From Planoprotostelium fungivorum (taxonomy: Eukaryota; Evosea; Variosea; Cavosteliida; Cavosteliaceae): a DNA stretch of 64,000 nucleotides. Where the stretch lies: NCBI GenBank assembly GCA_003024175.1, contig MDYQ01000372.1:56845-120844 (forward strand), read 5' to 3'. The notes below the pieces were generated by a model. It was not told the origin of the DNA. It did not search any database and saw only the letters and a program-made list of their open reading frames with translations. The translations under genes were made by a program, and so were the position numbers. Of the stretch, positions 1-64,000 are shown piece by piece (position 1 is the first letter of the stretch; each line of letters begins with the position of its first letter).

Positions 1-2456
1 GATGATGGATAGGGACATGGGATTGCAGATCTTTCGAGTTCAGATCGCCTCCGTGGCCGACGTAGAGAAGAAGCTCACGACCGGTATCTTGCAGATGATC
101 GAAGACGAGAGGTGAACATCACCATGTTCTCCATCATCTTCATCATCTCTGACACCCCACAGAAAGGGACAGACGGTGGATCGTATACTCTTGAAAAATC
201 TCTCTCGCATGTTCGTTTCTCTCGGGATGTACCACGAATCGTTAGAGAAACCCTTCTTGCAGGCGACCGTACAATTCTACCGCAGTGAGGGAGCCGAAAA
301 GTCGAGAGACATGGAGGTATTTCACTCGATGAAATTTATTCCTCACTCTTCACAGGTGGCAGAATATCTCAAGCACGTTGAAATTCGGCTGGGACACGAG
401 AACGACAGAGTCAATCATTACTTGGACACGTCAACCAGGAGGCCGCTGATCACCGTGGTGGAGAAACAACTATTGGAGGAACACATCGAGAGCCTCGTCA
501 GCAGAGGTACCGGTCCACTCGTTGCAAACAACAGAAAGGAAGATCTCGCCAGGTGATTTTATTTCATTTTATTTCATTCCTCTGAACGAGAGAAGGATGT
601 ACAGCCTACTCTCACGCGTGGGCGGACTGCCCGCGTTTAAATCATCCTTTGGAACTTATATCCGCACGACCGGAGCGGCCATGGTGGAAGACACAGAGAA
701 GGAGGCCACCTTTGTAGAGGACTTGTTGGAATTCCGATCCAAATTGGAATCCATCATGGAAGAATCTTTCATCAAAAATCCGGAATTCGCTTACACGCTG
801 AGGGTGAGGAGTCCGAGACATTTTATTTCATTTTATTTGATATCATCGACTTCGAGTGACACGTGGATAGGAGAGCTTCGAGCATTTCATCAACCAGAAG
901 GTGAACAAACCAGCAGAGCTCATCGCAAAGTTTGTCGACGGAAAATTGAGATCGGGCAACAAGGGCGCATCCGAAGATGAGGTATGTCATCTCTCTCCTC
1001 ATCATCATCCGATGTCATCATGGTCTCATCCGATCTGATGTCATCATCTGATGTCATCATCTGATGTCATCATCTGATCTCATCGTTGTAGATGGAGCAA
1101 CTATTAGACCGTGTCATGGTCCTATTCCGTAGCATCCACGGTAAAGATGTCTTCGAGGCCTTCTACAAGAAGGACTTGGCCAAGAGACTCTTACTCGACA
1201 AGAGTGCTTCCATGGACTTAGAGAAGGCGATGATCAGCAAGCTGAAGACCGAATGTGGCAGTGCCTTCACGAACAAATTGGAGGGAATGTTCAAAGACGT
1301 CGATCTATCGAGTGACATCATGTCTGCATTCAGTGATGTGAGGGAGGGGCGTAATTACGTACGTACTGATGCGTAATCCAGTCGAAATTTCAAGACGAAT
1401 TGAGTGGAGAGATGGATATGAACGTACAAGTCCTTACTGCTGGTTACTGGCCCGCTTACACTCCAATCGAAATCATTCTACCGAAGAACGTGAGAACAGT
1501 CATACGAATCATAATTGACTCGTTGTAGATGATGGAATACCAAGAAGTCTTCAAGAAATTCTACCTGAGCAAGTACAGTGGAAGGAAATTGACGTGGCAG
1601 AATTCTTTGGGACAGTGCACGCTGCGTGCTGCGTTTCCTGCGGTAAATGTTTTATTCGATTTTATTCTTTCTCAACGAGACAAGGGAACGAAAGAGCTGC
1701 TGGTCACGCTGCTGCAATCGGTCGTCTTACTGTTATACAATGACACGGATAAGCTTACGACAAAGGATATCCAACAAGCCACCGGTCTCCAAGGCAACGA
1801 GCTGAAGCGAACCCTCTTGTCCCTCGCCTGTGGAAAAGTGAGTGAAAACTCGATGAAAAGAGAAAACTCAACTCGTAAAGGTGAAAGTGTTGAACAAAGA
1901 ACCGAGCACGAAGGACATCAGTGATGATGACACGTTTGAATACAATCGAACGTTCAAACAGAAGCTGCACAGAATCAAGATCAACAGCGTGCAGATCAAA
2001 GAGACACCCGAGGAGAGACAGAAGACAACGGCCACCGTCATGCAGGATAGACAGTATCAAGTGAGTCGTCTCTCAGACGATGAGATGTGTGTGTGACGCG
2101 ACGGCAGGTCGATGCGGCCATCGTTCGCATCATGAAGACAAGGAAGCAATTGTCTCATTCTGCTCTCATCTCCGAACTCTTCAGTCAACTCAAATTCCCC
2201 GCTCAGGTATCACATCTTCACATCTTCACATCGACATCTCATCTTCTCACATCACATCTTCACATCTCACATCGACATCTCATCTTCTCACATCACAACT
2301 TCTCATCGACACGGACATCTCATCTTCTACGATCAAGTATCGAACTGACTCTCTTCTCAGCCTGCCGATCTGAAGAAGAGGATAGAGAGTCTCATCGAGA
2401 GGGAGTACATGGAGAGGAGTGCGGAGGACTCTCAGGTCTACGTATACATGGCTTAA
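1..2456 (+). CDS. CUL4: Cullin-4 (E3 ubiquitin ligase scaffold), 5' partial
   Basis: Scaffold of CRL4 ubiquitin ligases: it binds an adaptor at the N-terminus and the RING protein RBX1 at the C-terminus. The exons read continuously through cullin repeats (the [19 protein letters not shown] signature lies near 1138-1192, with LEGMFKD after it) to the C-terminal Nedd8/winged-helix region, ending ...VYVYMA, as is usual for cullins. The match to the CUL4 subfamily ([39 protein letters not shown]) is much better than to CUL1/2/3. At least eight short GT-AG introns split the gene. The start lies upstream of the window. The stop TAA (2454-2456) overlaps an AATAAA (2455-2460), so the 3' UTR must be very short. 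The end meets a convergent small gene. Identification is firm; single exon edges are by eye. Confidence 0.95.
1000..1088. repeat. Simple TGATGTCATCATC-type repeats in a cullin intron
   Basis: The intron between two cullin-4 exons is filled with imperfect tandem copies of a 13-base unit close to TGATGTCATCATC. Similar TGATG/CATCA-rich filler occurs in many introns of this window. No coding content. Confidence 0.7.
2205..2335. repeat. CACATC/CTTCACATC low-complexity repeat in the last cullin intron
   Basis: The last intron of cullin-4 is expanded by a diverged tandem repeat. A block of about 50 bases (CACATCGACATCTCATCTTC followed by CACATCACA variants) appears at least twice, with shorter copies around it. 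This makes the intron longer than its neighbours. It looks like slippage, not a functional element. Confidence 0.65.
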
Positions 2457-2827
2457 TAAATCATACGAGTGTAACATGCGTCGGCGTTGGTGAATGGAAT
2501 CGAGGACAGATGAATGGACACATCGGGGAAGGAAATCTTAAGACGCGGAAGTTGAGACGTCCCATCCTCTAAAGAGATTGTGAACGTCTCTGGCCCGCAA
2601 TTACGGGTTTCCACCTCTTTCGGAATTTCATCATGCAGAGGGACCCTCCATCTTTGAATCTCCCAGCCCTTCCATTGAGGCAGCCCGTATTCGGTGAAGT
2701 TATAGACATCGTTAGGTGAAATCTCTTTCAAAGACACATGAGCTGCTCGTGTGCTGCTGAAAGGCGTCGGAGTTTTAGTAAACTTCCGAGATTTCGCACA
2801 AATCTCCGCATCTTCCTTCCATTTCAC
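2453..2827 (-). CDS. Hypothetical protein, convergent with cullin-4
   Basis: An uninterrupted 124-residue frame starts [13 protein letters not shown] and ends [10 protein letters not shown] recognise no family. The composition is ordinary (mixed charged and hydrophobic, one [11 protein letters not shown] stretch), not the low-complexity type usual for antisense shadows here. Its stop codon (2453-2455) overlaps the stop codon of cullin-4 on the other strand, so if real the two genes share their last bases. It may be a chance frame. The region upstream to the next gene (2828-2966) is the only space for a promoter and is shared divergently with the SET-MYND gene. Confidence 0.4.
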
Positions 2828-2966
2828 ACGTTGAGACGGAAAGAACGTCGGGTAATAAGATGCTCACGCAGTGAACAGAATCGAACACAACAGACATCAG
2901 ACAACACGATACCAACACAAACACATCAGACACCAACATAGAAAGACTATCATTTGTAACATCACA

Positions 2967-4640
2967 ATGGTTCGAACTAGATCGATCGAAATGTCCGTCA
3001 CAGAGGCTGAACACCCCGTGATGGGAAGAGTCTTGAAGGCGGCGAGAGACTTCCAACCGGGCCAGAGAGTCATGAAAGAGACACCTCTTCTGATCGTAGA
3101 GAGATCAGATGACTTGACCACACTCCTCAGCGTCATCGAAAAGTACCTGCGATCCTCTGAGCAGACGAAACAGCGTATCATCGACACGCAGGTGAACATC
3201 CATTCTCATGTGAACATCTCGACCGGCAGCTCACACTGGTCAGGTGCCTTCTGGATACCTCGAAGAGGAATCCGATGATCAGCTCACTCAGAACATGACG
3301 GAAAAGAGCCAGAGCTTTAAGAAACTGCTGGAAGACAGTCCAAGATTCCGTGCGATGAGACAGCGGGACCCCACTCTGACCATGCCATTGGCCCTCCGCT
3401 TGCTGTGGATCATGAACAACAACTTCCATCAAATCTATCTGAAGGACAAGAGGTGTTCCGCCTTCTATGACGTCAGCTCCCTCATGGCTCACAGTTGTGA
3501 TCCCAATCTGAAGTGAGTCGACTCCTGTGATTCCATATCATCGGTATCGACCGATGGACAGATGGATGGCAACCGAAGATGGTCCATGCTTCTTGGCCAT
3601 ACGGCCCATTCCCAGAGGAGAACTGCTCACCTTCTCTTACATGGAGGGAGAGAGACTTGTTTGCTCGACGAACGTCAGACAGCACTACCTCCACCAGTCG
3701 AGAGCTTTCATCTGCGGCTGTTCGAGATGTTCGGCGCCCGATCGATGTCGGCCCATGATCTGTCCATCTTGCACCGATGGCATCTTGATGAGAACGGGAA
3801 AAGTTCACAATCTTGGACCCATCGTGGGTGATGGTTCCAACTCGGTCATCTCATGGACTTGTGACGTCTGTCGCCACGCATGCAGCGATGACGATCTCGG
3901 AGACCACTTCAACACGGAGAAGACTCTGCTGAGAACCATCAACGACCTCACCCTTCAGAAGGTGAAGATGCTGATGCACGTGATCGTGTGCTCATCCTTT
4001 ACACAGTTATCCGACCCCGCCGCCACACTACAGCCCGTATTGAGAGATGCACGACGTTATCTCGGTAGAAATCACTGGATGCTATCTTGGGCCGACCGAT
4101 GTCTCTGCAAGATGTACATGGAACAGGGAATCATCACCGTGGCCATGGGCTTGGGTGATCGAGTGAGTCATTAGACGTCCATCACCTCATCTGACGTTCA
4201 ACAGCACCTCCAGTATCTCCGGAGAGTCGTTGGAAACCCGAATCTCGTGGCCGATTGGGGCGTCGTCGTGTCGAATTTTTGCGTCTCAGTCGGTGGATTC
4301 GAATCGGCCAGTAAGGTGATGACGATCATCATCACTTGAGAAGAAATTCTGAAGAGGAGAACAGGTGTTGAATACGGGCGTCATGCAGGCCATGATCGAC
4401 ACGGCGAATCCTGGAATCGATCCAGCCATGAGGACTTTAAGGAAGACGTACTTCGTCAACGAGTTCGAGAGGAACAGCCCGGAGGCAGAAGTTAAGAAGA
4501 CACCCCTGTGCATGAAGTGTAACCAAGAGACGAAGTTGTTGTGCTCTCACTGCCATCTGACGTACTATTGCTGCAAGGACCATCAGGTGGAAGACTGGCA
4601 GAGACATCGTCTGGCCTACCAATTGACATCACAAGTGTAA
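2967..4640 (+). CDS. SET-domain protein with C-terminal MYND zinc finger
   Basis: Probable lysine methyltransferase-like protein of the SMYD/SET group. The start MVRTRSIEMSVTEAEHP is the last good ATG before the domain. The SET core shows ALRLLWIMNNNF, then MAHSCDPNL (the SET NHS/C motif), ELLTFSYMEGE, and the post-SET cysteines CGCSRCSAP (about 3714-3740), followed by a second cysteine cluster (CPSC, CDVC). After a helical part, the C-terminus is a MYND finger: CMKCNQETKLLCSHC, YYCCKDHQ, DWQRH (about 4508-4606). Four short introns, near 3192-3243, 3513-3562, 4163-4204 and 4316-4364. In animal SMYD proteins MYND is inserted inside the SET domain; here it is at the end. Substrate is unknown. 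Confident on domains, less on exact exon edges. Confidence 0.85.
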
Positions 4641-5044
4641 GAAGAGGAATGTATAGTAAAAGAGAGAGAATAGCTTTGTGTCCATACATTGAATTATAAA
4701 GCCGATGGACATCGTGTGCATGTTCCGTCTGAAACATCTCGGGGGAGCTCACATCATGGATGTTGATTTCTCGAAAATTTTGTCTTTCGACTGTACTATC
4801 TATAAATCGATACCTGCTTAACTGATATCTCAGGTATCTCACGAATCAGTTATGATCTGTAAGGGAGTTTGGATCACTGAGAGATTTCGTCCTCTCAAAC
4901 GTTGAATGAGGAAGACCCTCACATGAGACGGGAGCGGCAAAAAACCCACGGAATTTTTCAATCTTCCCTGCAGTGAAAATATCCCCCGCCTTGGTACTCA
5001 TCGCGGGAAGAGAGAATCCGGGGTGTTTCTTGTGACGACGATAT
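4641..5044. other. Intergenic, no supported gene
   Basis: The 3' flank of the SET-MYND gene and upstream flank of the PLAC8 copy. Short frames on the minus strand (for example 4492-4842) have no recognisable content and run into the MYND exon. I see nothing functional. Confidence 0.5.
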
Positions 5045-5346
5045 GGCTGCATAGTGACATGCTTCTGCCTCCCAGCCACTCACGCACAGAACGAAGCCTT
5101 GCTCGCCGAGCGTCAATGCAGCTTCACAGACTTCTGCTGTGCTCTCTTTGTCACCCCTGGCAACATCTACTTCAATCGTCAGCACATTCGAAGCAAGTAC
5201 GGCATGGAAAGAGGACAAGAATGCTCTGATTGCTGTGTGGTCTTATGCTGTGCCCCTTGTGCCACCTGTCAGCACAACCGAGAGCTGATCAGCAAGAGGG
5301 AAGCTCTCCTTCAGCTCGGTGAAGCTCCAGCAGTCAAAAGGATGTG
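5045..5346 (+). pseudogene. 5'-truncated PLAC8-family copy
   Basis: The frame carries the cysteine-rich PLAC8 domain (TCFCLPATHAQNEALLAE, FCCALFVTPGN, CSDCCVVLCCAPCATCQH) with the same protein sequence as the intact minus-strand gene at 18109-18459, apart from the missing first 16 residues (through FEDIA). Similarity begins abruptly at GGCTGCATAGTGACATG. In-frame TGA lies just upstream (5033-5035) and there is no ATG before it, so the copy lacks a start. It could still be a terminal exon if an unseen upstream exon exists; a truncated duplicate is more likely. Confidence 0.75.
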
Positions 5347-5384
5347 ATAAATCTCCCATTCGAGACGTACAGATGGTGTTTCGA
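5045..5384 (+). repeat. Segmental duplication, copy A (inverted partner at 18073-18412)
   Basis: About 340 bp nearly identical to the reverse complement of 18073-18412, including the PLAC8 coding end and roughly 40 bp of 3' flank, where a few substitutions appear (TAAATCTCCCATTCGAGAC against TAAACCCTCGTTCGAGAC). The copies are inverted and about 13 kb apart. Confidence 0.85.
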
Positions 5385-5676
5385 GTCTACCGTACTTCTT
5401 TCGGTTCATTGTAGACCTGATCATAGTTACATATGATCGTCATCTTCTGACAAGTCACCTCAAACCTATAATGTTTACCACTACGAGGTCCCATAGTCGG
5501 AAAATACGGAAAGTTTGACCCTCATTCTTGTAAAATTTTCCAGCTATCTGGTGTTTTGTATAACGGTAATAAGTTTTAAAAAAACAAGATGAATATTGTG
5601 AAATAAAGCGGTGTAGATAATGGAATGATTTAGGATTTAAAGTTTCGTAACGGAATTGGGCATCTGATTAGGAGAG

Positions 5677-6971
5677 ATGCAGAAGATACAGCCGGGATCG
5701 GTAGAGGAATCGATCCTCAAGATCTTATCTGAGCATCCTGAGGTGTGATGGTGTTTCAGTGGATGTGTGTGATCTCAAATGCGGTAGGGAGTCGATCAGG
5801 ATGTGATGAAGAGAGAACTACCGGGTATAGAGATCAAAAAGTTGGGAGATGGAATCAATCAACTCTTGAAACAGGTGCGTTGCATCAGATCTTCCGCTGT
5901 CAAGTAATCATCGCTCAGAAAAGAGTGAGAGTCGGCAGAGACGCTAGGAACAAATTGATTTATCAAGAAATCAAATCAGAAGTTAGCGATATGTAAGGGG
6001 CATTCTTCTCAATCAAACTCTCGCATTGACCGATCCACAGATTGACCAAATTAGAGGGAGAAGAACATGTGATCTATCAATACATTGCCAACGCAGGAAG
6101 TCATGGTGATGCATCACCTCATTTTCGACACTGAATGGCAAAAGGCATCTGGTCCAAAGATATCAAAGACAAGAGCAACATCGCACAGAATCAAGTTACA
6201 AAACTTCTCAGATCGTTAGAAACGAAAAAACTGATCAAAGCTCACAAATCAGTTTCTGTGGGTCATCTTTCTCTCGTTTTCATCTCTGATGATCTCGCAG
6301 CAAGGAACGTCCAGGAAAGTCTATATATTGGCCTCGATCGAACCACACGTTGATGTCAGTGGTGATATATGGTATAAGAACGGTGACCTGGATAAAGAAT
6401 TCATCGACACACTACACGCTGCCTGCGCGAAATATCTAGCGCTGAAGGTGAGAATAACGTCAACTCGAATAGAGATACAAGAAGAGATTTGATATAGACC
6501 ATGATTCTTATTCTTTTCGAAGGGTTCTGCTACGGTGCCAGAACTAACAGATCACATAAAGAAATCGGGACTGTCCAAGGTGAAGAAAGACAACAACTCA
6601 TGATGTCCTTCGGTTGAACGTCATGCAGAATGAATTGAAAGTATCCAACATCCAATCCATCATCGACGTCATGATCTACGACGCAAAAGTAGAGCGCATA
6701 CCTGACTCGGTGAGAACCTTCTCCCTCTCTCTTCTTCTCTCTTCTCACGTGAACCACAGGCTTACTATCGCCTGACCAACTTGGAAGTGAAACACAATGG
6801 ATTCACCATGATGCCATGTGGAACGTGTCCGGTGAGACGACGAGATAGAGCAGAGAAATCTGACTGAAGGAGGTGTTCGATGAGTGCACGGACGAAGGAG
6901 ACATCAGCCCGAGAACTTGCGTCTATTTCACGAGATGGCTGGGATTGGAGCCGGGCTCAGAAGCCTTCTGA
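5677..6971 (+). CDS. POLR3F: DNA-directed RNA polymerase III subunit RPC6 (RPC34)
   Basis: Pol III-specific subunit with winged-helix domains that helps recruit TFIIIB and open the promoter. Chained exons give MQKIQPGSVEESILKIL, then KLEGEEHVIYQYIANAGSHG, IWSKDIKDKSNIAQNQVTK, LLRSLETKKLIKAHKSV (the winged helix), DIWYKNGDLDKEFIDTLH, and the C-terminal Fe-S/zinc-like part CGTCP, VFDECTDEGDISPRTCVYFT ending RWLGLEPGSEAF. This is the family's order over its full length. About nine introns of 35-75 bp. An AATAAA lies 10 bases after the TGA stop. The start at 5677 has no good competitor and gives a normal N-terminus. Firm identification. Confidence 0.93.
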
Positions 6972-7088
6972 GATGTAGAGAATAAAGATGGAGGACCTCA
7001 GTCGATTTCCATGGATGAAGTAAACAGAGTCTGTATGAAATAACACAGACTGTACTATGATAACAAGAAAGGGGAGAAGGACACATCG

Positions 7089-10000
7089 TTACGTTCTCTT
7101 ATATTGACCGAAATCGAATTTCTTCGAAGGATTTCCCGTGGGCATGGCCCTTATCCCTCCCTGACTCGTCTTCATCATCTTCGGTGGTGGTTGAAACTCT
7201 CCGTATTCATCTTCCTCTTCCCTCCCCTCGTAACTGTCCATCGTCTCTCTCTCCTCCAAGAAACTATTGAATAGATCGTCTTCATCGATGGAATGGACTT
7301 CAGGCCTAGGAATCAGGTTAAATGAGTTGAATACAAGTCTTCACTTTTTCTTCGACTGTTGGAATAGATTCGAGCGAACAGGTTTCTCGGGTGTGGTGGT
7401 CTGGCTGACACTTCCGTTATTTCCCCTTCTCTCAATGTGCTCTTTGATCACATCGATGAACCTTGGTCCGTACCTTCATCTCATGAGTCACACGAACGAT
7501 GATCATCATGACAAAGAAGGTGATCATCATGAGAAAGAAGGTGATCATCATGAGAAAGAGGATGATGATGGAGTGTACTCACTTTCCAGCCTTTACACCT
7601 CCCACACCGTTGACGTTCTTTCTCAGCTCTTCGATGGTCATAGGAACAACCCTGGCCATCTCCTCGATCGTATTGTTCGTAAACACGTACATCTTCAACT
7701 GTTTCGTCTCTTCTGCGATCTGAACAAGAGTCAGATGTTAAGCGAGTTCAATAGAAGGAGATTCACCTTATCTCTCAATAGTCTCAGTTTACCGAATAAG
7801 ATCTGATCGACGCCGCCTGTGTTTGTGGGTCTGTCGGTGTTCCTCTCTCTCTTCTTCTTCGTTGTGCTGGGAGTGCTGCTGTTGGGTTCGAATTCGAGGG
7901 ATTTCTGATTTCCAGTGGAATTCTCAAAGGTCATGTGCAGTTGGAGGAGTCCTGTTTCTAATGGATCGGCCAATTCCTCTTGTACCTATTTCACATTGAA
8001 TATGTAACGTGAAATATGATCTTGATCCTCTCATTCTTATCATTGAACGTTCGATGCTGCTATCTATTGAAGAAATAAGAAGATGATCGTTCACCTCGAT
8101 GTATTCTACTGGATAACCTTTTCCTGTCTTGTGTGTGACTTCACGTAAGATGTTCTTCGATGTCATCATGTGTAGTAATCGATCTGCATTCGTGATCGTC
8201 GTGTTTCCACCTGTCATCCCATCACAACACATCCACGTGTGATGTCAACTCACCGCAGCCGTAACTCTTGATGTTACCGAATCCCTTTGCCAGATTCGAT
8301 TTAGACGACTTACCACGATACGCTTCGTTGATCATCTGACATGAGATGATCAGATGGATGAGATGAGATGTCCTTCCACCTTGATGGTGATCTTGTTGTT
8401 GATGGACAACATCTCTCTGATGCAAGACAGCAATCGCTTGGCTTCGTTCGTGACATCCTTCTCCACACCAGTCCTACCACTCCTGCAGTTATCACACGTA
8501 CCCTTACACAGAGTCCGATCGAATTGTTCGCTGAGATGCTATCCATCTTCAGTCATCCATCTACTTTGAATGAGACTCTTCACCTTCAACTGCAGAGTTC
8601 TCCTGCAATCGACGTGGTTGTGACAGTAAGACACGACGGCCTCTAGATTCTCTCTCATCTGTCTCTGGTACGTCACGTCGATGGCGTTACCATTCATCCT
8701 TCCTTCCTCGATTGTCCTCTCCACCATCCTCGATAACTTCTTCTTGTCTGCGTAGCTGTAATATAAGACGCAGTCTGATTTCAGTCCGTCCCTTCCTGCC
8801 CTTCCTGCCTCTTGGTAATAGCCTTCGATGGATTTGGGTAAAGTGTGATGGATGACGAATCGAACGTCTGGCTTGTTGATGCCTGAAAAAGTTTGAGTCG
8901 TGGAGAGAAGAAGCAGATGGAGGGGACACACCTAAGCCGAAGGCGATGGTGGCGCACATGACGAGGATGTCATCGTTGAGCCATTCTTGCTGGACGGCGG
9001 CCCTATCTTCCGTCGATAACTCTGCGTGATAGTGCTGGAATAAAAAGTTAATCATTTCTATATCATGATAAAGTGTCAATCGAATCACATATATCTACGA
9101 CATCATACACAATGGTATGACGAACAACAGTGCAGTAACATGAAGACTGCCTCACCTTTGCAGAGATACCCTGCTCTCTCAGTCCCGCAGCCACATCTTC
9201 ACAGTCTGCACGAGAGAAGCAGTAGACGATTCCAGATTGTCCCTTGTGCACTCGATCGATGTACTCTGCAATGTCCGACATGACCGATTTCGTCTTATCT
9301 CTCACTTCATACCTGCTTCAGTGTCAACCCTTCACATCGAGCCGAGACGTTTCACATGAGATTCGGTCGATTGAAACTCTGCTTGAACTCCACGGGATTG
9401 ATGAGACCCAAGTGATTCGCCACGTCATCTTTCACTTTACTGCTCGCGGTGGCAGTCAAGGCCAATATGGGTATGTCTCTGAAATTCTCCCTCAACTTAC
9501 AAAGTTGCTGTTCAAGTCAGCTTCTTCCTATCTCTTCATCCTTCACCTTGTAATCCGGTCGAAATTCGTGACCCCACTGAGAGACACAGTGGGCTTCGTC
9601 GATGACGAATCGCTGCAGGAGACCGTTGCGAGCGAGAGTTTGCAGGAGACTCTGTGTCGATGGACTCTGTGTGAGCTTCTCTGGAGTCACGTAGAGGAGA
9701 GACATGTTGGGCTCCATCGATCTCATCTCTCATTCGTTTGAGTGAAAGATGAATGGAATTCAATCTTCACCTCGATAGATCTCCCTCACTTCTTCTTCCG
9801 TCTGTCCTCGACCGAGAAAATGGGCCGCGATACCGTTGTTCCTCAAGCTCATCACCTTCAACACGTCAACACATTTCGATTCGATTCACCATCTCACCTG
9901 ATCCAAGATGAGAGAGACGAGAGGAGAGACGACGATGGATATTCCTCTCTTGACGACGGCAGGGAGTTGATAGCAGAGAGATTTTCCTCCACCGGTGGGC

Positions 10001-11761
10001 ATCAGCACGAAGACATCACGGTTGGACATGGTGGCATTGATGATTCCCAGTTGGTTGTGACGGAAGGAACGATGACCGAAGACGGCCTTGCTGGTCTGGA
10101 GGATCTCTTGTGACCATTCGAAATCTGAACGATTCCAATCGAATTCGACGTCGTTTCTTCTGGCTGTTCACATCGTCAGACATCTGTCATCACACGAGAG
10201 ATGATGATCATCATGATGATGAACAGTGTCTTTCGATGGGAGACGGATAGATGAGAGAGGATGATCACCTAAATCTTTTGATGTGAAGTTGTTCTGTCTG
10301 GTTGGCATGGCGGCCGGTTTCGAGATACTGTTCGATGAGCTGGTCAAGCTGTTCGACGACGAGAAGGAAGATTGATAAGAGGACACGGGATCGAATGTTC
10401 CACTCTGTTGACGATTCTTGATTTCGTCCTGGATCTGTTCTTTCGCCTGCTTCAGATCTTCTCTGTCTTATGTTCAGATATTGAACGTGAGGGATCTTTC
10501 ACCTGGTTTTCTTCACTCTGTTTCTCTCTGGGATGTCTTTCTCGTCGAAATCGTCCATCAATTCGATGAGCCTCTCCTGAGCCGCCAGCAATTTCGACGT
10601 CGTCTCCTTCAGGAGTTCTTCCAGATCGTTCATATTCATCTAAATACACGGTTCAGATTCTCGTCTGTCCATCCAACTCACCGTCTTGTATTTACTGTTT
10701 GTCTGCGTTTGCGGCGTGGAAATTTGATTCATTGGCGGTGAACTCTGATTCGGAGGTGTAGAATTCTGATAGAATGGCGTGGAATTCTGCACTGGCTTCG
10801 AATGGGCAGGCCTCGTCGTCTCCTGAGGAAAAGAAGCGTAATCGTCATCATCATCGATGACCACGGCAGGTGGTGTGCTTCGTTGTTCTACTTTCTGTGA
10901 GACGGTGGTGCTCTGAGAAGCGCCGAGAGATATTCCCTCATAATCGTCGAGGGCATCAGCAATTTCCTCCAATGAGTCATCATCGATCACGTTCGGCTTC
11001 GTGTTGGATGAAGAATCGAAGCGTGAAGGACCCGTAGGGTTGGAAGAGAAATTGTAATTGGATGACTTCGAGTCATCTCTTCCTTCATCGAAGTTTTGGT
11101 TGTGAGAGGAAGAGGGTTGTGAGGCTCGTTGGTTGCTGCTGGCTCCATTATTCGACGAATAACCTCCGTTGGAATTGGACTTGAAGTTGGATAAGTTGGA
11201 CGAAGAAGAGTTTGTGTGACCACTATTCTTCGATGGACAGTTGCTGGACATGTGACCGGGGTTACCACACGAATAGCACGTCATTGAACTGTTCGAATTC
11301 TGTCCTGAGGTGGTTCTGTACATCTTGAACATGTGTAATGATGATAATGGTGATGAAACCCACTTGGACCGATTGTCGAGGTTCTGCTTTCCGTAATAAG
11401 CGCCGCTTCCCGGTCTCGTCGTCTCTTCAGGTTGTTGATCATCTCCATCGACATTCAAAAACTGTGACTGAAAGGCTCTGATGTATGTGAGTGATGACAT
11501 TTTAACATGATAAGAATATCACCCGCTCAGTCTCTTAGGTGGATCATCTCTAACGAAACATCCCGGTTTTGGGGGAACTATGGGTGGTGGATTCTTTACA
11601 AATTTGAACGGACCTTTCTTGTTTTCTCTCTTTGGAGTGGCGTTGAAGTGGGCTGATACTTGATACGTTCCGTCAATCACCCTCTGCAGTTGTTCCTCGA
11701 GATTGTTTCGAAGCTTGTTCGGTTGATTAGACGTATGAGTGAACTTGGAGAGCTTGCTCAT
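7089..11761 (-). CDS. BLM: RecQ helicase, BLM/Sgs1 type, with N-terminal zinc knuckle
   Basis: 3'-5' DNA helicase of recombination and replication-fork repair. From the N-terminus: a disordered region starting MSKLSKFTHTSNQPNKL; a CCHC zinc knuckle CYSCGNPGHMSSNC (about 11240-11281); acidic/serine-rich linker; then the helicase core with FRHNQLGIINATM, Walker A VLMPTGGGKSLCYQLP, VIDEAHCVSQWGH, ALTATASSKV, GIVYCFSRADCE, CATIAFGLG, QEAGRAGRDG; the RecQ zinc domain (CHNHVDCRRTLQLK, CKGTCDNC); winged-helix region; and an HRDC domain (LFGKLRLLRDKIAEETK, YVFTNNTIEEMARVVP). The C-terminus is a short acidic then basic tail ending FGQYKRT. Many introns. Core plus HRDC place it with BLM; the CCHC knuckle is more typical of RecQ4, so the combination is unusual. 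Confidence 0.9.
7497..7565. repeat. 21-bp tandem repeat in a RecQ intron
   Basis: Three head-to-tail copies of a unit near GTGATCATCATGAGAAAGAAG inside the intron preceding the last HRDC exons. The unit contains a TGATCA palindrome core. Plus-strand frames across it are repeat artefacts. Confidence 0.75.
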
Positions 11762-11810
11762 CTTGTGTGAGCTGATGTAACATGTGATGTTGTCTCTTCA
11801 CGGAATTCGG

Positions 11811-11820
11811 GCGCGGGAAA
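11811..11820. promoter_or_regulatory. E2F-like site upstream of RecQ helicase
   Basis: GCGCGGGAAA lies about 50 bp upstream of the helicase start codon. GCGGGAAA is the reverse of TTTCCCGC, a textbook E2F/DP site, and RecQ genes are S-phase genes in other eukaryotes. One short match, so suggestive only. Confidence 0.4.
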
Positions 11821-11948
11821 AATTTTACGAGTTGTAATGCGACAAACATTTTCGTTTTTTAAATTTCCAACTCCACAACCATGGACTCAACGCATGAGCC
11901 ATCACAACAGAGTCAAAAACAGAGAACTTTATACGAACCACGAGACGA

Positions 11949-13320
11949 TCAGATCTTCACGGTAGAAATCGATTCCGTGATGCCCGCCACATCGTCATCC
12001 TCTTCCGTCTCTTCTTCGTCCTCATCTTCATCGTTGTCCTCGAGATTGACTTTCGTCTTCTTGCCGATCATCTGTCATCATCAGCTCGTGTCTCTCTGCT
12101 TCCTTCACCTTTCTCACGGCCTTCACCGTCTCATTCGAGATGCAGTTGGAGCTGAAATCGACAGACTCGATTGCACCGTGTGAGACGATGGCCTTGGCAA
12201 CATTCTTCGCACCATCTTCCAGCTCGTTGTTCGATACGACCAACCTTCTCAGGGAGGGAAGATGGCCGATGAGCTCCGCCACGGTCTCTGATGTCTCTTC
12301 GTCTATGTCATTGCCTGAAATGTCTAACGACTGTATTTTGGGTGAGTCATCGTGCGAATGATGATGATGGATCACCTCTAAAGGTGGAAGAGTCTCCATC
12401 AGTGCCTCGATCACGGTGATGACACCCTCGGCACCCAGACTTGCATCGGCCAGGGAGAGATGACGAAGAGACTTCTGCTTCTTGATGATGTCTGAGAGAA
12501 TGGGCACTGCCTTCCCGCCAAAAGAGTTGTCGGACAGCTCGAGCGATGTAAGACGGCTGGAACCTTCTACGAGGCCAGAGACGAGGGCCAGACCTCCCTT
12601 CTCTCCAAAACGGTTGGCTGAGAACTTGATGTCTTCCATCTGGGGAGAGGCAGCAAGCACCTGATCGAATGAGATGAGTTGCAGATGGAGAAGGATGATG
12701 TGGGTACCTTGGCCAGAGCGGCCGCACCTCCATCGCGGAGGAGATTGTTGACCATATGGAGCTTCGTGTACTTGGTAGTGGGTTGACACAGGAGAATCTC
12801 AGCGAGACGCTTAGCTCCCTCTTCGTCGATACCATTGTTGTTGAGGAAGATCCTCTCTAGTTCTTCCTGACCTGACAGAATGTCGAAGCAAGCATTGATA
12901 CCTTTGATGATTTAGACACGACGAAACTCGATTGTTCTGTTTCACCCTTCAGACCCAATGCATTGTCACTGAGATTGATCTCGACCATCTTCTTTCTCGA
13001 TTGGAATGGTTCGCTGAGAACACGAAGAGATTGCAGTGCTTCCTCTTCTGGGCGACCTATTCCACGCTTAGACGTTTCTAATGTGTTGGCTTCACACCAG
13101 AGATGATGTCAGAGAAGTCGATGGCCAAAGTCTGTGGGGGTAAAAGAGCGAGTGCGGGAGCCAAAATGCGTGCAGCATCGATACCAATGCTCTTTCCACT
13201 GAACTGGATGGAGGACAGGGGATTCTGAGCATCGTCGATGGCCTTCTTCAACTCCTCGACAAGTGGATTGGTTGTCTCTGTTGTCAACAGCTCTCTGGCG
13301 CCTTGGAACTTGAACGACAT
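11949..13320 (-). CDS. RANGAP1: Ran GTPase-activating protein 1
   Basis: Stimulates GTP hydrolysis by Ran in the cytoplasm to drive nuclear transport. Starts MSFKFQGARELLTTETTN; then ribonuclease-inhibitor type leucine-rich repeats throughout: VEINLSDNALGLKG, LERIFLNNNGIDEEGAK, MEDIKFSANRFGEKGG, LTSLELSDNSFGGKAV, LRHLSLADASLGAEG, IQSLDISGNDIDEETSE, LRRLVVSNNELEDGAK, IESVDFSSNCISNETV. A short terminal intron joins this to a strongly acidic tail (NLEDNDEDEDEEETEEDDD), as in yeast Rna1 and animal RanGAP, ending STVKI. Without that intron the frame would end early and lose the tail. Five or six introns of usual size. Firm. Confidence 0.9.
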
Positions 13321-13455
13321 CGCTCTTCGATTGAAATGAGAGTGCGCTGGTGATGATCCGAAAGAAAAAGACGGGAAAAAGCTGAGACGAAGGAGTGGAA
13401 CTCGCAAAGCTTGACAGTGTCTGTGTCGCACCACCTCCTTCACAGAATAAATCTT

Positions 13456-13809
13456 TTAACTCACGCATCGATAGACACAGTATGAACAGTTCACCTGCAT
13501 CTTATCATACACTCGCGCGATCGGACAACTTGATCTTTTATTCGATTGGGTAGGGATATGCTTCGTTTCGTACGGCTGAACACTGTACACGCTCTTGTTA
13601 TACATGCTCCCATGTGTTCTCCTGTCTCTTCTCAACATCTGGCTGTGCTTCTCCTCTCACCTTCTAAGTCTTCGACGTGTTGCTGTTCCTGCTGTTGAGC
13701 GACTGAGATAGCAAAGTTGTCTGTGTCGCCTGGCAGCAGCACTGTGTACAGCCGTCGCATCTCTGTATAGATGTCTCGGAACTTTGGTCTGTTTGGCGGC
13801 TCATACTCT
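13456..13809 (-). pseudogene. Fragment: receptor kinase C-lobe end and tyrosine-rich tail
   Basis: On the minus strand a frame begins abruptly at YEPPNRPKFRDIYTEM RRLYTVLLPGD, the last helix of a TKL/tyrosine-kinase catalytic domain. After a glutamine-rich stretch and a frame change it continues into MYNKSVYSVQPYE, a tail with several tyrosines. The same words (YEPPNRPKFRDIYTEM, MYKKSVYSGVQPYE) occur at 31.8-32.0 kb on the plus strand. The rest of the kinase is absent upstream, so this is a dispersed 3' fragment of a receptor kinase gene. Confidence 0.7.
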
Positions 13810-13861
13810 TGATGTTATTCCACATCCATTTGTGCACAGCATTCATCTCATCACTCACCGC

Positions 13862-14342
13862 TTACGAACCGCTGGCTACCGTCTGACATCTAGTCGTAAG
13901 CTTGAGACTCAGCTGCTCGCTTGTGACGTTCACTACACTCAGCACAGGTATCTCTGCTGTCGTGTCACAGCTGACGAGAATGTCAGCCAGAGTGGACAGA
14001 TACTGTGTGCCTGCGAAAGACGGCTGCCAACGCAGATCAAGCTTGTAGTGCACGCTTCCGTTCTCTCTCGTAAACCTGCCGTCGCTCTGTGTGGCAGAGT
14101 AGGTGATGTCACTTTGCACAAAACACAGCACAGCTCCTTCTTGTCCACTGCAGAACTCGTTGATACCTGCTCTGTATACAAGTTCTCTGTTCTGTCTGTC
14201 AGAATATGGCAAAGAAGGTGAAGGGCTGTTACCCGCAGGGCGACCAGTAAATCTGCAGGCCGTTTGCAGTGGCAAAGTAGTGGTAAGGTTAGTAAGATGA
14301 GATCGGCACAGAACGGGGCAATCAACGACAGTGCGACTCAAT
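13862..14342 (-). pseudogene. Ectodomain-like fragment upstream of the kinase tail
   Basis: A 167-residue frame with extracellular character: paired cysteines, N-glycosylation sequons and beta-strand-like alternation (AVLCFVQSDITYSATQSDG, TRENGSVHYKLDLRW). It ends at a stop just before the kinase-tail fragment and in its first codons overlaps the 3' end of GPN1. I do not recognise a domain. Most probably it is a remnant of the same receptor family, joined to the kinase tail by rearrangement. It could be a short expressed gene; no start in good context is seen. Confidence 0.4.
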
Positions 14343-15640
14343 CTATTCATCGTACTCTTCGTCATCAGACAGAACGAGCTCTTGTGGCCTTCCGTCTAAC
14401 ACGACCTTTCCTCCCTTGTTCTCTTCCAGATCCTTCTTCAGACGCGTCAGATTGTCTTCTTGTCTCTTCTCTTCTTTCTCCTTCTTGTTGTCTCTCAATC
14501 TCTCCATCTCCTTCTGATAAAAATCTTTCCATTCGGTTCTCGATTCACCGATGACACCAAAGAGCTCATCCATGCCTTGTCCTGTGAATCCATCAGCGTC
14601 CATCACGAAGCATGATGGGATCACCGGTCGTGGAGGACACTCCTACGGTCTTAAGGTTGTTGTAAAACTCTTCTAGAACCAAGCTCATGGACCGAGTCAG
14701 ACTCGACATGTACGTATCATCTGATGATGTTCATCAGATCGGATCATCTCGGCATCCATCATCGACTCACCTGCCTGGCAAGCCGCGTTGAACGCTTCAA
14801 AATTTGTCATCCATTCTTTCGCAAATGCAGGTGATGTGATGTCACACTTGTTGAACACCAAGATCATGGGCAGTTTAGTCTTGTATAGAATGCTGAATCT
14901 CTTCAATTTTTTTCGCGCCATGTCTGCGGCTCACCTGCATGCATACAGCATGTTGGAGATGAACGTGGATGGACTGGTCGTTCTGGGTGTGTCGATGACG
15001 TAGAGTAAGACAGTGGGATAGGTTGAAGCGATCGATTCTGTGATGATGGCACCAGATGCCGACCAAGTGAAGACTTCGATCTGACCTGGAGTGTCCATCA
15101 TGATGTAACTGGATGAAGAGTGAGATGGAAACGAGAGGAGGTAAATCACTCTAGAGAGGGCGCTCTCTTGTCGAGAAATCCCAGAACCTGATCGAAACGC
15201 GTCGCGAAGAGGTTCAATGATGTGACGATGGCACCATTGGGTCCCAGATTGTATCTGTTTCGTTTGAATTTTATTTCGAAAAGGAATTCATCATCTCACT
15301 GTTTCATGACTTCCTTGTATTTGACCGTATCACGAATGTCTATGTTGACATTGTATGGAACGTGTCGAACTGCAGGATCGAGGTTCAAAGTGTAATACTT
15401 CTTCTTCTCTTGTTCTAAATAGGCATCGATGCACTGAATGAATGAATCAGACGCAAGATGTAGGAAGGAGTGATCACCCTCATGAGAGTGGTCTTTCCAC
15501 TGCCAGCCATTCCAATGACGATACAAACGATCGGCTTTTTATCTGTATACAAATAAGATGTCTCGCATCTTAACTCTCTGAACCTCACCTTCAGATATTG
15601 CCAACTTCTCCATAGAAGCGTCTACCGTTTCGGACGCCAT
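14343..15640 (-). CDS. GPN1: GPN-loop GTPase 1 (XAB1/Npa3)
   Basis: Cytoplasmic GTPase for assembly and nuclear import of RNA polymerase II. Starts [19 protein letters not shown]; the P-loop [12 protein letters not shown] follows after an intron; then [33 protein letters not shown], and the diagnostic Gly-Pro-Asn loop [43 protein letters not shown] for base recognition; and an acidic, coiled C-terminus ending DDEEYDE. All hallmark motifs are intact. About seven introns. The start is 89 bp from the divergent gene at 15730, so a shared promoter is likely. Firm. Confidence 0.93.
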
Positions 15641-15729
15641 GTCTACTGAATGATGATCGCGTTTCTGATCTGCGAAAATACCAAAAAAATTCGGACAACT
15701 TTTGGTCCACATCACATCAGACCACATTC
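15641..15729. promoter_or_regulatory. Compact divergent promoter, GPN1 / small mitochondrial-type gene
   Basis: Only 89 bp separate the two start codons. No TATA box is obvious; the sequence is mixed with an A-run (ACCAAAAAAATTC). Both genes must be driven from this space or from within their 5' ends. Confidence 0.5.
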
Positions 15730-16143
15730 ATGATCAGACAATCACTCCAACACATCAGAAGACCGATTACATCACGTCCCATCCTTCCTATTCAAAGAAG
15801 AACCATACACATTACGAGACCAAATAAGATGTCTGAGGAACAAAAAGCACAAGAGTCGCTGACGCTACCCGCTCCCGAAGAAGGAGAAGGAGCCCGAACA
15901 CTTCACGTGGGAAGCAAAGTTGCATTGGAAGACATGGGGCCAGTCGTTGTCAACGAAAACGGAACCGTATCTCAGATCGCCAACTGGTCTCAGATGAACC
16001 AAGTGATGAGACACTTTTTGAGTGACACTCGTATTGATGATCCACAGATCGAGAGAGATAATGTCAACCGGATTCTATTGAAGAGAAACAAACAGCGACT
16101 GGATCGGTTGAAAGAATTAGAAGCCAAAAAAGATGAGCAATAA
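15730..16143 (+). CDS. Conserved small protein, probable mitochondrial targeting
   Basis: Intronless, 137 residues. The N-terminus MIRQSLQHIRRPITSRPI is rich in Arg/Ser/His, lacks acids and can form an amphipathic helix, typical of mitochondrial presequences; a second Met (MSEEQKAQE) follows it and could start a cytosolic form. The body has MGPVVVNENGTVSQIANW, then a charged helix with QRLDRLKELEAKKDEQ. The VVNxxGTxSxIxNW word recalls an uncharacterised small protein widespread in fungi (from memory, function unknown). Stop TAA (16141-16143) sits inside AATAAA. Confidence 0.8.
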   Translation: MIRQSLQHIRRPITSRPILPIQRRTIHITRPNKMSEEQKAQESLTLPAPEEGEGARTLHVGSKVALEDMGPVVVNENGTVSQIANWSQMNQVMRHFLSDTRIDDPQIERDNVNRILLKRNKQRLDRLKELEAKKDEQ

Positions 16144-16205
16144 ATCTTCCATCATCCACCCCAGCCTTCACACATACGAATACAAGAGGTTTATTCTCAT
16201 TCCAC

Positions 16206-17802
16206 TTAATGGTTGAACATTCTGAGGGAACGAACGGTGAAGTAAGAGTACTTGAATGCCTCAGGGGTGTTGGCTGTAAGACGTCAGCTCCATCTTCATC
16301 GTCTTCTTTGACTCACCGACATAACTGGCGCACGAACCACTGCAACCTCCTTGGTTGAAGAGTCCCGGAGCATCTGCCCAATCACCACAGAAGCTGATGT
16401 TGATGATGATCTTCTGGGGACCGAACTGATCTGCACGAAGGTGAGATGACGATCGAGTCATGTGTGATGTGATGGACGAGTGGTGCGTGATGTCATGATG
16501 TGATGTGTGATGATGATCGTGTATCGACTGACCTTGGTTGCAGTCGCTGAAAGGGAAAGAGGCCTCGGGGGTTCCAAATTCACAGACGTTGGGGGTATCT
16601 GTGAGGAGACTGGTTGGGTAAGAGCCAGTCCTGAAGAACCACACTTTGATGCCTGCTCTCGTCAGCCGTGATGATGCATGGAAGATGATGATATCTCACC
16701 CTGTGTGCTTCTCTCCACAACGTAAGCACCACCACCTCTCCAGTTGAACAATGTACCGAAGGCACCTGCGATTTCATGAGATGACATAAAGAGGATGACA
16801 CGCATCACCTTCGGTGTTCGTCTTCACGCCGCAGCCCACGGAAGAGTGGGATACTTGGCAATCGTTTCCAACCTTGTCACCCTTCTGAGTCGCATCACCG
16901 ACGACGCAATGTCCACCGGTGTGGAGGGTGATCTGGTTCTGTGTGTTCAAGTTGACTCCCTCTAAGATGTCGATCTCTCCTCCGTTGGGCCAGTTGGGGC
17001 CAGAGGTCCAGATGGCAGGCCACAGACCGCATGCGTTGTCGGGGATGTGTTCCAGATCGATGACCATCAGACCAGTCGTGAAGCTCTTCTGTTCGATATT
17101 GTTAAAATAGATGGGAGGATGGTGGAGGGAAGAGATGGATGATGGTGCACCTTGGATTCTATTCTGACGGAGGGTCTTCCGTTGGACTGCTTGTTCGTGT
17201 TATCGACACCGATGTAAGCCGAGCCGTTGATGACCTTGATTAGCCCACGGTTGGCAGCGTCCTGACGGTTGAGGTATTGAACTGTTTGACGTCATCTCTC
17301 TGCGAATCATTTCGAATGGGGTATACCTGATCCATGTGTGGGATCGGCACCGGTGTAGAAGTCGAATCCATCGAAGAAAGATGAACCGGTGAGGTTCCAC
17401 GATTTGGAGTACTTGCAGTCATCGGTCGTCTTTGTTGGAGTGGGGACGGGGGCAGGAGCGGGAGCTCTTCCGGCCATCACTCCAGAATCTCTGCAGGCCA
17501 TGGCTCCTCCAGCAGGAGCGGAGCTCTTCAACCAACAGCGAGTCTATGATGTTCAGATGGGATCCGTATGTTTCATTGCTCACGTGGCTGCAAGAATCAT
17601 AAGCCCAGGCCACGCAGCGTGGCTCGATGTAACACTTCCATTGACAGTCCACGGCGGTAGAGGTGGGCCAGATGTCTACAGGTTGATTGGGAAGATCTTC
17701 CCCTGGACGATCGATGCCATAGTCTAAACTACCAGCCCAGTTGCTGTCTGCTAAGCCCGAGCCAAGAAGGGTCAGAGAGATCAGGATCACCTTGAGCGCC
17801 AT
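16206..17802 (-). CDS. Secreted glycoside hydrolase family 16 beta-glucanase
   Basis: Predicted secreted endo-beta-1,3(4)-glucanase. Signal peptide MALKVILISLTLLGSGLADS; then a cysteine/tryptophan module (DCQWKCYIEPRCVAWAYDSC) resembling an apple/PAN-type domain; a Pro/Ala linker (APAPAPVPTPTKTTDD); and the GH16 domain with FDGFDFYTGADPTHG, CGLWPAIWTSGPNWPNGGE, and the catalytic signature GEIDILEGVN (both glutamates and the central aspartate present, near 16960). The C-terminal part has KIIINISFCGDWA and cysteine pairs, ending SLRMFNH. About eight introns. An earlier in-frame ATG (17901) would add residues before a perfect signal peptide, so 17802 is preferred. For a bacteria- or fungus-eating amoeba, cell-wall digestion is a reasonable role (inference). 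Confidence 0.88.
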
Positions 17803-18072
17803 GCTCTTCGGGGGGGAGACGAGAGAATGAAGTAAAAGAACGAAGAGGCCTGACTGGCGAGACGAGTGACGGACAGACATGCCGAGACGGGTCAGCGACA
17901 ATGCGGTTGGGCGATTTTATTGTTCCTTTGATTCAGTCAGTTCTACGATATATGCCCGCATAACCCCCATACTAACTCTGACAAATAGTTTTAGATTCGA
18001 GTTGGCTTGTCAGAAGAGAATATAAGATAAAATAATGTTATTGTCTACAATGAGCCATGAGATCAATCATCC

Positions 18073-18412
18073 ACGAAACACTATCTGTACGTCTCGAACG
18101 AGGGTTTATCACATCCTCTTGACTGCTGGAGCCTCACCGAGCTGAAGGAGAGCTTCCCTCTTGCTGATCAGCTCTCGGTTGTGCTGACAGGTGGCACAAG
18201 GGGCACAGCATAAGACCACACAGCAATCAGAGCATTCTTGTCCTCTTTCCATGCCGTACTTGCTTCGAATGTGCTGACGATTGAAGTAGATGTTGCCAGG
18301 GGTGACAAAGAGAGCACAGCAGAAGTCTGTGAAGCTGCATTGACGCTCGGCGAGCAAGGCTTCGTTCTGTGCGTGAGTGGCTGGGAGGCAGAAGCATGTC
18401 ACTATGCAGCCG
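18073..18412 (-). repeat. Segmental duplication, copy B (inverted partner at 5045-5384)
   Basis: Reverse complement of 5045-5384 at near identity. It covers all but the first 16 codons of the intact PLAC8 gene plus about 36 bp of its 3' flank. Because this copy is complete in frame, it is the probable source. Confidence 0.85.
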
Positions 18413-18459
18413 GCGATGTCTTCGAAGCATCCGCACAGTCCAGTGGTGAAGTCTGCCAT
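18109..18459 (-). CDS. PLAC8 (cysteine-rich) family protein
   Basis: Intact single-exon gene of 116 residues starting MADFTTGLCGCFEDIAGC. The PLAC8 domain covers most of it, with FCLPATHAQNEALL, the central hydrophobic CCALFV, and the CxxCC...CC..CxxC cluster. Family members are small membrane-associated proteins (plant FWL/PCR and animal PLAC8/cornifelin types) linked to cell size and metal handling; which applies here is unknown. The stop is followed at once by TAAACC. A truncated inverted duplicate lies at 5.0-5.3 kb. Confidence 0.88.
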   Translation of the reverse strand: MADFTTGLCGCFEDIAGCIVTCFCLPATHAQNEALLAERQCSFTDFCCALFVTPGNIYFNRQHIRSKYGMERGQECSDCCVVLCCAPCATCQHNRELISKREALLQLGEAPAVKRM

Positions 18460-19010
18460 TTATGATGTTGATTGTTCTCTGTTGTCTTGATTTATGTCCA
18501 TCCTTTCCCCAGATCCATTCTCGTCGTCGCAAGAAACATCGCGGACAGAAGCACAGGCCTACGGGTTCATCTTTTCCGCGGTAAATACGAAGTCACCGCG
18601 GTGATCGAGTGGGAGGCACAAATGTGCTTGTTGTACGGATGTCTCGAAGCATACCATCAGCTGCCTTCTCAGTGACTACTGTACATGATGAATTAGAGCG
18701 CCTATCGCCAATGTGATATCTCGGGTCGGGCATTAGATTCCGCGAGTTTTCCACTTTCATTTTTGGCCCGCTCCCGTTCAAGAGCAAACAGGGATATTTT
18801 TTTGAATGAGGTGAGCCCAATGTTTCTCTTGAATGCGCGATCCTTGACGATGACCATATGTAATCCTCTTTGTGTGTTACGAGGAGGGGCTAAAGAGGTT
18901 GTTCTCATGTTGCATCTCCTGATCATTGTCGCAGCAGTCTGAATTTGGGACGAGGGCTTCCCTAATGAACCCGTCGACATCGCTAGGAAATCTCTATTCA
19001 ATTCGCACGA
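18460..19010. other. Intergenic, no supported gene
   Basis: The upstream flank of PLAC8 and downstream flank of SDHB. Short frames on both strands (18472-18675 plus, 18593-18820 minus) are isolated and carry no recognisable domain. Confidence 0.5.
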
Positions 19011-19016
19011 TTTATT

Positions 19017-20039
19017 TTAATGAGAAAAGTGTTGAGCCTCGAGTTTGAGCTTCTGCACTGCCTTTCCTGGGTTCAGATGCTTCGGGCATACGCGAGTACA
19101 GTTCATGATGGTGTGGCACTTGTACAACTTGAACGCTCCGTCCGAAAGCTGCTTGACCCTCTCTGCCTTCTTCGAATCTCTCGAATCCGCGATCCATCTG
19201 CGAACGCATCAGCGACCCCACGCGGCGTCATCTTTTCCACCTGTAAGCTTGGAGGAGAACGGCAGGGCCGAGGTAGTCCTTGTTACCCTCTTCAGACCAC
19301 CAGTACGAGGGACATGATGTGGAGCAGCATGCACAAAGGATGCACTCGTAGAGACCGTCGAGTTTCTTTCTATCCGCGACGGATTGTAAAGTCTCCTTGG
19401 GGTTTGCGGCTTGCTCGGAGGTGAGCTCCAGCCAGGGACGGATGGTCTTGTGCTGCTCGTAGAAACCAGACATGTCGGGGACCAAGTCTTTCACGACGGG
19501 CATGTGGGGGAGGGGGTAGATGGTCACTTTTCCGCCTGAATAGGGTGAGGAGGGGATGATATGATGATGGGACGGGCACCGTCGCGAACGTCTTTGATCT
19601 TCTTGAGGCAAGCGAGACCGTTGGATCCGGCGATGTTCATGGCGCATGAGCCACAGATGCCCTCACGACAGGATCTGTCTTCGCATTAGATGAAGGTCAA
19701 GGGGTACGGGAAGACCCTCCAGAGTTAGCATGAATTCGATTCGATGATTTACCTTCTGAAAGTGAGGGAGGGGTCCTGCTCATTCTTGATCTTTACGATG
19801 AGATCTAAGACCATGGGTCCGCATTGGTTGACGTCGACAGGGAAGACTTGCATCTTCGAGCCTCCAGTCTCTTGGTTGTAACGGAAGATCTGAACTTGAA
19901 CCACTGTTCAGCGTCAGGGGTGCGACCTCTTTGAGCATATCACACCGTCAGCCGGCTTCTCAGTGACATTAGTTGCTGACATAGACCTCTTGAGCACATG
20001 ATTTGCCCTGAAAGGGGCCGTTACACCTCTTGCCAACAT
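19017..20039 (-). CDS. SDHB: Succinate dehydrogenase iron-sulfur subunit (complex II)
   Basis: Carries electrons from the flavoprotein subunit to ubiquinone at the inner mitochondrial membrane. N-terminal targeting peptide [19 protein letters not shown]. After one short intron: [35 protein letters not shown]; the [2Fe-2S] cluster [13 protein letters not shown]; the [4Fe-4S] motif [16 protein letters not shown]; and the [3Fe-4S] motif [20 protein letters not shown]. Ends KLEAQHFSH. All cluster cysteines are present and the length is normal. Stop TAA is followed directly by AATAAA. The start lies 107 bp from a divergent SPP-like gene. Firm. Confidence 0.95.
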
Positions 20040-20146
20040 GATGCGATGTTGCTCTGTTTTTATTTCTTTCCGGGAGACATCTACAACGATGCCAACAACC
20101 GAAAAGAGGCTGGTGATCTGTGTGACGATACGCCACAGAGCCGGAA
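20040..20146. promoter_or_regulatory. Divergent intergenic promoter, SDHB / SPP-like gene
   Basis: 107 bp between two divergent start codons. No recognisable TATA box. Must hold the promoters of both genes. Confidence 0.45.
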
Positions 20147-21639
20147 ATGGACAACAGCTACTTGCTGGGATCGGTCTTAATTACGGCATTAGCGGCTTCG
20201 GTGATATACCTATCATCGGTTCGTCGTCTAAAAGCACCCCTCTCCTACACGTCTCCACTTCCATCTGCCAGAACAAACCACATACAATCAGACGTATCAT
20301 CAGAACATTCCACACTCTTCGACTCATTTTGGGGAAGAATCATAATCTACGCCGCCGCCATCTCATTTCTGATCTACTTGGCTAATGCATGGATCCCTTC
20401 CAGGCTGCTCCACACCTGCTTGACTATTTATTACGCCTTTTATTCGGCCGGACACCTCAGCGAACTACTGGAGGTGATCATACCTGCAGAGACCGCAAGG
20501 AAGATCATGCAAACGCTTCCTCATCAAATTTCTAAACTAGTCGCCTCCACAGGTGGGACGACTCGCCTTGATGGTCAATTCGAAGAATGAAAGGAGAGAG
20601 GGTTATTGATGGAGATAGGAAGGAGAGAATCTGCAAGGAGAGCGCTCTCGTACGTGATAGCCGTCATCATCGGATTATGGTGGAGCGTATCAGAATCATG
20701 GATCTTGAACGATGTATTGGGTGCCTCTACAGGTTCATTCTTTCGATTCATCTTCGCCTCTTCGATTTATATTCCACAGGAATCATTGTCCTCTCTAAAC
20801 TGAGGATGATTAGAGGTTTCAAGACATCCCTGTTTCTCATGGTGAGCAACGTATTCTATCGTATGCATCCGATCTGAGATGTAATGACATGCATCAACAG
20901 GCATCTTATTGTATCATCCAAACTCTCTCGACATTCATTCCCATCATCGAGGTGATCATCCTCACGATTTCTTGAATAACATTCTATGCAGGTGATGACG
21001 AGACAACTGGCTATATTAGAATTACCCCAGCTGGTCTATCCTTCACTCTACGGAGAATTTATTCAGAACTCACCGGAACCTTTTCGTTATGCCGTAGTTT
21101 ATTCGGGACAGGTTCGTCTCTACCATTCATCGTTGATGCAGCTGATGATGAGATGCAGGTTTTGTTTCCTGGAATTTATTTAGGCACCATCATGAGATAC
21201 GAACACCGAAGTGGGGAGGACAAGAACGACAGATGGAAGAAAATCATCTCTCTCTTCTACGGAGGTGCGTGATGATGGACACGTCCATCATCTCATCCGG
21301 TCCTGATGATCTTTCTAGGACCTCTGTTCCTCTCGACTTTGTCCGTTTATACCGTAGGACTCTTCCTTCGGTTCTTATCCATTTATTCTCAGTCGGACGT
21401 CAGAGACGTTAGCTACCTTCCTTTCTTCGTGTTGCTCACGCCCATCGTGTTCTCCTTCATGCGAGGCGATGTGCGACGTCTGTTGGACTTTGATGAACAC
21501 AAGGGTGAGATCATCTGCACCATCACGTTGTGAATGTGTTCTGAATATCAAATAGGAGAGACAGAATGAGGCAATTGGTTGCCCTGACAATTTGAGTCGC
21601 TCGTGTATCGAAAGTTTTGAGCTGGTCGAAAATAAATAA
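20147..21639 (+). CDS. Signal-peptide-peptidase homologue lacking both catalytic aspartates
   Basis: Multi-pass membrane protein of the presenilin/SPP fold. Exons chain as an N-terminal TM segment (MDNSYLLGSVLITALAASVI), more TM helices, then WILNDVLGASTGIIVLSK...FKTSLFLM, which matches the SPP stretch that leads to TM6. Where SPP has the catalytic YD motif this protein has ASYCIIQTLSTFIP; where SPP has GLGD before IPG it has AVVYSGQVLFPGIYLG; where SPP has QPALL it has VSYLPFFVLLTP. The rest (IMRYEHRSGEDKN, MRGDVRRLLDFDE) is in register. Introns are small (for example 20731-20778, 21117-21161, 21484-21535). The stop sits in AATAAATAAA. The absence of active-site Asp residues means it should not be a protease; a pseudoenzyme role is inferred. 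Confidence 0.75.
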
Positions 21640-21840
21640 ATCCTTATAAGATACGGGAGATGAGAGGATGAGTGGGTCTGCGTCCGCCAGTGTACTGTTG
21701 ATGAATCATAATCACACAATCACTCAAAGCCTCATTTGGTAGATCTGGTAGTTCTAAGCACGGGTTAGTATAAGCCACAAATTTCTTGAGAACGAATAAT
21801 ATCTTCTTTTGTGTGCTCAAAACCCAGCGGAGTGTCACTG

Positions 21841-24800
21841 ATGTCAGTCAGCGGCAACGTCACAGTGGCAGAATTCGATCTGTATATCACAAACGGAGGT
21901 GATAGGGTTCCCTCTTCCTCATCACGTACAATACGTATCGTACAATACGATGCGTAACTTTCGAGGAAAGACTGAGGGCAGACAGGAGTGATGGATATCA
22001 GTCAAGTGCAGAACACTATACCAAGTAAGCTCATCATCATCATTACATCTTCCGCAGAAGAATTGATCGATGAATCGATCATGGCTGAAGCCACATCAGC
22101 GATCGATGTGCAGATGTCATTCAGCAGTATCACGTGTGGACGATATACGTCCATGTATTTCGGTAAAAGTCTCACCTTACGTGGTAACACTCCTTCTCTG
22201 ACCAATTTGACGGGTGAGATTGTGCACCTATGAAAATGACATCGGCCAGATTGTGGTTTCGTCATTCAGGGAGCACAGAGCATCATTATACACAACATCA
22301 ACTGGAAGACAAGCCTTCTCATGTCTCCTCTCATCACTGCCGACTCTGCGTTGCAGATCAGCTTGATCGCCTGCATTATCAAACAGGCTGCACCTGTGGG
22401 AGATGTGGTCATTCCTATGATCAACGTGTTAGGGGATGTGGAAACACTGTCTCTGTCAAAGATGATCATCTTGCAAGTGAGCGTGATGAGGTGGAGGATG
22501 ATTCAAGGATGACAGGCAGGAAGGATAGAGGTAGGAGGGTCGATATCTCAGCTGTCAGCCTCAAATTCATCTTTTGCCTTGGTAACCGTGAGTCTCTGAG
22601 ATCCGACAGCCTCAACCTGACGAGACGAACAGCTGTGTTCTGCCTTGGAATGTTGTAGACTCCGTAATGATATCAGGATCCACGTTCGATTTGACTGGCT
22701 GCACGATGAAAGGGCTGTATTTTGAGGCGGCCCAAGTGAACATCAGTGATTCGATCTTCACTAAGGCAGCGATGGCCATCATGACGATATATATCAGTCA
22801 AGTCTCTCTGCAGAGAAATCAATTTACATGTAGGTCTCAGATCATGAGAATCAGAGAAGATTGAAGAAAAACAGTTTCCAGCCGAGTAAGTCAGGTGGAA
22901 TCACGATGAACTCACAATGATTCCCCACAGGTAACGTGTCGATGTACGATGTACAAGCATATAATAATCTGGGCAACAATGGTGGTTTTCTGAGTTTCGA
23001 CCTTTTCCCAGGTCTAGACAGCGTCTACATACAGGGGTTGATCTGCAAGTCCAATATTGCCAGATACAACGGTGGATGTATCATTTATGATGGAGGAAAC
23101 GTCATCATTCGAGGTGAGGGGTTTTACCATCCTCGATGGTGCTGAGCGACATTAGATTCCTTGTTCCAAGATAATCTTGCTAAAGTACTTGGTGGAGCCA
23201 TCGGGACTAGTACGGGTGGATATAACACAAGATTATTGGATATTCACTACGCGACTTTCAAGGGTAATACCTCACCCGTAGCCGGAGGGGCGTTACACAT
23301 CGATCAGGCTGGTGGAATCGTTTCAATCTCCAATGTGACCTTCTACAACAACACGGGGTCTTTCAGTGGAGGCGCCATCATCATGGTACAGACTTACCCT
23401 CAGTACAAGTATAATGTCACGATATCGAATGTAATCTTCTTGAACAACTCGGCCACATCAGGCGCAGCCATATCGAATATTGGTGCGGTGAGTAGCACGA
23501 GGAGTTTGAGCGCATGTGGCTGAGACATTGACTCACAGGTGGATACGATCAGCATGACAGACTGTGTGATGGACAAGAACGTGGGAGTGGAAGGCATCGG
23601 CTTTTACTCTTCCAACACGATCAACAACTTGACTGTGGCTCGAGTGGACTTTTCACGTCATGTTGACGGAGGTGTGATGAAGCTGACGGGACAGACAAAG
23701 ATGTTCAGTGAGTCGAGTGAGGTGCAGAGATGGAGGGATGACAAGAGTAGATGTATATGATTGCAATTTTCTTGACAATTCTGCTTTAGGCTATGGAGGA
23801 GCCATCTATCAGGTCATGACAATCATATTTCTTCTTAGTAGCTTATAAATTGACTAATTTGAAGCAGATCGGACAGTTTGGCGTAGTGACGATAACAAAT
23901 ACATCCTTCGTCAACACATCTGCTTCTTATGGTGGTTCAGTACAGTTTGTATCGATGACCAACAATTCCTCCATTTCTCTCACTGGTATTACAGCTCTTC
24001 TTTTGATTAATTTTGCCAGGTAACACGTTCCAGAACAGCAGCACCACAGTGTCTGGTGGAGCCATCTACCTGTCAGGAATAGAGACAGTGAGAATGACAA
24101 ACAACACGTGCACGGACACGTTAGCTCTCTCGACTGGCGGCTGTATCAGGCTCATTCGTTCTAACACAGTGAGATACTCTTCCATTATTCATCATAGTTT
24201 GTGAGGAGTTTTATTGATGATGATGATAACAAAGAACAGTCCGTAGTAATGAGAGACAACTCGTTTGTCAGAAACACATCACCCAAAGGGTCAGCCATCT
24301 ATGCTGACGGCGACAATGTCGTCACAAGCATATCATGCACACACAACAACATCACGAACAACAGCGCAGTGAGCGGGGGTGTCATGGAGGTGTCAGACTC
24401 TGTATCTCTGTCTATAGACAGCGACACGATAACATCCAATAAGGTGAGATTCTGAGTGATATCATCAACGTTAAGAACAAGGAGTGATGGAAGAGCAGGC
24501 GATGTATGGAGTGTATTATATGACCAATTCTTCTCTGTTCAGCTTCACAATGGCTTCTGTGACAGCATCTGATAACGAAGCGACATTGTCAGGATCTGTT
24601 GTCACGCTGTTTGAAACATCACAGCAGACTAATAACATCACAGACAGTACGTTCAGCGGGTAAGAAGGATGAGGTGATGTTGGAGCTGAAGAAGAACAAA
24701 CAGAAACAGAGCAGGAGAGACTGGGGGTGTGATGCATGTGTCAGCGACAGGCAGTCAGTATGGAATAAGTGTATGGAACACGTCTATGACAGACAACAAG

Positions 24801-25146
24801 GCAGCAACAGGAGGAGCTATCTTTATTTCCTCTGGTGAGTGCATCGAGGGAAGAATGAGTGAATGACGAAAGGACAGGAAGCCAAGTGAACACATCTCTG
24901 TCTCTCTACAACTGTATACTCAACGATAACTCAGCTGACGTCAGAGGAGCTGTATATGCTTCTGTCGTGACAGGTGTGACAGTAAAGAAGAGTGAGATGA
25001 AGAAAAACAAGGCCAGTGGGAGTGGAGGTGCTGTTTATATCACATGTGAGTTGAGATAGTTCAGATGAATTGTAGGGATATGACAATGCACAGCAGAGAT
25101 ATTACAGCCCATCCACAAAATCAGTACAGGCAATTATCACCCATGA
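21841..25146 (+). pseudogene. Right-handed beta-helix ectodomain gene, 5' unclear, 3' truncated
   Basis: A long chain of short exons encodes parallel-beta-helix repeats of the polymorphic-outer-membrane-protein type: GGAI/GGAL words and FxxN turns recur (VLGGAIGTSTGG, VAGGALHIDQAGG, FSGGAIIMVQ, ISNVIFLNNSATSGAAI, VSGGAIYLSG, NNSAVSGGVMEVS, GSGGAVYIT), with many N-glycosylation sites. Such domains form ectodomains of receptor kinases in some amoebae (inference). The chain starts around MSVSGNVTVAEFDLYI without a clear signal peptide. At the other end it runs through a normal intron (25048-25093) and stops after EILQPIHKISTGNYHP, with no TM or kinase part. An AT-richer segment follows at once. 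It looks like a receptor gene cut off by an insertion or rearrangement. Confidence 0.65.
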
Positions 25147-28100
25147 TTATTGTCAGTAATGATAATTGTACCTATCATCCACTATAGCAGACAAGACCCA
25201 CATACATGTTGATAAGAGTCATATGGAATCGCCCAACTTTTATAATCAAATCACATTCCAAATATCTCATCAACTCTTTCAACTTTAGAAAGGATTTGAG
25301 GATCACCATATACTGGTCCTACTGATGCACAGCTCTTACAATGAAAGACACTTCCTGGCTGAGACCAGGTTCCAAATATCCACAATTTACACCTGCATGC
25401 ATTAGAGTTGTTTTTCAAGGATCTCACTTTGTGCATGTTTGTGGAGGAAAAGTGCTGTGCCATAGTGTGGGTGGATCAGCATGAAACAGACCCTTCAAAA
25501 CATTCCAACATTCTTTCATGTGTGCTCTGTCAGGAGATCTTGCTGATGTTTTGTTGAAAATAAAGTTATCCACAATGAAATTGAACACTGAGTGTGATAC
25601 ATTGTAGGGGGCTGGATATTGGACAGTGTCCTTGTTAGCTGAATACAATTAGATTGCAATTATTGATATCTGTTACCAATAGTGTGATTGATACTGGCCA
25701 GTGCAGATGATGGATATAAAACATCCCAGGCCATACTACATGTCCATCCATCCTATTGCTTTGTTCATCATGATGATCAACAATAACAATTTTGCACCTT
25801 CATATCTACTCGATGGCCCCACATTGGTGCAACCCATATGATGTCTCCTGGTGTTTGAACTGCTACACTGTATGGGATTCCAAGTTTACAAAGGTCTTGC
25901 TCATCTGGATGGAAATCTTCAGGTATTCCTATTTTATAACCTGAAGGTAATCAATTATTGTACAGAAAATCACATACCATATAATTGATACAAAACATCC
26001 ATCCAACATGGGGCAATGAATATCCATCGCTTGGATCCCTTACCATTCAACATTATGTTGACAGCAGTGGTGTGTTGGGCATCTGTGTGTAGAGCAGTGC
26101 TACCTTTGAATCCAGCATATCTGTGTATATAAATGGATGAATTACAAGGTGTACTCACAGGTGCAAACGAGTATTTGGATAATTTCTCAGCAGATCTTGT
26201 TTACTGTCCATACATAGCACAGGAGGTACATAACGCTCAACCAAAGGTGTAATGGTATTAGGACCCATCTCCACGACAGACCAATCACGTATGTACTTGT
26301 TTCTTTGTAGTGCCTCAAGAGTGTTGATAATTTGAGCTTGATGTGGCCCTGAGACTTCTGTCTGGAAGTTGTCCAGGCTGTCTATGTGTACTGTTGTAGG
26401 ACTGCTGGATGTGGGTGTGTGAGAATGATTTGTTGAGGCATTGTGAGGTGACACTGTCACTCTTTCTGTTCCTATCACAAAAGAAGTTGTTTGGTTGGGA
26501 TCCATTGCAGCAACCAATGAAGGAAAGAGGTCTAATTTCATGAGAGATGGGTCCAGATGTCCATCATGAGGTATGTGTCCACAAGTTGAAATCACAGTAG
26601 GAATACAGCCTTCAGATAGGGATTTCTTCTCATGATGTTGAAGGTGTTCAGCTGTTGGTTTTAGATTCAACTAAAGAGATACTGTACCAGTCCATTCAGG
26701 ATTTGGCATCATCACAACATAATGATTGCTGTCCACTCGAGCCAACACCCATGCAGTGTTGTGAACACATTTAGATGCCATAACATGTATGTTGAAAGTG
26801 TCCTGTGATGAGATCAATACATGTTTGGATAATATTATATATTCTCTACCTTCCGGACATCATATAGCCAGATATCTACATTGTACTGTTGAGCAAAAAG
26901 CATGAGCTCTAATTGACCTCCCCAGCCATTGTTGCTCATATACGAAACATAGTTGTCTACAGATCTTCTGAAATCAATAAAGTTTCTGCCATCTGTAGGT
27001 AGATCTACTGAGAGATATAACTTGGCAGAACTGTTGTCTGGTATGTTGTCCACATAGTGAATAAATTGTTTACCCCCACTATCTATCACTTTTCAGATGA
27101 CGTCTGTACAGTAATCTAACCTTCTTCAGCAACCTTAAGGATAATTTCTGCGTATCCCTCTTCTAATTTCTCTTGCAATATTGCAGGCAGTTTGGTAGCT
27201 ATACTTCTCCTCAGGAAGTCTACTGTAACCTTTTCTTCTAAAAAAGAAGTGAGTAAATCAATCATCATATGCAACTATCACGTCTATCATGCCACAGAAG
27301 ATGTTTGATACATGCAAATAAGCAATCATTTGCTGTGACTTCTGAATGAGACACCATCATGGTTGGTAAATGTTTCAGACCTGAATAAAAGGGATGATCT
27401 AACAAGATTAAGTGATGATAGATGTATCAGCATACTCTTCTGGTGCTGTAAGGGAACCTTTTTTGTGCTCTTCAAGATAAGATCCATTATATCTTGTCGA
27501 GATACTTCTGGCTCAGAGGTTGTCTCAAAGGCAGGATGCACCTCTTCCTCTTGTTGCAGTTCTGAATGTTCCACAGCAATCTTGCCACCTGTCTTCTGAG
27601 CAGCTCGTTTGGTGGATGTAACTTGGATAGGCTTCTTGCGTTTCTTGTGAGACACCTTTGTTGCTGGAGGTGCCTTTTGTATGTATCATCATTATGAGAG
27701 TTCTATATGAACTACTTACCCTAGTATTATTTGAATGGGCTGCTCTTTGTTTGTCTTTTGTCTTTGACTGTGATGATCCACTGACATTGTTTAACATACA
27801 CATAAAACAATATGCATACCCTTTCAAATCTGGTTCATCTATTCCATCTGGCAATTCATTCTGTTGTGTCCTGTCTATCTTTCAATGGTATATTACTTTA
27901 GGATGACTTACTGTTGTAGGCACATCTCTAATTGTTGTGAAGTAATTCGATGATTGTCTTTTGTCAAGTCTATAATGTGTTGACAGACTCTATGAATCTG
28001 AGGTAAGTTCACAGTCCGGACTGGCAGATTGGCAATGTGGCCTCTTCTTGTTTTGTTTCGATGAACAAGGCCATATTGAAGAAATAAACGCATATCATCA

Positions 28101-29250
28101 GGTCTGAATTGTCTTGAAAGTACCTTTGCATCTTCTGCTCCAATGTACAACAGGATAGATGCCATGTCATAATATTGTTCTTTCTGTTTGGATTTGACTC
28201 CAGTCACCTTGTCTAATTAATGACACCACATTTCACTCTCACCTGACTAGCAAGTGTGTGAAACTCAGCTAAGTTTGAGAATTCATCTGAGTGCTCTTGA
28301 TAATAGCGCAGCAGGAGTACAAAAATTTGTGCCTTGACGAGTGTAGACACATCGTTACTCAGGTTCTGCCATTCATTAAAGAAGTCTCTCAGCTTCTGGA
28401 TGAAATCTTCCTTGTTGGAGCAACTGGCATAAAATTCATTAGATTGCACAAACTGCATTTTGTTCTGAAATGCAAGTGTAGAAATGACCACATCTTACTC
28501 TGGTTAGACAATTGAACAAGAATGATGTACTTACCTGATTGCATATCATTGAGAACAGTGGGATCATAAGAAGCTCCAGGCTGATGGTTATTGATGCAAT
28601 CAGAGTGGCTCTATCTCATTTCAACATATTATACAACATGAAATGGATTACCTCCTTGTTGCAAGAATCCTGTCTTTGGGTGGAGACTGGACCAGACCTT
28701 GTCTCTATTGCTTCTTCAATTGCATTAACTGCACTGTGTGTTTCTTTCCCTTGGTGTTGTACTTCCTTCTCTCCGTCTTCTTCATCTGTCTCGCTATGAT
28801 CTTCTGTATGTCCATCTCCCATATCTTCCCCTCCTGTGTCTCTAGATGATCTTGTTTTGTCCCCCTCTCCTAGCTTGTCGTCTTCATGCTCCTCTAGAAC
28901 TCCTGCATTGCCTGAATCCCTCTGCACCTTGGTGGGTTGATCTTCCTCCTCCATCTCCAATGTCTCTTCTTCGTTGTCACTGGAATCAGTGGATGAGACT
29001 GAGGAGATATCTATAGGTTTTGCAGCGTTTCTGTACTCCGTAATGATGGTAAGTGAAGTGCTCCTCTTAATCGCCTTCCAATTCTGGCCAAACTTATAAC
29101 CCTTAAGCTTTGCTTCATGTCTAAGTTGGACGTCCGTCATGTCTTCTATGTTCTTCATATTGCTGCAAACACATGGTCAGGGCATATGTTGAGAAACATT
29201 GATATGGTGAGACTTGATGATGTTGGTGATGATGAAATAAAGATGACCAA
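25095..29250. mobile_element. Candidate AT-richer insertion carrying the OTU-JmjC gene
   Basis: By eye this stretch is clearly richer in A/T than its flanks. Several of its introns begin GTAAG/GTAAT rather than the GTGAG usual elsewhere, and it abuts the point where the beta-helix gene loses its frame. I found no transposase, reverse transcriptase, terminal inverted repeats or target-site duplication, and the right boundary is only a guess near the gene's promoter. It may be an element remnant, a transferred fragment or a rearranged resident gene. Confidence 0.3.
25251..29158 (-). CDS. Multi-domain OTU protease-like + JmjC protein with C-terminal CxxC pairs
   Basis: Single long minus-strand gene split by short introns. 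In order: MKNIEDMTDVQLRHEAKLKG, perhaps a SAP-like DNA-binding helix pair; a long acidic Ser/Glu region; a helical part (28213-28491, 27908-28207); a basic linker; an OTU-type cysteine protease domain with VTANDCLFACIKHLLWHD (catalytic Cys region, about 27273-27326), YMSNNGWGGQLELMLFAQQ, and the terminal NHYVVM histidine (about 26719); a linker; a JmjC-like dioxygenase domain with STALHTDAQHTT (HxD iron ligands), KGSKRWIFIAP, and the second half PGDIIWVAPMWGHRV (distal His); then CTKCKLWIFGTW...FHCKSC, a likely zinc site. Key residues of both enzymes appear present. The combination suggests deubiquitination plus oxidative demethylation or hydroxylation, perhaps on chromatin. I know no standard family with this architecture; one gene versus two adjacent ones is not proven. 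Confidence 0.6.
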
Positions 29251-29750
29251 TCTCACTTGATTGACATTGACCAGACGATAATGGCACGAGGTAAATTGAA
29301 GACAGTTCAGAGGGGTGGAGAGAAATAGCACAATCTTCCACAGGTGAGATGGAGATACAAATAGATTCAGAATCGATCACCTAGACCAAGACAGAGACGG
29401 GCTGCGCAATAAACTTTTAAACAACTCGTGTATCACCTGATTACCGATCAGTATTAAACTCAAGTGGAATGTGATGGTCACATCAAGTGATGAGAATATA
29501 ACCCACCAGGTCGACCGGATATTCAAATATCACACGTTGGGCTCTCAATCTTGCAGCTAATCAGATTAGATCAGATGGGACGCTGATTAACTTATTTAGT
29601 GGTACGAGCATATATATGCTCACCCCCAGGCGCAGATGCTGCGAAAAGAGATGAGAATCACTTGCTGCAACCAATTGGACGTGATGTGACGCCTCGATAT
29701 GGATGATTGATCTGTCTCACGATGATTGATAGGTACTGATATATCCTCGT
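29251..29750. other. Intergenic, no supported gene
   Basis: Upstream of the OTU-JmjC gene and before the unresolved plus-strand candidate. I see no domain, RNA gene or repeat here, only short scattered frames. Confidence 0.45.
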
Positions 29751-30780
29751 AGAGCAAGCAGACTACGATGAGGCGGATCCGAAGACCTGTATGGATGCAG
29801 TCAACACAGATCAATCGAACAGTGATTATTATGTGAGATAATGTTCCATTCGACCGACCTTTACTGGGTGTTAGGAGCTGATATTGGTGTTATGTTTCGA
29901 GCAGATCAATCAGGCTGTCTCGAGGCAGTGCGATATCAGAATTTTCTAGCCCAATATGGTTTCCGTCTCGGGGAGAAAATATTCAGAACATTGCGGCACA
30001 TTCATCAGATCGGGTTGCAGTCAATCAACTCCAAACCACCACGATCTTCGTAGGAAGTACTCTGAGAAGACATCCAGACATCCATTCATTTTCGTGGATT
30101 TCGGTTTGCTCTTCGATGAAGATGTTGGTAAGTTCAGGTGGGAGAATGTACTTGTTTTGTATGCCCTCGAGATAATTACAGCGACGGATCTCGTCCTAGC
30201 TCTTTTGAGCAGTTTACCCTTCAACCCAACTCATATGCAATCAGTTGATGCTCGATAATCAAGATATTGTGCGTGGAGATACAGAGGCTCGCGGTAAGGA
30301 ACATTTACATAATGATCCGAGATGGACCTGGTAATGACTTCTTATTGCAGAACAGATCGATAATCAGTTTCTGATGTCGCTTTGTTTGTCTTTCGAGAAA
30401 TATACCACGGTCAAAGATGCGATGAGCGAGTTGAGGTGAGAGATGCTTCGTGTATGCAGTCTGATGCCTGCAGGAACATCACGATGGCGAGCGTGAGCGT
30501 CGATTTGATAATGTGCTTAACCCGGAAACCTCCAATTAAATACCTGATGAGCACATCATGTGAGTCTGGTGGCAGTGATGGTGATGGTGATGACTTCTGA
30601 TTGGCAGTCCATTGGCAACACTTACAAAACATCTTGCTGGGATTGAGATGAATGAAATGTGGGTCTGATGATGGTGACGGTGATGGTGATGACTTCTGAT
30701 CTTGATGCAGATTGGTAGTCTATTGGTACACTTGAACAACATCTCATTGAGATGGAGACTAAGGAGCGACGCCAGTACTG
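29751..30780 (+). CDS. Unresolved multi-exon candidate, product unknown
   Basis: Several exon-like stretches are joined by plausible GT-AG introns: EQADYDEADPKTCMDAVN (about 29755-29834), then after GTGAGATAA...TTAG a helix-like ELILVLCFEQINQAVSRQ, a later part LMLDNQDIVRGDTEARE, and DNQFLMSLCLSFEKYTTV (about 30240-30435). The flanking GTGAG donors and CAG acceptors look real, but frames between some pieces do not connect cleanly and I recognise no family. It may be a degraded gene. The 3' part contains a diverged tandem duplication (30575-30740). Confidence 0.25.
30575..30740. repeat. Diverged tandem duplication of about 90 bp
   Basis: Two successive blocks share GATGGTGATGGTGATGACTTCTGAT, followed by similar text (TTGGCAGTCCATTGGCAACACTT against TTGGTAGTCTATTGGTACACTTG, then AACATCT and GAGATG). 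The copies are diverged, so the duplication is not recent. Confidence 0.6.
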
Positions 30781-30916
30781 CTGATGATGGGGTTGTACTT
30801 ATATAAATATTACAATGATGATTTTTAACTTTATCTCATTTGTAAATTAAGATATGATTCGGTTTTTCCGGTTGGTAGTCAAATGGTGCATTGAGAATGG
30901 ATCACTTCTCTCCCGA

Positions 30917-31690
30917 CTACTGGAATATGCATGACAAAAAAATTAGTGATCCAAATGCATGGACACCGACCAGAAAAACCAAATCATATGTTCCATGCAA
31001 TGCAGCCGACTTGTTCTTCACTGTGTGTATTTGCTGAACAATCTGCACTTCATCAGTAATATTTCCTCCAGGTGATGCACCTCCAATCCATCCCATTGTA
31101 CAGGGATGTATGACAAGTGATTTTGCTGATGGAGTGCAGGGAATCTGTGCGGGCCACTGCACAATGACAAATTTTGGCCCGTGCCCGGCGGCATGGTGCA
31201 GACGACAGCGTAAGTGGCAGGCTGTACGCTCTGTAGCGTGACAGATGACACGGGACAACTCTGTTCGCCCACGGTGACGGTCACTCGCGAGGCCAACGAA
31301 CCTAGTAGATTCAGTGGAAATTTCATTTTACGCTCACCCGTCTCCGTGACGACCAGAGTGAGGTTACCACCGAAGGGGTAGATCGGACTTAACGACAGTA
31401 CGCGAGGTGTCAGATAAGTGTAAGCGATGGAGTTGACGGTGGAAGAGATGCCGCCTACTGTCATGGCGTAGAAACCTGATTCAAGTGAGTCTCACTCTCT
31501 CTTTTGAGCGGCGTCTCACCGCTCTTCGTGCCGGGCAGAGTGATGCTGCACACGACAGACTTGTGGGGTGTCAAGAATTGAATGTTTTGACAGACAGAGA
31601 TGTCGATGACTGACTTCGTACAGTGCCTTACTTTGAGCTGACGAACCAAGAGGTCATCGATCATGTTGTTGAACAGAAGAAAAAGCTCAA
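30917..31690 (-). pseudogene. IPT/TIG-domain receptor ectodomain fragment, frameshifted
   Basis: Minus-strand exons encode IPT/TIG immunoglobulin-like repeats: SVVCSITLPGTKSG, then (after a normal intron at about 31473-31516) FYAMTVGGISSTVNSI, LTPRVLSLSPIYPFGGN, LTLVVTETG, SCPVSSVTLQSVQPATYAVV, CTMPPGTGQNLSL. The reading then changes frame within the repeat (continuing as KFVIVQWPAQIPC), so the copy is broken. No signal peptide, TM segment or kinase is attached on this strand. The adjacent plus-strand kinase fragment points the other way. Confidence 0.65.
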
Positions 31691-31694
31691 TCAG

Positions 31695-32130
31695 CCTTTC
31701 AGGTGAGCTCGTCGCTCCGTGTACTGCAGCGAGAAGAGAAGAGTGAGAGAAAGCAGATGTCCAGACGAGCTGTATGTGATTGTGAGTCGATGCTGGGAGT
31801 ATGAGCCGCCAAACAGACCGAAGTTCCGAGACATCTATACAGAGATGCGACGACTGTACACAGTGCTGCCAGGCGAGACAACTCTGCCATCTCAGTCGCT
31901 CAGCATCAGGAAGAGCGATACGCCGTAGGAGAAGAACAGTCAGATATTGAGAAATCACAGGTCGCAACGTGTATGACGACAGCATGTACAAAAAGAGCGT
32001 GTACAGTGGTGTTCAGCCGTATGAAAACGAACCGTATCCAAATCCATATCTAGAAAAGTTGATGGGGAGCCTGCTGCTAAATTGGCAGCTGATATTGCAT
32101 AGAACGTGCTGGAAATCATCTAGAACAGAA
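31695..32130 (+). pseudogene. Kinase C-lobe and tyrosine-rich tail fragment, plus orientation
   Basis: Begins inside a kinase domain (RCPDELYVIVSRCWEYEPPN, RPKFRDIYTEMRRLYTV; subdomain XI, including the conserved Arg). After a frame change or intron it continues as NVYDDSMYKKSVYSGVQPYE, NEPYPNPYLEKL, a tail with many tyrosines that could be phosphorylated. No N-lobe, ATP site or catalytic loop is present. It lies head-to-head with the IPT fragment, which is the wrong arrangement for one receptor gene and implies an inversion. Related tail at 13.5-13.8 kb. Confidence 0.7.
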
Positions 32131-32268
32131 TGAATTAGAGTTAATGATGAGCCAATGCTATCGTGTAGAAGGGGGCTAGATTCAGGCTGACGCGTCACGT
32201 GATCTTTCTTTACAACGGCTGCGACAACAATTATTATTTCATTCATCACCCGATACCTCGATTAATGG

Positions 32269-33934
32269 ATGGCGAGACTTCTTTCTTCAAGACGATTACT
32301 TGTTGTGATTGTTGTGACCATGTTCTGCCTATGGTCTCTCTTCTCTTCCATGATTCCTGATGTTGGTAAGACTCACATAGAGCCCCGATTCACTCCTAAT
32401 ACAATATTCGCAGATGAAGAACAGAAGAAACCTGCAGAGCAGAAGCCAGAAGTCGTCATGAATAACAAAACACCAACATTGACGGTCGATTGTCCAACAT
32501 TAGCACCTGTTTTGGCACCGCCTTCACCACCTTCAGCAAAAATCACAGAGACAAAGAGAACCGCTGTGATCATCTTTGCCTACGATAGGCCCGATTATCT
32601 AAAGAAGACTCTGGACACCGTCTTTTCGTGAGTTGAACGTTCAAAGTTTGGGCATGACATCCTTTAGATATATTCCTAAAGACATACCCGTGATAGTCTC
32701 TCAGGTGCAAGTGTTACACGCCTAATCTGTTCCGCTGAGTTACGACAGGATGCAACGAATACAGAAGTCGCCGAAATGGCCAGAAAGTATCCCAGAGTCG
32801 TGCACATCCAGGTGATTCGAAATCACATGCTGCTTCGTCATGACACGATACAGAACATCTTCAGAAAGAAGCCGCAAAAGAACAGTCCCATGGACAAGGA
32901 CGGATATTATTATCTGTCTGAACATTACAAATTCGGGCTTCAAACCGCATTCGAGCGTCTGCTATTCGACAACGTCATCATCTTAGAAGGTGAGCACTCC
33001 ACTATTTTATTCCTCAGAATCGTCGAGACATCGACTCATGAGGTGACATGCTGCAGATGATCTACAGATTGCGCCAGATTTCTTTTCTTATTTCGTGCGG
33101 CTGGCACCCCTCTTGGACGAAGATCCTTCCATCTTCTGTGTATCCGCGTGGAACGATAACGGAAGAAAAGAATACATCAAAGACCCAGGTAGACATCATC
33201 TCCATCTCATGCGACAGATCACGGTCGCGATCACTCGATCATCTCAAATTTGACGACGTACAGAGGCATTGTACAGATCCGACTTCTTCCCCGGTCTAGG
33301 TTGGATGCTCAATCGAAACGTGTGGGCCGAGCTGAGCGATCGCTGGCCGAAAGCGTGAGCTCCTCTTCCCTCTCTCTCCACTGATATCACTTAGCTTCTG
33401 GGACGATTGGCTGCGAGATCGAGACAGGAGGAAGGGAAGAGTGTGCATCAGGCCAGAGATATCGAGAACCTTCACCTTCGGATCAGAAGGCACCAGTCTG
33501 GGACAGTTTTACAACCAATATCTCCGTTACATCGTTCTCAACGATCAACCGATCGACTGGTCGACCAAGGACGTCAGCTATCTGAAGAAGGTCAATTCCA
33601 TTGACCTGAATATGAACTGAGAGGCGATAGGAAGAATACGATCGGAGGTTGAAAGAACAGATCGAAACGGCAAAGAGTATCTCGAACGAGGGCGAGATCA
33701 CGGGTGACGAGAGGACTTACAAGATCACATACAACATGAGAGATTTCACCGGACTCGCCCAGCGATTGGGCATCATGGACGATGAGAAGGTGATCTCATC
33801 ATCATCCATCATCTTTCATTGGGATGCTGATGATGATGCAGGACGGAGTGAGGAGAACGGCTTACAAGGGAATCATCCACTTGAGACACAAGGGCTCGCT
33901 GTTACTCTTGGTCCCTCGAGATCATAGAGAATAA
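32269..33934 (+). CDS. MGAT1: N-acetylglucosaminyltransferase I (GT13)
   Basis: Golgi type II membrane enzyme that adds GlcNAc to the Man5 N-glycan core, starting hybrid/complex glycan synthesis. A short cytoplasmic tail and TM anchor (LLVVIVVTMFCLWSLFSSMI) are followed by a Pro-rich stem; then AVIIFAYDRPDYLKKTLD, an EDD metal site after the exon ending NVIILE (DDLQIAPDFFSYF), FCVSAWNDNG, FPGLGWMLNRNVWAELSDRW, FWDDWLRDRDRRKGRVCIRP, EISRTFTFG, and DVSYLKK. The order and spacing are those of GNT-I. Ends VPRDHRE with the stop TAA (33932-33934) inside AATAAA, 24 bases from the BOP1 stop on the other strand. About nine short introns. Firm on family; whether it is GNT-I or the POMGnT relative rests on the WDDW/RPEISRT match, which favours GNT-I. 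Confidence 0.9.
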
Positions 33935-33958
33935 AAAAGAAACGAACGCTTCGACTCT

Positions 33959-36900
33959 TTATTTCACACCCACAATCTGACCGTGTGGTCTCCACCCGCA
34001 GAAAAGATCCACGGTTGAGAGGGATGCCAGCAGAGGTCTAAGACACCAAGGCCTTCCTTCTCCGTGTGTCCTCTCAGGATGCGGAGAGGTACGATCATGG
34101 CGTTCTTGTCTAACTCGTCGTACACCTGTAAGCCTGGTGAGTACAAATAACAAGAGAGAAATGATAGAGACGTGTCTTTCTTTGTTAGAGATGTTTAAGA
34201 GATATGGCAAGAGAAACGATAACAGAAGAGGGACTCACAGAGGCGTGGAAGATCTGAACGTGTAGATCATCAGAGCAAGATGCGAAGAGAGGGTAGCTGG
34301 GGTGGAAGGCCACCTTTCTCACGGCAGCTCTGTGGTACCTGAAGAACTTAGCCACGATCCATCACGACGATAAAATCACTTCATGGTCTTGTAAGCTTTC
34401 GTGGACAATTCCTCATCGAACCAGGCGACCTGATCCGTGTCAAACGTCTGATTATCTCTGGTAGAATACCTTCTTGTCGTAACTGCTGAGGATAAAGTTA
34501 TCTCCCTTAGGGTGGATGTCGATGCTGGATATGTACTTGACTCCGCTCTTGAACTTCTTCTCGCAGGTCATGTTGGATAAGTTGTAGATCTTCACCGCTG
34601 TCACAGTGTGTCATTCGATCGAATTGTCACAAATAAGACTGTGACACAGAATGTACAGATGTCTCACCTGTCTGAGTGGCAACGTAGATGAGAGGTCTCG
34701 ATGGGTGGAACTTTGCACACGTGATCTTTCCGTGTGGGTTCTTGAAAATGTGTTGGGTCCTGATCTCGTCAGGCACGTGAGAGGTGATGACGAACGCATC
34801 ATCTTCATGATGATCGCGATGTGAAAGATGGTGATCTCACTTTTTCGTGGACAACTGGTGGACGAGGAGGATCTCGTTCTTGTGGGTGTTGTCGGGGCTG
34901 ACGGAGATGAGATAGTCTCCCTGCTTGTGCCACGATACGTATTCCACGGCTCCCTTCATGACCAACTTGAATCGAATTCCAGTCTTCTGGTGCTTCTGTG
35001 TGGCGGGAAACCAGGCCTTCTTGCTGGAAGATAATTTTCCAATGCGTTCGAACATCTCGTCACACGACTCGACGACCTGATCGGAATCAGATAAAAATAA
35101 CTCGACGTCTACACGTGATATGTGTCGAGTGATTCACCTCAGGGATACCGACCATGGCGTTCGCGATGAAGAGGTAAGTGTCACTGTTTGCGTCAGTGGT
35201 CTGGAAGTATCACAGACTCACGTTGCGATGGCGATGACGTGTTTCGATGGGTTAGGATTCCACGCAACGTGCACGACGGGCTCGTCAAAGTGAAAGAGGT
35301 GGCAGCATCTTCCGTTGCTGACTTCCCAGATTCTCGCCGTCTTATCGTCAGAGCCTGAAGAGTAAAAGTCACCATACAGATTCTTCTCTACAATTTCTCT
35401 CTCACCGGTAACGATCCACTGTCCGGTGGGGTCAACTGAAACGCAACGTACCTGAAAGAGTGTCAACGAAATAATCTAAGGAGAGGGTACCTTCTTCGTG
35501 TGACCTTCGTAGATGATGCTGAGGGAGGTAGGGTAGGGTCTCAGCTCTTCTGGCTTGGGAAGATCTGGGAGCAGCTGCTCCATGGAGAAGTACTTCTTGG
35601 GCTTGGGCTTCATTCTGGCAGCATGCATCAGATCTTGGAATCTCTCGTGCATTTCCTTCCATCGGAGGGGGTAAGAGGGGATCTACTCATGGTCATCACG
35701 ATCATCATCATGATCCATCGCGATCATCACCTCGTGAAGACTGTTGTACTTTTGTGGAATGAAAGCTCGCTTCCCGTGCCTGATCGTACGTCACAAAGTG
35801 TGATCTCTAACGTGTCGAGATACTCACCAATCGGCCCACTTCTTTCTCAATTTGAGCTCCTTCTCGTTCAATATGTACTCTGGTGGTGGATTGTATGACT
35901 CGGCGTGCATGGGTGGTCTCACTCGATTGACCGGTAAGATCGTTCTCCTCTTCACCTGTACAAGATTGAGTTCTCCGCGAGATTTCGTCTCTTCTCTCAC
36001 GTCCTCGACGAGTTTCCCGTCGTCACCCCACAGTTCGTACGTTGCGTTACGTCTCTGCTCTTCCTTGTCTTCTTCAATCTCCTGTGGTGTTCTGATCTTG
36101 ATGAGACCCTTCTCCATGGCCCTCAAGATCCTGTTGATCTGATTCGATTCAGCGGATGAGACGAAGGGATGACTCATCACCTTCTTGATTTCGAAGGTGT
36201 TGGGGAGGAAGGCTGCCTTTCTGCGCTCGATGTTTGTGACGGGGTGGATGCTGTTCTTGTTCGGTACGGAATCCAAGTAGAACTGGAGAGGATGAGCGCG
36301 ATGACATCATCACGATGGTGATCTCACATCGTCTGAGGAGAGGGGAGTTAGAGTCTTCTTCTTGACGATCATCTTGACGATGTCGAAGTCTTCTTTGGAT
36401 AAAACGACCTCTCTCTGGTTCACATCGTCCCACACGGTGCGACTATCCATCATCAGCTATACATCATCAGCATCTCCATCTCACTAGTAATCCGGGTTGT
36501 CTGTCATGTCCAAAAACTTGTCGATGCTATCCTTCGTTTCCTCTGGTTTACCAATCTTCTTTCCTTCCAGATTGTAACCGATGTGATCGTAGTCTTTGTA
36601 GTACTCCATTGGAATCTGCCCTACTCGATTCTTCGTGGTATCCCCCCATTCCTCATCTGAAGAGGAATCATCTCCAAAGTAGGTCGAACCGTCTTTGTGA
36701 TAACGTTGATAGAAGGCTTGATTCTGTTGGATGTCTTCCTCTGATGTCTCTTCAGGTGTCAAGTGTTTCGTCTCGGCTCACCAGCTTCTTCGTCTTTCTT
36801 ACGATCAATGAGTGGAAAGACATCGTCTACATCTTCCTCCTCTTCTTCTTCCTCTTCCGGATCTTCATCAGTGGCATATTCGATCACCTCCTCTTCGGAG

Positions 36901-37124
36901 TTCCCGCTATCTTCCTCTGATTCAACATCGCCATCACTGTCTTCAGGAGACTCTTCTCCGTCGTCGATGGTGGCATCATCTTTTATGCGCAGGTCTGTCT
37001 GATGTTCAGCGGTGTTGATGTGATCACAATCACACATACCATCCACGGAGGGAAGAGTCACCTTTACCTCCTCCTCCTCTGCTTCCTTCTTCAGGTTCTT
37101 AACGGGTTGCTGTCTCCTCTTCAT
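33959..37124 (-). CDS. BOP1: Ribosome biogenesis protein BOP1/Erb1
   Basis: Nucleolar PeBoW-complex protein for 60S subunit maturation. Starts [19 protein letters not shown]; long acidic region; then the BOP1 N-terminal domain: [73 protein letters not shown]; then C-terminal WD40 repeats ([91 protein letters not shown]). Ends WVGVK with TAA inside AATAAA (minus strand). Another ATG at 37154 would add ten residues; MKRRQQ is more family-like. Firm. Confidence 0.93.
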
Positions 37125-37154
37125 GAAGAAGCTCAAAGTGTTGCCCTCAAACAA

Positions 37155-37419
37155 CCGAGAATGGAAAAGGAAACGAAGAAGGTTACGTTGTAGATAACAC
37201 CGGATTTATGAAATATTTTCTCATCGGCACACGATCCAACAGGCCCCCATGATCAACACCTCCACTGATCGGCATATATCAGTGATGACAATGTCAGATT
37301 CAGGATGAGACGGTCAGAGATCTGGTCGAGAATCCGAGGACTCCAGTCAACATAGCCGTGTACGTAAGGCAGCCACAAAACGTAAATCACAACCATCACG
37401 AAGATACAAAGACGTTAAG
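37155..37419. promoter_or_regulatory. Divergent intergenic region, BOP1 / PfkB kinase
   Basis: About 265-295 bp between divergent start codons, depending on which BOP1 ATG is used. No clear motif beyond a weak TATATC near 37274. Presumed to hold both promoters. Confidence 0.4.
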
Positions 37420-38450
37420 ATGATCCTTTCTATTGGCAGCATCAATGCTGACTTCGAAATGAGAGTCGATGCACAAGCGGGAAGCACTGAGACTCTCCTC
37501 GCCCACGACATGATGCGCGTTTCGGGAGGCAAAGCGGCCAATCGTGCCTTCATCGCAAAGAAGATGAACCTCTCATCCAAGCTCATCGGTCACGTTGGAG
37601 ACGACGATCTGGCTGGTGAGACATTGCCATTACGCTCGTCCTCACTTTCACGAAGCGCAAGCATTGGACCCTCTCAGCGTGGTCGGTGTAGACATTAGTG
37701 ACGTACAGAGGGCACCAAATCAAAAGACAGCCGTGTCCATCATCCAAGTGAATCCGGACGGGAAGAAGAGCATCACACTGGCCAGTAACGCCAACGATCA
37801 TTGGAGCGAAGCAGGAGTCACAGGAATCCGTCACAGCATGGAACTCAACTTTTCAAACTGCAATGGAACCTGCGTAATCTCCATCGACCTCGAGATGGAT
37901 CCTTTAGCCATCAAAACTGCCATCACCGTCGCTAAAGAACTCAAAGAGAAGAATCCAGACAGAGTGAAGATCGTCATTGATCCTTCATTCGGCAATCGCT
38001 TCGAGGATTGGATGTATGACGAGACTGGATGCCGTAGCTCCCAATGTCGAAGAAGCCAAGATCCTCACCGGAATTGAAGCCGAAGACGAAGAGACCGCCG
38101 CCGCCGCCACTGCCCTCTGCGATAGAGGTGTCATGCTGTCGTGCACCAAGATGTCTGATGGAGGATGTGTTGCCGTGCAGAGAGAAGGGGAGAAGAAGAA
38201 GAGAATCCACGTCGAGAAGATGAAGATCGATGCCATCGACACGACCGGGGCGGGAGATGCATTCACGGGGTACCTATGTGTTGCACTGCAGAGGGGTTTG
38301 GAATCATCCGAGGCCATATTCTTCTTTGCCGTGGCTGCATCTCACTGTGCTGTGACGAAATATGAATCCCAACAATCTTACCCGGAAGGTGAAGAGGTCG
38401 AGATGATGATGAGACTGAGAGAGAACCTGCACGTCACCGATTTGAATTAG
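37420..38450 (+). CDS. PfkB/ribokinase-family sugar kinase, with a frameshift
   Basis: Phosphorylates a sugar or nucleoside with ATP; ribokinase-like by sequence. N-terminus MILSIGSINADFEMRVD; the first PfkB signature VSGGKAANRAFIAKKM; HVGDDDLAG; after one intron (37616-37654) VVGVDISDVQRAPNQKTAVS, VKIVIDPSFGNRFEDW; then in another frame LDAVAPNVEEAKILTG, and the second signature DTTGAGDAFTGYL with the catalytic base Asp. The frame changes by +1 within about 38010-38035 (DWMYDE to RLDAVAPN) and no credible intron fits there, so one base is extra or two are missing. Sequencing/assembly error is the simplest reading; a recent pseudogene is possible. Otherwise full length. Confidence 0.85.
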
Positions 38451-38532
38451 ATCTTGTGGCGTGATAAAAGTATGAGACACTGTTGTGAGTGATTGAAGTT
38501 CGAATTTTATGTGCATTTCGTTGAAGAACTGT

Positions 38533-41500
38533 CTATCTCCTCGGTTTTCGGCTGAACCAGACTAAGAGGACTACCAGTCCGATGTTGAACACCCAGTAAG
38601 CGGAGAAGATACCGAAGTCTCTCCATCTGTGATCTTCCGTCCACGGGATCGTGTTGTAGAAGTCAGCACCGGTCGAGTAAGGACAATAACCACAGTCAGA
38701 AGTGGCGTTGGGGTTGTCGATGTAGCCAGTGGCGTATGACAAGAAGTTGGCTGAGTACTCGCCACAAGTCATGCCGGAAGGTGACTGATAGACGTACAGA
38801 TCCTCAGCCGTGCAATGTACCTTCGTTTCCACCAAAACATCAGTCACGAGACCCTCTAAAATAGATGTCAGAACGATACAAGAGATGAAAAGAAAGAGAC
38901 TTACCCAAGAAGTAACGGAAGGGATCCAGAGGATACATCCATGATCTCCAGAAGTAAGGTAGACTGGCAGGGGGCTGCAAGACACCACAGAAGAGGAAGA
39001 GGAAGACAACGAGCAGGGGCAAGATGAGCATGGCCTGGAAGATGTTCACCGATATGGCACCGACGGCCTGTCCGAAGGCGACGCAGAAGAAGAGGAAGAG
39101 GATGTACAGGATCCAGAAATAGAAGCCATTGTGTGCGGTGGAGTCTAAGCCGGCCGACCAGTAAGAGCAGAACATGGCGAGTGTGCCTGCCACGATGAGG
39201 TATGGCAGCTCGACCAAGACAATGGACAGAGCAAAGGGAAACCAAGAGTAGAACTTACTGAATAGATGTGAGGGGAGGACAAAACCTGGAGAGAATAGAT
39301 GATCACCTGGCGTAGTCACGTCTGAAGTACTCTCTCTGCATGAAGAACACGGGCAGTGCTCCAAAGATAAGCATTAGACCTAAGACCACGGACTGGAAGA
39401 TGCAAAGAATTCTTGACTGAAGATCAGACGAAGAGTTCTGCAAGTTCCAGTAAGAGAATCCGTTGATCAGACCGACCATGACGGCCTGTCCTAGTCTTCC
39501 GACACTACGATATCAATCAGCATACGTACAATGCAAGATGGCACTGACTTGTAGTAAGGATCTCTCCAGTAGACTAAGTTCATCCTCTTGTACACTTGCC
39601 ACAGCTGATAACTCTGTGGCGTGGCAAATTCTCTCGCCTTCTCTCCGTCATCGTTCGAGTTCGTCTTTCCATCCTGCAGCATGCTCTCTAGCTCGTCCTT
39701 CACGGCCGATCTCTCCTTCGAATCCAGCCATAGCTTCGGCCAGTCCTTGTCTGTGTGTCCACTCACTCCTGCTCCAATCGCTNACATAAATCAGCATACG
39801 TGCAATGCAAGATGGCACTGACTTGTAGTAAGGATCTCTCCAGTAGACTAAGTTCATCCTCTTGTACACTTGCCACAGCTGATAAGCCTGTGGTGTGGCG
39901 AATTCCTTGGCAACTTCATGATCGTTGTCCACGTTCTTCGTTCCATCTTGTAACAGCCTTTCGATCTCATCTTTCACGGCCGATCTCTCCTTCGAATCCA
40001 GCCATAGCTTCGGCCAGTCCTTGTCTGTGTGTCCGCTCACTCCTGCTCCAATCGCTTCTAGCATGTACTCTGCCGGGTTCTCTTCCATCGTGCACTGTCT
40101 CACTCCTCGCTGCATCATACCATCAGTATCCATTATATGTATGACATCATGTAGAATGAGAGACTCACAGTAGTGAAGTAGTTGATCAGTGAAGATGAGT
40201 GCTTGCCGATGTCACCAAAGTACACCATCTTTCCTCCTTTTGCCAGCAACAGCAGTCGGTCAAAGTGCTCGAACAAGACAGACGATGGCTGATGGATGGT
40301 ACAGACCAGAGGCATGCCGGCATCAGCGAGCTTTCTGATGAACTTGATGATGTTGTACGATGACTGAGCGTCCAGTCCAGATGTGGGCTCGTCTAAGAAC
40401 AGAATGTGGGGCTTAGCAACAAGTTCCATGCCGATCGTCAGTCTCTTTCTCTCCTGTATCCTCTCGTTAGCCACATCACACACGTCAACTAACGACTGAC
40501 CTCTACAGAGATACCCTGACCTGACTCGAGATCGCCGATGAGAGCGTCACCCATGTGTGTCATTTCCATCATCTGCAAGATTGTTTCCACATATGCAAAC
40601 TTGGTGCTCTCTGGCACTTCCATGTCTTGTCGTAGCTTGGCTGAGAACTGCAGCGCCTCTCTCACTGTCAAGTTGGGATTGTGCACATCCATCTACCTCT
40701 CTGTCAGTATATCGCACTGCAACAAAGACAAACAGACATACCTGCTCCACATATCCTGTAATTCTTTCGAAGTCGATCTGTTTGTCATCGTCAGCTATCG
40801 TCAAGAGACGGAGAGAAAGAAAGAAAGAGGACATACCTTGAGAGGCTTGCCGTTCAGTGTCACTGTGCCTGACACTGTACCCATCGTCTTTCTCTTTGCA
40901 AGCACATCCAGCAGCGTCGTCTTTCCAGCTCCTGACGCTCCCATCAGCGCTGTCATCTGTCCTGGCTTGATCCAGCCTTCCACATCGTCCAGCAGCAGTC
41001 TGTCTCCTCCTTTGACAGGTACTGTGTATTTGACGTCCTTCCACATGAAGCATCCCCCTTTCTATACACGCGTCAGTCATACACAATCGATCACAGCATG
41101 TATGTGTATCACTTACCAAGGTGAGTGTTTTGGTCATCGAATCTGTCGCTTGTTGTACGAGCAGCTGTGCCTCCTTCTCTGACTCGTTTGTGTTCTCCTT
41201 CGGTGCCTTTCCTCTCTTGTACACCTTGTGCGTGTAGCCACCTCCTGTGAAGTCCAACCACTCCATGGCCGCCATGTTGACGACAGTGAAGAGAATCCAG
41301 AACAAGAAGACGGCGATGACATTGATCGCTTGTTGATCCACGTTGATTTCGTAAGTCTGTGCGAAATTGAGCGCCTTTTAAAAAATCACTCTCTCTTCCT
41401 CACCCTCTGCAGGTAGTCACGACCTATGACGAAATCAGCTCCTGGTGTAGAACCCGGCAGAGTGCACGTCTGATAAGCTGGGTTATCGTAGCCCGGTCCC

Positions 41501-44039
41501 GCAGGTATAGATCCAGTGCCGGTGCAGTCGAAGACCAAATTTCTCATCTCGTTACCAAAGAGTCCCTTGAAAGCATAACCCAATGGATTAATCCAGTAGA
41601 TCCATCCCAACTGTAACTACGTCAGGCGATGTCTTCTCACTGATCTCCTCACCCATGGATGCATCTTAGGCTCAGGGATGAGATAGCCAGAGTAACACAT
41701 CATCAGGATGAGAACAAAGGTCAAGATCTGTTGGGCGATGTACATAGAGGGAGTTGTGTTTCCGAACAATCTGAACAAGTTGGTCATAGCCATGGCAGTG
41801 ATGAAAACAGTGAAGAGGTGGACGAAGTACTGTCCGGGTGTCTGAGCCAGCTGCCACATGAAGTAGGTGATGATGGTGAACAGAAGAACCTGGACGAACA
41901 AAACAGGTACGTCCGCCACGACTTGAGCGATGTGGTAAGCGGCGGGATGGTACATGGCATAAGACTTGTGCTTCTGCAGTGTTCTCCTTCCCATGAACGA
42001 CATGGGTAGCTCGGCTTGAGATTGCTGTACGAATTAGAGTTGAGAAGGAGTATAATCTCGGACTCACGAAAGCGTTGAAGAGGAGAGAAGAAAAGAGAGC
42101 GCCACCGCGTGAGAACCCTCCAGAGACATCCTTAGCGAGGTTGAGGAAGACACTTCCGTAGATGAGAGCTTGGATGATGACTGAAGAATAACGGACGATG
42201 AGACCGAACTTGTCCATCCAAATCAACTGGAACTGTCTCGTTGACAAGGCTACGACCTGAAGGAAATTGAGAATGTGAATTTGAATGTAGGAAGATGGCT
42301 GACCTGTTCGATGAATCCCACAGTATAGACAGATGACTTTCGAGCTCCCTTTGCCTTCTGTGATTTGACCTCAGCCTTGAAGTCTGCGAACGTGTTGTCC
42401 TGCTTCACTGAGTCCTCAAACTCTTTCTGCTTCGACAGCTGTCGCTTGTACTGCTCAGAGCTGTTATAAGTCAGCATTCATCACATGATCTTCCGCTCTC
42501 ACTTCTTCCAGGCTGCCTCGAATTCGAAAGAAGTCGTTGGCGCCTTGCCCTCAAAGCCGGGTCTGATTTTGCGCTCTTGGAAGTTGGTGACGCCAGTCAA
42601 GAAGTCAGGTGTTGACTTGCGTGGCTCGCATTCGAATCCCAATCCCTGGAAGTACTCTTTCGCTTCGCCCACTGGTCCAAAGTAGATGGCTCTGCCCTTC
42701 TCCATAACTAATACCTGTCATCCTTCATGAGCATCTCCGTTAGTCTACTACAGGATATACATACCTTGTCAAACTGATTGTAGATGTTCTCTGATGCCTG
42801 ATAGAAGGATGCGATTGTCGTCTTCTTCATCGTGTCTGTCATCACTCGCAGTGCCTTCGTGTAGTCCAGTGCTGATGCAGCGTCAAGTCCTCTGGTAGAG
42901 CAGTCCCAACAGCACACGGCAGGTGAGCCTACCATGGCTTCGATGATCGTCATTCTCTTTCTCTCTCCTCCTGACAGTCCTCGCACCCACTCGTTACCCA
43001 CAAACTGCTCTCACGTTACTCTCTCTCTCACTTCATCTCATCGTCCACTGCAGAACACACGACGAAAAGAGAGACAGCTCACCGTGTCAGCTTGCTTCTT
43101 CATCCCAAACATCGTCAGCAGCAAGTCGAACATCTTTGTTCGGAACTCTTTTCTGCTCTCGTCTGGCAGTCTGTTGCCTGGCGTCTTTGTCTTCAGCGTG
43201 AAGTCCAGTGTTTGTCTGACTGTCAGGATGGGAAAGTGTGCATCTTCCTCGGGTATATAGATAGCTTCTCCTGAGTATCTGTCGAACTCTTCTGCTGGCA
43301 CTCCTGCATATGTCACGTTGCCTGTCACATCCACGTAGCCTGCTCTTGCATTGGCGATGAGACGCAGTAGAGTGGAACAGCCAGCGCCTGGTCTGCCGAG
43401 GACGAGCAGCATCTCTCCGTCTATTCGGTCGTCAGAATGAATATTCCGGGGGTCTCTCACCTTTGCAGTACGTGTTCACTTCATGAAGAATGTCGAAGGT
43501 TGCTGCCTTACGATTGGACCTGTTCAACCAATAGAAGGGGTTGACCACATTCAACAAGAAGCGGAAAGGAGTGGTCAAGTCCATCAGAATAGACTCGCTA
43601 GCTCCTGTTCTCTTGTCAATTTCTCTATTTTTACGCTTCCTCACCTTGTCCGACAACAGTCAAGTTGCGCACAGACACACCGACCTTCTTCGTCAAGCTG
43701 CCTGCGTCTGCAGCTATTCTCACAGAATTTTCAAAGTAGCCTCTGAGGTCGAAGGCATCTGGCGCTCCCCTCTCTGCATCGACTGTCGCCTCCTTTCGTC
43801 TGTTGTCTCGGTCAGAAGTTGTCGGGCAACATGATGGAAGATCACCTGTGATCGATAGACTCCCTCGTGAACTCTTCGTTGACTTGTTGGAATTGCCTCA
43901 CGCTCTCTTCTACGTTAATTGGTACCTCCTCCTGAGGTTCATGTTCATCATCGACGTCTGATACGACGACCGACTCGAGGCTGGTCCTCTTGATGGGAGT
44001 GTTGAGTGTCACGAGCTCAAACTGTGGCCTCTCACTCAT
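38533..44039 (-). CDS. Full-size ABCG (PDR-type) ABC transporter
   Basis: ATP-driven exporter with the reverse NBD-TMD-NBD-TMD layout. N-terminus [23 protein letters not shown]1: [20 protein letters not shown] (PDR-type Walker A with Cys), [39 protein letters not shown]1: [40 protein letters not shown]2: [71 protein letters not shown]2: [20 protein letters not shown] and a Cys-rich extracellular loop (CHCTAEDL-type), ending [12 protein letters not shown]1 is degenerate, as in fungal PDR pumps. The part just after NBD2 appears twice (39521-39782 and 39786-40066) around a single N at 39783, so the exon structure here is unreliable. A sister copy lies at the window end. Confidence 0.9.
39521..40066. 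repeat. Duplicated ABCG exon flanking an N (assembly scar or exon duplication)
   Basis: 39521-39782 and 39786-40066 encode the same piece ([20 protein letters not shown] to YYKSVPSCI), with scattered differences ([16 protein letters not shown] against [16 protein letters not shown]). An N base sits between them at 39783. The differences suggest two paralogues or alleles joined end to end. Confidence 0.85.
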
Positions 44040-44546
44040 TCCTCTCCCTTTGAATGATTCTGTTGAGCCGTAGGCGCAAACCCGAAGATTCCGATATCCT
44101 AAACCTTGAATCCAGCCGGGTCGGGATCTACACTATCGGAATCAGTGCCAAACTACAATCGGAATTGGAAAATGACCGAGCTTCGCTCATGAGACGAGCT
44201 AAACCGCGGGTTTTGCTTGTGATCGCCGCGGGAATAGACCTGATCCGTCAGAATGAACATAGACAGAACCGATCTAGAAAAAAGATGAGATGTGCTACCT
44301 CGGAATGATATCCCAACCACCGATCGTCTTCTTCATCGATAGAATCTTCTGTCAAGTCAGTTCGTATAGAATATCAATGATACTTGAAAATCTCAAAGTT
44401 CATATTATAATGTTCTCACCAGTCGTACATTGAGAGGATAACACCGTAAACACCTCTAATGTCTTCATCATGAAAATCCTGACCCAGACATCACATCTCT
44501 TGTCATGTTTTGTGTGGATCTAATCGGATCAACAAACATTCAAATA
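44040..44546. other. Intergenic, no supported gene
   Basis: Between the ABCG start and the Nudix gene. A plus-strand frame at 44054-44308 has no recognisable content. Holds the promoters of two divergent genes. Confidence 0.45.
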
Positions 44547-44554
44547 TTTCCCGC
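44547..44554. promoter_or_regulatory. E2F-like TTTCCCGC just upstream of the Nudix start
   Basis: An exact TTTCCCGC lies 13 bases before the preferred ATG. With the RecQ site it is one of two exact matches to this word (either strand) that I noticed in the window, both near genes with plausible DNA-maintenance roles. Confidence 0.35.
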
Positions 44555-44567
44555 CTCGAAGAGTGCT

Positions 44568-45044
44568 ATGACAGAGATCAAAGATGTCGTCTGTGCAGTG
44601 GTCCATCAACAGAATCCCTTCCGTATACTGTGTACCTTACGCTATCCTGACGCTGCCGCATATCCATCATGTTGGGAGTTCCCAGGTATCATCCTCTATT
44701 CGACTGAGTGCTGAATGCAATCATCAGGTGGGAAAGTCGAGAAAGGAGAGACACACCAACAAGCATTAGAGAGAGAATGTGTCGAGGAATTAGGGGTGCG
44801 GGTGATCGTGGATGATGTGCCCTCTTGCTGGAGTTTCGATGGACGAACGGAGATGAAGGAGGGTGTGAACTATCTATATCGGCTGCACTTTTACTGGGCC
44901 AAATTAGCAGACAACCAACAGGAACCACGCGCACTGGAGAGCCAAGAACTGAGGTGGATGGAGCCCTCTGTCATGTCTTCCGTCACCTTCTGTCCAGGCG
45001 ATGAAGGGTTCATCATCGCCCTCCAGAACATGCGACCGAAATAA
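44568..45044 (+). CDS. MutT-like Nudix hydrolase
   Basis: Hydrolyses nucleoside diphosphate derivatives; by likeness to MutT possibly cleans oxidised dNTPs such as 8-oxo-dGTP. Starts MTEIKDVVCAVVHQQNPFRI; the WEFPG word before the Nudix box is typical of MutT; after one intron (44684-44726) the box reads GGKVEKGETHQQALERECVE followed by ELGV, matching GX5EX7REUXEEXGU with all catalytic glutamates. The C-terminal half has LYRLHFYWAKL and LESQELRWMEPS, as in MutT. An upstream in-frame ATG (44505) would add 21 residues across the E2F-like site and is less likely. Stop TAA lies inside AATAAA. Substrate not provable from sequence. Confidence 0.9.
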
Positions 45045-45396
45045 ATCTCTCTTCATGTACTCTGTTCATCTCAAGGAACCTCATCGTCCTCGTTCAACCG
45101 GTCCTGTGAGATGGATGTCCACCACGAGAAATTGCGCTGTGATCATCTAGGAGGTAATCGTCGTTGTCGTCACGTACTCGAGCAAGATTGATTGTGGAAT
45201 AGTGGCTGGAATATGAACTTGGTTGAATATCGAGTGTGACGAAACGGTGGGCTTGTGACAAGAGCTGAGAGGGGTGATACCACCTGAAGCTGAACAGACG
45301 TTGAAGTCCATCCGACATATGAAGTTGACACGCAACATTTGACGTGTCCGGATTCCTACCGCCTATGTAGGGCTTGCACATTCGTGAGCAGCCACC
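45045..45396. other. Intergenic, no supported gene
   Basis: 3' flank of Nudix and promoter of the LRR receptor. A 95-residue minus-strand frame (45094-45381) has no recognisable features and is probably chance. Confidence 0.45.
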
Positions 45397-48300
45397 ATGA
45401 GAACGTGCATTCTTCTCATCGCCTGTTTGGCCTGTTGCTTCCTCTCCGTAGATGCGAACACGCTCTCTACACTCAAGAACATCTGGAAGACTCTGAACGG
45501 TAAACGTGAAGACAGTCGAAACGTCCTAAACAGGTATAGGTAGCCCGACTTTGTGGATTGGCAATAATGTGAGACCACATCTCGTTCCGTCTTCCTTCTG
45601 ATTTGCATCAGTTCTGCAACAGCACCGATTTTCAAGGGATCACCTGCAACAATGGAAACGTAATTCAGATCCTCCTATCTCGACCTCTGAGCGGATCTCT
45701 GAACCCCAAAATCGGGGATCTAGATACACTGCAATCTCTGACCATCCAAGGCGCTAATCTGAACGGTCCTATACCCTCTAGCGTAGGAAGTTTGTCTAAT
45801 CTTCTTACTCTCGATCTCGGAGGTAATCGGTTGACTGGCGTCATACCCGAGACGATATGTGAGGTGTGACACGATCGTCTCTCCTTGACTCCATCACAGG
45901 TCAACTTCACCAATTGTCCAATCTTAATCTGAGAGCGAATCGCTTAGAGGGTAACATTCCATCGTGTGTGGGAGGAATGACAAATCTGACGCAAATCTTT
46001 CTGGTGGAGTCTTTGCATCTATCATCTCATCACATCATTCCATAACAGAATTTTAGAACGACAATCAATTCCAAGGCAAAATCTCCAGCTCTATAAGTCT
46101 TCTAGTCAACCTCAAGGTATTCAACGTCAACAACAACCAGCTGACCGGAAATATCCCCAGCGAGATCTCAAACCTGAACGCCCTTCAGATCCTCGATCTG
46201 AGCTGTGAGTCCATCTGCAATGAACCACTGTGGTGACGTTCGTGACACCTGAACTCTACGACAGCCAATGAGCTGAACGGAACGATACCTGATGGCATCG
46301 GATACCTCTCGAATCTGAAGACCCTGTACCTGTGTAGTAACAATCTGACGGGAAGTATTCCCAGCTCTATTGGCAATGTTTCCAATCTACAGTACCTCGA
46401 CCTGAATGGTAACAATCTGACGGGAAGGATTCCAAACTCCATTGGAAATCTAATCTATCTATACACCTTGGACGTCAGTGACAATCAGCTGACTGGAATG
46501 ATTCCGAGCTCCATCGGAAACTTATCATCCATCACTACTATCGATTTGGGAGGCAACGATCTGACCGGTATCATTCCCACCACCATTGGGAACCTGGTCT
46601 ATCTCTCCGTCCTCCTTGTGCCTTCTAATCGCCTCGAGGGCCAGATTCCATCGCAGATCTGCGATATATCAAATCTGGGCTCACTCATTCTGGTGATGTC
46701 ATCGTACCTGTTGCTCGTCTCGGCTGACACACGGCAGGCGGGAAACCTCATCAACGGGAGCATTCCATCTTGTTTGAGTTCGATCCTCACTCCCGATCTG
46801 TATCACTTGGACCTCAGCAACAATCAACTCACAGGATCCATACCCTCATCTCTCGGAGGCCTGTACGATCTGACGAATCTGTATCTGGACAACAACCGAT
46901 TGACCGGCAGTATTCCTAGTTCTTTCTCGAATCTGGACTCACTGGATGTACTGAGACTGCAGGGCAATCAACTGTCAGGATCGATTCCAGATCTGACGAA
47001 GATCTTCGGCGATCATTTCGATCTGGTGAGAGTAAAAAATCGTCGTAATCGCGACACTATCTAAACGGAACATTGCAGTCGAGCAACCAGTTGAATGGAA
47101 GTCTATTGCCAGGGTGGAGCGTTGCGTATCTGAACGTCAGGTATCCACTTCACTTTACCATCCGAAACTAAAAGATGACAGTCACAATCAACTGATGGGA
47201 CGGATACCAATGATCTACTCGATATACATCGATATGTCACACAACAAATTCAATTCGATCGAAAATCATTTCGCTCAGACCGGGATTGCACTCCAATACT
47301 GTGATCTGACATTCAACGAATTTCCGTGTGTTCCCGCTCAGCCATCTGAGAATTGCAACATCACATGTCAGACGTCAGGCGATCAGATTTACAACAGTAA
47401 CAGCAGTCTGACTGTAAATGGAGCTCAGGTCAGTGTATGACGTGCAATGACGTTATCTGATGTGAGACAGGCCATATTAAATCAAGTCACAGTACCCATA
47501 GACCAGGTGAGATTGAGATCAAGAGAGTCTGACCTGTTACAGCTGCCGGGCATTTTATCAGCTCTGATATCAATCCTTCTCAAGAACTCTTCTACCTTTT
47601 CGTTGCGCACGAACGACAGTAATCTGTATGTAAACACCTACAGTGCGACATCAACAGAGAGACTGACAGTGAAACTCCCCAACACGTCCATCTCCGCTGT
47701 CTTTCCATCTTCTTCCATTTCTTCTCGAGGTCTGTTACATCCATCTGTCTGCAACTGGACTGAAGTAGGAACAGACCAAATAGCGGTGGCAGTCTCTATC
47801 ATCAGTTTCAATCCCTTCGCATCTATTGACAACACCACAACGTAAGTATAGTGAATCTATCTGATGTCATATTGACAAGCGACAGGTATGGAGGCGTGAT
47901 AGGAGTGACTGTGTACGATATAGAAGGGGAAGTGAGAGTGACAGGAACAGAGCTGATCAATATTACGATGGGAATGCTTCCTTCCTCCTTTCCTTTCTCT
48001 GCAGGTAAGCGACGTGTGATGTAATGTATGAGATATTTGACAGACGATAGAGGCGGAATGTCTGTGGTGGCAAGAGACAGAAGAGAGATGGCAGAGAGAT
48101 GGATGCAACGCCACACGAAGGGCAGATGACGTGATCGTGTGTCAGTGCAATCACTTGACAAACTTTACTCTTGGCCTCAGACCATCACGAGCCAATGTGC
48201 TGAACGATCTTTCTCCCGTACAACCGAATAACACTCAGAACCCAGCGATAGTCATCGCAGCATGTGCAGCAGGGGGAGGACTGCTGTCGATCATCATCGT

Positions 48301-49488
48301 CTCTCTCATTGTCTTCTTTCTGCTCAGAGGTAGGAGAGGAAGTGTGAGTGTCACATACATCCTTCGTGATGTCTGAGATACCGTAGAACGGAGTGGACGT
48401 GGTCATGCAATCACAGAGCGATGCAAAGATGAAGATCGAGTACGAGAACGTCATACACGACGGAAGGTGCAAGATCTGGAAGGGAAAGCTGGACGAGACG
48501 ACGACCGTAGCCATCAAGAAGGCGAAAGAGCAGAAAAGAGAGAGGGAGTTGATCGTAGAAGCTACGACACTGAAGGTGAATGATGATGTCACTGTGACCT
48601 GCGATGACACCGTCAGGGCATGCATCATCCCAACATCGTCATGTACATCGGTCAGGACACCGCAGGTACTTCTCTTGTCACTTGCGGTTGAGAGGGAAGG
48701 CTGACAGTATGCAGAAGGGTACTTTGTGATGGAACACATGAACGGGGGCAGCTTGCAGCAGTACATGACAAGTCAAGCACTGGACACTTCTTCTGTTCTT
48801 GTCATGTGAGGGGCAAAGAAGAATCAACGAATAATTATTGTAGAGCGGCAGATGTGGCTAGAGGACTATCTTATCTGACGTCCATCAATATGACTCACAT
48901 TCGATTATCACCTGAGAAGGTGAGACATCACATACAAACTATCAATTCATATCATCAGATATTGCTCTCCATCACCGACGGAGAAGTATCCGCAAAAATT
49001 GGTGGTATGATTCACGTATATTGTATCGATAGCCCTGCGAACCCTCACAGCTTTGGTGTCTATACGGTGAGGACAAGCAGTGAGATCGCTCTGACGTCAT
49101 ATTGACAGGCACCTGAAGTAATAGAGAATGGAACGTATCAGACCAGCTCGAGTGTGTGGAGTTTCGGTGTTTTGCTGTTCGCCATGGCTAAGAATGATGC
49201 AAATGTATATGATAGACGAGATGAGAAACAGGTGAATGCGCACCATCGTGGCTGACCTGATCGATTGATACGTAGATGGTGAAGAGAACGAAGAGTGGAG
49301 CGCAGAGCTTCGTCGTCATAGAAGCAGATGAGATGATAGCCACACTGATCATGCAGTGCACGAGGAGAGAAGTCGAGCTGAGACTGGAAATACAACACGT
49401 CGTGGGAAGGCTGACAACAGAAGTTAGAAGAGAGGAAGGAGGATGCAGTCACGGCGGTAAAGACACATATGGCACGATAGATTTGTGA
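45397..49488 (+). CDS. LRR - GPS - transmembrane - pseudokinase receptor
   Basis: Type I receptor. Kozak-like GCCACCATG and signal peptide MRTCILLIACLACCFLSVDA. The ectodomain has plant-type LRRs (LxxLxLxxNxLxGxIPxxIGxL) repeated about fifteen times from 45.7 to 47.0 kb, followed by a Cys-rich cap (CDLTFNEFPCVPAQPSENC). A beta-rich region (AVAVSIISFNPF, GGVIGVTVYDIEGEVRVTGT) leads into a textbook GPCR-proteolysis-site motif at about 48043-48172: CLWWQETEERW, DGCNAT, VIVCQCNHLTNFTLG, with four Cys, the Trp residues and the HLT cleavage site. Then a TM helix (SIIIVSLIVFFLL) and a kinase-like domain with VAIKKAKE (ATP lysine), MEHMNGGSLQQYM and APEVIENGTYQTSSSVWSFG. HRD is replaced by HIR (THIRLSPEK) and DFG by GGM (SAKIGGMI), and the Gly loop is absent: a pseudokinase. 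Many short introns. Confidence 0.85.
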
Positions 49489-49706
49489 CGAGAGCTGAGA
49501 GCACAAACACAATGAATATATGGACTCAAACAGTCGAGCGTGTTCATTATGTGCGATATGATTGTTCGCGTTGTACGTGCATAGATTGGTTCGAATGCTA
49601 CTGACGAACTTGACATCAGTCTGGATTTAAAATTCAAAAAAATCAGCCAGACCGTCCGTTTTTTGTTGTAGATAACTAGGATGATTTCCTACAACATTTA
49701 TATTAG
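49489..49706. other. Intergenic, no supported gene
   Basis: Between the receptor and the MRG gene, same strand. Contains A/T-rich stretches and nothing recognisable; presumed terminator and promoter space. Confidence 0.4.
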
Positions 49707-50957
49707 ATGATGGACCATCCCATGGCGATCGGCGCACAACATCACGAGAGATTCGCAATAGGGGAGAGGATCTTATGTTTCAATAATGATCTTCTTTATG
49801 AAGCCACCATTATGGGCATCGAACAGAAGGATGGGAAGGAGAGCTACCAAATCCATTACGAAGGATGGGATGAAAAGTAAGATGAACGATGTATTTGTCT
49901 TTGAGACATATCACCGACACAACGCAGGAGAGATGAATGGGTTAACATTGAAAAACTTAAGAAGCTCAATAAAGAAAACCTGAGAATGCAAGCTTTTTTA
50001 AGGGCAGAGGTAAAGCAACAAGCACCAAAAGGTAACACCTCATCTCAATCACTGCGCTGACACCATGTGAGCTCCAACGCCGATCAAATCACAAGTAACA
50101 ACGAAGAAGAAAACGAAAGTGAGCACTCTCTGAACTCTCACTCAATAATCATGTCGAACCACAGCAGGACCAATTTGAGATCGTACTCCCAACACAAATC
50201 AGAGAGAGGTTAGTCGAAGATCAGAGAATGATCAACAAGAAATTTGTGAGTCGAACCGAGATCATCTCGATGGACCGAATCTATCTTAACTTAAGTGACA
50301 AAAGACAGCTGACAGAGGTTCCACGCACACCCAACATCGAACAGATCATCGGAGACTTCACGAAAGATTATTTTGCCGTCATGCAAGTCATCGACACCTA
50401 TCCCACAGAGAAGAAGAACGAGATCCTCTTTAATCTCAAGTTCACTTATAATCCATTCATCGCTCAAAAGGTGACACGACATGACCGATGATCGTGCGAT
50501 CGATGTGATCTCCCTCCTCATCCAATCAGATTGCGGACGATCTCATTCGATTCTTCGATGAAATCTGTGGAAACGTACTGGTCTACCGTTTCGAGAGGAA
50601 GCAATTCACGTGAGAGTCACAGAGGCCTCCCCTACTCATTCATCTGCAGCACCGCCACGAAACTGTCCGCTTCGTTGTCCCAAGTGTACGGAATTGAATA
50701 CCTGATGAGATTTTTGGGTGAGCGTGTCGTGTGTGTCAGGGCTGAAGAGAACAGTCAAGATTCCACTCTTTATCGATCGAGCCGAACTAGAAGAAGACGC
50801 ACTCCTCCACACAAAGTGAGACGATGGAGAGAGGAAGACTCACGAACGCAGACACGTCCTTCTGTCCCTGACCGAATTCATCGCCAGAAATCCCACGCAG
50901 TATCCATCGCATCACGAGGCATGTTCAGTAGAATACAGAGACTCCGTCCCCTCCTAA
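49707..50957 (+). CDS. MORF4L1: MRG15/Eaf3-like chromatin protein (chromodomain + MRG)
   Basis: Subunit of NuA4-type acetyltransferase and Sin3/Rpd3-type deacetylase complexes; the chromodomain reads methylated H3K36. Chromo barrel: FAIGERILCFNNDLLYEATI, KESYQIHYEGWDEK, then across an intron WDEWVNIEKLKKLNKENL. A basic linker (KKKTK) follows, then the MRG domain: EIVLPTQIRERLVEDQRMIN, VPRTPNIEQIIGDFTKDYF, IADDLIRFFDEICGNVLVYR, FERKQF, SLSQVYGIEYLMRFL, RAELEEDALLHTK. Ends YRDSVPS. Several introns in the linker are small and their exact edges are uncertain. Its stop lies only 5 bases from the stop of the convergent gene. Confidence 0.85.
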
Positions 50958-50962
50958 TCTCT

Positions 50963-53303
50963 TTATTCTCCTAAATCGATTTCGAGAGAGCTCCTCTTGG
51001 GTGTGGGATCTGAATGCGTCAGACATGAGGCAGTGCGATGAAATTGTAGTATGATCACCTGTCTTGGGGATCTGTGGAAAGTTGAAGGAGAAGGGAGCGA
51101 CACCTCCGGCGAACAAGTCAGGATAAGACAGGGAACCTCCTTTAGGCTGCTCTGCATCTACTCTCCGTCAGTCTGATCGATGTAGATGGATCACTCACCT
51201 GAGCCGGTACCAGAAGAATCGGTCGTTCTGCGAGGAGGGACAGGAGGAAATCCTCTCTGTTCAGCGATGTTATGGTACACGGGTCCAGCCTCGTTGGTTC
51301 CTTTCTCTTGCTGTCACGTCGTCAGATCATCTCAATTTGGATCGACTTGATTCACCTGTCCGGGGGACGTAGTTGCTGGAGGATAATTGGGAGGATATCG
51401 TGGGGTCGTTGCAGGTTGATTGTACGCTGGTTGGCTGTTGGAGTACTGGGCAGGAGGTGCTTGATAAGGTGGAGGGGTAGTGTAGGAACCCGGATTTCCG
51501 TATACTGTCGGTGCCTGATTGACGTGACCCGTGGTGTTGGCGTACTGATTCGCCTGAGGTGTACCGTATGCGGGTTGGGCCATGTATCCACCCTGAGGTG
51601 GTGGAGCGTAACCGTTGTTCTGCGGGGGTGTTGCATATCCACTCGGAGGGCCAGCGAACGGTTGTGGTGTCGGATTGAATTGATTGACTTGGGATTTAGT
51701 CAGGGTGTTGAATTGTGACGGAGGTTGTGATTGGTACTGAGGTCCAGCTGCATACTGTGGTGGTGTGTTCTGTTGGAATGACGGATTGTAAGGTGCCTGA
51801 TATCGTTGATTCGGATTTGTACGGTGTCACTCACCCCCAAATTCGAAACGGGCCTCATCGTACCGAAATTCTGTGGTGCTCCAGAAACTACGACAGACAC
51901 TCCTGATCGAATGAGAAGGATGAACAATGCACTGAACTCACCCTGCTGCTGTTGCTGTGGAGGTTTAGCGCTCTTGCGAGTGCGTAACAAGAAAGGCTGA
52001 GTGTACACTGATTTACATTGCACTAGATGAACGGGAAAGATGACTTTCTGATCGATGCTCATGTGATGACCCAGTGCCCTTCCTCTCGTCAGATGAAAAT
52101 CGAATGTCTTCCACATCTCATGACGTCACATTCGAACATCTTTAAAAAGAATAAATCTCACTTGACTAGACGCATCATGAGAGGAGCAGAGTAGACTTCT
52201 TTGACGTTATCCAAGAAATTCGGTTCGATGATTTCCTTCGAGAATTGCTTTCCAAAGATCTTGACCAACATGGTCACCAATCCAGGAGAAGCACAGTCTT
52301 CCATCATGATATGTCCCCCCGCCGATGCTATTCTCATCAGTCTGATCCATCGAACAATCGCATGAAAATCGAACAGACGATGATGAGACAGCTCACCCAT
52401 GGGCATGACCTCTTTCACCATTGAACTGAGGGACACCACCGAAGAACAGAGATTATTCAGCAATGTCTGAAATTCCACGGAAACCTCGGTGTAAAATTGT
52501 GCGGGCAGGATCCATACACTGCTGGCGTGCACCTGGTGAATTCTCTCGAACAAACGGAAGATGCACAACTGAGAGTGCTGCAGTGGAACTTCTCTGAACG
52601 CATCCAAAAAGTTGTCGATGTTTCGCGTCACCTCTGTCCTCCTTCAGTACAATGGAGAGCCGATCATCTCACCTGCGACGTACAGTTCTGGCTTGCGAGT
52701 CCAGCGGTTGGGCAGTTTGATGACCATACCGACGTTGCTGTAGGGACTGTTGGAGGCCAGTTTGACGTAGGAGGGTAAGAGGCCGTGGGCGTCGTAGAGG
52801 ATGAGGTCTCCCGTCTTAAATTTCGAAACGTGTTCTTCGTACATGAACGCATGGTCGTTGATGGAGGATTCCGGTCTCGTCTCCTGTTCAGATCGAATGA
52901 GCGCAATACACTTTTGATGTGGGTTCTGATCCGATGGTTCGGCAATTTGGGATGAGATGTGGTTTGATGCTCAGTCGTATCACCACAAATGAGATGATGA
53001 TGAAGATCGAGTATGAATGTGAGGTGAAATACGCACGGGAGAGTCTGACCACATGATGCGATAGACGAGGTTGCCACTAACAGTGGCATCTTTCTTCTCT
53101 CTTCCCTTCCTTCCCGCTAGTGGTGTCGATTCTTCGTATACTACGTTTGGTTTATATTTGTTCTCGATTCCGTTGATGACAACTTGTCCCCTACTCAAGG
53201 TGAGCCGATGTGATGCTTCAGATTTAACATACAGAAACTCATCAGTTAGTGCGTTCGTCTTATCTCTCAACTCCAATATCAGATCTTGGGATTGATTGTC
53301 CAT
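50963..53303 (-). CDS. Unknown protein with GDLILYD domain and Pro/Gln/Tyr-rich tail
   Basis: Multi-exon gene starting MDNQSQDLILELRDKTNALT. After a conserved-looking N-terminal part (STPLAGRKGREKKDA, GNLVYRIMWSDS), a segment KFKTGDLILYDAHGLLPSYV, KLASNSPYSNVGMVIKLP resembles the GD-I-L...S-H-VG pattern of YiiX/NlpC-P60-like hydrolases, but the histidine position is Asn (SNVG), so activity is doubtful. Then a helical region (NIDNFLDAFREVPLQHSQLC, SSVWILPAQFYTEVS), IDQKVIFPVHLVQCKSVYTQ, and a long low-complexity tail rich in P, Q, Y, N, G (51.3-51.8 kb) with PPVPPRR-type SH3-ligand motifs. Ends RSSLEIDLGE, with TAA inside AATAAA. A large soluble scaffold is my guess; I do not recognise the family. 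Confidence 0.7.
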
Positions 53304-54587
53304 CCGACTTCACATTTTTAGTCTCTCTGTGCATCTATTTGACAGTACTCACAAGACGAACATATCGGCATTGAAAACGGGAGTCAACGTCTTCTATAGG
53401 TCTTTGTTTTTTGAACTGGTTCTTTACCGTAGGAGAGCTAACTTGAATTAGCATGGTTGTTGAAGCCTCCGATCGGTGATCACCTTACAAAAGATGTCCG
53501 CCGGCTTGCCTGTCTTCGTTTGCATGGTACCTTCCACCACTATCGCAACGTCAGACCCATCTCAAAGAACGAGACCTACTGAAGACTAATAATTTCCTGT
53601 GGCAGCAGTTGAAGGCATCTTCGATCTGTCGGGTGGCCATGTTTGCTCTCCCCAAACTCGCTGCTTGTGTTTTCCGGTGAACTCTGCTGTCGCCTTCTTT
53701 GAAATGATTTTAAATGATTTTCTTATATCCACTGAATAATGAAAACTCCTTACCTCCCTTTACCGCACATTTGGTGGAACTGTGATCAGACCACTTCAAG
53801 AACTATGGTGATTCCTGTGAAGTTCAGTTCAACTAAAGGACGTACATTGCGATGGAGGTGTTGGGGACTTCTTTCCTTTCTCTCAGGTGAAACCACTACT
53901 TGTGGTAACACCGTCAAGTGTTAACGAGTGCAATTGGTCGAATTTCACCCCCGTGACGACAAATATGGTGAACGAGTCAACCGAGAGACTGAGGAAGTCA
54001 TGCGTGGCTGACGTGGGACAACACCACGAGTCCCATAATAATTAGGTACACATATCACCTCATACGGTCAAGGATGTGTCAGAAGTGGATGACAACGATC
54101 ACGTCACTCCTTTTGTTATTCGGTTCTTGACCTTCCAGGTTCTCCCGCAAATCCGACGAAGAGAGAGAGACCCCGTCAGATTATGTCCCCTCGACAATAA
54201 ATCCACCATTTTCTTTTCCTTTTTTTATTTTTCACCGAACATTCCATCGAGCCAGCGCTGGCCTGCCCACGATGCACGATTGAACCACTAAAGATACCTC
54301 TTCATTCTTTAATAACAACAGCATGATTCTCGAATAACCCGGGGAATAATAAACTTAAACGTAAGAAGGGGAATTAAATTCGTACATCTTTCATTCAGAA
54401 CAACAAGAAAACGAAATGCATCATGGTGATGCGTCAGCGAGAAGCTATTGTTCATGTGGTTGATATCTAGGAGATTCGGAGGCTCTAATAAGACCCTTTT
54501 TGGTCATATCCGTAACGTACACATCTATCTGGATGAATTCCTGATATATTCGCAAACACGTACCTCTTCACTTGTACATTAGCGTCG
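53304..54587. other. Gene-poor stretch, no confident gene
   Basis: Promoter of the upstream unknown gene, then about 1.2 kb with only short disconnected frames. On the minus strand MATRQIEDAFNCCHRKLL (start 53640) and VVEGTMQTKTGKPADIFCKV (about 53480-53550) look exon-like but do not splice in frame convincingly. No RNA gene or repeat seen. Confidence 0.4.
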
Positions 54588-54882
54588 ATGACTGAGAACA
54601 AGCTGAAAGTACGTCGTACACTCACATCGAGAAGATGTTAAGAGAAGCGTATCAAGACAGTCAATATTGCAACGATGTGATACATAGACCACCTTTTTCT
54701 CCTGGCTCGGGAAAGATGAAATCTTACGACGGAGACCTGGACGACAAAGATCATACTATCAAGGATTTCACGTCATCGTCTGTACAGAGCATGCTCTGAG
54801 CACACAAAAGCTTACAAATGTTTTGCAGAGAATTTACAAACTGATCATAGGAGGCAAGCATTCAGTGTGTGTTGAGTTGTAG
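54588..54882 (+). CDS. Possible small spliced gene, unknown
   Basis: MTENKLK, a 26-base possible intron, then MLREAYQDSQYCNDVIHRPP, MKSYDGDLDDKDHTIKDFTS, a typical intron (GTACAGAG...TTTTGCAG, 54780-54826), and RIYKLIIGGKHSVCVEL stop. The second intron has good signals and length; the first is shorter than usual here. About 80 residues with no recognised domain. Too weak to be sure. Confidence 0.3.
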
Positions 54883-54969
54883 ATGAATGCACTATAATAT
54901 TATCTTTTTATATGATGGCGTGTGATGAGAAGGGATTTTCTTTCAGATTTTAAATTTTTAGAAACCGAG

Positions 54970-55688
54970 ATGGGCAGAGGCAGGAGGGTAGCAATCATCA
55001 GCGTGGTCTTTCTATGCCTAACTATTATCATTCCATTCGTCTACTACGTCGCTGCACGTCCATACCCTTTAATCATCAAAGGAGATTATGTTGAGGGCAA
55101 TCCAGAGGGACAAGAATCAGATACAGACAGTGTCACGGGTATGCTAGTGCTTTGTATTGTGATACTGATGGTTTGCAAGGTGCTGTGATACCTAATGGAC
55201 CAGTGGTGTATCACATGAATGGCCCAAAGACAGTCGTCAAAATGGATCGTGAAGCTGCCAAGGCTGGCATTCGCATGTATCTGGGTGGCCCCTACGATGT
55301 TCCAACGAGGAGCAGCTACCTCAGCACCAACCTCGTCAATGGTACTGTGACGCAGACCATTGAAGTAGAAATCCATTGTGCACACAATGTGTATCTTCTC
55401 ATTGATCTCCCCGGTGAGCGTGATTGTCGATCTATCTCTGAACATCTCGAAGATGAAGTCAAACTGGATTCACAAGCGTACCGTCTGAATGTAACGAATT
55501 CTGGAGACAGAGATGGTTGCAACACGATTTATTACGTGGGCTGGTTAGTCGTGGGCGTCTTCTGCTTGACGTTCCTGATCGTGTCAATATTCACTGGGCT
55601 GAAAGCGATGACTCTGTCTCGCAAGAAGAAGGAGTACACCATGATCGGAGGAATGGAAGAAGATGAAGAAGGGGAAGAAGACATGTGA
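54970..55688 (+). CDS. Two-TM membrane protein of unknown function
   Basis: Starts MGRGRRVAIISVVFLCLTII, an N-terminal TM/signal anchor, then a luminal or extracellular domain of about 140 residues with N-glycosylation sites (NGTV, NVTN) and strand-like segments (HMNGPKTVVKMDREAAKAG, TVTQTIEVEIHCAHNVYLLI), a second TM (YYVGWLVVGVFCLTFLIVSI) and a cytoplasmic acidic tail (MEEDEEGEEDM). One intron at about 55140-55180. An upstream in-frame ATG exists but gives a longer charged leader. I do not recognise a family; the topology suggests a small endomembrane or surface protein. Confidence 0.75.
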
Positions 55689-55916
55689 AGGTATACAGAG
55701 AGGATCCGTTATTTATAAAGAACTCGGCACGTCCAATGTTTTCAAATTGAGTTTGATCTCCGCACGTCGAGCACGGCGTGGGACTCTTCAGATGGACACT
55801 AGACAACAGTACCTGTGGCGGTGTCTCAATCAGGTGTTCCCTTGTAGCTGAGCGGGTGCCAGTGAAAATCAAGGGAAGATCGGTTTACAAACTCATCGCA
55901 CATTGTATCAGCAACG

Positions 55917-57715
55917 ATGGACACCCACTGGGTCACCATTCTCCTCATTCTGATTGCCTTGCCCTTTCTAACCTTTGTAATTGGCGCTTTGGTTCAAAAT
56001 CAATGGAGGCGATCGATCAAAAGCAAAGTCGAATCTTATAGACCTTCTGCGACTAACTACTGGAAAGGTGATCCCTTTTCACTCTCGATCTGACTGAATC
56101 AGAATTGAATCGACCTGTCCTCTGTGTCATCAATCCTTTTGGAGGGGCCAAACTGGGCCGATTTATCTACGAAGAGGTCTGCTCTTTGATCGGTCGTAAC
56201 CCTTAGTCTCGTCTAGGTACTCTCTCCGATGTTGCAGAAGAGTGGGATCCAGCACGAAGCCGTCTATACGTTACACGCACAGCATCCGAAGTGAGAGTCA
56301 CGTCGATGTACTCCCTGACCTAGTACGAGGCAGTTGGCTGAAGAGATCAATATATACCAGTACGGTGCTCAGATCATCGTCTCTGGTGATGGCATGGCGA
56401 GTCAATGATGGATCGTTCGAACAAAACTGACTAATGAACAGATTCATTCGTGGATCAATGGATTGGCTAATCGTAAGACGAAAGGAGTGAGTCTCACCTG
56501 CGAACCATCTGATATCATCCCAGTCACCGGAAGAGATACTCAAGGAAGTTCTGCACAAGGTGAGTTGTTCATCCCAGAGAGGACTGATGGGAGGAGGTGC
56601 CCGTCTCTTTCGTTCCCGGAGGATCCTCTAACGGTGTCTGCGCTTCGTTCGGGATCGATGAAATCTACGAGGCGATCAAAAACTTCATCGAAGGAACACC
56701 CAAGCCACTCGACGTCATGGAGGTGTCTACCTTCATCGTCATCAATCATCAAAACACCACTCTGACGTTAAACTCAGGTAAAAACGTACGAATGGGAAGA
56801 GGGAGAGTTGGGAGGTCCCAGAGAAAGAGTTTTCGACATCCACGCGCTGTCCTACGGTATCACCACAGACTTTGACGTTCTGACGGAAGGTGTTTGTCTC
56901 AATGAAGTCTCCATTCATTCTGAAAGGTCCTCTTCGGTTCTTGGGTCCGACCATCAAAAACTTTCTAGCTCCCATTCTCGTCGTCTTGAGCGGAAAGAGG
57001 TGAGTTGGACGTTCATCCATCATGATCATCCACCACCTCTTACTCATGCGATTCAAGATACGACGGATCTGTGCTCTTACGTCCCGTGGATGTACCCCAC
57101 GAAGACATCGCCTCGGGTGAGCTCAAAGACGGAGATCCGAAACTGAAGAGGAAAGGAATTTGCACCGATCCCAACAAATTCGAAAAGGTGAAGGCTCCCG
57201 CGTGCGCCGAGAGGAAAGAAGGAGATTGGTACAAGATTCCAAAGAGCAAGATCGCCTTGTTCGTGACGATGAATGTGGGATGGGGAGCTTCTGGATACTG
57301 TGCCGCTCCCGGATTCAAGCCGGACGATGGAGCCGTCGATATGGTCAGCACTCTTTCTGGTTCGTGTGTCCGTATCTGTGTGTGACCATCGCAGGTGATT
57401 GCCAGAAACGTGGGCACAGTGGAGATGTTCCGATTCCTCGTGGGTATGGAGACCGGCACGCACGCTCGATTGCCCCACGTGGAGATCGTTCAGGTGCACT
57501 CCACATCATCGTTTCACCTCACACAAGGAACAGGTCGATGAAGTCGTGTTAGAGACGTCAAAGACGGAGTTGATCACTGTGAGTGGTGAACCACTGGAGA
57601 GAGGGGTCAACAGGTGTGTCATCGTGAAGAGGAAGTCTCTGATGCAAAGGAAGGTTCGTAGTGAAAGTACACAAAGGCCTGGGAATGGCCGTATACCACA
57701 GATATGCAGATTTTA
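55917..57715 (+). CDS. Sphingosine-kinase-like lipid kinase (DAGK_cat family)
   Basis: ATP-dependent kinase of sphingoid bases or diacylglycerol. An N-terminal TM anchor (WVTILLILIALPFLTFVIGA) is unusual for SPHK; then VLCVINPFGGAKLGRFI (nucleotide-binding loop), QIIVSGDGM followed after an intron by IHSWINGLANRK (equivalent of GDGTLHEVVNG), PVSFVPGGSSNGVCASFG (the PGGxxN loop), substrate-side regions, and the C-terminal PGFKPDDGAVDMV. Family motifs are in order. The intron between GDGM and IHSW appears to be GC-AG (GCGAGT...AACAG, 56395-56438). The C-terminus after KRKSLM is uncertain; the stop may be near 57713. Sphingosine rather than DAG preference is inferred from the SGDG and PGG motifs. 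Confidence 0.8.
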
Positions 57716-57836
57716 GAAAGAACTACCCGCTCTGCAAATAAATATTTATCTTTATACGAGTCGGCCTTTATCGATTTCACTGCTCTCTCTCCCTCGCCGG
57801 TCTGAATTGCATCAGTTCACTTGCATCTTGACTCTC

Positions 57837-59886
57837 TCACCCTTGCACCGTGATCTGTTCCCTCTGGTTCTCCAATTGCTGAAGCCACGTTTCCATCGTC
57901 TCCTCGTTCGACGCTTTGAACTTCATCGTGTCGATTCCATCGGATACCGTGAAGACTCTCCCCGTCTCTGTTTCATTCAATTTCATCATCACCATCACCT
58001 CTCACTCTCTGGATTCTGTGAAGCCACCCTCTGCACCTTCAAATCCCTATCCACCCACATCTGTCCCACGATCTGCACCGTTGAGTCTATCTCAGGACCA
58101 TCTCCTCACCTTCTTCTTTCCATGAGTTCCGGTGAGGCCATTCATCTTGTCCTTCGCCACTAAGAAGAGATCGTTCGTGAGATAAACGGAGACGGTGTTT
58201 CCCTCGTGTCTCAGATCACCGTGGTAGATGAGATATCTGTGAGGTGCCAATATGTTCTGTGTCGGTCAGACCACATCTCCACCTCCATCTCACTTGTCGA
58301 CTGTGCTCCAACTGCTCCGCAAGTTCGATGAGAGCGGTGGATTTCTCGGCGGCTCTCTTCTTATCGTTCACAGTTTGAGCCACTCCCTTCACTCTCTCCA
58401 GAGCTTTTACTAGATCGTTGAAATCCGTATGGTTCTCTGGTGTGTGACGCAATAGATCTTCCAGCAGCAGGACGTACCTCGGTATTCTCTATCAACGGTT
58501 AGATCGTATCACAGAGAGATCCTAGTCTCACTTGTATGGGCATGATGAGAAACTGCACAAGTCAGAAGGGTCTCTCTGATGGTCACTCACTGATTTGAAA
58601 GAGGCACCGACCATCGTCTCCGAACCCTCAAGCCAGGCAGAAAATTCAACGTTCGACTTCAAACGGTCCACACAAGCCATGGCATTATTGTAGTTATTCA
58701 CGTAATCCACGTATGTCTTGAGGAAAGCCGTCTACCCGTGATCAACGTAAGGAACATCTCTCTTCTCACCATTCGCACGAATATATCTCCCAATCTCTGA
58801 TTGATGCCCCACGTGCATATTCTCTTCTTGATTTCATCCTGAATCGATTCAGGTCTCATGATCGTTGTAGATGGATCTCACGCATAATCTCTCGTTGTAA
58901 GCGGTGATGACGTGAACTTGGGAGAATATGGTCCTGACATCTTCTTTCGTGACTGGGATCTGTGGTCCAGCCAGAATGGGTGACGGTGCCTGCGGTGAGC
59001 TGGATGCTCCATCCATGCTGCTCCTCTGCAACTCGTCAGATCTTGTCACAAATACGGAAGCTCACTGGGGAGGGTGAGGGGAGTCCGCTTAATATGTTCT
59101 TCTGTCTGGGTGATAAGATACTGTCCCCCGCAGCGCTTCCTGGTGTCTCTCGGTACGAGGCTTCGATGGATGACTCACCTCGTTTGCTGGCGTACGGGCT
59201 GCCTTTTGGTGTATCTCGAATGGAATCTTTGAGTAAAATGGTTCCACTGTCGTTTCTCTCGAATCTGCGGATCCTGCTGGAGAGCTGAGAAGCGGCCTCC
59301 ATCGGTTCGTAAAATTGCTGTTCGTCTTTTCAGTGAAAGGATGAAAGGATGGTCTTCACCTTGATGAGAATGTGAAGGGAATGGACGTAAGACATCTCGG
59401 AGGTCATAATCTCGTTGGCGATGTGCTGTCTCTTGTCTGTGGGAAAATTAGGAGCACGAACACGCGAGGTCGACTCACCAAATAGTGATTTTCTTTGTTG
59501 GTACAAACGCCTGGCAAGGAAACCCCTCACGGCAGATTGCACCATACGGAGGCTCATGTGTTCGAATAGCCTCTGTCTGGCTGTTAAATTGTAATTGTAC
59601 GAAGGATTGTTATTGGCTTTTTCCACTTCTTGAGATTGCAGTGGGGCCATCGTCGGCGGCCGTATGGTGTTGATAGAAGTGGGTTTGTTTTTAATAGGTG
59701 ACTGGTATGAGCTTAACGTCGCGGGGACATCATCTGAAGAAGAATGTCGTTGTGGCTAGACGATGCATATCAATCGCATGTTCGTCAACACATTCTCACC
59801 TCTGCTTGATTTGATTTCGTTTTGTCCTTCACCGGCGAAATTTTAGAGCTGAACTTCTTGGCCCATTTCTGTGCTAGAGATGCCAT
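57837..59886 (-). CDS. Rho guanine-nucleotide exchange factor (IQ-DH-PH)
   Basis: Activates Rho/Rac GTPases to control actin. Starts MASLAQKWAKKFSSKISPVK; then MVQSAVRGFLARRLYQQRKS, a calmodulin-binding IQ-like motif; the DH domain from RQHIANEIMTSEMSYVHSLH (first conserved helix), with a Ser/Pro-rich insert (SPRQKNILSGLPSPSPVSFR), DIFVRM, TAFLKTYVDYVNNYNNAM, and the signature RIPRYVLLLEDLLRHTPENH; then a PH domain (LIYHGDLRHEGN, VYLTNDLFLVAKDK, ending ETMETWLQQLENQREQ). The stop is at 57837-57839. About ten introns. Firm on class; GTPase target not predictable. Confidence 0.88.
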
Positions 59887-60029
59887 GCTTCACTTTCAAT
59901 CTTGTCTCCGAACTGATGGACTGAATCGTCTTCTATATTCACAACTTCTATCTCAGGTATAGGTGGTTGTTGGTTGATGCAGGTGTTCTCAGTCACAAAA
60001 TGTGAAAACCATATCGGGATAAATCGGCT

Positions 60030-60047
60030 GAAATTTCCGGAAATTTC
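60030..60047. promoter_or_regulatory. Perfect 18-bp palindrome GAAATTTCCGGAAATTTC
   Basis: Exact inverted repeat about 145 bp upstream of the RhoGEF start codon (minus strand) and in the 3' flank of the SPFH gene. The core TTCCGGAA fits STAT-type TTCNNNGAA spacing only loosely and ETS-type GGAA sites on both strands. Function is speculative. Confidence 0.35.
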
Positions 60048-60171
60048 GTCTCAAAAAAAGTGGAATTCCACCTTCAAAAATGGTAAGAGGAGGGATCAGC
60101 TACATGAATCCAAGGACACCTCATTTCAATGTATAAGATCGTTTTATTATATAACATCTATAGAGGTGTCT

Positions 60172-62050
60172 TCAGTCGGAATGAGCACGGCTCTGTGCCA
60201 ACGACTCTATGGATAGATTGACGTCATTGGGTGTGTAATAGAGAGTAGCATTGCCACCACTGACCGCCTTGATTGCATCCAATCTCCTCAGCATGTGATA
60301 CAGTTCCATCTGTGTCGTTCTGTCAATTCTCCTCTTCTCCTTCTCTCCTTACCTTGACCTGGTCGGATGCCCTCTCTCCCATTCCTTCTACGAAAGCCAT
60401 GATCTTTCCAGCTTCTGCCCCTCCCTCGATGATGGCGTGTCTCTTCTCGTGTCCCTTCTTCAGATCCACCAATTCGGCGTTGGCCGCTTCCTGTTCTACC
60501 GCCGCTTTAATCCTCAGCATCTCCAGTTGGGACTTGTTCTGTTCCACTGCGATCTCGCCTGCAATGCGAGCCTCTTCCACCTCGACGATTCAGCCTGCGA
60601 TCCAGTGTTCGTCTTTCTTCTTCACCTCGTTCTCACTCCTCTGTTTCTCGAGAGCCTTCAATCTTTCCGTGGTCTCTTGAATGATCTCCTGCAACACTCT
60701 GTCCGTGTTCTTGTCCACACAGTGGAACTTCATGACCTCCACGTTGAGCAGCTCGACACCCCTCTCGTTATAGAATCGATCACCACTCTGCAAGATGTGC
60801 TTCGTCACGATGGCGTTGAAAGCCGAGAGGAAGTCCAACAGCTACCTTTGGGTCAGGTGTCATCACGTCATCTTGCTCACCTTATATCCTGCAACAGCTT
60901 GGATGATGATGGAACGAGCATGAGTACAGATATCCCCCGGTGTGTCAGCTGTCTTGAGGATCATGGCCTCCACGTCAATGATCCTCCAGAAGAAAGTGAT
61001 TGAAATGGCCAGCTCGACGTTGTCGGTTGTCCTTGCGATGAACTCATAGTTCATAAAGGAGGGACGGAGATCGAAGCGAGAGACCATCTTATGGGTGGGT
61101 GGAGGTGTTGTATCCATGGCTACCCTGGATACCACCACTGGGTTGCTCCTGGTCACGCATCAGTCGATGTGGATCTGCGTGGGGCTCTCACCAGCGAAGT
61201 TGAACGAGAGACCAGAAGGGAGGAACGAAGAAAGAGCGCTCCCTCTCGTTCGATCCGTGATAGAAAGAGAACCTTCCGCTGGGGTCTTTCAAGATACACA
61301 CTTCGTATTCCTCCAACAGCAGCTGGTATTCCGTAAGTACTTCCAAGTCGATCCGTATAGATGGTGAGGCTCACCTTCTCTTGAACCTGTATCACGTCGT
61401 CGAAGGGGCCTGGTATGTACATTCCCTGCTTGACCACCAATTTGAGTTCGGCCGTAGAAGTGTCCTTCGCCAGCACAGCGTGATGCTCATCGATGAGATA
61501 GCCCTTTCCCCTGTCCATCAGACTCTCCATGGGCTCCAGGTACACCTGTCCTCTTCAGAACTTCTCTGCGTTCCTCTCCACCTTCTGCTCTCCAACCTCC
61601 ACCCTCCTCTGCCCCGTGGTCTTGTTTTGGACTCTGGCCCATTCGTCGCGGCTCAACGATATGACCTTTCCTCATCAGCTTCGTGAGGACGACAGTCACA
61701 CCGTCAGCCTCTCTAAGACCATCTCGTAGGCACCGGGGAAGTAGAGGTGAGGGCCCCTCACGCTGCTGATCTCTCCGTGGAGGTCGTTTCTGATGTGGGC
61801 GTACTGAGATTCGTCGAGCAGGACGCCGGAGCGAACGGTGGCACGAGTGAACGCTGGGACGCACACGCAGCCTGTCGAGAGTGAGAGACGCTTCTGGTGT
61901 GATGACCCACCTGGTCCGTTGATGACTCTTTTACGGAGGGGACCCTCTAAGAGGAGCTGATATTCGTCAGGAGAGTCGACAAGGAGACGGTCTTACTTGC
62001 TCCGTTTCGGATGCACAGGAGCATGTGGGGATGCAGCAAGCGTTGCCCAT
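60172..62050 (-). CDS. SPFH/Band-7 protein, vacuolin-like, with N-myristoylation signal
   Basis: Starts MGNACCIPTCSCASETEQ: Gly2 and following Cys residues are an ideal N-myristoylation plus palmitoylation signal. After one intron: LLLEGPLRKRVINGPG, SGVLLDESQYAHIRNDLHGE, GPHLYFPGAYEMVLERLTV, QVYLEPMESLMDRGKGYLID, LKLVVKQGMYIPGPFDDVIQ, then the Band-7 core (MVSRFDLRPSFMNYEFIART, NVELAISITFFWRIIDVEA, GDICTHARSIIIQAVAGYK) and a coiled coil (TERLKALEKQRSENEVKKKD, AVEQEAANAELVDLKKGHEK). Ends SLAQSRAHSD. This layout matches Dictyostelium vacuolins, flotillin-like coat proteins of post-lysosomes (from memory), and distantly the vault-protein shoulder. Earlier exons with other starts were considered, but only MGNACC splices in frame. 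Confidence 0.8.
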
Positions 62051-62449
62051 TTTGTGGCTTGTTGACCGTTGAGTTCGACCGAAATTGTGGCTGATGGTAT
62101 ATTTCGTCTGTAAAAACCGGCGGGCACGTTAAGGAACGAGAGGAATGCGGTTGGTAACGACGTAAACCGTCGGACTGTCTTGACAGAATCCCGGGGTTAT
62201 TACGAAGATAATACGAGGTCCTCTTAAAGAATGCTCGCGAAGGGACGCGAAGGAGATTCATTCACTGAAGTGATTCTGGTTCTGACGAGAACCATCGTGT
62301 CACGACGAGATGTTGTCTCACACCCATGTAGTTCGTAAACCATTGCGAAAGACACATAGACTCCTATTGAGACAGCACACATCCTCTCTTTATACATCAA
62401 CAGGTTTACGCTCCTATTTGTGCTCTCTTCGATATTTCGTGCATCTCTC
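62051..62449. other. Intergenic, no supported gene
   Basis: Upstream of the SPFH gene. Short frames on both strands (for example 62310-62501) have no recognisable content. Confidence 0.45.
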
Positions 62450-63283
62450 TCAAAAGTTGTCTCTTTCTCGCTGTGTGCCTGTCAGCATAGATGCAAAGTG
62501 AGATGAGCAATCTCACAGGTCACGTCTACGTTGATGTCTTCCTTGATGGGTACAGTGACCTTGATGCTAAGGTAAGACACGACCAGTGGTCCCTCTAAAT
62601 GGAGCGGAATCTGTCTCTCGTCAGTTCGCTGCAGCGGGTTGATCTCTGACGTCACCTTGTTCCCATTCGATTGGCTGTTGGCGATCATGTTCGCGTAGAC
62701 CGTTGCATCAGACACAGTAATGTAGATCTGCACCGTGACGGTCTGCTTGCATCAGACAAGTCACAGAGTGAAGAATTTCACCGTATTCGTTTTCTTGGGT
62801 AATTTTGTCTCTCCGAGTGTTGCATTTCCCACGAGCTGAGTTGAAGACGCACCAAGTGAGGTGGAGGAGGCTTGTTGTGTGATGTTCAAGTCTAAGGAGA
62901 CAATAAAGATGTCTACGTAGTTTTGGTTGTCGATGCTAATAGGGAGCTGTAATTGTATCATTCGACGCTTCTCTGACTGTGACCCACCGTAAGATTCATT
63001 TCGATTCTGTGATTATTTTGGTCATTGACGAAACCGTTCTTTTGTACCTCTCCTTCTTTCACTGATCGACCCAATCAATTTCAAATGAGGTGATTTAGTG
63101 TATCACCTGTGGGTATGCGAGGGAATAAGAAGAAAACGAGAAGGCCGATTGTCAAAGCCAAGAGAATACATATAACGCAGACTATTATGAAAATTCTGCA
63201 ATTGGTAAGCACGAGGTGTGAGAATGTTCTCACTTGAGACAACGGCTTTTCTTCTCATTCTCCTCAATATCTAGTTCATGCAT
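62450..63283 (-). CDS. Single-TM protein with LEA-2-like beta domain
   Basis: MHELDIEENEKKSRCLK (cytoplasmic), a TM helix (IFIIVCVICILLALTIGLLV FFLFPRIP), then an extracytoplasmic beta-rich domain: GFVNDQNNHRIEMNLT, LPISIDNQNYVDIFIVSLDL, GNATLGETKLPKKTNTVKFF, VQIYITVSDATVYANMI, HLEGPLVVSYLSIKVTVPIK. TM followed by FxFPRxP and alternating strands recalls NDR1/HIN1-like LEA-2 proteins. The exons join in frame through four short introns; the C-terminal end is uncertain (stop at 62482 without a last intron or about 62450 with it). Function unknown. Confidence 0.65.
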
Positions 63284-63474
63284 ATTGCTCTTCTCTCGTT
63301 TTGAAAAATAATAATAGGTTTGTGGCCGAAAACAGTTATTCCGTGCTTTCGGCTTGGGGGATGACGCGTGACCCCTTTTCAATGAAGAAATGATCGGGTT
63401 CCAACCACAACAACAAATGAGATCTAGGATGAAAGCCCACCTATCACAATGTATTACTACTGGTGCAAAAATGT

Positions 63475-64000
63475 TTATCTCCTTGGCTTTCTGCTGGTCC
63501 AGACTAAGAGGACTACGAGTCCGATGTTGAACACCCAGTAAGCGGAGAAGATACCAAAGTCTCTCCATCTGTGATCTTCCGTCCACGGGATCGTGTTGTA
63601 GAAGTCAGCACCGGTCGAGTAAGGGCAATAACCACAGTCAGAAGTGGCGTTGGGGTTGTCGATGTAGCCAGTGGCGTATGACAAGAAGTTGGCTGAGTAC
63701 TCGCCACAAGTCATGCCAGAAGGTGGCTGGTAGACGTACAGATCCTCAGCCGTGCAATGTACTTTCGTCTCCACCAAGATATCAGTCACGAGACCCTCTA
63801 AAATAGATGTCAGAACGATACAAGAGATGAAAAGAAAGAGACTTACCCAAGAAGTAACGGAAGGGATCCAGAGGATACATCCATGATCTCCAGAAGTAAG
63901 GTAGACTGGCAGGGGGCTGCAAGACACCACAGAAGAGGAAGAGGAAGACAACGAGCAGGGGCAAGATGAGCATAGCCTGGAAGATGTTCATCGATAGACC
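63475..64000 (-). CDS. ABCG transporter, second copy, 3' end only
   Basis: The last TM domain and Cys-rich loop of a PDR-type ABCG transporter: [40 protein letters not shown], then after a normal intron the loop and ...[18 protein letters not shown]. Nearly identical to the end of the gene at 38533-44039 with few changes (DILVETK for DVLVETK, QPPSG for QSPSG, WTSRK for WFSRK). The similarity includes the intron, so it is a recent duplicate; the gene continues past the window. The 3' flanks differ after the stop. Confidence 0.92.

Follow-up and report, generated by a model that had tools for sequence, protein, structure and literature searches.

The 64,000-nucleotide stretch of Planoprotostelium fungivorum DNA that we analysed (hereafter, the window) contains a gene whose predicted product combines an LRR ectodomain, a GAIN-like domain with a GPS motif, one TM helix, and a degenerate kinase domain (Table 1). 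In our hand-made model, the gene reads from ATG to stop codon, exactly at the two ends given in the initial annotation, in a single frame across 19 GT-AG introns of 36–60 bp. A gene finder returned one gene with the identical start and stop and with 26 of 40 exon boundaries agreeing with the hand model; its splice-site weights were set after the introns were known, and it is thus only partly independent of that model. Contig C250 carries three paralogs, and tblastn recovered matches to all 20 exons in every one of them. For exons 9, 10, 12, and 14–20, the matches in all three paralogs terminate at the same place, at an AG/GT or at the stop, while LRR exons 5–8 are ambiguous in this comparison because the repeats cross-match. 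On the exon-by-exon match we reject separate neighbouring genes, and it makes separate transcripts, the case that the initial annotation of this DNA had named against itself, unlikely. Its placing of LRR, GPS, and kinase in one gene is thus upheld by the single spliced frame, the finder, and the paralogs, and judged from the genomic sequence the gene almost certainly has this architecture and belongs to the family described below.

Table 1. Coordinates of the predicted gene and its features in the window.
Feature	Position	Strand	Evidence
Entire gene (20 exons from ATG to stop; 1,083 aa)	45397..49488	+	Hand model, gene finder, exon match to three paralogs
Signal-peptide-like N-terminus (aa 1–24)	45397..45468	+	Hydropathy 2.07
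LRR ectodomain	45612..47428	+	Pfam LRR_1 6.1e-45, LRR_8 2.6e-39
GAIN-like domain, exons 10–13 (aa ~553–745), GPS at its end	47471..48169	+	Family profile match
GPS motif, four Cys, CNHLTNF	48056..48169	+	PF01825, 44.1 bits (genome), 1.2e-9 (spliced protein, aa 706–743)
HLT tripeptide (aa 738–740), cut predicted after aa 739	48152..48160	+	Sequence
Single TM helix segment (aa 767–800)	48239..48340	+	Hydropathy 2.63
Predicted pseudokinase domain and tail, exons 14–20	48387..49488	+	PF07714; HIR, no DFG Asp, SVW; dN/dS
C-terminal DTYGTIDL, terminal-tyrosine motif	49462..49485	+	Tyr common in family tails

The LRR ectodomain has a cysteine-containing N cap followed by plant-type repeats, with 14 NxLxGxIP-type motifs between aa 116 and 479. 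Two further weak hydrophobic segments (aa 310–329 and 558–576) lie within the LRR and GAIN parts. Pfam matches and hydropathy on the spliced protein support the single-pass LRR receptor with a GPS and a degenerate kinase that had been proposed from the DNA, including its single TM helix; the GPS does not directly adjoin that helix as proposed, with about 27 residues lying between the two. The order of LRR, one TM helix, and kinase fold is that of LRR receptor kinases; the HRD and DFG aspartates of such a kinase are absent.

The GPS carries the expected four cysteines, two tryptophans, and HL followed by S or T, and its PF01825 match and HLT codons confirm the motif as first described, with all cysteines and the cleavage tripeptide. 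The GPS segment alone matches ADGRF1 GAIN structures (phmmer, 4.9e-6). We built a profile (A1) from ten family GAIN segments, in which the GPS cysteines, tryptophans, HLT, and phenylalanine are common to all ten rows. It matched the structures of ADGRG2 (5.6e-14), ADGRG6 (1.5e-13), ADGRG1 (1.7e-12), and ADGRB3/BAI3 (1.7e-7), and the best match spans profile positions 54–172 of 176, i.e., the region upstream of the GPS plus the GPS. A Pfam search of the GAIN segment returned the GPS and nothing else, even at E 10. The GAIN-B profile match to adhesion GPCR structures (best E-value as above) argues for the GAIN fold around the GPS on which the initial annotation had rested its case, and the domain probably cleaves itself within HLT, before the threonine. 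Searching with the GAIN alignment gave five pattern matches in prokaryotic genome contigs, none of them confirmed, and no match in viral contigs.

The kinase domain matches Pfam PK_Tyr_Ser-Thr (PF07714) at aa 829–1058 (E 2.5e-33 on the spliced protein; 1e-34 in a further scan), and among solved structures it is closest to BMX and Src family tyrosine kinases (2.3e-17 and on). Aligned to these structures, it retains VAIK, the alpha-C Glu, and APE. HRD reads HIR, a Lys replaces the catalytic-loop Asn, DFG has lost its Asp (KIGGM), DVW reads SVW, and the glycine loop is degenerate; the earlier list of kept (VAIK, APE) and lost (HRD, DFG, DVW aspartate, glycine loop) motifs agrees with this alignment. 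We compared the window gene with the three C250 paralogs by the Nei-Gojobori method and obtained dN/dS values of 0.27, 0.22, and 0.25 for the kinase, 0.24, 0.17, and 0.19 for the GAIN domain, 0.39, 0.25, and 0.24 for the GPS plus TM, and 0.24, 0.27, and 0.35 for the LRR (with dS >1). The window pseudokinase is under purifying selection, and on values of 0.17–0.39 in all compared regions we reject that the window gene is a pseudogene. The features of a receptor pseudokinase, a kinase fold with missing catalytic residues under purifying selection, are found here, and by its sequence the domain is very probably a pseudokinase. Because the VAIK Lys and alpha-C Glu survive, nucleotide binding may remain.

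At least 150 GPS matches, all above the Pfam cut-off, were found in the same genome (from 176 candidates, 36.9 Mb), although the number of genes is uncertain because some contigs are near-duplicates. Among the 150 listed, 63 have a second GPS within 15 kb. We examined 42 further stretches around GPS matches, and 46 loci entered the motif tally. For a systematic sample we took every sixth GPS rank, starting at 30 and omitting rank 102 at a contig edge, which gave 20 loci. All 20 have HLT and a downstream kinase-like domain, a result that is partly selected for HLT because the GPS search picks intact motifs. The TM helix is clear in 18 of them; that of L033 is split into two pieces, and that of L045 is illegible. 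GPS and PK_Tyr_Ser-Thr were both above the Pfam cut-off in all ten sampled proteins checked, which were those with legible models. As read from these sequences, the window gene is a member of a large family with a variable ectodomain (here LRR), GAIN/GPS, one TM helix, a predicted pseudokinase, and a terminal tyrosine.

Across the family, the HRD Asp is present in 6 of 44 readable loci, the DFG Asp in 16 of 44, and both in three of 44. Two of these three are near-identical copies in which the VAIK Lys could not be read, and only C234:100249 combines the VAIK Lys with both aspartates among the tallied loci. The VAIK Lys (29/38 readable loci), alpha-C Glu (32/35), and APE Glu (37/39) are mostly kept but the aspartates rarely, which suggests that the fold has been retained and catalysis lost. 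Two of the 46 rows were unreadable at HRD, L048 was not anchored and is hence absent, and a homology bonus in the gene finder, which shortened genes, was left out of this tally. Intron read-through was rejected as the cause of missing HRD motifs by a three-frame scan downstream of 47 GPS loci: a catalytic-loop-like string was found in eight, four of them judged in place (C116, C394, C226, and C234) and four in another frame, and a DFG-like string in two. In a FastTree phylogeny (unrooted, then midpoint-rooted), the loci whose loops are TK-like (HCD/HTD...ARN) form a cluster, which suggests an origin from tyrosine-kinase-like enzymes.

Kinases of the same genome without a listed GPS kept both aspartates in nine of ten cases (L054 is itself degenerate), and four GPS-less LRR-TM kinases (L062, L064, L065, and L066) all kept the HRD-type Asp; both sets are biased towards intact kinases because they were picked from high Pfam scorers. 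The four came from six LRR-plus-kinase loci without a GPS, of which L061 and L063 were set aside with no TM helix seen. Pfam identified LRR and kinase in L065 and L066, and LRR in the N-terminal part of L064. The GPS-less locus L061 has no HRD Asp.

The last kinase exon was readable to the stop in 34 of 46 loci, and the other 12 yielded no C-lobe fragment. A tyrosine occurs within the last ten residues in 27 of these 34 loci and in 24 of 30 distinct tails, versus 436 of 1834 stop-ended control fragments. The binomial p-values for this enrichment (1.3e-10, and 4.1e-7 against internal kinase 10-mers) are overstated because the counted sequences are related. No tyrosine lies near the terminus in 6 of the 30 distinct tails, and a Y-x-x-hydrophobic/Gln pattern occurs in 17. 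The same genome has 79 SH2 matches; for Acanthamoeba, 22 PTKs and 48 SH2 proteins are given in part of a published report (PMC4053784).

The window protein resembles adhesion GPCRs in its predicted GAIN-B domain, its GPS with a cut before the Thr of HLT, the Cys pattern, and the TxF strand after the cut. Variable ectodomains that include LRRs are a further likeness, as is the family profile match to adhesion GPCR structures. It differs from them in having one TM helix rather than seven, an intracellular predicted pseudokinase, and some 27 residues from GPS to membrane. Membership was rejected, since the GPS is followed by one strong TM helix and a kinase and not by a 7TM domain. A 7tm_2 search of the genome gave no match, and its control profiles were silent too.

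Polycystin-1/PKD1-like and sea urchin REJ proteins are multi-pass and are not known to carry a kinase. They are surface proteins other than adhesion GPCRs with a GAIN domain that undergoes autoproteolysis, as stated in passages of PMC13197933, and the window protein resembles them with its predicted self-cleaving GAIN domain. Membership of the polycystins was also rejected, because the window protein has one TM helix and a kinase and no multi-pass channel-like region; the genome has seven PKD_channel matches, none of them within 20 kb of a listed GPS. Receptor pseudokinases such as HER3/ErbB3 are single-pass proteins with an impaired kinase and a tail tyrosine, and are not known to carry GAIN/GPS. 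The window receptor shares the first three features, and partner-dependent signalling is proposed for it as well, but it has GAIN/GPS and a different ectodomain.

Plant LRR receptor-like kinases, including LRR pseudokinases, share plant-type LRRs, one TM helix, and a C-terminal kinase fold with the window protein, which differs in the GAIN/GPS between LRR and TM and in best PDB matches to BMX/Src-family kinases. The GPS-less LRR-TM kinases described above have the same LRR-TM-kinase layout, but with no GPS found and the HRD-type loop kept. Excerpts of PMC13091385 report proteins of the LRR-TM-kinase type in Amoebozoa and in other protists. GPCR-TKL/K and GPCR-TK fusions of choanoflagellates, oomycetes, and amoebozoans likewise join a surface receptor to a kinase; unlike the window protein they are 7TM proteins, and the sections consulted in PMC12716839 do not report them as GAIN-bearing pseudokinases.

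In the literature searched, which covered few subscription papers, we found no description of GPS/GAIN single-pass kinases, and the combination of a GPS motif with a pseudokinase yielded nothing relevant, only one unrelated database paper. Within that literature (eukaryotic protein databases were outside its scope), the receptor family is undescribed. The initial annotation had known of no family with this architecture; this holds as to description, but with at least 150 GPS matches in the genome the gene is no lone oddity. Parts of a study that did not ask about non-GPCRs report that no GAIN domains were found in the family 2 GPCRs of Amoebozoa, Protostelium among them (PMC10445921). In passages of a 2025 survey, the structural complexity of adhesion GPCR N-terminal fragments, GAIN included, appears restricted to holozoans, and non-holozoans are noted to encode GAIN in other genes (PMC12716839). 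The GPS matches found here, the sampled ones on one-pass receptors, are an example of what non-holozoan GAIN genes can be. To our knowledge, nearly all work on GAIN self-cleavage concerns adhesion GPCRs and polycystins, in which the 7TM or channel part obscures the role of the cut itself. In a family that carries GAIN and its HLT cut site on a single helix with a predicted dead kinase and no 7TM domain, this role could be asked about alone. Pseudokinases seem the rule in this GPS receptor family, beside live GPS-less cousins.

We propose that these proteins form a family of GAIN/GPS single-pass receptors with a pseudokinase and a terminal tyrosine that signal as follows, and give this overall explanation a probability of roughly 0.6. 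The GAIN domain would cut itself before the Thr of HLT during maturation, and both pieces would stay attached. Ligand binding to the LRR part, or force pulling on it, could then alter or release the ectodomain. The membrane stub with its dead kinase may serve an active tyrosine-kinase-like partner as its allosteric or docking subunit, much as HER3 does; candidates for this partner are the GPS-less LRR-TM kinases encoded in this genome. The tail tyrosine would be phosphorylated and then read by SH2 proteins. The active partner and the phosphotyrosine tail are the more tentative steps, possible on circumstantial support. Elsewhere, self-cleavage of GAIN domains leaves two fragments that remain bound, with shedding in some receptors, as described in portions of PMC13197933. 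The tethered-agonist route of adhesion GPCRs cannot apply as such, since there is no 7TM domain for the agonist to enter.

Other readings were weighed against this proposal. That LRR, GPS, and kinase are distinct adjoining genes could be entertained insofar as exon joining is read from genomic sequence alone, but it is vanishingly improbable given the one open spliced frame, a finder that joins the parts, the identical order in three paralogs, and the succession of GPS, TM-side exons, and kinase in all 20 sampled loci. Also at odds with the sequences, and very improbable, is a decaying family in which many copies are pseudogenes and kinase residues were lost through neglect. One sampled GPS (C61, L046) has an in-frame stop and the kinase motifs vary widely, as decay would have it; yet exons are open, splice sites, tail, and HLT are conserved, and the dN/dS values, low in every region compared and 0.22–0.27 in the kinase, contradict it for the window gene. 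The kinase might instead work in an unusual manner, binding nucleotide through the VAIK Lys and alpha-C Glu or catalysing weakly without HRD and DFG. The frequent retention of these two residues in the family and their presence in the window gene fit such activity, but it is improbable when the HRD Asp is gone in 38 of 44 loci and the DFG Asp in 28 of 44, one large subclade has also lost the VAIK Lys, and the window gene has neither aspartate and a degenerate glycine loop.

A further reading accepts the cut but not the signal. GAIN cleavage would be constitutive processing for folding and surface delivery, or would shed the LRR part to act in soluble form as an adhesin or decoy, with no release-triggered signal, and the pseudokinase would serve trafficking or damp active receptors as a dominant-negative partner. 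GAIN cleavage during maturation and the shedding of some adhesion GPCR ectodomains, both noted in parts of PMC13197933, are in line with such processing, and the role of a competitor fits a genome in which a dead kinase coexists with live LRR-TM kinases that have no GPS. The terminal tyrosine in most distinct tails and the purifying selection on the kinase suggest an outgoing signal, without proving one, and we consider purely constitutive processing unlikely.

The family may constitute a separate receptor class, expanded to some 150 genes in one microbial eukaryote, with a self-cleaving GAIN domain and no 7TM, in which the tethered ectodomain directly gates a pseudokinase docking subunit; we hold this at somewhat under even odds. 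As part of the same joint claim, the cut site would have been kept by selection while kinase catalysis was let go, and exchangeable ectodomains (LRR, LRR plus TIG, and possibly lectin) would provide a large recognition repertoire. A Pfam scan of the predicted ectodomain of L009 gave no match. One relative combines LRR with TIG (3.4e-7, above cut-off), and another ectodomain has a lectin-like segment (B_lectin, 22.6 bits, below the cut-off of 32.4). At least 38 of the 150 GPS have an LRR_8 match on their own strand no more than 4.5 kb upstream, versus 10 with one downstream and one on the other strand, a lower bound drawn from the best 150 of 1179 LRR_8 candidates.

One relative of the window gene within the GPS family (L045, at C234:100249 in G000, the genome that holds the family) keeps the VAIK lysine together with HCD and DYG motifs, and its kinase is, judged from these residues, possibly live; the TM helix was not legible in our reading of the locus. 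The LRR-TM receptors of the same genome that lack a GPS (L062, L064, L065, and L066) have tyrosine-kinase-like loops (HRDLAVRN, HRDLGARN) and are natural candidates for active partners of the pseudokinase receptors. By eye, their stretch between the LRRs and the TM helix looks SEA-like. SH2 matches number 79 in G000 alone, which is a large phosphotyrosine-reading set.

Other ectodomains also occur in the GPS family (L010 and L025), one with LRRs plus TIG and one with a B_lectin-like segment below the cut-off. Locus L046 (C61:40959) has an in-frame stop in the GPS and has lost one cysteine, and is either a pseudogene or an assembly error. The kinase at L054 (C27:45558), a locus without a listed GPS, is degenerate (HQR, NFG).

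Exons with other domains lie on both sides of the window gene; a putative chromodomain-like exon upstream of the MRG exon is our own reading only.

Domain-bearing exons neighbouring the window gene
Feature	Window position	Strand	E-value
ABC transporter exons	43038-43897	-	ABC_tran 1.5e-8, ABC_trans_N 2e-6
NUDIX domain exon	44715-45044	+	4.1e-10
MRG domain exon	50123-50491	+	9.8e-6
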